NCBI GenBank assembly: GCA_013202295.1
Contig: JABMRT010000194.1
Span: 1-32,762 of the forward strand
From: Candidatus Zhuqueibacterota bacterium
GTDB taxonomy: Bacteria > Zhuqueibacterota > QNDG01 > JABMRT01
Length of the DNA stretch: 32,762 nucleotides
Direction of reading: 5' to 3'
Below are positions 1 through 32,762 of this stretch, in pieces. The notes under the pieces are model-generated. The model saw only the letters and a program-made list of their open reading frames with translations, was not told the DNA's origin and made no database searches. Position 1 is the first letter of the stretch, and each line of letters begins with the position of its first letter. A program made the position numbers and the translations under genes.

Positions 1-2204
1 TCAGGTTTGGCGTCGATGCCCCTGGCCTTGCATGCCAATGCGGCTTCGATGATGGCCCGGGCCTGCATTTCCGTGATCTCCGGATAGGTGTTGCCCAGAC
101 GGCATCCGCGATGACCCAGCATGGGATTGAATTCTGCAAGGCTGTCCACTTTTTCCTTCACCTGCTTGGGAGTAATGCCCATTTCTTTGGCCATGGCTGC
201 CTGGTTTTCTTCTTCGTGAGGAACAAATTCATGAAGCGGCGGATCCAAAAGGCGGATCGTCACAGGCAGTCCATCCATCGCTTCGAAGATGCCTTCAAAA
301 TCGCCGCGCTGCATTGGTAGCAGTTTCTCAAGCGCTTTGCGACGTCCAGCTACATCATTGGAGAGGATCATTTCGCGAACCGCTTTGATCCGGTCACCTT
401 CAAAGAACATGTGTTCGGTACGCGTCAGGCCAATCCCTTTGGCGCCAAAGTCGCGAGCAACCTGAGCATCGTGTGGTGTGTCTGCATTGGTGCGCACACT
501 CATTTTTGTGTATTTTTCACATAGATCCATGAGCTTGCCGAATTCGCCGGTGAGTTCAGGATCTTTGGTTGCAACCTTGCCATCAATCACTTCACCTGAG
601 CTTCCGTTTAGGGAAATCCAGTCGCCCTCTTTGAATGTTTTTCCATCCGCAACAAAAGTTCTGGCCCTGTAATCGATTTTCACGCCACCTGCGCCGGATA
701 CACAGCATTTGCCCATGCCGCGAGCCACGACAGCTGCGTGAGAGGTCATACCGCCGCGCGCAGTGAGAATGCCATTAGCGGCATCCATACCGGCGAGATC
801 TTCTGGTGATGTTTCAATGCGAACCAGGATGACCTCTTCGCCTTTGGCCCTCCACTCAACTGCTTCGTCCGCGAAAAAAACCACACGGCCTGTGGCCGCG
901 CCTGGAGAAGCAGGTAAACCTTTGGCAAGCACAGTCGCGGCTTTCAAAGCATCCCCGTCAAACACAGGGTGGAGCAGCTCATCCAGCTTGTTCGGCTCGA
1001 TTCGGAGAATAGCGGTTTCCTCATCCAGCATGCCCTGTTCAATCATATCCGTAGCAATTTTCACCATGGCCGCGCCCGTGCGTTTTCCATTACGGGTCTG
1101 AAGCAGCCACAACCGGCCGTCCTGAATCGTGAATTCCAGATCCTGCATGTCTTTATAGTGATTTTCAAGTTTGGTTTCAATGTCGATCAATTCTTTGTAA
1201 CATTTGGGCATCTGCTCTTCAAGTGAAGGATAGTTGGCTGCTCTGTCTTCTTCTGTGACTTCAGCCAATACGGCCCAGCGCTTGGAACCTTCCAGTGTAA
1301 TCTGCTGAGGCGTCCGAACGCCGGCGACCACATCTTCACCCTGCGCGTTGATGAGGTACTCACCGTTAAAAATATCTTCACCGGTTCCAGCATCGCGTGT
1401 GAAAGCCACGCCTGTACCGGAGTTGTCGCCCATGTTACCATATACCATGGCCTGCACGTTCACGGCTGTTCCCCATTCGCTTGGAATGCCATTCAACTTA
1501 CGGTAAACATTGGCGCGGTCATTATTCCAAGAACCAAAAACAGCAGCAACGGCACCCCAGAGTTGTTCCCATGGGTCTACAGGAAAATCGTGACCGGTGA
1601 CCTTTTTCACGGCAGCCTTAAAGTCCGCAACCATTTTTTTTAGATCATCCACAGACAAAGCTGTATCGTTCTCAACACCCTTTTCTTCTTTCATCTTCTC
1701 AATAATCTCTTCAAAGGGGTCGATATCTTCTTTGAATTCGGGTTTTAATCCAAGAACCACATCACCATACATCTGCACAAAACGACGGTAGGAGTCCCAG
1801 GCAAAGCGTGCATTACCGGATTTTTTCGCGAGGCCTTCAACCGCATCATCATTCATTCCAAGGTTCAGAACCGTGTCCATCATGCCTGGCATAGAAACTC
1901 GCGCGCCGGAACGGACTGAGACGAGCAGAGGATTGTCACGGTCGCCAAAAGTCGCACCCATCATCTCTTCAATTTGTTTAATCCCATTCTCGGCTTCGGG
2001 CGTTAATATTTTGAACATTTCGTCTTTGCCGACTTCATAGTACTTCGTACATGCTTCTGTCGTGATTGTAAATCCAGCCGGAACCGGAACACCAATTAAG
2101 TTCATTTCCGCGAGGTTGGCGCCTTTGCCGCCCAGCAAATTTTTCATTTCCGTTTTACCTTCGGCCTTACCACCACCAAAAGTATACACAAATTTTTCAG
2201 CCAT
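1..2204 (-). CDS. ppdK: Pyruvate, phosphate dikinase (3' end beyond window)
   Basis: Cytoplasmic enzyme interconverting pyruvate + ATP + Pi and PEP + AMP + PPi. The frame is open from an ATG at 2204 to the window edge (734 codons of an expected ~900), so the C-terminal part of the PEP/pyruvate barrel is missing. The N-terminus (MAEKFVYTFGGGKAEGKTEM) and the ATP-grasp region (SVRSGARVSMPGMMDTVLNL) are typical. The swivelling domain has the phosphohistidine motif GGMTSHAAVVARGMG with the catalytic His at about residue 489 and, two residues before it, the Thr that PPDK regulatory proteins phosphorylate in other species. The visible end includes NPMLGHRGCRLG of the barrel. An AGGAGG Shine-Dalgarno lies 8 nt before the ATG. 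It follows ctpA by about 50 bp on the same strand and has no obvious promoter of its own. In anaerobes it often works in PPi-linked glycolysis; that role is inferred here. Confidence 0.96.
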   Translation of the reverse strand, partial: MAEKFVYTFGGGKAEGKTEMKNLLGGKGANLAEMNLIGVPVPAGFTITTEACTKYYEVGKDEMFKILTPEAENGIKQIEEMMGATFGDRDNPLLVSVRSGARVSMPGMMDTVLNLGMNDDAVEGLAKKSGNARFAWDSYRRFVQMYGDVVLGLKPEFKEDIDPFEEIIEKMKEEKGVENDTALSVDDLKKMVADFKAAVKKVTGHDFPVDPWEQLWGAVAAVFGSWNNDRANVYRKLNGIPSEWGTAVNVQAMVYGNMGDNSGTGVAFTRDAGTGEDIFNGEYLINAQGEDVVAGVRTPQQITLEGSKRWAVLAEVTEEDRAANYPSLEEQMPKCYKELIDIETKLENHYKDMQDLEFTIQDGRLWLLQTRNGKRTGAAMVKIATDMIEQGMLDEETAILRIEPNKLDELLHPVFDGDALKAATVLAKGLPASPGAATGRVVFFADEAVEWRAKGEEVILVRIETSPEDLAGMDAANGILTARGGMTSHAAVVARGMGKCCVSGAGGVKIDYRARTFVADGKTFKEGDWISLNGSSGEVIDGKVATKDPELTGEFGKLMDLCEKYTKMSVRTNADTPHDAQVARDFGAKGIGLTRTEHMFFEGDRIKAVREMILSNDVAGRRKALEKLLPMQRGDFEGIFEAMDGLPVTIRLLDPPLHEFVPHEEENQAAMAKEMGITPKQVKEKVDSLAEFNPMLGHRGCRLGNTYPEITEMQARAIIEAALACKARGIDAKP

Positions 2205-2255
2205 CTAAACAGCCTCCTTCATTTTATTTTATGATATCAGTCCATTTGGACAAGA

Positions 2256-3914
2256 TTATTCATTCTCTGCGATTAAAACATTTTTATAATGATTCTGGTC
2301 ATGGATAATTGTAATAGCTTCTTGAACGACCAGATCTTCTTTCAGACCGATCTCAACCGCGTGACGCGTACCTAAAAACTTGGTGGCCAGTTCCTGGCGT
2401 AGCACACGTTTTATATCTTTTACACTCTGATCAAACATCTCGACCTTGGAGTCCTCCAATGCCGCTTCAAGTGCATCAATTTTCTGGATAAAAATTTCGC
2501 TATATCCTTTACTTTTCGCTTCCTTTTCGAGGGCTCTAAGATCTTTTTCTATAGGATGGGTATATTCATACTCCTTTGATTTCACATACTCCTTGAACTC
2601 TTCGAGGATCCCATCCGTGATTTCAAAATTTCCATTCAATTTATCGTGTGTATTGGCATAATGCACCGCAAAATTAAAATAGAGGGATTTTCTACCCATA
2701 TCGTAGGTCAACTCGCTTATCAATGGCGGTTCCAAAACGATATCAGGAATGATACCGCCGCCGCCTCTGACGGTCCGACCATTTTTCGTCTTGTATTCGC
2801 CGTTGTCCGTCTGAAGCGCAGAATCCTGCCAAGTCGAGTAATTGCGTTTTTGGATGCATCGGCCACTCGGTGTATAGTATTTCGCGGTCGTGACTTTTAA
2901 CGCGGATGTTTTGGACAGGGGTACAACCGTCTGGACGAGACCTTTGCCAAATGTCGTATCTCCTAGAATAATGCCCCGGTCATGATCCTGAATTGCCCCA
3001 GCTACAATCTCAGAGGCGGACGCGCTTGCGCCGTTCACGAGCACAACAATGGGCCCATCACTATAAATGGGGTGACTGAACGAATGAAATTCTTGAATGG
3101 AGTTTTTAGTCCGGCCGCGGGTAGAAACGATCATGGCCTTCTTTGGAAGAAAGAGATCTGATATTTCAACTGCAGCTTCGAGCAAGCCACCCGGATTGTA
3201 ACGCAGATCAAGAATCAGCCCTTTATCCGCACCTTTCTGGAGGAGATCCTCAATCGCGGCAGCGGTTTCACGTCCCGCATTCTTTGAAAAACGAATGAGC
3301 TGAATATAGCCAATGCCATCATCAATCACTCCGACATATCGGATGTCAGCCACCTTGATCTTTGCGCGAATCAGTTTGAAATCGATCAGGTCTTCCACAC
3401 CTTCACGGCGAATGGTGAGCGTCACTTCCGATCCGGCCGGTCCGCGAATCAATTGAACGGTGCCATCCAGTCCCAATCCTTTTGTGACTGTGCCATCCAC
3501 TTTGATGATCTGATCACCTTCTCGAATTCCAGCTCGTGCAGACGGAGTACCCAGGAATGGGGGATCCGCCACAGTGACCACCTTGTTTCGCATATTGATG
3601 GGAAGGCCCACACCTTGATATTTGCCCTCTGTCATAATCTCAAGCTGTTTTTTATCTTCTTTTTCAATGTAGGATGTATAGGGATCCAGTGTACCAAGCA
3701 TGCCATCAATTCCTGCTTTGAACAGCATTTCGGGATCTACTTCATCCACATATCGCCTGGATACTTCTTTGAAAATGTTGCTCATATCCGGTAAATAGTT
3801 CTGGATTACCGCATAAATATCGTTTCCGCCAACCGCATTCATGCCCACCAGTAAAAGCATGAGAACAAACGCCACAGGAATAAATCGCAGCCACTTCTTT
3901 TTTTGCATGTTCAT
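2256..3914 (-). CDS. ctpA: Carboxyl-terminal (tail-specific) processing protease, S41 family
   Basis: Periplasmic serine protease of the S41A CtpA/Prc family, which cleaves proteins near their C-termini. The 552-residue protein has an N-terminal membrane anchor or signal (residues ~8-30), a helical N-domain with DPYTSYI, a PDZ domain (~95-180, SARAGIREGDQIIKVDG), then the protease core. The Ser-Lys dyad can be placed: Ser299 in NGASASASEIVAGA and Lys324 in TTFGKGLVQT, with the usual 25-residue spacing. RYNPGGLL and YYTPSGRCIQ are also family-typical. The C-terminal ~150 residues are charged and helical. An AAGGA sequence 8 nt upstream favours the first ATG over the third codon, also Met. It lies 102 bp downstream of tmk and 50 bp upstream of ppdK, so co-transcription is likely. 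The substrate is unknown. Confidence 0.95.
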   Translation of the reverse strand: MNMQKKKWLRFIPVAFVLMLLLVGMNAVGGNDIYAVIQNYLPDMSNIFKEVSRRYVDEVDPEMLFKAGIDGMLGTLDPYTSYIEKEDKKQLEIMTEGKYQGVGLPINMRNKVVTVADPPFLGTPSARAGIREGDQIIKVDGTVTKGLGLDGTVQLIRGPAGSEVTLTIRREGVEDLIDFKLIRAKIKVADIRYVGVIDDGIGYIQLIRFSKNAGRETAAAIEDLLQKGADKGLILDLRYNPGGLLEAAVEISDLFLPKKAMIVSTRGRTKNSIQEFHSFSHPIYSDGPIVVLVNGASASASEIVAGAIQDHDRGIILGDTTFGKGLVQTVVPLSKTSALKVTTAKYYTPSGRCIQKRNYSTWQDSALQTDNGEYKTKNGRTVRGGGGIIPDIVLEPPLISELTYDMGRKSLYFNFAVHYANTHDKLNGNFEITDGILEEFKEYVKSKEYEYTHPIEKDLRALEKEAKSKGYSEIFIQKIDALEAALEDSKVEMFDQSVKDIKRVLRQELATKFLGTRHAVEIGLKEDLVVQEAITIIHDQNHYKNVLIAENE

Positions 3915-4016
3915 ACATTGATTCCTTTATCTGAAATCATGGTTGGATCAATCCCCTCTTATCGTTTGTCGGACGATTCGAATTAGCATGTTAATTTACA
4001 AAATTTTTTTTGGGGA

Positions 4017-4694
4017 TCAACCTTTTTCTTGTTTGTTATCAATTATTAATAATACATCACTAAGGATGTTCTGTTCCAGAGTTTCTACTGATTGTTTGCC
4101 ATTAAGTTTCACAATGCGGTCCGGTTCCTCTTCACAAAGCATCTCATATCCAGATCGGATATTTTCAAAAAACGTATGTGCATTGCTTTCCATCCGGTCT
4201 GCCACCTTATTATCTTTCGATCTACGACGAGTGGATTCATCCCAATCTATATCAAGGAAAAACGTACGGTCAGGATAAATACCAAGGCTGCCTATATCAT
4301 TGGCTTTTCGGATCAGGTCTGTGGATAATCCTCTGCCATGCCCCTGATAGGTAATTGTGGAATCTGTAAAACGATCGCACACCACAATTGCGCCCTGTTC
4401 CAGTGCCGGCTGGATTTGCTCATGAACAAGCTGGGCGCGTGATGCTTCATAGAGCAGCAATTCTGTGGTTGGAGACATCCCATCATTTTTTACATTAAGA
4501 AGGATGGAGCGGATTTGCTCTGAAATATACGGCCCGCCGGGATCGCGCACCAACACTACCTTAAATCCTCTCTCCTGGAGATTGGTGGCCAGCTGTTTGG
4601 ATTGAATGGATTTTCCCGAGCCGTCAATACCCTCAAATGTTATGAAGGTTCCGTGGTATGGATGGGAATGTATTGTGGAATCTGAATTATTCAT
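4017..4694 (-). CDS. tmk: Thymidylate kinase
   Basis: Phosphorylates dTMP to dTDP with ATP, an essential step of dTTP synthesis in the cytoplasm. At 225 residues it is slightly longer than the usual ~210 because of a 15-residue N-terminal extension with no internal Met to use instead. The P-loop is FEGIDGSGKS (Lys28), the substrate-binding loop is VRDPGGPYISEQIR, the DR-type motif is CDRFTDSTITYQGHGRGL, and an Arg-rich LID is present (ESTRRRSKDNKVADR). The loop has RDPGGP where most bacterial enzymes read REPGGT, a mild departure. The Shine-Dalgarno is weak. It is the first gene after the ino1 terminator and probably starts its own transcript continuing into ctpA and ppdK, though I could not identify a clear promoter. 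Confidence 0.95.
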   Translation of the reverse strand: MNNSDSTIHSHPYHGTFITFEGIDGSGKSIQSKQLATNLQERGFKVVLVRDPGGPYISEQIRSILLNVKNDGMSPTTELLLYEASRAQLVHEQIQPALEQGAIVVCDRFTDSTITYQGHGRGLSTDLIRKANDIGSLGIYPDRTFFLDIDWDESTRRRSKDNKVADRMESNAHTFFENIRSGYEMLCEEEPDRIVKLNGKQSVETLEQNILSDVLLIIDNKQEKG

Positions 4695-4755
4695 TAATTA
4701 TCATGTCCAAAATAAACGTGTGTTTCCATCATGGATTAAATTAAATATCAAATAG

Positions 4756-4811
4756 AAAGCCACGCCTGATCCTACCAATATAAGAATTGGACAGGCAGCA
4801 GGCATGGCTTT
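4756..4811 (-). terminator. Hairpin terminator downstream of ino1
   Basis: A long inverted repeat: the 13-nt arm at 4756-4768 pairs with 4799-4811 except for one position (G.U possible in RNA), and the inner part (CCAAT/ATTGG) pairs further. Read on the minus strand, the stem AAAGCCATGCCTG closes and is followed by TTTCTATTT. On the plus strand it ends in GGCTTTTTGTT, so it could work both ways, but only minus-strand genes flank it. It separates the ino1 operon from tmk. Confidence 0.75.
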
Positions 4812-4845
4812 TTGTTAAATCAGAAAAACAATACCATCTTTACTG

Positions 4846-6162
4846 TTAATCATAATACTCCATGCCCAGATGTGTGATCATCTCTTCACCTTTGAGATAA
4901 CGCAACGTATTTTTCAGTTTCATATGCTGGATGAAAATATCATGCTCAGGGTAGAGGCCTTCAGCAACCATCGGCGCCTTAAAATAAAATGAAAGCCATT
5001 CCTGAATGCCTTTCATGCCTGCGCGCTGAGCCAGATCCATAAACAAAGCCAGGTCAAGCGCGATCGGCGCGGCCAGAATCGAATCACGGCAGAGAAAATC
5101 TATTTTAATCTGCATGCCATATCCCAGCCAGCCGAAGATATCAATATTGTCCCATGCTTCCTTATTGTCCCCGATGGGTGGATAATAATTGATCCGTATT
5201 TTGTGATACAAGTCACCGTACAGTTCTGGATGTTTTTCCGGCTGGAAAATATAATCCAGCGAAGACGCTTTCGATACTTCTTTGGATCGGAACGAAAGTG
5301 GTTCATCCAAAACCAATCCATCCCGGTTGCCGAGGATGTTTGTGGAGAACCAACCCTTGACACCGAGCATCCTGCTTTTGAGTCCGGGTGCAATGATAGT
5401 TTTTATCAGCGTCTGACCGGTCTTGAAATCCTTGCCGGAAATGGCAACGTTGTGTTGCTTGGCCAACTCAGTCAATGCCGGAATATCATGGCACATGTGC
5501 GGCGCGCCATTGGCATAAGGCACACCCATTTTAATGGCTGAATACACATAGATCATGCTGGATGAAATGGATTCTTCGTTGTTTTCCAGTCCTTTTTCGA
5601 AGCTTTCAATGGTGTCCCAAACCGGACTGTATTCGAGATACACCTCTGTGGATCCACACCAGACAATGACCAGACGATCCAGACCATTCTCTTCTTTGAA
5701 TTTGGTCATGTCATCCATGAGCATCTTGGCCAGCTCCATTTTGTTCGAGGCCGATTTCTTGTTCACACCATCCAGATTTTTGACATACTTTTTATCAAAA
5801 ACCGCTTTCATGGGTTTGATCGATTCCAGATAGGGTTTGATCTTGTTCAAATCGTCATTGGTGAGCACACCGGCTTTTTTCGCGGCCACATACGCATTGT
5901 CTTCGTAAATATCCCAACCGCCAAAGACTATATCGTCCAGCTCTGTGAGTGGTACAAAATCTTTGATCATTGGTACATTATCATCCGTACGTTTGCCCAA
6001 TCTGATTGTGCCCATTTGAGTCAATGAACCAAAAGGACGGGAATGTCCTTTCCGAACCAACTCAACTCCTGCAATCAATGTGGTGCCCACTGCACCCATA
6101 CCGGGAATTAAAACACCGAGCTTCCCTTTTGCTTCTTTAATGTTTACACCTTTTTCTGCCAA
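4846..6162 (-). CDS. ino1: Inositol-3-phosphate synthase (MIPS)
   Basis: Converts glucose-6-phosphate to 1D-myo-inositol-3-phosphate using bound NAD, the committed step to inositol. The 438 residues show the NAD-binding loop GVLIPGMGAVGTT, the conserved core motifs VVWCGSTEVY, NGAPHMCHD, GKDFKTGQT (active-site Lys region) and NILGNRDG, and the C-terminal KIDFLCRDSILAAPI. The start codon is TTG at 6162, chosen because a near-perfect AAAGGAGG sits 5 nt upstream; the ATG inside that spacer is out of frame and soon stops. It is the last gene of an operon with rsmI, a CDP-alcohol phosphatidyltransferase and panD, 21 bp after panD, and ends before the hairpin at 4756-4811. The neighbouring phosphatidyltransferase suggests the product feeds inositol phospholipid synthesis. 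Confidence 0.95.
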   Translation of the reverse strand: MAEKGVNIKEAKGKLGVLIPGMGAVGTTLIAGVELVRKGHSRPFGSLTQMGTIRLGKRTDDNVPMIKDFVPLTELDDIVFGGWDIYEDNAYVAAKKAGVLTNDDLNKIKPYLESIKPMKAVFDKKYVKNLDGVNKKSASNKMELAKMLMDDMTKFKEENGLDRLVIVWCGSTEVYLEYSPVWDTIESFEKGLENNEESISSSMIYVYSAIKMGVPYANGAPHMCHDIPALTELAKQHNVAISGKDFKTGQTLIKTIIAPGLKSRMLGVKGWFSTNILGNRDGLVLDEPLSFRSKEVSKASSLDYIFQPEKHPELYGDLYHKIRINYYPPIGDNKEAWDNIDIFGWLGYGMQIKIDFLCRDSILAAPIALDLALFMDLAQRAGMKGIQEWLSFYFKAPMVAEGLYPEHDIFIQHMKLKNTLRYLKGEEMITHLGMEYYD

Positions 6163-6183
6163 AGCATCCTCCTTTGGTTTGGG

Positions 6184-6540
6184 TTAGTGTTTGGATGAAA
6201 CACGATTGTGTTCATCCACAATTATAATTTTTGGTTTGTTGTTTTTTACTTGTTTCTCGTCTATAAACCCATACGACAGAATGATCACCTGATCGCCGAT
6301 CTGCGCCATACGCGCGATTGCACCATTCATCACAATATCACCTTTTCCGCGTTCCCCTTTTATCACATAGGTTTCCGCGCGGGACCCGTTCGCCAAATTC
6401 AACACATGGACTTTCTCATTTTCATACAGTCCGACCGCATCCATTAAATTTTCATCAATCGTAATACTGCCCATATAATTGAGTTCTGCCTGAGTGACTA
6501 TGGCATGGCTAATTTTTGATCGTAATACTTCTAACAACAT
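6184..6540 (-). CDS. panD: Aspartate 1-decarboxylase (proenzyme)
   Basis: Pyruvoyl enzyme making beta-alanine from aspartate for pantothenate and CoA synthesis. I place the start at the ATG at 6540 (118 residues). It has GGGAG 5 nt upstream, and it puts the self-cleavage pair at Gly24-Ser25 (NYMGSITID), exactly where the family has it. A TTG 12 nt further upstream is in frame but overlaps the ribosome binding site. Other conserved features are the SKISHAIVTQAELNY N-terminus and the NGAIARMAQIGDQVIILSY segment, with Asn and Ala-Ala-type contacts to the active site. It sits between the phosphatidyltransferase (17 bp) and ino1 (21 bp). No direct pathway link to inositol lipids is known to me, so the grouping may simply be an operon of convenience. 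Confidence 0.95.
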   Translation of the reverse strand: MLLEVLRSKISHAIVTQAELNYMGSITIDENLMDAVGLYENEKVHVLNLANGSRAETYVIKGERGKGDIVMNGAIARMAQIGDQVIILSYGFIDEKQVKNNKPKIIIVDEHNRVSSKH

Positions 6541-6557
6541 TATAACTCCCAATGGGA

Positions 6558-7184
6558 TTATTTTGAAGCTCCGCCGGATTTCCCGTCTTGCTTCCAGATA
6601 TGCACGATTCGTTGAACCGCAGTAAAATTGGCCATAATTGCGATAATCCAGATTGCCGTAACCAATGCATACGGGTGAATCAATCCTCCAACTGCAAGGA
6701 GAAGGATTCGTTCTGGTCGTTGGAGCAAGCCTACATTACATTCAAAGCCCAATCCTTCTGCGCGCGCCCTGACATAGCTGACCATCATCGAACCACCCAG
6801 TCCGAAGAATATGGCCACGGATGTTCTGTACCATTCCGCATGCACAAAAAAAACAGCCAACCCTAGAAAGTAAAACACTTCTGCGTATCTGTCAAGTGAA
6901 GAATCGTAAAGTGCCCCGAATTTAGATGTTTTTCCGCTGGCCCGGGCCACCTTACCATCAATCGTGTCACAAATACCCGAACCCAACAAAATCAAAGATG
7001 CTATCCTAAAGGATCCTTTTGCAGCAAAATAAGCTGCCACAATACTCACGAGAAAACCTATGCTAGTAAACATATTGGGATTTGCATCGATTCGAATAAA
7101 GAAATTGATGACTGGATTGATTGCTGTGGAATAATAATCCTTCCAGCGATCCGGGATGATCTTCTTTGGTAAAGTTTTATCCAT
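6558..7184 (-). CDS. CDP-alcohol phosphatidyltransferase, likely phosphatidylinositol-phosphate synthase
   Basis: Integral membrane enzyme transferring a phosphatidyl group from CDP-diacylglycerol to an alcohol. With the ATG at 7184 (208 residues; GAGG 4 nt upstream) the complete signature D-x2-D-G-x2-A-R-x8-G-x3-D-x3-D is seen: Asp73, Asp76, Gly77, Ala80, Arg81, Gly90, Asp94 and Asp98. Around it are about six hydrophobic helices (for example FTSIGFLVSIVAAYF). A TTG 24 nt upstream is in frame, but its added residues look non-homologous. The start overlaps the rsmI stop by 8 nt, indicating translational coupling. The family also includes phosphatidylglycerophosphate and phosphatidylserine synthases. 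The inositol assignment is inferred from ino1 in the same operon, as in the inositol-lipid clusters described for Bacteroides and the synthases of actinobacteria. Confidence 0.85.
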   Translation of the reverse strand: MDKTLPKKIIPDRWKDYYSTAINPVINFFIRIDANPNMFTSIGFLVSIVAAYFAAKGSFRIASLILLGSGICDTIDGKVARASGKTSKFGALYDSSLDRYAEVFYFLGLAVFFVHAEWYRTSVAIFFGLGGSMMVSYVRARAEGLGFECNVGLLQRPERILLLAVGGLIHPYALVTAIWIIAIMANFTAVQRIVHIWKQDGKSGGASK

Positions 7185-7878
7185 GTTTCCTCTTTTCTTG
7201 TCCGTCAATTATAATGACAAATTCACCTTTAATGTTCCGTGTTGAAAAATACTTCAACACCTCAGACAGTGTGCCACGCACAATCTCTTCAAATTTTTTA
7301 GTCAGCTCCCGGCCAACAGCCGCTTTCCGATCTCCCAGTGCTTCATGAAGCTCTCGAAGTGCTTTCAAAATGCGGTGGGGTGACTCGTACAAGACAATCG
7401 TCCGCGTCTCGTTTTTAAGTTGTTCAAGTCGTGTTTTTCTCCCTTTTTTATGAGGTAGAAATCCTTCAAACACAAATCTGTCTGTGGCAAGTCCGGATGC
7501 CACAAGTGCTGCAATTGCTGCCGTGGGACCGGGAATCGGCGATATTGGAATCCCGGCATCTGAAGCGGCTCGCACAAGATAAAATGCAGGATCTGAAATT
7601 CCCGGTGTGCCTGCATCCGAAACAAGAGCAATTGATTGTCCCTTCATTAATTTCTGAAGGAGAAATGGAGTCTTTTTTTCTTTATTAAAGTCGTGATAGC
7701 TCTCAAGACGGTTTTGTATTTCATAATGTTTAAGCAGAATGCCGGAATGGCGAGTATCTTCCGCTATAATCAGATCACTTTCTTTCAAGATGCGGATCGC
7801 ACGAAGCGTGATGTCTTCCAGGTTGCCGATCGGTGTACTGACAAGATAGAGTGTTCCATGATGATCCGTGATTGTCAT
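7177..7878 (-). CDS. rsmI: 16S rRNA (cytidine1402-2'-O)-methyltransferase
   Basis: SAM-dependent enzyme that methylates the ribose of C1402 in the 16S rRNA P-site region. Its 233 residues contain the tetrapyrrole-methylase-type fold: LYLVSTPIGNLEDITLRA at the N-terminus, AEDTRHSGILL, SDAGTPGISDPAFYLV, PIPGPTAAIAALVASGL and FEGFLPHKKG. It is about 50 residues shorter than the E. coli protein because the C-terminal domain is reduced, as in many FCB relatives. Upstream lies the ~600-bp gene-free region with the candidate replication origin. Only a weak -10-like TATATT near 7889 was seen on this strand, so the promoter is not assigned. It is the first gene of the operon that ends with ino1. Confidence 0.94.
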   Translation of the reverse strand: MTITDHHGTLYLVSTPIGNLEDITLRAIRILKESDLIIAEDTRHSGILLKHYEIQNRLESYHDFNKEKKTPFLLQKLMKGQSIALVSDAGTPGISDPAFYLVRAASDAGIPISPIPGPTAAIAALVASGLATDRFVFEGFLPHKKGRKTRLEQLKNETRTIVLYESPHRILKALRELHEALGDRKAAVGRELTKKFEEIVRGTLSEVLKYFSTRNIKGEFVIIIDGQEKRKHG

Positions 7879-8000
7879 CGCTATATTTATCTTTCGTAAT
7901 ATATCGTTCGAGTCACGTGTTGTGTAATCTTGCTACTATCGCCATGTTTTTGCGATGAGTGGAAATGTTCGTTTTTATATTAAACTGTGGGAGAAAAAAG

Positions 8001-8066
8001 AGAGGCCGCTTTCCTCTTTTGGGAACTTCTTGTTTTGTTGGTTTCAAAAAAGAAAGCGGCTCCTCC
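8001..8066 (-). terminator. Rho-independent terminator between rsmI and candidate oriC
   Basis: A 9-bp perfect stem (GCCGCTTTC at 8005-8013 with GAAAGCGGC at 8052-8060), extendable by GAG/CTC, has a 38-nt loop. On the minus strand the stem is followed directly by CTCTTTTTTCT, a good U-tract; on the plus strand no T-run follows. It is the first convincing terminator after the sprA stop codon, about 420 nt downstream of it, so sprA transcripts may cross the origin-like region before ending. Confidence 0.65.
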
Positions 8067-8189
8067 TTGGTTTACCCTTTTCTTTCTCCGGTCTGCTCAA
8101 TCACGATTGTTTGACAAAGAACATTAAACAAAAAGCGCAATATTATAATAAAATTAAACTGAAAAGTCAAGTCTATATAAATAAAGCTT

Positions 8190-8485
8190 ACCATTTCACT
8201 TATCCACAATACAGTGTGTATAAGCCCACAATCCATGTGGATTGATTGGTTAAATATGAAAACAATCCCGCTATGTTTTGTTGTGTCTCCTTGAATTTCA
8301 TTGGTTTTCCACAATCTATCTAGTTGTAATCCACATTCTCTTCACATTGTTGACACTAAACTAATGTTTCTATTTTTATAAATAATATAGTATTATCTTG
8401 GCTTGCTTTTTGTTATCCACATATCCACAGCATTACTACTAATACTCTTTTTTTATCTCTATTAAACAATATATTAATATTAAGG
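8190..8485. other. Candidate chromosomal replication origin (oriC)
   Basis: Gene-free and strongly AT-rich. DnaA boxes matching TTWTNCACA are at 8200-8208 (TTATCCACA, +), 8215-8223 (TTATACACA, -), 8305-8313 (TTTTCCACA, +) and 8413-8421 (TTATCCACA, +). One-mismatch boxes lie at 8327-8335 (TAATCCACA) and 8421-8429 (ATATCCACA); a two-mismatch box is at 8236-8244 on the minus strand. The two tandem boxes at 8413-8429 are followed by TTA-CTA-CTA-ATA-CTC (8433-8447), whose complement reads as DnaA-trio-like 3'-AAT-GAT-GAT-TAT-GAG, then by a T/A-only-like tract to 8482 suitable for unwinding. A single exact TTATCCACA is expected about once per 130 kb, so this cluster is far from random. The nearby rpmH-to-rsmG gene order supports an origin-proximal location. 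dnaA itself is absent from the window. Confidence 0.75.
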
Positions 8486-8487
8486 TT

Positions 8488-11400
8488 CTATCTTCCGGAG
8501 AGTGAGATGGTGGCATTAATACCAAAAGCGGTGATTTTAGTATTTCCTGTTCGCTTGTCTTTTCTTTCACCCAACTCAAGATATGAACCACCGCGAACTG
8601 TCTGTGTAAATGTATAAGTGATTTGTGGTTTTAAGGACCAATTTGCTGTTTTGCTCATCTCTTGAAATTCACCATCGCCCTTATTTTGTTCGGTTGCATT
8701 TGCAGACATGGTGAAATTCAATGCAAAATCAATATTATTATCCAACCGCCCTTTAAAGAATGGCAATTTCATACCGCCCCGTTTTGCATATTTTGCTCCA
8801 GCTGTTAATGAACTGGATGTTTGTCTGGATTTATCTGTTTGTTGTGGAGTTGTTTTTTCTGTGATGGAAACAGTCGATTGATATTGAACATTCGCAGTCA
8901 TTTGATTTTTGAATGTAAGGTTTGCTCCAACAAGAGGTCTGAAGTCTTTCGAGACTTGTGTCTGTGTGATATTTGATTTTTTATCACTCCATGTCTGGGT
9001 TTGACGTCCCGAGAAACTATGTGTCACAGATGCTGATTTTAGAAACTTGGATAAGAATGGGATCTTTTCAAGCCCCCTCCATGTGACAGACCAATTTGGA
9101 AATGGAGTGGGTACATTCTTTAATAATAAAGCGGATTTGGTAATAGTTCCCATTACCTGTGTGCCACGAGATTCGTTATCGGAAAAATCATAATTAAAAT
9201 TCAAACTTATTTGAGATGTTATTTTATAGCCGGATCTGAAAGAGTAACGGCCGTCGTATTTTTTACTGATCGCATTTGCGCCCACACTTTCATGAACCGA
9301 AACACCAGGGTCGAGAGTGAGTCCCCATTGATAATCAGTGGAAGGCGTACCTATAATAGCACGATGGTTATCTGTCTCTGAACGTGTATAACTGATAGAA
9401 ATAGGATCAATCCTTTTGAAAAGTGCGCTCCCAAATGAAAATATTTTTAAGATTGGGAATGAAAACTTCTTTTCTTCATCCGGTGATTTTTGAGAAGCAT
9501 CACCCTGATCGGCTCCGGGGCTTGGTCTGCGTGCTGCACGACCGGAAGTAGTTCTTCTGGAAGAACTTTTCTTTTTGAACAGCTGAAGAAATTTATCTGG
9601 ATTGAAATTACCAGTCACATTGAGGGACGTATTCACACTTGTATTGGTTCCTGTACCAGATTGGGCCATGGCCGGATTATCATCCCATCTGTAATTCGAG
9701 CTGACTTTTAATGATGGATTGAGCCATGAGATGAATTTCATTGAGAGATTTGCACTGGTTCGCTGAGAGATGTTTCTGGGCTGTCCCGGTTCAAGGGTAG
9801 ATACAGTTTCCATCCATTCGGCGTTTCTCATGTCCGATGTCAGGGTTCTTGTATAATCCAGAGCCAAAGCTTGAATCGGTTTATAATTGGTTGAAAATGT
9901 GCGTGTAAAATTGGCGGAAGATTCCCTGCTTAAAATTCCGCTTCGTGTTTCTGAATCCTTGTCTGTTTCAGTCCCTTTCATATCCACACTTACACTGGAT
10001 GGAAGATAATAAAATTTGGAGCCAGAAAGGGGTTTAACAAACCGTTTTGATCCCAGCCACTTAAAGGGTTGAAAGTAATTTTGATTGCCGAAGCTCAGGG
10101 AATACCCCAAAGACCCATTCAGTTGAGTGTTGTCGTTATATAATATAGTAGAATTACTCATTTCATTTAATGAGTAGCTCATGCTGGTGCGAAACGGATC
10201 AACCAGATATCGCAAAAAGAAATTACGCGATTTACTGCTCTTTCTTAACGAAACATTGATACCCTTGCGTTCACTCAATGATTGAATGGCGTTCCAGAGA
10301 GAATCATCGCGAACAGTGTTTCGGTTGACTAAAACATCCTTGCCCGGCAGCCATTTCGGGATGGACTGGCTTTCAGAATAATTCACACTAACCGGGATGG
10401 AGATACCCCAGTTTGCAGGGAGAAACTTATTAATATTCAAGCTGGCGTTTAAAGATTTAGCCCGGCTGTTCGATCCCTGACCGAAGCGGGCATTGAGCGT
10501 ATGAAAATCCGCGTCTTTTCTGTTATACTCTCCATTAATTGAGAAAATGTCTGCCAGACGGATATCTCCCTTTGCACGCATGGCCATGCCTTTTTCCTTG
10601 CGTACATTGGTAATACGAAGCTCATCCAGCCATACTTCAGAGAAAATAGGATGTCTGGATCTGTTTTTAACACCGGCGATCATCCAGCGAATTCTGCTGA
10701 GAGAGGGCTGTTTTGAAATTTTAAAAGTATGGCCGTTGGGCTGCTTCTCTACAATTGTATCTTTGGCAGATGCTTCCATCTCGAGTTTCAGGCGGCTGAA
10801 ATCCTCGAAGTCCACTTCGATTTCATTCCGCGCGTCCCAGTTGTCATACACAGGCATGCGAATTTCATAATAATTCTCATTGTTGTTTCCCGAACCGAGC
10901 CGGAGGAAGAAATCGAGTGTGTCGCCATCGGCCATATTGATGTTCAGTGAGTGATCCAGACCGTCGCCACCATGCACAAACATTTTAAGGTTTTTATAAT
11001 TGAGAAGCGTCTCGTCTGAATAAAGCGTTTTCTGTGCAATTGCTGTTTCACCAGGCATTAAATTATTCATTTTCAAAACGAGAGACTGTTCACGGGATCG
11101 TATTTTCTGAACCGGATCAATTACACCCTCTACTCCCTGGGGTTGAGTATATATATCCGAGTTTTCATGGGTGTTTATTACTTCAATTGAAAACGTCTCT
11201 TCCTCACCCATATCGAATTCTGTTGAATCAGTATCAGCAACGCCGGCAAATTTCCATTCATTGCCCACAAGATTGATTTCAGCGATTTCTAGAGAGGTAA
11301 GCTTTTTGTCACCCAGATCATTTATATCCACATCATCAATCCAGATGCGGGCGAACCGGATGTCTGACCAGTCAGGATTTCCCACAATTTTGGCAGGATC

Positions 11401-14400
11401 GTTCAGGGGGATTCGATACTGCCGCCAACCAGAGGTATTGTTCTGACCACCGACAATATATTCATTCGCGTCGGGATGGTTTTTATCTAAAGAAAAACTG
11501 AATTCAAAATAATCGTTGATTAAATCGGTGGCTGTGTTGCCATTCAAATCTTCAGAGTTGGGATAAATAGCCACACTTCCCTTTTCATTTGCCTCATATC
11601 CATTGATGTAATTGTACTCGTTGCTCTGCGATTCATAGTCCCAATTGTCATAGCTCCAGGGCTCGTTTTCCTGCTTTTCTTTGTCCCCATTTAAATCCCA
11701 GAAGTCATAAGGCGTTGCTTTATCCCCATTAATGTATGCTGTTTCATGTGGATGAAAGTAATCAGCTGGATCATTGCCGAAAACACCATCAATCCCCGTG
11801 TCTTCCCCCTCATCCAAAAGATCGTTTCTAAACCCGCCTACCAGTTTGTCTTCAGAATCAAAATCACGGTTTGGAATCACGTCTTCTGAAATCCAGCCCA
11901 AATCGATGTTCAAACGCCCGTGATCACCCTTGACCCAGATCTCGAGGAATTTGGTGTCTGATTGATTGGCATATCCTGAAGAAAGGGAGGTCATAATACC
12001 GCCCCACGACTCACGCGTATTGGCCAGATCCGGATTGGGTCGGAATACCATGCCGAGTACGTTGATACGATCCGTACCCCCATAAGCAGTGGTGACTTCC
12101 CGATCCGGCCAAATCTCAGCAATGAGCACTTGTTCATAGGGATTATACCAGTAGAGATGCCCCTTTTTCTCGAGAGACTCATCAATCGACTCAGGGAAAT
12201 CAATGGCACCCGCAACACTGCTGCGGCTGGGAATCGAAGCAGGGCCCCATCCTGTATACATCACACCCAAGGAGATGTCGCGCTTGGCTCCTTCAAAATC
12301 ATCGAGATAGGCCACACCATCATGATCTCCCGTGGCATCATTATTCAAGGTGTTGGGATTGGGTATAACCTGAGCGATTTCACCTTCAAAATTAAGGGTC
12401 GTCGTACCCTGCGCATTTAGATAGGGCAGTCTATCAAAAGCCTTGGTCATAAATTCCGGTTCAAAATTGATCGCGGTATTGACATCCCAAATCATGTTGC
12501 GCATTGGCGAATCCTGACCGATTCGCACGCGCTGATCCAACGTCGTCTGATTTAAATAGAGAAAGGTGCCGCCGATGAAAGATTTTCCTTTCGCAGTTTC
12601 CCAGAGTGTGTATTCCGCGCGGGCGCCGAGAAGGGTCTTTTTATCGATGGAGAACATCTGCTGCGATTCATAATTAACTTCTATTTTGGCTGTGGGGCTT
12701 AAAGCAGCTTCATTTAGCAAAGTAAGGTTGCCGGAAAAATAATCAATTACATAATCCACGTCGCGTTTAAGAGGTGAGCTGTTCATCAACACCTCTTCGG
12801 AGTTTTCAATAATATTGATACCCAGATTTAAATTCGGACTCCGGCTTGCAGAATTGACTTCAATGTAGAATTTCGAGGCGAGTCGGATATTCGAAGCCAC
12901 AGTTTCTTCATAAATTTCAGGAGTCCGATAATCATCACGGAGCGAGGAGGAGGTCGAACCCCAGCCTTCCGGATCAAAAGGTTTGAGATCTGGGAAGAAA
13001 AGTAGTCCCTTTTGCAAATCGAGAATATAATCATTGAAATCAATGATATTGTCCGCACCCGATGCCCCATATTTGTCGTTCTGGTCAAGATCAAATACCT
13101 CAAGAAGCCCCTTGTTTTCGCCATCAATTTTTATCGCTTCTTGCGGATCACCGGATGGGGGCTTGTAATAAATTTTTAATTCAAATCCTTCTTTTTCAAT
13201 ATCTCTGCCGCCCAGAGAGTATACGTTTTTCCACTCAAGATCCCACGTGTTGTCATCCGGTCTTGGATTTTGTGGTTTTATCATTTTCAATTCCGGAAGA
13301 ATTGTACCAGTTGTATCCACGGCCAGATCTCCGAGTTCTCTTCCTTTTAGATCTCGATATGCGGCGGCAAGCACTTCGTTTTCAGAGAGGGGCATATTTA
13401 GAAAAATAAAGCCAGCATCTGTATTCACATAATATTCAGAAGGATCCATCAGAACGAAGTGGCCGTTATAATCACCTTCATCCTGACTGTAATTGCTGGC
13501 ATCTTTAGTTTCTGGATCCACAACTGCCCAGGCTTTAAAGGCGCCCGGTTTGTTGTCATAACTATAATCTGATTTATACAGATGGATTTCCGTAATCACA
13601 ACCGTACTATCATATCCCCATGTACGATCTGGTGCCATATTCTTTTGGAAAGCGGATCGGCGCTCGAGATCGAGAAAGAAATAGGTGTTCTTTTTATATT
13701 GATAGTCTTCAATTTTCTTTTTTTCTTCAACCTTGCCGCCATCCATGGTCAGGGTGTTTTTTTTTCCTTTTTCCATACTGGCAATCGTGGTCAGATTGAG
13801 ATTGCCGACTTTAAATTTTGATTTGATTCCAAACAGGCCGGAGCTCTGAGAACTAAATGTGACAAATCGTGTACCTGGCAATGAAAGGGCCACATTACCC
13901 GCTTCGATACTTTGTACCACGCCGTCTTCATCAGAGGAATAAGTTAACTTGATGGCGTTTTCAAATTCAAAGGGACGCTCACTGTCCTGATCCACAAACA
14001 CGGTGACGTTCTCACCGATCTTGCCTTCTACTTTGAATCGCTGGGTTTGCTTCATTTGAAAGTTGGTACTGGGCCCGCGATTCAGGGCGGTCTTGACCTG
14101 GCTCTTTTTCTCATTGCGCATGTTGCCGTCAATGGTAATTTCACCCGTGACTTTCAGGCCGATGGAGCCGCCTCCGAATACCCGGCGGAACGCCTTGCTT
14201 TTAATTTCCGCAGTCTCAATTGTTATACCGCGTCCCCCGAGCACACCCTGATCCTTGGCCATGGCATTTTGTGCCGCATATTGGCGCCACTGACGTTCCA
14301 GCTCCAATTGGGAGCGAACAGCCAAATATCGATCGAAAGGCAGCTGCCTGGGATTAAGCACATCGTAATTCTTCAAACGGAAAGAAGCGCTCGCCGATTC

Positions 14401-14655
14401 GCCGGTTGAATCGATTTGCATCTTGTGTTGAAAAGATTGGGGATACTTTATGGGCAGATTTAGCGTATCACCCACAGAGACGGGCGGTGCGAAATCCGGT
14501 TTAATAAAATCAGCGAGGGGATTTTGATATGCTGACAACCGCAAGCCAATACTGGCCCACAAAGAATGTGAGAGGATGAAAAAAAAGATCGAAAAGGTCG
14601 CCATGAGCCGGACACGATTCGATCTCGAGAATCGTTTCAATTTAATGCTTTCCAT
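8488..14655 (-). CDS. sprA: SprA-type outer-membrane translocon protein of type IX secretion
   Basis: SprA forms the very large (36-strand) outer-membrane barrel through which type IX secretion substrates pass. This 2055-residue protein has a signal sequence (residues ~17-35, FSIFFFILSHSLWA after a basic n-region), an N-terminal domain rich in beta structure (FRRVFGGGSIGLKVTG, then VEGKIGENVTVFVDQDSE), and the family-diagnostic segment GVAYLDDFEGAKRD near residue 780 followed by GWGPASIPSRS. A jelly-roll-like stretch with GWRQYRIPLNDP and a WLDELRITNV motif near residue 1350 follow, then many alternating beta strands to the C-terminus. F. johnsoniae SprA is ~2400 residues, so this is somewhat short. 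No clear Shine-Dalgarno precedes the ATG, which is common in this group. A promoter candidate lies at 14759-14787. It stands alone, transcribed toward the candidate oriC. No other type IX genes are in the window. Confidence 0.93.
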   Translation of the reverse strand: MESIKLKRFSRSNRVRLMATFSIFFFILSHSLWASIGLRLSAYQNPLADFIKPDFAPPVSVGDTLNLPIKYPQSFQHKMQIDSTGESASASFRLKNYDVLNPRQLPFDRYLAVRSQLELERQWRQYAAQNAMAKDQGVLGGRGITIETAEIKSKAFRRVFGGGSIGLKVTGEITIDGNMRNEKKSQVKTALNRGPSTNFQMKQTQRFKVEGKIGENVTVFVDQDSERPFEFENAIKLTYSSDEDGVVQSIEAGNVALSLPGTRFVTFSSQSSGLFGIKSKFKVGNLNLTTIASMEKGKKNTLTMDGGKVEEKKKIEDYQYKKNTYFFLDLERRSAFQKNMAPDRTWGYDSTVVITEIHLYKSDYSYDNKPGAFKAWAVVDPETKDASNYSQDEGDYNGHFVLMDPSEYYVNTDAGFIFLNMPLSENEVLAAAYRDLKGRELGDLAVDTTGTILPELKMIKPQNPRPDDNTWDLEWKNVYSLGGRDIEKEGFELKIYYKPPSGDPQEAIKIDGENKGLLEVFDLDQNDKYGASGADNIIDFNDYILDLQKGLLFFPDLKPFDPEGWGSTSSSLRDDYRTPEIYEETVASNIRLASKFYIEVNSASRSPNLNLGINIIENSEEVLMNSSPLKRDVDYVIDYFSGNLTLLNEAALSPTAKIEVNYESQQMFSIDKKTLLGARAEYTLWETAKGKSFIGGTFLYLNQTTLDQRVRIGQDSPMRNMIWDVNTAINFEPEFMTKAFDRLPYLNAQGTTTLNFEGEIAQVIPNPNTLNNDATGDHDGVAYLDDFEGAKRDISLGVMYTGWGPASIPSRSSVAGAIDFPESIDESLEKKGHLYWYNPYEQVLIAEIWPDREVTTAYGGTDRINVLGMVFRPNPDLANTRESWGGIMTSLSSGYANQSDTKFLEIWVKGDHGRLNIDLGWISEDVIPNRDFDSEDKLVGGFRNDLLDEGEDTGIDGVFGNDPADYFHPHETAYINGDKATPYDFWDLNGDKEKQENEPWSYDNWDYESQSNEYNYINGYEANEKGSVAIYPNSEDLNGNTATDLINDYFEFSFSLDKNHPDANEYIVGGQNNTSGWRQYRIPLNDPAKIVGNPDWSDIRFARIWIDDVDINDLGDKKLTSLEIAEINLVGNEWKFAGVADTDSTEFDMGEEETFSIEVINTHENSDIYTQPQGVEGVIDPVQKIRSREQSLVLKMNNLMPGETAIAQKTLYSDETLLNYKNLKMFVHGGDGLDHSLNINMADGDTLDFFLRLGSGNNNENYYEIRMPVYDNWDARNEIEVDFEDFSRLKLEMEASAKDTIVEKQPNGHTFKISKQPSLSRIRWMIAGVKNRSRHPIFSEVWLDELRITNVRKEKGMAMRAKGDIRLADIFSINGEYNRKDADFHTLNARFGQGSNSRAKSLNASLNINKFLPANWGISIPVSVNYSESQSIPKWLPGKDVLVNRNTVRDDSLWNAIQSLSERKGINVSLRKSSKSRNFFLRYLVDPFRTSMSYSLNEMSNSTILYNDNTQLNGSLGYSLSFGNQNYFQPFKWLGSKRFVKPLSGSKFYYLPSSVSVDMKGTETDKDSETRSGILSRESSANFTRTFSTNYKPIQALALDYTRTLTSDMRNAEWMETVSTLEPGQPRNISQRTSANLSMKFISWLNPSLKVSSNYRWDDNPAMAQSGTGTNTSVNTSLNVTGNFNPDKFLQLFKKKSSSRRTTSGRAARRPSPGADQGDASQKSPDEEKKFSFPILKIFSFGSALFKRIDPISISYTRSETDNHRAIIGTPSTDYQWGLTLDPGVSVHESVGANAISKKYDGRYSFRSGYKITSQISLNFNYDFSDNESRGTQVMGTITKSALLLKNVPTPFPNWSVTWRGLEKIPFLSKFLKSASVTHSFSGRQTQTWSDKKSNITQTQVSKDFRPLVGANLTFKNQMTANVQYQSTVSITEKTTPQQTDKSRQTSSSLTAGAKYAKRGGMKLPFFKGRLDNNIDFALNFTMSANATEQNKGDGEFQEMSKTANWSLKPQITYTFTQTVRGGSYLELGERKDKRTGNTKITAFGINATISLSGR

Positions 14656-14758
14656 TCAGGATTCGTTTCACCGAGTCCATTCTGTAAGGTTTAAAAGACG
14701 ACCGATATCAATTACTCAATAAGCATCCTCAGTTTGTCCTGAACCAGAAAGCGTTCCA

Positions 14759-14787
14759 ATTTTAATAACTTTATATGAAAAGTGCAA
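14759..14787 (-). promoter_or_regulatory. Candidate promoter of sprA
   Basis: On the minus strand TTGCAC (14787-14782) and TAAAAT (14764-14759) are separated by 17 nt, a good sigma70-type match. It would give a 5' leader of roughly 95 nt before the sprA ATG at 14655. It lies in the 410-bp divergent spacer between sprA and lptF, in which I see no gene. Confidence 0.45.
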
Positions 14788-14917
14788 GTAATATTTACAT
14801 AGCCTATGATTTTGTAATGAGTTAACGGGGTGTGGTAAAGCGGACAATATTTGTTGAAACATTCGTACCCTTCCCTCAGTATTTCTATTTGATCTATTCC
14901 TTGTGGATGATAAAGAC

Positions 14918-14946
14918 TTGATAGGAGCTTCCGAATTCTCTATATT
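14918..14946 (+). promoter_or_regulatory. Candidate promoter of lptF-lptG
   Basis: TTGATA (14918-14923), a 17-nt spacer and TATATT (14941-14946) form a sigma70-like promoter in the divergent sprA/lptF spacer. The implied leader to the lptF ATG at 15066 is about 110 nt. Assigned by sequence match only. Confidence 0.4.
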
Positions 14947-15065
14947 GTGTCTTTATAATCGCTTATTGATGGTATGTCTGGATTGCGATTTTGGTTCCCG
15001 AACAAATATCAGGGATCTATCCAAAATAGTTACGAGTAAGCCCACTAGAAATCTTTGGACCGCAA

Positions 15066-16442
15066 ATGAAGCTTGTAACATCCTACATCCTCAAAGAACA
15101 CATTGGGCCGTTTTTTTTCAGTCTGGCCACCATCGTCTTTGTATTCATTCTAAATCTCGTGTTTCGTGACCTGGGCCGCTTGCTTGGGAAAGGCATTCCG
15201 GCGCATATCATCCTCGAATTTTTTCTGTTAAACATGGCGTGGATGGCTGCACTGGCCATACCCATGGCTGTGCTTGTGGCATCCCTTATGGCGTTTGGCC
15301 GTTTGTCACAAGACAATGAGATCACCGCGCTGAAAGCCAGCGGGATTAATTTATATCGATTGATCGCCCCGATTTTTATTGCATCCACCTTTCTGGCATT
15401 TGGTATGGAGCGGTTCAATAATATTGTTCTGCCGGAGTTCAACCATCGCGTCAAACAACTCTATTCTGACATGATGAAAAAACAGCCGACTGCATCCATC
15501 GAACCGAATGTGTTTTTTAATGATATTGACGGCTATGCGCTTCTGGTTCAAAAGATCGATAAGGATAAGTTGGAAGGAATTATCCTGAACGATAACACGG
15601 ATGCAGAATTCAGCAAAACGATTATTGCCGAAAAAGGCACGCTTCATTTTTCAGAAGAAGAGGAGCGTATGATCCTTGCTTTGGAAAATGGAGAAATTCA
15701 TGAAGTGGAAAATGCAGATCTGGAGAATTACCGCAGGGGTCAATTTGAGAAGCAGGTGTTTTCGATCCCGATGGAAAACATAAAATTGGAGCGGTCTGAT
15801 TCGCAGCATCGAGGTGACCGGGAAAAAAGCGTCTCCATGATGCGGGAGGATATCGCACAGAACCAGCGAAGTATTCAAAAGAAAGAGAGACAGATAGAAA
15901 AGCGGGTGGCGCTTCATTTCCAAAAAACACTTCCAGAAGCTTTTTGGATTGAGATCAACGACACCACATCCAATTCGGCAAACACATTCCGCATTCGAAA
16001 GCGCAGAATTCAAGAATCCCGTCGGGAAGTGCAAAGTCTGGTGCATCAAATCCATGGAGAAAAAAGCAGTATCAAAGGATACAGAAGTGCGATCAACCGG
16101 TCGCTTGTTGAGATCCACAAAAAGTTTTCCATCCCGGTGGCTTGTATGGTATTTGTGCTGATCGGAGCCCCCTTGGGTATTATGGCTCGGCACGGCGGAT
16201 TGGCCACGGGCGGAGGATTGTCCATGATTTTTTTCCTGGTTTACTGGGCGTTTTTAATTGGAGGCGAACAGCTTGGTGATCGTGGGTTCGTCGGTCCGAT
16301 CGTTGCCATGTGGGCGCCCAACATTCTGGTTGGGGGCATAGGGGTTTTTCTGGTTGTGCGGACCGTCAAGGAAACCACATTCATTCCATGGGAGGAATGG
16401 AGCAAACGAATCACAGATTTATTTCGGAAGAAACACGGATGA
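15066..16442 (+). CDS. lptF: LptF/LptG family permease of lipopolysaccharide export
   Basis: Inner-membrane subunit of the LptB2FG transporter that extracts LPS from the inner membrane. It is 458 residues, longer than the ~370 of proteobacterial LptF. The N-terminus has three hydrophobic segments (residues ~15-32, 48-76, 98-114) with the coupling-helix-like MAFGRLSQDNEITALKASGI, then a periplasmic beta-rich domain (~140-245). A charged helical insertion (~250-350) with heptad-like Arg/Lys/Glu runs precedes the final membrane helices (SIPVACMVFVLIGAPLGIMA onward). LptF versus LptG is assigned by position as the first of the pair. GGA 6 nt before the ATG is a weak ribosome binding site. Its TGA overlaps the ATG of the next permease gene (ATGA), so the two are coupled. 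Confidence 0.92.
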   Translation: MKLVTSYILKEHIGPFFFSLATIVFVFILNLVFRDLGRLLGKGIPAHIILEFFLLNMAWMAALAIPMAVLVASLMAFGRLSQDNEITALKASGINLYRLIAPIFIASTFLAFGMERFNNIVLPEFNHRVKQLYSDMMKKQPTASIEPNVFFNDIDGYALLVQKIDKDKLEGIILNDNTDAEFSKTIIAEKGTLHFSEEEERMILALENGEIHEVENADLENYRRGQFEKQVFSIPMENIKLERSDSQHRGDREKSVSMMREDIAQNQRSIQKKERQIEKRVALHFQKTLPEAFWIEINDTTSNSANTFRIRKRRIQESRREVQSLVHQIHGEKSSIKGYRSAINRSLVEIHKKFSIPVACMVFVLIGAPLGIMARHGGLATGGGLSMIFFLVYWAFLIGGEQLGDRGFVGPIVAMWAPNILVGGIGVFLVVRTVKETTFIPWEEWSKRITDLFRKKHG

Positions 16443-17518
16443 AAAAAATCCTTACCCACTATCTGGTGCGTCAATTCGCGGCTGTCTTTTTACTCTGTCT
16501 CGGGGCGGTGTTGGCGATCTATATCGTCGTGGATTTGATCGAAAACATGGATGGATTCATTGATCGAAAAGTGCCCTGGATCCAAGTTCTACTTTACTAT
16601 ATATATTATATACCCTATATCCTTTTTCTGATTTTGCCGGTGGCCACAATGCTGGCCACAGTATTTTCAGTGGGCAATATGGCCCGGCACAATGAACTCG
16701 TTGCCATGAAAGCGCTGGGCATCAGTTTGTACCAACTGGTCTCTGTGCTTTTGGTGTTGGGATTTTTTGTAAGTATTGCGGGATTCTTTCTGGCGGAAGT
16801 GGTAGTGATTCAATCCAACCGGAGAAAAGCGATCATTGAAATGGAGTATTTGAAAACACAGCGGCAGAGAACGAAGAACATTTTCCGCAATCTAAAAATT
16901 CAGGAGCCGCCCGATAAAATCATTTCGATCGGGACATATGACAGCACTAAGAAGATTGCTAAAATGGTCCGCATTGAAACGTTCAATCAGAATGCGCTGG
17001 TTCATCGCATTGACGCCCCGGAGATGATTTGGAAAGAGGAGCAATGGGAAATCCAATCAGGATACGAACGTCGATTTATTGAAGACAGAGAAGAGGCCGC
17101 CTCAATTGATACACTCATTCAATTTTCATTTCAGTTTCGGCCCAGGGATCTTCAACTGGCACACTCCGCCCCGGAAGAGCTTTCCCTTTTCGAACTTCGC
17201 CGCTTTATTAACCGAATCCAACAAAGCGGACAGGAGGTGAATCAATGGATGACCGATTATTACATGCGCGCGGCGTTCCCGTTTGCCAACCTGTTTATTG
17301 TACTGATCAGCGTATCTCTGGCCTACAACCGGAGAAAGCGAAGTTTGACAATTGGGTTTGGTATTGCACTGATGATCATCTTTTTTTACTTTGGATTGAT
17401 CAAGCTGGGGCAGACCATGGGCCACAACGGATCTCTCTCTCCCTTGATTGGGGCGTGGATTGGTAATGGTGTGGCATGTGTACTGGGATGTGTGAATCTC
17501 GTTGCTGTACGAAAATAA
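16439..17518 (+). CDS. lptG: LptF/LptG family permease, second subunit
   Basis: Partner permease of the LPS exporter, 359 residues from the ATG at 16439. This start is preferred to an in-frame extension back to 16310 because it forms the ATGA overlap with the lptF stop, and because MKKILTHYLVRQFAAVFLLC is the usual N-terminus. Membrane segments are at ~12-32, ~50-80 and ~100-122, with GNMARHNELVAMKALGISLY as the coupling-helix region contacting LptB. A periplasmic beta-rich domain follows, then the last three helices from about residue 270 (NLFIVLISVSLAYNRRKRSL). No long helical insertion is seen, unlike its partner. LptB, LptA, LptC and LptD are not in the window. No terminator separates it from rpmH, whose own promoter begins 2 nt after the stop. 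Confidence 0.92.
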   Translation: MKKILTHYLVRQFAAVFLLCLGAVLAIYIVVDLIENMDGFIDRKVPWIQVLLYYIYYIPYILFLILPVATMLATVFSVGNMARHNELVAMKALGISLYQLVSVLLVLGFFVSIAGFFLAEVVVIQSNRRKAIIEMEYLKTQRQRTKNIFRNLKIQEPPDKIISIGTYDSTKKIAKMVRIETFNQNALVHRIDAPEMIWKEEQWEIQSGYERRFIEDREEAASIDTLIQFSFQFRPRDLQLAHSAPEELSLFELRRFINRIQQSGQEVNQWMTDYYMRAAFPFANLFIVLISVSLAYNRRKRSLTIGFGIALMIIFFYFGLIKLGQTMGHNGSLSPLIGAWIGNGVACVLGCVNLVAVRK

Positions 17519-17519
17519 C

Positions 17520-17549
17520 TTGACATTTATAAAAAAAATCGTATTTTTG
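17520..17549 (+). promoter_or_regulatory. Promoter of the rpmH-rnpA-yidD-yidC operon (Bacteroidetes-type)
   Basis: TTG at 17520-17522, exactly 19 nt, then TATTTTTG at 17542-17549. This matches the TTG-N19-TAnnTTTG consensus described for Bacteroidetes housekeeping promoters. The same bases also read as TTGACA-N16-TATTTT. The implied start is about 50 nt before the rpmH ATG. A degenerate DnaA-box-like TGTGGATTC follows at 17549-17557. Confidence 0.65.
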
Positions 17550-17606
17550 TGGATTCGTAATAAAATGCGATTTATCTTATTATTGTGAGCATGAGGTGAT
17601 ATTTAA

Positions 17607-17753
17607 ATGAAACGAACTTATAATCCCAGCAACCGTAAACGGAAAAACAAGCACGGCTTTCGGTTGCGCATGTCATCCAAGAATGGTCGACTGGTTTTAA
17701 AAAGACGACGTGCAAAGGGACGTAAGAAGCTGACGGTTAGCGCCGAATTCTAA
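17607..17753 (+). CDS. rpmH: 50S ribosomal protein L34
   Basis: A 48-residue basic protein of the large ribosomal subunit. It starts [20 protein letters not shown] and ends [16 protein letters not shown], matching the L34 family nearly end to end. AGGTGAT lies 6 nt before the ATG at 17607. It is the first gene of the operon driven from 17520-17549, and rnpA follows 33 bp downstream, the conserved order in most bacteria. In many genomes dnaA lies just upstream; here lptF-lptG does. Confidence 0.98.
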
Positions 17754-17786
17754 ACCAATTTTTTTGGGGACGAGGAGTCTATCGTC

Positions 17787-18212
17787 ATGATTATAGCCGT
17801 TCAGGACAAACCTGTTTCAGGCGAGCAATCCGACACTCAACCCCATCTTCAAAAACGAATCTTTTCGAACAGCCATCATCTGCCAAAACGAGAAATCATT
17901 AAAAAGCCGGATGATTTCAGAATGATTATTCAAACAGGTCAAAAATGGACCGGTAGGTGCGTGATGGTTTTTTATTTGCCCTCAACCGAAAGACGGATTG
18001 GATTTGCTGTCTCCAAAAAACTGGGCAATGCGGTTTTTCGTAATAAAATTAAAAGGTGGATGCGCGAAGCCTACCGCGTACGTAAACACGAAATTGGATC
18101 TTTGCAAATGATTTTAATGGCAAAAAACCGCGCTGTTGAGAATGGATTGGCAGACATTGAAAATGACATGGAAATATTTATAAGAGATGCGGGAGGCACA
18201 TGTCCCTGCTAA
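17787..18212 (+). CDS. rnpA: Ribonuclease P protein component
   Basis: Basic protein that binds the RNase P RNA and helps it mature tRNA 5' ends. It has 141 residues. The conserved RNR-like RNA-binding segment is AVFRNKIKRWMREAYR (residues ~88-103), preceded by RIGFAVSKKLGN. The first ~33 residues, before LPKREIIKKPDDFRMI, are an extension compared with typical 110-125-residue family members. GAGGAG 9 nt before the ATG supports the long start, although an internal non-ATG start cannot be excluded. The 3' end overlaps yidD by 13 bp, implying coupled translation with the membrane-insertion genes. Confidence 0.95.
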   Translation: MIIAVQDKPVSGEQSDTQPHLQKRIFSNSHHLPKREIIKKPDDFRMIIQTGQKWTGRCVMVFYLPSTERRIGFAVSKKLGNAVFRNKIKRWMREAYRVRKHEIGSLQMILMAKNRAVENGLADIENDMEIFIRDAGGTCPC

Positions 18213-18418
18213 AAAACATCGCGCTAATGATCCTTAAAGTTTACAAAAGGATTATCTCGCCCATCCTGCCACAGACATGTCGATTTCATCCCACATGCTC
18301 AATCTATACGTCTCAAGCGATTGAAAAATATGGTTTTATGCGCGGCTCATTATTGGGAACCAAACGCATCGCGAAGTGCCACCCCTTTCATCTAGGTGGA
18401 TTTGACCCCGTACCTTAA
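18200..18418 (+). CDS. yidD: Membrane protein insertion efficiency factor YidD
   Basis: A 72-residue inner-membrane-associated protein that helps YidC-dependent insertion. The family pattern is clear: an amphipathic N-terminal helix (KNIALMILKVYKRIISPILP), then CRFHPTCSIYTSQAIEKYG with the paired cysteines and KCHPFHLGGFDPVP with the third Cys. GGGAGG precedes the ATG inside the rnpA 3' end. yidC starts 26 bp downstream, the standard order. Confidence 0.96.
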   Translation: MSLLKNIALMILKVYKRIISPILPQTCRFHPTCSIYTSQAIEKYGFMRGSLLGTKRIAKCHPFHLGGFDPVP

Positions 18419-18444
18419 CCACTGTAAAATATGGAATTAAGCTT

Positions 18445-20136
18445 ATGAATAAGAACACAATATTTGCATTTTTATTGATCGGACTGGTTCTACTGCTCTG
18501 GCCGCTATACCAAAAGAAGATTCTGGGTGTGGATCCCCAGCAACAGCAGGTCGAACAGATCATATCACAAGAAAGTCCGGATTCTCTACCCGTCAATGAA
18601 TCTCGTTACAAGACCCCTGAACCTGAATCCATTATCAAACCAGCCGCAAAAAAGGTGGCGGTTTTGGATTTATATGATGCCCCTCCAGAAACACTCTATA
18701 TTGAAAATGATCGTTTTAAAGCCGCATTTTCTTCAGCGGGCGGTGGCACAGTACTTAGCTGGCAATTGAAGGATTATCTAAAACTAGAAAAAGACAAACT
18801 CACTGGTGAGGATGTAAAGAAACCCGTGAACTTAATTCCTTCGCGAGAACAGGATGGAAACCTCGGCGTCCAACTTGTCTTCCCCGATGGAGAGACATAT
18901 GATTTGTCACGCCGCATTTTTAAAGTTGAGGAAGCAGACAATCAGAGAATCCGTTTCACCAACACAATAGAAGGAATCGGCACGATTGAAAAAGTAATCG
19001 CCACGGATCCGGGTCGTTATGGGCTGGACGTATCAGTTCAGTTTCAGGAATCCTGGAACCAACCCGGATATGCAGATATTCGAATGGAATGGCGAACCGG
19101 TTTGGCATCCACAGAAAAGCTGGCCAAGGATGAAGACACTTACCATCAGGCCTATGCACTTCAAGGCGGCGAACTCCTCAAAGAAAAAAAGGGCAGTACG
19201 GGTGTTCGCGAGGGCAGTACGGATTGGGTTGCGCTCCGGAATAAATATTTTGTGATGGCGATGATTCCAAAAAACGGTAGTGGCAAGGCCGCATTTCTTG
19301 AGAAAAAACAGGAGCCGGTTGAAGTTGTAGACTATCACGGCAATACTGTGAAATGGAAAGATTTCAATTGTCAGCTATATCAATCCACCAAAGAGGGCAA
19401 AGCGGAGATGACGCTTTTCCTCGGCCCATTGGAACTGGATGTTCTGAAATCATATGAGGTGGGTCTTGAGAAGACCATGGATTTCGGATGGGCGGTCATT
19501 CGCGTGTTCAGCACTCCGCTTTATTATGCGCTCGATTTTCTTGGACGACATCTTGGAAATTACGGACTGGCCATCATCCTGCTCTCCATCCTTATTAAAG
19601 TTGTCCTTTATCCGCTCACACGGAAGAGTTATCAGTCCATGCGTGCGATGCAGGCCCTTCAACCCAAAATCGCAGCATTAAAAGAAAAGCATTCGAAAGA
19701 TCCTCAGCGATTAAACCAGGAAACCATGAAATTGTACAAGGAGCATAAAGTGAATCCGGCAGGAGGATGTCTGCCCATGCTCCTTCAGATGCCTGTTCTC
19801 TTTGCACTATTCCGATTATTCCGAAGTACGATCATGTTCCGCTTGGCCACATTCGGACCGATCAGCGATCTTTCTTCTCCGGATGCGCTGATAAATATGG
19901 GCACTACCTCAGTACATGTCCTGCCGATCCTGATGGGTGCAACTATGTTCGTCCAACAAAAACTTTCGGTTCAGGACCCAAAACAAAAAATGATGGCTTA
20001 CATGATGCCCATCTTTATGACCTTTATTTTTTATCGAATGTCAGCCGGATTAAATCTCTATTATCTCATGTTCAACCTGCTGACCATAGCGCAAGAAGTG
20101 ATTATTAAAAAACCCAAAGCGGAAGCACAGGAATAA
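18445..20136 (+). CDS. yidC: Membrane protein insertase YidC
   Basis: Inserts and folds inner-membrane proteins, alone or with SecYEG. This 563-residue protein is the long Gram-negative form: an N-terminal signal-anchor (residues ~4-22), a large periplasmic P1 domain (~70-340) with FKAAFSSAGGGTVLSWQL, then the conserved five-helix core. The core begins near GNYGLAIILLSILIKVVLYP and continues with PLTRKSYQSMRAMQALQPKI (groove and coiled-coil C1 region, including the basic residue) and NPAGGCLPMLLQMPVLFALF. The C-terminus is short and charged (IIKKPKAEAQE), so there is no extended ribosome-binding tail. Only a weak GGA is seen before the ATG. A strong terminator lies 30 bp after the stop. Confidence 0.97.
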   Translation: MNKNTIFAFLLIGLVLLLWPLYQKKILGVDPQQQQVEQIISQESPDSLPVNESRYKTPEPESIIKPAAKKVAVLDLYDAPPETLYIENDRFKAAFSSAGGGTVLSWQLKDYLKLEKDKLTGEDVKKPVNLIPSREQDGNLGVQLVFPDGETYDLSRRIFKVEEADNQRIRFTNTIEGIGTIEKVIATDPGRYGLDVSVQFQESWNQPGYADIRMEWRTGLASTEKLAKDEDTYHQAYALQGGELLKEKKGSTGVREGSTDWVALRNKYFVMAMIPKNGSGKAAFLEKKQEPVEVVDYHGNTVKWKDFNCQLYQSTKEGKAEMTLFLGPLELDVLKSYEVGLEKTMDFGWAVIRVFSTPLYYALDFLGRHLGNYGLAIILLSILIKVVLYPLTRKSYQSMRAMQALQPKIAALKEKHSKDPQRLNQETMKLYKEHKVNPAGGCLPMLLQMPVLFALFRLFRSTIMFRLATFGPISDLSSPDALINMGTTSVHVLPILMGATMFVQQKLSVQDPKQKMMAYMMPIFMTFIFYRMSAGLNLYYLMFNLLTIAQEVIIKKPKAEAQE

Positions 20137-20165
20137 TCGCTCCCGATATGTGATTTTTGAATATG

Positions 20166-20203
20166 AAAACCCCGGAGCACTTACTGTTGTCCGGGGTTTT
20201 TTA
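20166..20203 (+). terminator. Terminator of the rpmH-yidC operon
   Basis: AAAACCCCGGA (20166-20176) pairs with TCCGGGGTTTT (20190-20200) around a 13-nt loop and is followed by further T residues. It is a textbook intrinsic terminator, placed 30 bp after the yidC stop and 14 bp before the mnmE ATG. Confidence 0.9.
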
Positions 20204-20216
20204 ATTAAGGATATAT

Positions 20217-21599
20217 ATGTTCGCGCGTTTCTCCAACACAATTGCTGCAGTATCCACACCCCGCGGCAAAGGAGGAATTGCTGTCATTCGAATCAGCGGA
20301 GAGGATGCCGCTCCCATCCTGAGAAAGATATTTACTCCGGCAATAAAAGGAACACCCAAACCACGATGCGCACTTCATGGTTGGATTATTGATGGGGCAG
20401 AGCCAGTGGATGAGGTAATCGCTCTCTATTTTCAGAGTCCCAAATCCTACCCCGGCGAGGATGTGGTTGAGATCAGCTGTCATGGCGGATTGTTTATTAC
20501 CGAAAGAATCCTTGAATTAATTGTCCGGAATGGTGCACGGATTGCGAACCCGGGAGAATTTTCAGAGCGGGCCTATTTAAACAGACGAATGGATCTGGCC
20601 CAGGCTGAAGCCGTGGCTGATTTGATTCAAGCCGAGACCGAAGCCGCCCGGCGTGCCGCAGCGTATCAACTGGAGGGCCGCCTTTCAGAACGCATCCGCG
20701 TGATACGGCAAGAGTTGATTCGACTGGGGGCGTTGCTGGAACTGGAACTGGACTTCAGTGACGAGGATGTGGAATTCGCTTCCAGGGATGAAATGGGAGA
20801 TCTTTTCCATTCCGCGCAGAAGGACCTCAAGAGCCTGCTCGACAGTTTTAATCGCGGCCGGGTATGCAGGGAGGGCATCCGCATGGCGATTATCGGCCCT
20901 CCAAATGTAGGTAAATCCAGCCTGCTTAACGCACTCGTGGAAAAAGAACGGGCCATTGTCACCGACATTCCCGGCACCACACGGGATGTGATCGAGGAGC
21001 GGTTGGACATTGAGGGAGTGCTTTTCACTATTATGGACACGGCCGGACTTCGCGAAACCATGGATCCAATTGAAAAGGAAGGAGTGCAGCGTGCCGAAAA
21101 ATCAGCACAAGATGCCGACCTGGTTTTATGGGTTCTGGACGGCAGCGAACCCTTGTCCAATGAAGAAAAACGGATGATCAACCGCCTAGAAGAACCGACG
21201 GTAAAAAAAATTGTTGTACTAAATAAAATGGATCTTGGAATACAAGTAAAACAAGTGATCATCCAGAAGCTTTTACCGGGGAGTCAAATCCTTCGACTCT
21301 CTGTCACCACAGAAGAGGGAATGGTCGAGCTGATTGAAACACTAAAGAAAATGGCCTTGTCCGGAGCGCTACCACACGAGGGGGAAGTCCTGCTCACTCG
21401 CGAGCGGCATCGGGATGGCATTCAGCGAACAATGACACATCTCCAGGAAGCCTGCCAATCCATTGAGAAGGGGATGTCCCAGGAATTTATCGCGTTGGAT
21501 ATCCGAGGCGCAATGGATGCTCTGGGAGAGATCATCGGAGAAACCACAGCGGAGGACATCCTCAATAAGATCTTTTCAGATTTTTGCATCGGTAAATAA
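20217..21599 (+). CDS. mnmE: tRNA uridine-5-carboxymethylaminomethyl modification GTPase
   Basis: Works with MnmG to build the cmnm5 group on U34 of certain tRNAs. The 460 residues show the folate-binding N-domain (TIAAVSTPRGKGGIAVIRIS), the helical domain with NPGEFSERAYLNRRMDLAQA, and a G domain: G1 GPPNVGKSS (~226-234), G2 PGTTRD, G3 DTAG, G4 NKMD. It ends in the C-terminal FCIGK with the catalytic Cys. AAGGA precedes the ATG. It starts directly after the yidC terminator, so it needs its own promoter or read-through. The first parS-like site begins one base after its stop, and its transcript probably ends at the hairpin at 21678-21705. Its functional partner mnmG is the next gene. Confidence 0.97.
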   Translation: MFARFSNTIAAVSTPRGKGGIAVIRISGEDAAPILRKIFTPAIKGTPKPRCALHGWIIDGAEPVDEVIALYFQSPKSYPGEDVVEISCHGGLFITERILELIVRNGARIANPGEFSERAYLNRRMDLAQAEAVADLIQAETEAARRAAAYQLEGRLSERIRVIRQELIRLGALLELELDFSDEDVEFASRDEMGDLFHSAQKDLKSLLDSFNRGRVCREGIRMAIIGPPNVGKSSLLNALVEKERAIVTDIPGTTRDVIEERLDIEGVLFTIMDTAGLRETMDPIEKEGVQRAEKSAQDADLVLWVLDGSEPLSNEEKRMINRLEEPTVKKIVVLNKMDLGIQVKQVIIQKLLPGSQILRLSVTTEEGMVELIETLKKMALSGALPHEGEVLLTRERHRDGIQRTMTHLQEACQSIEKGMSQEFIALDIRGAMDALGEIIGETTAEDILNKIFSDFCIGK

Positions 21600-21615
21600 T
21601 GTTCCACGTGGAACA
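21600..21615. promoter_or_regulatory. parS-like centromere site 1
   Basis: A perfect 16-bp palindrome, TGTTCCACGTGGAACA, differing from the B. subtilis-type parS consensus TGTTNCACGTGAAACA at one base and resembling sites reported in Pseudomonas. ParB proteins nucleate on such sites to organise and segregate origin regions. It begins immediately after the mnmE stop codon. Confidence 0.85.
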
Positions 21616-21677
21616 AAAAGCCAAATATAAACCATTGCATTTCCAGGACTTCTTTTTTAAATTGGATTCCCACGTCA

Positions 21678-21705
21678 CCCCGGGGTAAAAAACTCCGGGG
21701 CTTTT
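21678..21705 (+). terminator. Terminator of mnmE
   Basis: CCCCGG (21678-21683) pairs with CCGGGG (21695-21700), and a G-U and a G-C pair continue inward. CTTTTGTG follows. The stem is GC-rich but the T-run is short. It sits between the two parS-like palindromes. Confidence 0.7.
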
Positions 21706-21723
21706 GTGTGTGTAACCAGGAGA

Positions 21724-21739
21724 TGTTCCACGTGGAACA
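21724..21739. promoter_or_regulatory. parS-like centromere site 2
   Basis: A second identical copy of the 16-bp palindrome TGTTCCACGTGGAACA, 124 bp from the first measured start to start. It lies 24 bp before the mnmG ATG, so bound ParB could affect mnmG expression. The exact duplication in a short intergenic stretch makes chance very unlikely. Confidence 0.87.
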
Positions 21740-21763
21740 CTCAAGCAACGAACAAGGACAGTC

Positions 21764-23668
21764 ATGGTAAAAAAGGATTTTGATGTGATTGTGGTGGGTG
21801 GGGGGCATGCCGGCTGTGAGGCCGCGTTGGCTGCGGCTCGCATGGGAGAGCGGGTATTGCTTGTGACAATGACAATTCAAAATGTTGCCCAGATGTCTTG
21901 CAATCCCGCGATTGGAGGTCCGGCCAAGGGGCACCTGGTTCGTGAGATTGACGCGCTTGGTGGGGAGATGGCCAAGGCAATTGATTCGACCGGCATTCAG
22001 TTTCGCATGTTGAATCAATCCAAGGGACCTGCGGTTTGGGCGCCAAGGGCTCAGGCGGACCGAATTGAGTATTCCGTATGGATGCGGCAGGTTGTAGAAT
22101 CCCAAGACAATCTAACTCTTTTGCAGGGCATGGCTGTGAGTGTCTGGGTGGATGGTGACCAGATCGGCGGAATCGAAACAGAAACCGGGCGAAGGATTTC
22201 CGCCTCCGCAGTGGTGCTGACCTGTGGTACGTTTTTAAATGGATTGATCCACATCGGGATGAAGACGACTCCAGCTGGTCGGGCGGGAGAGTTTCCCGCA
22301 ACCGGGCTGACGGAATCTCTCGTCGCGCTGGGATTTGAAAGTGGTCGTCTGAAAACCGGCACTCCTCCTCGCGTGGATGGGAACACGGTTGACTTCTCAA
22401 AAATGGCGATCCAGCCGGGAGATGACCGGCCCAGACCGTTTTCTTTTCAGACTTCCGAAATAAATACCGAACAAATCCCCTGTTATCTGACACACACCAA
22501 TCCCACAACCCACAAACTCCTTAAAAGCGGTTTGGATCGGTCACCCCTTTACACGGGTAAGATCAAGGGTGTAGGCCCCCGCTATTGTCCCTCCATAGAG
22601 GACAAAATTGTGCGCTTCTCAGAAAAGGAGGGACATCAGATTTTTCTTGAGCCAGAGGGTCGTCGCTCCACCGAATATTATGTGAATGGATTCGCGACCA
22701 GCTTGCCAGAGGACGTACAACTTAAAGCCATTCGAACCATCCCCGGTATGGAGAATGTCTCTGTCACCCGGCTAGGATATGCAATTGAATATGATTTTTT
22801 CCCACCGACTCAATTGAAATCCTCTCTCGAAACCAAAAGGATTTCGGGTCTCTTTTTCGCCGGACAGATCAATGGCACGTCCGGATATGAAGAGGCGGCC
22901 GCTCAAGGTTTGATTGCCGGGATTAATGCAGTGCTCGGCATCCAGAACAAACCACCCTTTGTGGTGGATCGATCGGAGGGGTACATCGGTGTGCTCGTGG
23001 ATGATCTCGTGACCAAGGGCACACAGGAGCCGTATCGGCTCTTCACTTCCCGTGCTGAGTATAGATTGTTGTTCAGGCAGGACAATGCGGATCGTCGGCT
23101 CATGCGCTATGGCCATGAGCTGGGTATTATCTCCGAGAAAACCTATTCCCGGCTCCAGAAGAAGGAGGAGGGGATAGAGCGACTTATGGGAGAGATTCAA
23201 CAGATTAAACCCGATCCAGAAACCATCAATCCTCTTTTAAAAGAAATGGATACCGATCCTATCTCAGAACGGCAGGATCTCATGCGGCTTATCAAGCGGC
23301 CGCAACTCCATCTGATGGATTTTCAAACTCTGCCAGAAATGGCGACACTTATCCAAGAAATGGGAGACATCGCCGAAGAGGTCATGGAGCAGGTTGAGAT
23401 TGAAGTAAAATATGAGGGCTATCTCCGGCGTCAACAGGAGATGGTCCATCGATTTAAAAAGATCGAGGAGAAGATCATCCCGAATACCCTGGATTACAAC
23501 ACACTCTCCGCTTTATCCACAGAAGCGCGGGAGAAACTCGGCGCCATTCGCCCACAGTCACTTGGACAAGCTTCCCGGATTTCCGGTGTGTCACCTGCCG
23601 ATGTGTCCGCACTCGCGGTTTATTTGTCTAAAATGAACAGATCGGATTCACATGTATCCGAACGATAA
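21764..23668 (+). CDS. mnmG: tRNA uridine-5-carboxymethylaminomethyl modification enzyme MnmG (GidA)
   Basis: FAD-dependent partner of MnmE in U34 modification of tRNA. It is 634 residues. The dinucleotide-binding motif is DVIVVGGGHAGCEAA (residues ~7-21), followed by MSCNPAIGGPAKGHLVREID with a conserved Cys and ALGGEMAKAIDSTGIQFRML. Further family motifs are KTGTPPRVDG (with a second functional region), RPMPFSF-like RPRPFSFQ, GRRSTEYYVNG and GQINGTSGYEEAAAQGL. The C-terminal helical domain binds MnmE and tRNA (SLGQASRISGVSPADVSAL). AAGGA lies several bases before the ATG. The 3' end overlaps rsmG by 17 bp. Confidence 0.97.
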   Translation: MVKKDFDVIVVGGGHAGCEAALAAARMGERVLLVTMTIQNVAQMSCNPAIGGPAKGHLVREIDALGGEMAKAIDSTGIQFRMLNQSKGPAVWAPRAQADRIEYSVWMRQVVESQDNLTLLQGMAVSVWVDGDQIGGIETETGRRISASAVVLTCGTFLNGLIHIGMKTTPAGRAGEFPATGLTESLVALGFESGRLKTGTPPRVDGNTVDFSKMAIQPGDDRPRPFSFQTSEINTEQIPCYLTHTNPTTHKLLKSGLDRSPLYTGKIKGVGPRYCPSIEDKIVRFSEKEGHQIFLEPEGRRSTEYYVNGFATSLPEDVQLKAIRTIPGMENVSVTRLGYAIEYDFFPPTQLKSSLETKRISGLFFAGQINGTSGYEEAAAQGLIAGINAVLGIQNKPPFVVDRSEGYIGVLVDDLVTKGTQEPYRLFTSRAEYRLLFRQDNADRRLMRYGHELGIISEKTYSRLQKKEEGIERLMGEIQQIKPDPETINPLLKEMDTDPISERQDLMRLIKRPQLHLMDFQTLPEMATLIQEMGDIAEEVMEQVEIEVKYEGYLRRQQEMVHRFKKIEEKIIPNTLDYNTLSALSTEAREKLGAIRPQSLGQASRISGVSPADVSALAVYLSKMNRSDSHVSER

Positions 23669-24320
23669 AAGAAGCCTTGAAACCGCTCTCCATTTGTTGG
23701 AGCAGGAGAACACTCCCAAAATTCTGAATCAGGTGGATCAATATATCCAATTGCTTCAAGAATGGAATCAGCGGGTCAATCTGATTTCCAAACAAGATGT
23801 CCCGAGATTGATGGGCCGTCATATTCTGGAATCCATCGGTTTGATCGACGTGATTGCTTTTCCAACTGGATCTCATGTTGTGGACATCGGTACGGGTGCT
23901 GGTTTACCCGGTGTGCCGCTTGCGATTGTCCGGCCGGATTTACAGGTAACCCTGATCGAATCCAAACGCAAAAAAATACTGTTTCTCCAGAAGGTGATCC
24001 AAAGTCTGGGATTGGACAATGTCGAGCTGTACCATGGACGGATGGAGGAAACGGTCCTTTCGAATCAGACGGATTTCGCGCTCTCCCGGGCGGTTGCCGA
24101 TATCAGCACTCTATGTCAATGGTCCTTTCCGCTTTTCGAGAATCGCCCCGGAATCTTAATCGCTATGAAAGGGCTTGATATAAATGAGGAACTTGAGGGC
24201 CTGAAAAATACGTTTCTGGCGCTTCATCCGGAACAGATTCCATACCATCCGTTTCCAGGGTTGCCAGATACGCGGGCGGGTCAGCTGATCCAAATCCAAC
24301 TTAATTTACAGACGACATAA
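23652..24320 (+). CDS. rsmG: 16S rRNA (guanine527-N7)-methyltransferase
   Basis: Methylates G527 of 16S rRNA with SAM. It is 222 residues, the usual length. The N-terminal helices contain EWNQRVNLISKQD and RHILESIGL, the SAM-binding motif I is HVVDIGTGAGLPGVPLAI (~75-92), motif II is LIESKRKKILFL, and SRAVADISTLCQW is also conserved. Start and mnmG stop overlap by 17 bp, the classic gidA-gidB arrangement. In many bacteria parA-parB follow; here mfd follows after 14 bp. Confidence 0.95.
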   Translation: MYPNDKRSLETALHLLEQENTPKILNQVDQYIQLLQEWNQRVNLISKQDVPRLMGRHILESIGLIDVIAFPTGSHVVDIGTGAGLPGVPLAIVRPDLQVTLIESKRKKILFLQKVIQSLGLDNVELYHGRMEETVLSNQTDFALSRAVADISTLCQWSFPLFENRPGILIAMKGLDINEELEGLKNTFLALHPEQIPYHPFPGLPDTRAGQLIQIQLNLQTT

Positions 24321-24334
24321 GCGCCATATAAACA

Positions 24335-27300
24335 ATGGATTATATCCAAAAATTAACCCAACAGATTTTTAGTGAATCCAGCTTTAAGTTTATTATAAAC
24401 AAAGCAATAGATGGGCAATCCTATTCTCTTCGAGGGCTGACGGGATCGCTTGAGACCCTCCTCCTCCACAAATTGTTTGCTGCAACCAATCGGTCTATGC
24501 TTGTTTTATATCCCGATTCTGAACAGGCAGAGTTTGCCTGGGAGGAATTGCTTGCACTCTCCGACAAAGAGACCGCCGGCTTCTTTCCTGAAACCGAGCA
24601 TGAGATTTCCGCGCCCGCCTATTTAAATCCACATCAAGCCGGACGGCAGATGGAGGCGGTTCGCCAGCTTCTTTCTGGCATTCCCCGGATTATCGTCACG
24701 ACTGCAACGGGTGCGCTACAGCCCTTGCCGAATCAGGAGCATCTGAAGGACGATGTCCTCTCTTTCCAAAAAGGGGCAAAATATAATCTGACACATCTGC
24801 TCGAGCGGTTGATTGATTTCGGATACGATCGTGAGTTTATGGTGGAGCGGCCGGGCGAGATTAGTCTGCGCGGGGGCATTCTGGATATATTCCCTTACAC
24901 GGGAGAAGTGCCCCATCGCGTTGAATTTTTCGGAGACGAGATTGAATCCATCCGCATGTTTGAGATTGAAACCCAACGATCCACGGATGCCGGAATCTCT
25001 TTGCAGATTGTACCGGTGCCTTCTTATTGGAAGGACCGGTCCGACTGCCTTCTTGATTATTTTAAAGAGGATTTCATTTTTCAAAGCGATCCGGATCTGT
25101 TCTGGCAGGTTTTAGAATCCGAAGATCATCCCAAAAAACAGTTTGAAGAAAAGATCCAAGGCATCCAGACGATCACGCATTATACTTTTGCTATTCCACA
25201 AGATACATTGGATGCAGGCGGTCGACCGGTGCCGACCTCCATCCGAACAGTGTCGGAAATTCGGAGCATGTTAGAGCTGCGATGCCAGGACCGGAATCCG
25301 GTCTATCTTGTCTGTCAACAATCCGACCAGATCGAACGGCTTGTTGATCTGTTTCATCTGGACGAGAATCCCATACAATATCTTAAAGTAATCAGCGCTC
25401 CCATTCATCGCGGATTTGATCTTCCGAATGCCAGGCTAACCGTTTACACAGAACGGGAGTTGTTTGGTCGAAAAGCGATGATCCGTAAAAGAATGCGGAT
25501 CAAAGAAGGCGCGCCGATTCGTGAACTGGCCGCCCTGAAACGTGGCGATTTTATGGTACACATCGATTATGGCATCGGACGCTATCAGGGACTGGAGCAA
25601 ATCACGGTTCGGGGTGCGGAAAGGGAATGCCTGCTTCTCGAATACCAGGATGGTGACAAGGTTTATGTGCCGGTTGAAAAAATGGAGCGTGTTCAGAAAT
25701 ATGCAGGCCGGGACAGCGCTGTGCCCGCGCTGTCCAAATTAGGCACAGCCAAATGGGAGCGGATCAAGGAGCGGACCAAGAATGCCATTAAAGAGATTGC
25801 CGAAGATTTGATCCGCCTGTACTCGGTACGCCATGCTTTGCCCGGATTTGCCTTCCCCCCGGATTCAACATGGGAGCGGGAACTTGAGGCCTCATTTGAA
25901 TATCCCGAGACAAAAGATCAAACCCTTGCGATTCAGGAAGTCAAAGAAGACATGGAAAAAGAGCGGTCCATGGACCGCCTGATTTGCGGCGATGTGGGAT
26001 ATGGAAAGACCGAGGTGGCCATTCGCGCGGCTTTTAAATCCATAAACTCCGGAAAACAGGTGGCTGTGCTGGTTCCGACCACGATTCTCGCTCAACAGCA
26101 TTACAATACATTTCTGGATAGATTGTCCGCATTCCCCGTGGAGATTGAAATGTTGAGCCGGTTCCGATCCAAAAAGGAGCAGGCAGAGACGGTTCGCAAA
26201 CTCCGGGAAGGATCCGTAGACATTGTGATCGGCACGCATCGGCTGCTCTCCAAAGATGTGGGATTCAAGGATCTCGGACTGCTTATCATCGATGAGGAGC
26301 ATCGTTTCGGTGTGAAACACAAAGAACGGCTTAAATCCTATCGAAGCACTGTGGATGTACTTGCACTTTCCGCTACACCCATTCCCCGCACGCTGCATTT
26401 GTCCATGATCCAAATTCGAGATATGTCGCTGATCAACACAGCGCCTAAAGACCGTATGCCGATTCACACCGAAGTCCTTCCCTTTGGTGAAGAGATTATT
26501 CAGGAAGCCATTTATCGCGAGATGGCCCGAAAGGGTCAGGTCTTTTTTGTGCACAATCGCATTCAAACCATTGAAGCAGTAGGCGAGATGATCCGGCGAT
26601 TGGTGCCGGGCATCCGGCTTTGTGTGGCACACGGCCAGATGAATGAGCACACTCTGGAACGCAAGATGACTGAATTTGTGCAGGGGAAATACGACTGTCT
26701 CGTGGCTACGATGATCATTGAGTCCGGGCTGGACATGCCGCATGTGAACACGCTTCTCGTCAACCGGGCCGACCGGATGGGACTTGCACAGCTCTATCAA
26801 TTGCGCGGCCGGGTTGGGCGGTCCGATGTTCGCGCTTATGCCTATTTATTTACACCGCCGTTCGCTTTGCTCTCCCCCGAAGCAGTAAAGCGGCTACGTA
26901 CGATTGAAGAGTTTACAGAATTGGGTGCTGGATTTCAAATCGCGCTACGGGATCTTGAGATTCGGGGCACCGGCAATCTATTGGGTGTTCAGCAAAGCGG
27001 CTTTATGGATGCAGTGGGATTTGAGCTGTACACACGGCTCATCACAGAAGCGGTGGAGGAAATTAAGTCCGAAGCAAGTGAAACTCCCGTCCCATTAAAA
27101 CAAATTGAATGCACGGTGGATACGGAAGCACCGGCCCATTTTCCCGACGATTATATCAGTGATGAGACAATTCGCATTAATATTTATAGAAGGCTCATCG
27201 GGCTGGATTCCGAAAGTGCGGTGGATCAATTGGCACACGAGCTTGAAGATCGATTTGGCGTGCTGCCTGATCCCGCAGAGAACCTTTTGGAGATTACCCG

Positions 27301-27556
27301 GATTCGGCTGCTTGGAGAAAGCCGCGGCTTTGAACGTATCCAGGTCGATCAGGAAGCGGTACGGCTCTATTTTCATCCGGATTGGGTGGATTCGTTTCCC
27401 ACGCCGGAACAATTTTCAGAACACCTTCGTTCTATTATCGCGTCTTCGGACGATCCAATAAAATTTCTCCAGCAAAAGGGATTTGGGGTACGTGTTCAAA
27501 ATCCCGAAACAGATGCAATTCAGTTCACCAAAAAATTGTTGCATCGCTGGGGGTAA
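24335..27556 (+). CDS. mfd: Transcription-repair coupling factor
   Basis: Removes RNA polymerase stalled at DNA lesions and recruits UvrA. The 1073-residue protein has the UvrB-like N-terminal module with GEISLRGGILDIFPYTGEVP, the RNA-polymerase-interacting domain (GDFMVHIDYGIGRYQGLEQI, then GDKVYVPVEKMERVQKY), the RecG-like helicase motor and the C-terminal TRCF domain. In the motor, Walker A is GDVGYGKTE (Lys ~559), motif II is DEEHRFGV (~653), motif III is LSATPIPRTL and motif VI is QLRGRVGRSD. It is slightly shorter than E. coli Mfd (1148). No Shine-Dalgarno is evident before the ATG, which is 14 bp after rsmG. Confidence 0.97.
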   Translation: MDYIQKLTQQIFSESSFKFIINKAIDGQSYSLRGLTGSLETLLLHKLFAATNRSMLVLYPDSEQAEFAWEELLALSDKETAGFFPETEHEISAPAYLNPHQAGRQMEAVRQLLSGIPRIIVTTATGALQPLPNQEHLKDDVLSFQKGAKYNLTHLLERLIDFGYDREFMVERPGEISLRGGILDIFPYTGEVPHRVEFFGDEIESIRMFEIETQRSTDAGISLQIVPVPSYWKDRSDCLLDYFKEDFIFQSDPDLFWQVLESEDHPKKQFEEKIQGIQTITHYTFAIPQDTLDAGGRPVPTSIRTVSEIRSMLELRCQDRNPVYLVCQQSDQIERLVDLFHLDENPIQYLKVISAPIHRGFDLPNARLTVYTERELFGRKAMIRKRMRIKEGAPIRELAALKRGDFMVHIDYGIGRYQGLEQITVRGAERECLLLEYQDGDKVYVPVEKMERVQKYAGRDSAVPALSKLGTAKWERIKERTKNAIKEIAEDLIRLYSVRHALPGFAFPPDSTWERELEASFEYPETKDQTLAIQEVKEDMEKERSMDRLICGDVGYGKTEVAIRAAFKSINSGKQVAVLVPTTILAQQHYNTFLDRLSAFPVEIEMLSRFRSKKEQAETVRKLREGSVDIVIGTHRLLSKDVGFKDLGLLIIDEEHRFGVKHKERLKSYRSTVDVLALSATPIPRTLHLSMIQIRDMSLINTAPKDRMPIHTEVLPFGEEIIQEAIYREMARKGQVFFVHNRIQTIEAVGEMIRRLVPGIRLCVAHGQMNEHTLERKMTEFVQGKYDCLVATMIIESGLDMPHVNTLLVNRADRMGLAQLYQLRGRVGRSDVRAYAYLFTPPFALLSPEAVKRLRTIEEFTELGAGFQIALRDLEIRGTGNLLGVQQSGFMDAVGFELYTRLITEAVEEIKSEASETPVPLKQIECTVDTEAPAHFPDDYISDETIRINIYRRLIGLDSESAVDQLAHELEDRFGVLPDPAENLLEITRIRLLGESRGFERIQVDQEAVRLYFHPDWVDSFPTPEQFSEHLRSIIASSDDPIKFLQQKGFGVRVQNPETDAIQFTKKLLHRWG

Positions 27557-27595
27557 ATCAGTATATTTTCGGACATTGTAAAACAAGGAGGATTC

Positions 27596-29338
27596 ATGTC
27601 CAAGCGTTATTTTTCACCAAGTGCATTTCTACTGATTGCATTACTTTCCATCGGTTTGACACAGTGCTCACGCGACAATCGCACTGTCGCACAAATTGGC
27701 ACCCACGAACGGATTACTTCCGGGGAATTTGAAAAGAGTTTTGCATCCCTTATCGAGAAGTTGGAGCCCGGCACTGTAGATCATGAATTGATCAAGGGCC
27801 ACCTGGATGATCTGATTGAATCACGGTTGATAATGCTAGCAGCATATGATAAGAAGCTGGATCAGGATTCCGTCATGCTGGAGAAAATGAAAGAATTCAA
27901 ACGGCGCACATTAATTGATCAACTGTGGCAAAATGAAATAGTGGATTACATTGTGGGGGAGCAGGAAATCCGCGATTTTTATGCCAAATCAGACATTCAA
28001 ATTAATGCAAGACAGATCGTAATTTATGTGGATGCCAAAGGCGATTCCACAGAAGAAATGGCTGCTCTGGAAAAAGCAAATGATTTGATTCAAAAAGTAA
28101 AAGACAGTCAATCTTTCAGCCGCCTTGCCCGACAGTATTCGGATGACAGAAAGACTGCACGCAAAGGCGGAGAGATGGAACCTCTTATGTATCGGCTTGA
28201 TGATAATACGATCACTGAAGCGGCGTTCAACATGAAGAAGGGTGAACTTTCAGAACCCATCCGGACAAAGTCAGGATATGTTCTCCTTATGGTTGATGAT
28301 ATTCAGGAGGTCAACAAGCGAACCTATGAAGCGGCGTATGACGGAATGAAAAAGTATATCCTTGATACGAGGAGTAAAGAAACTGAAGAACGAGCCAAGG
28401 CCTATGTAGATACGCTCTGGAATAAACAGAACGCAGCCTGGAATGATGAAACCATCGATACATTGACCACGCTTTTTCGTCAGTGGAAAAAAGGGCAGAA
28501 TCAGCTCGTTCTGATTGACAGCCTTGAAGCTTTACCAGAAGATTTTAAAAACCGTATGGTTTTCACATCGAATGAACAAAACTTGAGTGTGGCAGATTTG
28601 CTCGTATATTACAAGAAGATGTTGGCTCAGTACAACCGTCTTGCAATGGAAAACAAAAAATCCTTCCAGCGCGTACTTCTCACCGAGTTACGATATCGCC
28701 TGCTTCAAGATCAGGCTGTCAGAGATCGGCTGGACCGGGATGAACAATTCATCAAAAAGATGAATGATAAAGTGAAAAATGATGTAATCAGCCAAAAGCG
28801 CCGTCAGATTCAAGGCGATGTAAAACCGACAGAAGATGAGTTGAAAACCTATTATGAAGAGAATAAAGACACCAGGTATATAACCCAGAAAAAAGTTGAG
28901 ATTCAGGAAATTCTGGTTCGAAGCGAAGATCTGGCTAATGAATTGCTTCAACGCATAGAAGCCGGTGAAGATTTCGGAGAACTCGCAGAAAAGTATACTA
29001 CCCGAAAAGGCCATAAAGAGAAAAAGGGCATGGTCAAAGCGTTCGGTAAAGGCGCTATGGGTAAGGCAGGCGAGAAAGCATTCGAGATGTCAGTGGGCGA
29101 AATCGCAGGCCCTCTGTCTTCCACTGATAATAAGCAGGCCATCATTAAATTGATTGGTATAATTGAGCCCGAGCCCAGACCCTACAGCGCTATGGTCGGT
29201 ACAGTGCGACGCGATTTCATCACTGATGTGAAGGATAAACGAATGGCTGATTGGGTTGCTGAACAAACCGAAGTGCGTGGTGTTAATATTAATGAGGACC
29301 TGTTAGAAGCAATCAGGAAAGCACATGTCCAAAATTAA
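27596..29338 (+). CDS. Parvulin-family lipoprotein with two degenerate PpiC domains
   Basis: Predicted periplasmic lipoprotein foldase or chaperone, 580 residues. The signal peptide ends in the lipobox LTQC (Cys24). A SurA-type helical N-domain (~30-130) is followed by a first PpiC-like domain (~136-236, FSRLARQYSDDRKTARKGGE) and, after a helical linker, a second (~435-525, EDFGELAEKYTTRKG). Both domains lack the two conserved parvulin histidines: ARQIVI replaces SHIL-type and SGYVLLM replaces GYHI in the first, and QEILV and AIIKL occupy these places in the second. Isomerase activity is therefore doubtful, and a chaperone role is more likely. AAGGAGG precedes the ATG. It overlaps the next foldase gene by 14 bp, forming a three-gene operon. 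Confidence 0.85.
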   Translation: MSKRYFSPSAFLLIALLSIGLTQCSRDNRTVAQIGTHERITSGEFEKSFASLIEKLEPGTVDHELIKGHLDDLIESRLIMLAAYDKKLDQDSVMLEKMKEFKRRTLIDQLWQNEIVDYIVGEQEIRDFYAKSDIQINARQIVIYVDAKGDSTEEMAALEKANDLIQKVKDSQSFSRLARQYSDDRKTARKGGEMEPLMYRLDDNTITEAAFNMKKGELSEPIRTKSGYVLLMVDDIQEVNKRTYEAAYDGMKKYILDTRSKETEERAKAYVDTLWNKQNAAWNDETIDTLTTLFRQWKKGQNQLVLIDSLEALPEDFKNRMVFTSNEQNLSVADLLVYYKKMLAQYNRLAMENKKSFQRVLLTELRYRLLQDQAVRDRLDRDEQFIKKMNDKVKNDVISQKRRQIQGDVKPTEDELKTYYEENKDTRYITQKKVEIQEILVRSEDLANELLQRIEAGEDFGELAEKYTTRKGHKEKKGMVKAFGKGAMGKAGEKAFEMSVGEIAGPLSSTDNKQAIIKLIGIIEPEPRPYSAMVGTVRRDFITDVKDKRMADWVAEQTEVRGVNINEDLLEAIRKAHVQN

Positions 29339-30206
29339 TAAAGCGATCTGGATTTCGGCATTCTTGATCAGCCTGTTTTTTTGGGGATGCAAACAGGGCA
29401 ACGGGAATGACGAAGTGGTTGCCCGCGCGGGAAATACTTCATTAACCCGATCCATGATCGAAAACCAAATGGCTCGGGAAGGGATCCGCCCAGAACAAGA
29501 AAGCCAGTATGTTGAAAAATGGATAGACCGTCAGCTCCTCTATGAAGAAGCCAAGCGATTGGGATTTCATAAATCGTCTGATATGGAATATGAACTGGAG
29601 TTGCTCGAAAAAGAGATCCTGATCAACAAGCTGCTCGAAGCCACATTTTCTGAACGTATCCAGATTGATGAAGAAGAAATCGAAGCGGCCTATGAAAACA
29701 GCAAGGATCTTTTTCAGGTACTGGAAGAAGATGTGCGCATTTTACATATCCTGACAGAAACCCGACAGGAAGCCAATCTGGCTGCTCAGGAGATCCGGGC
29801 CGGAATGACGTTTGAAGAGGTGGCCCAGCAACACTCCATTGATGTGTTCAAGGATCTCGGTGGAGACATGGGTTATATCCGGCAGCGGGATGTGATTCCT
29901 GAAGTCGCACGAAACGCTTTCCGACTTAGAGAGGATGCCGTATCACAGATTTTTCAGAGCGATTACGGGTATCATATTATCAAAGTGCTGGATAAGCGTA
30001 GCAAGGGAGAAACCAAGAGATTGCCTGATGTTCGGGATGAGATTCGGGAACGTATCCGTGTAAACAAAGAACGGAACGTTTACTATGATCTTTTATACCA
30101 GCTTCAGAACCGGTCCAAGGTTTATTTCTCGCCAGCTTATCAGACCCAAGACACAGAATCCGGTGAATCCATGCAAGGGGATCAACCAAAGGAAGGATCA
30201 GAGTGA
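29325..30206 (+). CDS. Parvulin-type peptidyl-prolyl isomerase lipoprotein
   Basis: Predicted lipoprotein isomerase of the periplasm, 293 residues. The signal peptide ends at a slightly unusual lipobox FWGC (Cys22). A SurA-like N-terminal helical domain (~35-125) precedes one PpiC domain (~130-225) that keeps both histidines (RILHIL and DYGYHIIKV) and the GGDMGYI motif, so it is probably active. A charged C-terminal tail (ESGESMQGDQPKEGSE) follows. AGGA precedes the ATG inside the end of the preceding gene. The stop overlaps the GTG of the next gene (GTGA). The tandem arrangement suggests joint service to outer-membrane or secreted proteins, perhaps including the large SprA barrel; that link is inference. 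Confidence 0.88.
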   Translation: MSKINKAIWISAFLISLFFWGCKQGNGNDEVVARAGNTSLTRSMIENQMAREGIRPEQESQYVEKWIDRQLLYEEAKRLGFHKSSDMEYELELLEKEILINKLLEATFSERIQIDEEEIEAAYENSKDLFQVLEEDVRILHILTETRQEANLAAQEIRAGMTFEEVAQQHSIDVFKDLGGDMGYIRQRDVIPEVARNAFRLREDAVSQIFQSDYGYHIIKVLDKRSKGETKRLPDVRDEIRERIRVNKERNVYYDLLYQLQNRSKVYFSPAYQTQDTESGESMQGDQPKEGSE

Positions 30207-31501
30207 AAAAGACAACACACCTTATTTTATCCATACAGATTCTATTGATATTGAGTCTCCCGCTTGCGGCCCAGGATATCCTGGATGGCGTTGTGGCTGT
30301 GGTGGGAGATGAGATCATCCTGTTTTCGGAGTGGCTGCAAGAAGCACAGGGACTTGCCGTTCAGCAAGGCATTAATCCGGCCACACAACCAGATGATTTT
30401 GAGAGGATTAAAACAGCCGTCCTCCAAAGCCTGATCAACAGCCGCGTGCTTCTGGCCAAAGCCGAAGAAGACACAATTACCGTTGAAGATCAGCAGGTTG
30501 AAGGCGAACTTGAAAACAAAATCCAGTACTTCATCCAGCAGCTGGGATCGAAGGAAAAGGTGGAGGCACAGTTTGGCAAGCCGATCCATAAAATAAAAAA
30601 GGATTTCTTTGAGGAACAGAAAAAACTTCTCATTGTCAACCGGGTTCAGCAGGAGAAATTGCAGAGTATACAAATTACAAGACGGGAAGTCAATCAGTTC
30701 TATGAGCAAAAAAGAGACAGCTTGCCCCAACGCCCACCCATGGTGCAACTGAGTCATATTCTCAAAGACATTCGTGCGGGAGACGCCACGCGCCAGGCAG
30801 CTTTAAGTCAGATTCGCGATATTCAGAAGAGGCTGGAAAGCGGAGAAGACTTCGCGGAACTGGCAAACGCCTATTCTCAAGATCCAGGCTCAGCAGCGAA
30901 TGGCGGTAAACTTGGATTTGTGGAGCGAGGCACCCTTGTCCCGGAATTTGAGGAAGCTGCTTTTGCGTTGGAAAACGGGCAAACATCCGATATTGTTGAA
31001 ACCCAGTTCGGTTTTCATATTATCCAAATGATTGAGAATCGCGGCGACCAGGTCAGTACGTGTCACATTTTAATTCAGATGAAGCGTACCGAAAGTGATG
31101 AATTGAAAGTGATGGGCGAACTCGCAGCAATTCGAGATTCCCTTATTACTCACGGCGCTTCTTTTGAGGACATGGCTCGCAAGTATTCCGATGATCAAGA
31201 GTCGAATCAATCCGGGGGCAGCCTCGGATGGCTTCCGACCAATTCACTTCAGATTCCGGAATTTCAAGTGGTGATCGATTCGCTTCACACCGGTAAGATC
31301 AGCCTGCCCTTTAAAACCAAATTCGGATATCATCTCGTGCGCATGGAGGAAAAACGGGAAGCAGGTCCGTTGCAGCTTGATACAGATCGCGAACAGATTC
31401 ATATGATGGCATTGAATTATAAAAAGCAAAAGACACTTCAGGATTGGATCAATGGACTTAAGAAAAAACTGCATATTGAGATTCGTGAAGACTTGTTATA
31501 A
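30203..31501 (+). CDS. surA: SurA-like periplasmic chaperone with two parvulin domains
   Basis: Periplasmic chaperone and peptidyl-prolyl isomerase expected to escort unfolded outer-membrane proteins to the BAM complex. It is 432 residues, the SurA length, from a GTG start at 30203 that overlaps the upstream stop. A cleavable signal (residues ~5-21, ending LAAQ) is followed by DGVVAVVGDEIILFSEW, typical of the SurA N-terminus. PpiC domain 1 (~175-275) has LSHILKDI, GGKLGFVERGTLVPEFEEAA and FGFHIIQMI; domain 2 (~280-385) has CHILIQM, GGSLGW and FGYHLVRME. Both histidine pairs are intact. A C-terminal helix (TLQDWINGLKKKLHIEI) completes the chaperone core. A strong terminator follows within 25 bp. 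Confidence 0.92.
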   Translation: MKKTTHLILSIQILLILSLPLAAQDILDGVVAVVGDEIILFSEWLQEAQGLAVQQGINPATQPDDFERIKTAVLQSLINSRVLLAKAEEDTITVEDQQVEGELENKIQYFIQQLGSKEKVEAQFGKPIHKIKKDFFEEQKKLLIVNRVQQEKLQSIQITRREVNQFYEQKRDSLPQRPPMVQLSHILKDIRAGDATRQAALSQIRDIQKRLESGEDFAELANAYSQDPGSAANGGKLGFVERGTLVPEFEEAAFALENGQTSDIVETQFGFHIIQMIENRGDQVSTCHILIQMKRTESDELKVMGELAAIRDSLITHGASFEDMARKYSDDQESNQSGGSLGWLPTNSLQIPEFQVVIDSLHTGKISLPFKTKFGYHLVRMEEKREAGPLQLDTDREQIHMMALNYKKQKTLQDWINGLKKKLHIEIREDLL

Positions 31502-31523
31502 TAAATTATGTTGATTTATCATT

Positions 31524-31556
31524 AAAGCCCCGGATCGCTCCATACCGGGGCTTTGT
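31524..31556 (+). terminator. Terminator of the mfd-to-surA genes
   Basis: AAAGCCCCGG (31524-31533) pairs perfectly with CCGGGGCTTT (31545-31554) around an 11-nt loop. The T-run is short (CTTTGTC), but the A-T base of the stem helps. It is nearly symmetrical and lies 22 bp after the surA stop. Confidence 0.85.
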
Positions 31557-31588
31557 CGTTTGTGCCTAAATCCTCGGGAGTAAACTTC

Positions 31589-32089
31589 ATGCATGTAGTT
31601 GCACTCATTGGTTTCTGGCTTGTGATGATTATCGGGATTGTCATCATTCCGTTCGGTGTGGCCGGTACGTTCATCATCGCAGGCGGTGTTCTGGTGCATA
31701 GCTTGCTTACCCAGTTTCAAATCTTTTCCATTTCTTTTATTGCATTGCTTTTCGGCCTGGCCATTCTCGTCGAGCTTATTGAAGCGCTTTTAGGCGCGGT
31801 ACTTGCCCAACGCTTTGGCGGTTCCAAGTGGGGGATGACCGGCGCGATTCTTGGTGGTTTCACAGGCGCGATGCTCGGCACACCGGTGACTCCGGTTATT
31901 GGCACATTATTGGGTGGATTCATCGGTGCATATATCGGCGCAACGGTTTTTGAATATCTTCACAAACCGGATTTCCATTCTGAGATGCGAGTGGGATTCG
32001 GCGCGTTTCTCGGTGCATTGGGGGGCAAGGTGACCAAGGTGGTTGTGGCGATTATTATGGTGATTCTTGTTTCGGTGAAGATGTTTTAA
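31589..32089 (+). CDS. DUF456 family membrane protein
   Basis: A 166-residue hydrophobic protein of the DUF456 family, function unknown. I choose the ATG at 31589 because GGGAG lies 8 nt upstream; the open frame extends 36 nt back to a TTG, but that region overlaps the terminator stem. It has an N-terminal pair of helices (ALIGFWLVMIIGIVIIPFGV, then a segment around GGVLVHSLL), an acidic helix with LVELIEALLGAVLAQ, Gly-rich helices with repeated GG and GxxxG (GAILGGFTGAMLG, GTLLGGFIGAYIG) and a last Gly-rich pair. The glycine-zipper-like repeats suggest tight helix packing. It lies downstream of the surA terminator, and the region beyond is AT-rich. Confidence 0.85.
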   Translation: MHVVALIGFWLVMIIGIVIIPFGVAGTFIIAGGVLVHSLLTQFQIFSISFIALLFGLAILVELIEALLGAVLAQRFGGSKWGMTGAILGGFTGAMLGTPVTPVIGTLLGGFIGAYIGATVFEYLHKPDFHSEMRVGFGAFLGALGGKVTKVVVAIIMVILVSVKMF

Positions 32090-32346
32090 TTTTATTTGGA
32101 TTGATTAAAATCTTCTTATATCAATGTCGTGTGTGAGAGATGATAGTAGAATAAAATAGTAGAGGATTTTTCTAAATTTAATGAAGTTAAAAAAGATTTA
32201 TATAAACAATTGTTGTTATCCCTCCAATTTGGCGATATTAGCATATTGAATATACACAATTGTTACCCAACATAAAAGAAAAGACAACTAACGATATGAC
32301 AATATTAATAAAATGTAGTTTAGATTAAAATAGGATAAATGTGACT
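32090..32346 (+). promoter_or_regulatory. AT-rich leader with candidate promoter and paired palindromes
   Basis: This 257-bp spacer is much richer in A+T than the preceding genes and contains no ORF of note. It holds AACAATTGTT (32205-32214) and a second ACAATTGT palindrome (32256-32263) whose centres are 50 bp apart. Between them TTGGCG (32229-32234), 16 nt, then TATACA (32251-32256) can serve as a sigma70-like promoter. The second palindrome starts on the last base of that -10 box. The arrangement suggests a repressor or redox regulator controlling the downstream enzyme. No terminator hairpin was seen for the DUF456 gene. Confidence 0.4.
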
Positions 32347-32762
32347 ATGAAAGAAATAAAAGATTTAGAATGTACAACCGAAATATATAACTATTATGGT
32401 GCTAAGCCGGAAGGCGAATTTTTAAGTAGAGAAGAAAAAAAATCAGCGACTCCTCGCATTGAAATAGCTCGCCAAATGTATTTCGACACAAAATCTTCTG
32501 CATCTGTTGAGTTTCCTTATTGGTACACACGCCGTTGGGAAGAGCTGGAAGGAGAAGTGCAAATTATTCGAAGAGCAGAAGCTCTTAAATCGGGTTTTGA
32601 ACACTTAACACCTTCTGTATTGCCAGGCGAATTGTTGGCTATGCGAAAAGCAAATTATTTGCGAGGGTCATATCCTATGCCATGGATGTCTGAAGGTTTC
32701 TTCTTATCAAAAGAAGACGATTTGTTCAAAGAAGTTCAAAATGCAGGAAAAGCAAGTGCCGA
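32347..32762 (+). CDS. Glycyl radical enzyme, arylacetate decarboxylase-like (N-terminal part only)
   Basis: The first 138 residues of a large enzyme cut by the window edge. From residue ~35 the sequence follows the glycyl radical enzyme N-domain. EFPYWYTRRW, IIRRAEALKSGFEHLTP, LPGELLAMRKANYLRGSYPM and PWMSEGFF closely resemble my recollection of the 4-hydroxyphenylacetate decarboxylase large subunit (HpdB) and of indoleacetate and phenylacetate decarboxylases. These enzymes make p-cresol, skatole or toluene by radical chemistry under strict anoxia and need a radical-SAM activase. The catalytic Cys and glycyl radical Gly would lie beyond the window, so substrate and integrity cannot be judged. 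ATG at 32347 is used; GTG at 32341 is in frame and better spaced (5 nt) from AGGA at 32332-32335. Codons lean to A/T more than in the core genes. Confidence 0.75.
   Translation, partial: MKEIKDLECTTEIYNYYGAKPEGEFLSREEKKSATPRIEIARQMYFDTKSSASVEFPYWYTRRWEELEGEVQIIRRAEALKSGFEHLTPSVLPGELLAMRKANYLRGSYPMPWMSEGFFLSKEDDLFKEVQNAGKASA

Follow-up and report, generated by a model that had tools for sequence, protein, structure and literature searches.

The window, a stretch of 32,762 nucleotides comprising the whole of contig C181 of the Candidatus Zhuqueibacterota MAG G000 (5.15 Mb, 303 contigs), ends inside an open reading frame (32341/32347-32760, + strand) that reaches the contig edge and has no downstream sequence on C181. 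On the basis of the motifs EFPYWYTR, RRAEALKSGF and RGSYPMPWMSEGFF, all of which we find in the fragment, the first-pass annotation had assigned this frame to the arylacetate decarboxylase branch of the glycyl radical enzymes (GRE) and proposed that it would widen the known range of that branch. The locus thus raises two questions: which decarboxylase is encoded, and how did its gene come to be at this position?

Identity of the hpdB fragment

The frame is genuine, with 138 codons and profile matches far beyond chance. The 138-aa fragment matched the NCBIfam model of the 4-hydroxyphenylacetate decarboxylase (HPAD) large subunit (6.3e-40) better than those of IAD (5.3e-15) and general PFL2 (1.2e-5), and also the solved HPAD structure 2y8n (2e-19). 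On the HPAD model NF033715 the fragment alone gave 137 bits over 121 aa, and HpdB of the window genome was placed via its 95% identity to the protein of locus L036, not via a full-length profile score. Compared with L036 the fragment has a dN of 0.022 and a dS of 0.565 (dN/dS ~0.04), which shows that it is under strong purifying selection.

A scan of genome contigs gave 45 related loci, mostly from Bacteroidales, with L036, L037 and L038 encoding the closest HpdB proteins (95%, 94% and 91% aa identity, respectively). Complete relatives are ~890-900 aa long and carry the C-terminal RVAGF glycyl-radical motif. Every full-length relative keeps F214, S344, F405, C503, E505, H536, E637 and G873 (FSFCEHEG, 8/8), including the thiyl Cys503/Glu505, Glu637, His536 and the glycyl radical Gly873, in a region that is unassembled in G000. 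Scores on NF033715 (cut-off 1150 bits) were 1458 for L036, 1425 for L051 and 1488 for L065. Neighbour-gene clustering revealed a fixed hpdB-hpdC-hpdA order; of the 45 loci, 30 have hpdC (~80 aa) and 38 have hpdA, a radical-SAM gene of ~314 aa. HpdC of both L036 and L037 exceeds the NF033716 cut-off (50 bits; L036 scores 74), and the eight Cys/His residues that we take to bind the Fe-S clusters in the solved enzyme are all kept (8/8); hpdC is unassembled in G000. For hpdA of L036 (L036:10916-11860) the HPAD activase was the best model, at 343 bits and below its cut-off of 420, while the C-terminal part of the G000 copy lies at C100:1-312 and contains an in-frame TGA. An adjacent activase and an HpdC-like subunit, which the first-pass annotation had suggested looking for, are both present in the operons of relatives, as are the catalytic Cys and the C-terminal glycyl radical motif in their full-length proteins.

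Because the closest full-length relatives (91-95%) lie in intact hpdB-hpdC-hpdA operons with all active-site residues, we conclude from sequence comparison that the enzyme is a predicted HPAD, an oxygen-sensitive GRE, and neither IAD nor PhdB. The proposed branch therefore stands and is narrowed to HPAD by the profile scores, HpdC and Glu637 of the relatives. The 91-95% relatives share with the HpdBCA/CsdBCA systems of Clostridium scatologenes (2y8n), C. difficile and Tannerella forsythia the B-C-A order, Cys503, Glu505, Glu637, Gly873 and a small Fe-S subunit with Cys/His ligands. They differ from clostridial HPAD in sequence (~53% identity to the characterised enzyme) and in the transporter of the major facilitator type (MFS) that clostridial relatives often have between C and A and that is missing here. 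This MFS gene was seen between hpdC and hpdA in Bacillota/Chloroflexota relatives (L067-L080, cluster c4) and is absent from the Bacteroidota operons. A protein search of G000 for the rest of hpdB returned just an unrelated PFL-like GRE on C208. That locus (L004:7014-10338) encodes a second full-length GRE with an adjacent activase-like radical-SAM gene, and belongs to the general PFL-like family, far under the HPAD cut-off.

Ends of the hpdBCA unit and its probable attC site

The DNA of the L036 operon matched G000 in two regions and no others: the window end (90% identity) and C100:1-453 (85%). Contig C100 of the same genome (L083) starts inside hpdA, and its first 500 nucleotides, which hold the C-terminal part of hpdA and downstream sequence, are 84.6% identical to the right end of L036. 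Since the L036 operon matches G000 at just these two places, C181 and C100 are, judged by this homology, the two ends of a single hpdBCA unit. By comparison with L036:8415-11547 some 3.1 kb between the contigs are unassembled; no G000 contig spans the cassette, and the assembly lacks hpdC and the greater part of both hpdB and hpdA. The host part of C100 starts with a DUF4159 gene, and in relatives of other families (G008, G007, G005, G011 and G010) DUF456 is directly followed by DUF4159; hpdBCA was therefore inserted between these two genes (Table 1). The GC content is 33-36% inside the unit vs 48-49% in the flanking genes.

Table 1. Features at the right end of the window (the caret marks the cassette junction)
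Feature	Position	Strand	Basis
DUF456 gene, left host flank of the insertion	31553..32089	+	Pfam, synteny
AT-rich flank (25% GC) between DUF456 and the cassette	32090..32262	.	no similarity to other hpd loci
Left part of the predicted hpdBCA integron cassette	32263..32762	+	DNA homology to L036/L037/L038 from 32261-32262; right end C100:1-497
Left junction G^TTACCC	32262..32268	+	GTTACCC = attC R' box in the circle; exact complement of R'' GGGTAAC at C100:374-380
84-bp cassette leader 5' of hpdB	32263..32346	+	conserved in L036, L037, L038
First 138 codons of hpdB (predicted HPAD large subunit)	32347..32760	+	profiles, 2y8n match, 95% aa identity to full-length L036 HpdB

DNA similarity starts 84-86 bp 5' of the ATG in comparisons with all three of L036, L037 and L038, a boundary (84 bp in the window) that the first-pass annotation had overlooked, and similarity to L036 extends to C100:500. 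In G000 the unit is bounded by AATTG^TTACCC on the left (32262/32263) and CCAATCG^TTATTG on the right (C100:497). In L036, which lies in an unrelated marine genome (G194), the corresponding ends are GGCCG^TTACCC and CCAACCG^TTAAAT, enclosing 4,115 bp. The palindrome at the 3' end opens with GGGTAAC (R''), the exact complement of GTTACCC (R'; 7/7), so that an attC of 130 bp with a 7-bp R stem re-forms when the circle is closed. This site sits 3' of hpdA in the proper orientation and has, in addition to complementary R''/R' boxes with AAC/GTT, asymmetric spacers (3/6 and 2/5) and an L stem (10 bp in L036, 7 bp in G000); the fold z-score is -3.8 in L036 and -1.9 in G000. The site departs from the full RYYYAAC/GTTRRRY consensus, agreeing with it at the AAC/GTT core and at the outer positions only; the G194 array (see below) also follows this consensus loosely. 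As a control, 8,994 GTT start points were scored; leaving aside the arrays and the hpd unit, three of them passed, each with the minimum score of 7, compared with 10 for the L036 hpd site. L037 carries a decayed copy of the hpd attC site.

For 26 other hpd loci a junction test gave no clear cassette, with possible weak ones at L048/L064, near the shuffled expectation. Overall 8 loci, including G000 and L036, were picked out vs 3.2 expected after shuffling. Most Bacteroidales hpdBCA operons are therefore not visibly on cassettes. When the window, C100 and the contigs with integrase genes were scanned for attC by a simple method, mostly chance-level palindromes came up, since the R' box is split in the integrated cassette; an Rfam search gave no match. 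No integron platform (attI and tandem array) was detected at the insertion, i.e. there is no further cassette rightward on C100 and no attC in the window by scan, and hpdBCA in G000 is a solitary cassette. Separately, window positions 32205-32264 hold a perfect 9-bp inverted repeat, AACAATTGT / ACAATTGTT, with the arms 42 nt apart and the end exactly over the cassette junction; this repeat may mark a target structure or may be an older, small attC.

Related attC sites, arrays and integrases

Homologues of the hpd attC that are unlinked to hpd were identified in G194, the genome of L036, where attC1 of a five-cassette array is 89% identical, and in G198 (88% and 75%). Their alignment shows a common core that runs from AAC to GTT, and the bases beyond it vary; for true attC sites these outer bases must predict the far end of each cassette. 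On G194:C261 the prediction holds five times in succession, for cassettes of 832, 1101, 1092, 1008 and 1097 bp, all of which have attC sites of 129-132 bp and an exactly matching R''/R' pair; the array lies directly 3' of a tyrosine recombinase gene. A typical integron cassette has one ORF and is ~1 kb long, as are the cassettes in this array.

The window genome also encodes integron integrases. Two G000 genes exceed the curated cut-off of 265 bits (C8:40986-41927 with 451 bits, and a truncated gene on C241 with 369 bits), as does one in G194 and none in the 14 control genomes. No array emerged from the direct repeats around the canonical integrase gene on G194:C153. On C8 of G000 (L113, G000:C8:36000-42917; 4936-6918 within the locus) the canonical integrase gene is followed by a 117-aa ORF, then by a palindrome of 126 bp whose ends match exactly (ATATAAC/GTTATAT), and lastly by an ORF that the contig end truncates; this region is probably G000's own integron. 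The C-terminal part of the 117-aa product resembles an N-terminal extension of one of the G194 recombinases.

The recombinases beside the G194 array (L134:6310-7464, - strand) and beside the L036 hpd cassette (L036:4710-5591, + strand) are 55% identical to each other. Their nearest profiles are XerA-like or split integron-integrase models; the integron-integrase model is matched in two pieces without the IntI-specific stretch, and the L134 protein has an extra ~100-aa N-terminal domain. They are possible members of an unusual class of integron integrases. That an undescribed class of integrons, with an array-adjacent XerA-like recombinase that lacks the IntI-specific stretch, carries in one copy the extra N-terminal domain and is read in the same direction as the cassettes, moved these cassettes including hpdBCA is a tentative idea that we consider doubtful; if true, whole anaerobic catabolic operons would be shipped between phyla. 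Genes for a D12-type DNA methyltransferase and a SacI-like restriction enzyme lie between the recombinase gene and the hpdBCA cassette at L036:5805-7845. More copies of the attC family were seen in Bacteroidales, at L137 (G205:C9) and L135 (G198:C394), one of them bounding a probable cassette of ~1.75 kb with a 524-aa ORF, which suggests a wider Bacteroidota/FCB pool of integron cassettes.

Alternative readings, transfer and predicted activity

Because the same attC site ends the 4,115-bp hpdBCA unit of the marine G194, and a homologue stands in the five-cassette array there, we consider it highly probable that the complete hpdB-hpdC-hpdA operon moves as a single integron gene cassette (~4.1 kb, with its 130-bp attC 3' of hpdA), here residing in a secondary G^TT site between DUF456 and DUF4159. 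This reading draws on the two ends of the cassette and its host flanks, on the operon and active-site residues of near-identical relatives, on the occurrence of a protein of Bacteroidales type in a genome outside the Bacteroidales, and on the integrase genes of G000. Cassettes fixed at secondary sites by IntI (attC x G^TT; PMC2426708) likewise have the attC 3' of the genes, a split R' box, a single flanking attC, a position outside an array and an integrase elsewhere in the genome; they differ in that the present unit is 4.1 kb long and has three genes encoding an anaerobic radical-enzyme system. The location on an integron cassette also sets it apart from the HpdBCA/CsdBCA systems.

The abrupt GC shift at 32090, the 90% DNA identity to other lineages and the breaking of both contigs within a gene might be taken to mean that Bacteroidales DNA was misjoined to this contig end by assembly or binning. 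A simple chimera was ruled out, as C100 carries the other end of the unit and the flanking genes of the two contigs are neighbours in relatives; moreover, each join coincides exactly with an attC-defined end that L036 shares, two independent errors at such points being very unlikely, and we regard contamination as extremely improbable. The hairpin end, together with the lack of an integrase gene beside the G000 insertion, could also fit another element (IS200/IS605-type or MITE-like) with a terminal palindrome that is not an attC. However, the palindrome is at one end only, the R' box is split over both ends exactly as in a cassette, and homologues of the site separate successive G194 cassettes with the R''/R' rule holding five times running, which leaves this explanation highly improbable. 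As to the enzyme, only the N-terminal part of HpdB is visible in G000 and the relatives are 53% identical to characterised HPAD, so another arylacetate (indoleacetate, phenylacetate) or a new compound might be the substrate. IAD and PhdB do belong to the same glycyl radical superfamily and share the reaction type, but L036 HpdB scores 740 bits on the IAD model NF033718, 360 below its cut-off of 1100, vs 1458 on the HPAD model. In addition, the small subunit is present and Glu637 and His536 are kept (FSFCEHEG, 8/8), whereas IAD has Leu in place of this Glu and no small subunit (PMC6181972); Glu637 acts upon the para-hydroxyl group (PMC4979209). A substrate other than 4-hydroxyphenylacetate is therefore very unlikely.

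Returning to the hpdBCA cassette, an integron integrase would fold the attC strand and excise the circle between R'' and R', and the circle would then recombine with a G^TT target, here the secondary site between DUF456 and DUF4159, outside any array. Integration at a secondary site leaves a single recombination site and makes excision unlikely (PMC2426708), and since a lone attC is rarely excised the cassette is expected to be fixed there. In the HpdB tree the G000 fragment groups with L036, L037 and L038 within a clade of Bacteroidota (100/99), while MnmG of the window genome is just 52-53% identical to MnmG of the genomes with these loci. In the MnmG tree the L036 host is not with Bacteroidales and pairs with an Ignavibacteria genome (97/96). 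Among 82 genomes of the window's phylum no HpdB-like match was found at E <= 1e-150, in a search without internal positive control. The hpdBCA cassette apparently came from Bacteroidales into an unrelated phylum. The presence of HPAD in Bacteroidota is not in itself new, since the enzyme is known from the FCB member Tannerella forsythia (PMC6181972), and environmental Bacteroidales commonly have it. The suggested widening of the known range thus needs revision, as the copy here is, by its sequence affinities, not a resident of the lineage but an operon of Bacteroidales type brought in on an integron cassette.

In the host, HpdA would install the glycyl radical on HpdB, and HpdBC would then decarboxylate 4-hydroxyphenylacetate to p-cresol, as expected for the family. 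The substrate could derive from tyrosine via an arylpyruvate:ferredoxin oxidoreductase, and IorA of G000 is over its cut-off (C119). An in-frame TGA at C100:41-43 (L083:41-43), where L036 has GGA, represents either a broken gene or a contig-edge error, and it raises the prospect of a genuine cassette that is dead in this genome and makes no p-cresol. At 41 bp from the contig edge, the stop lies where errors or mixed strains are likely. Apart from it, constraint on the hpdA fragment is as strong as in other pairs, for which reason relaxed selection on hpdA was dropped as an explanation, and hpdB is strongly constrained as well; furthermore, a second GRE activase, encoded on C208, might serve in trans. 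On this evidence a dead cassette is unlikely, though it is an appreciable possibility.

The enzyme family is known, and the surprise is its vehicle, the integron cassette. Integron cassettes have chiefly been described as small units, mostly with a single gene, that are linked to resistance and accessory functions, and a literature search of incomplete coverage returned no paper naming integrons together with HPAD. As a caution, MAG contig ends can break within such shared cassettes. A 4.1-kb cassette with the catalyst, its Fe-S partner and its own activase would be self-sufficient for a demanding anaerobic reaction wherever it is transcribed. It offers a concrete and testable route for the patchy formation of p-cresol across phyla, and it would make integrons movers of metabolic operons between deep lineages.
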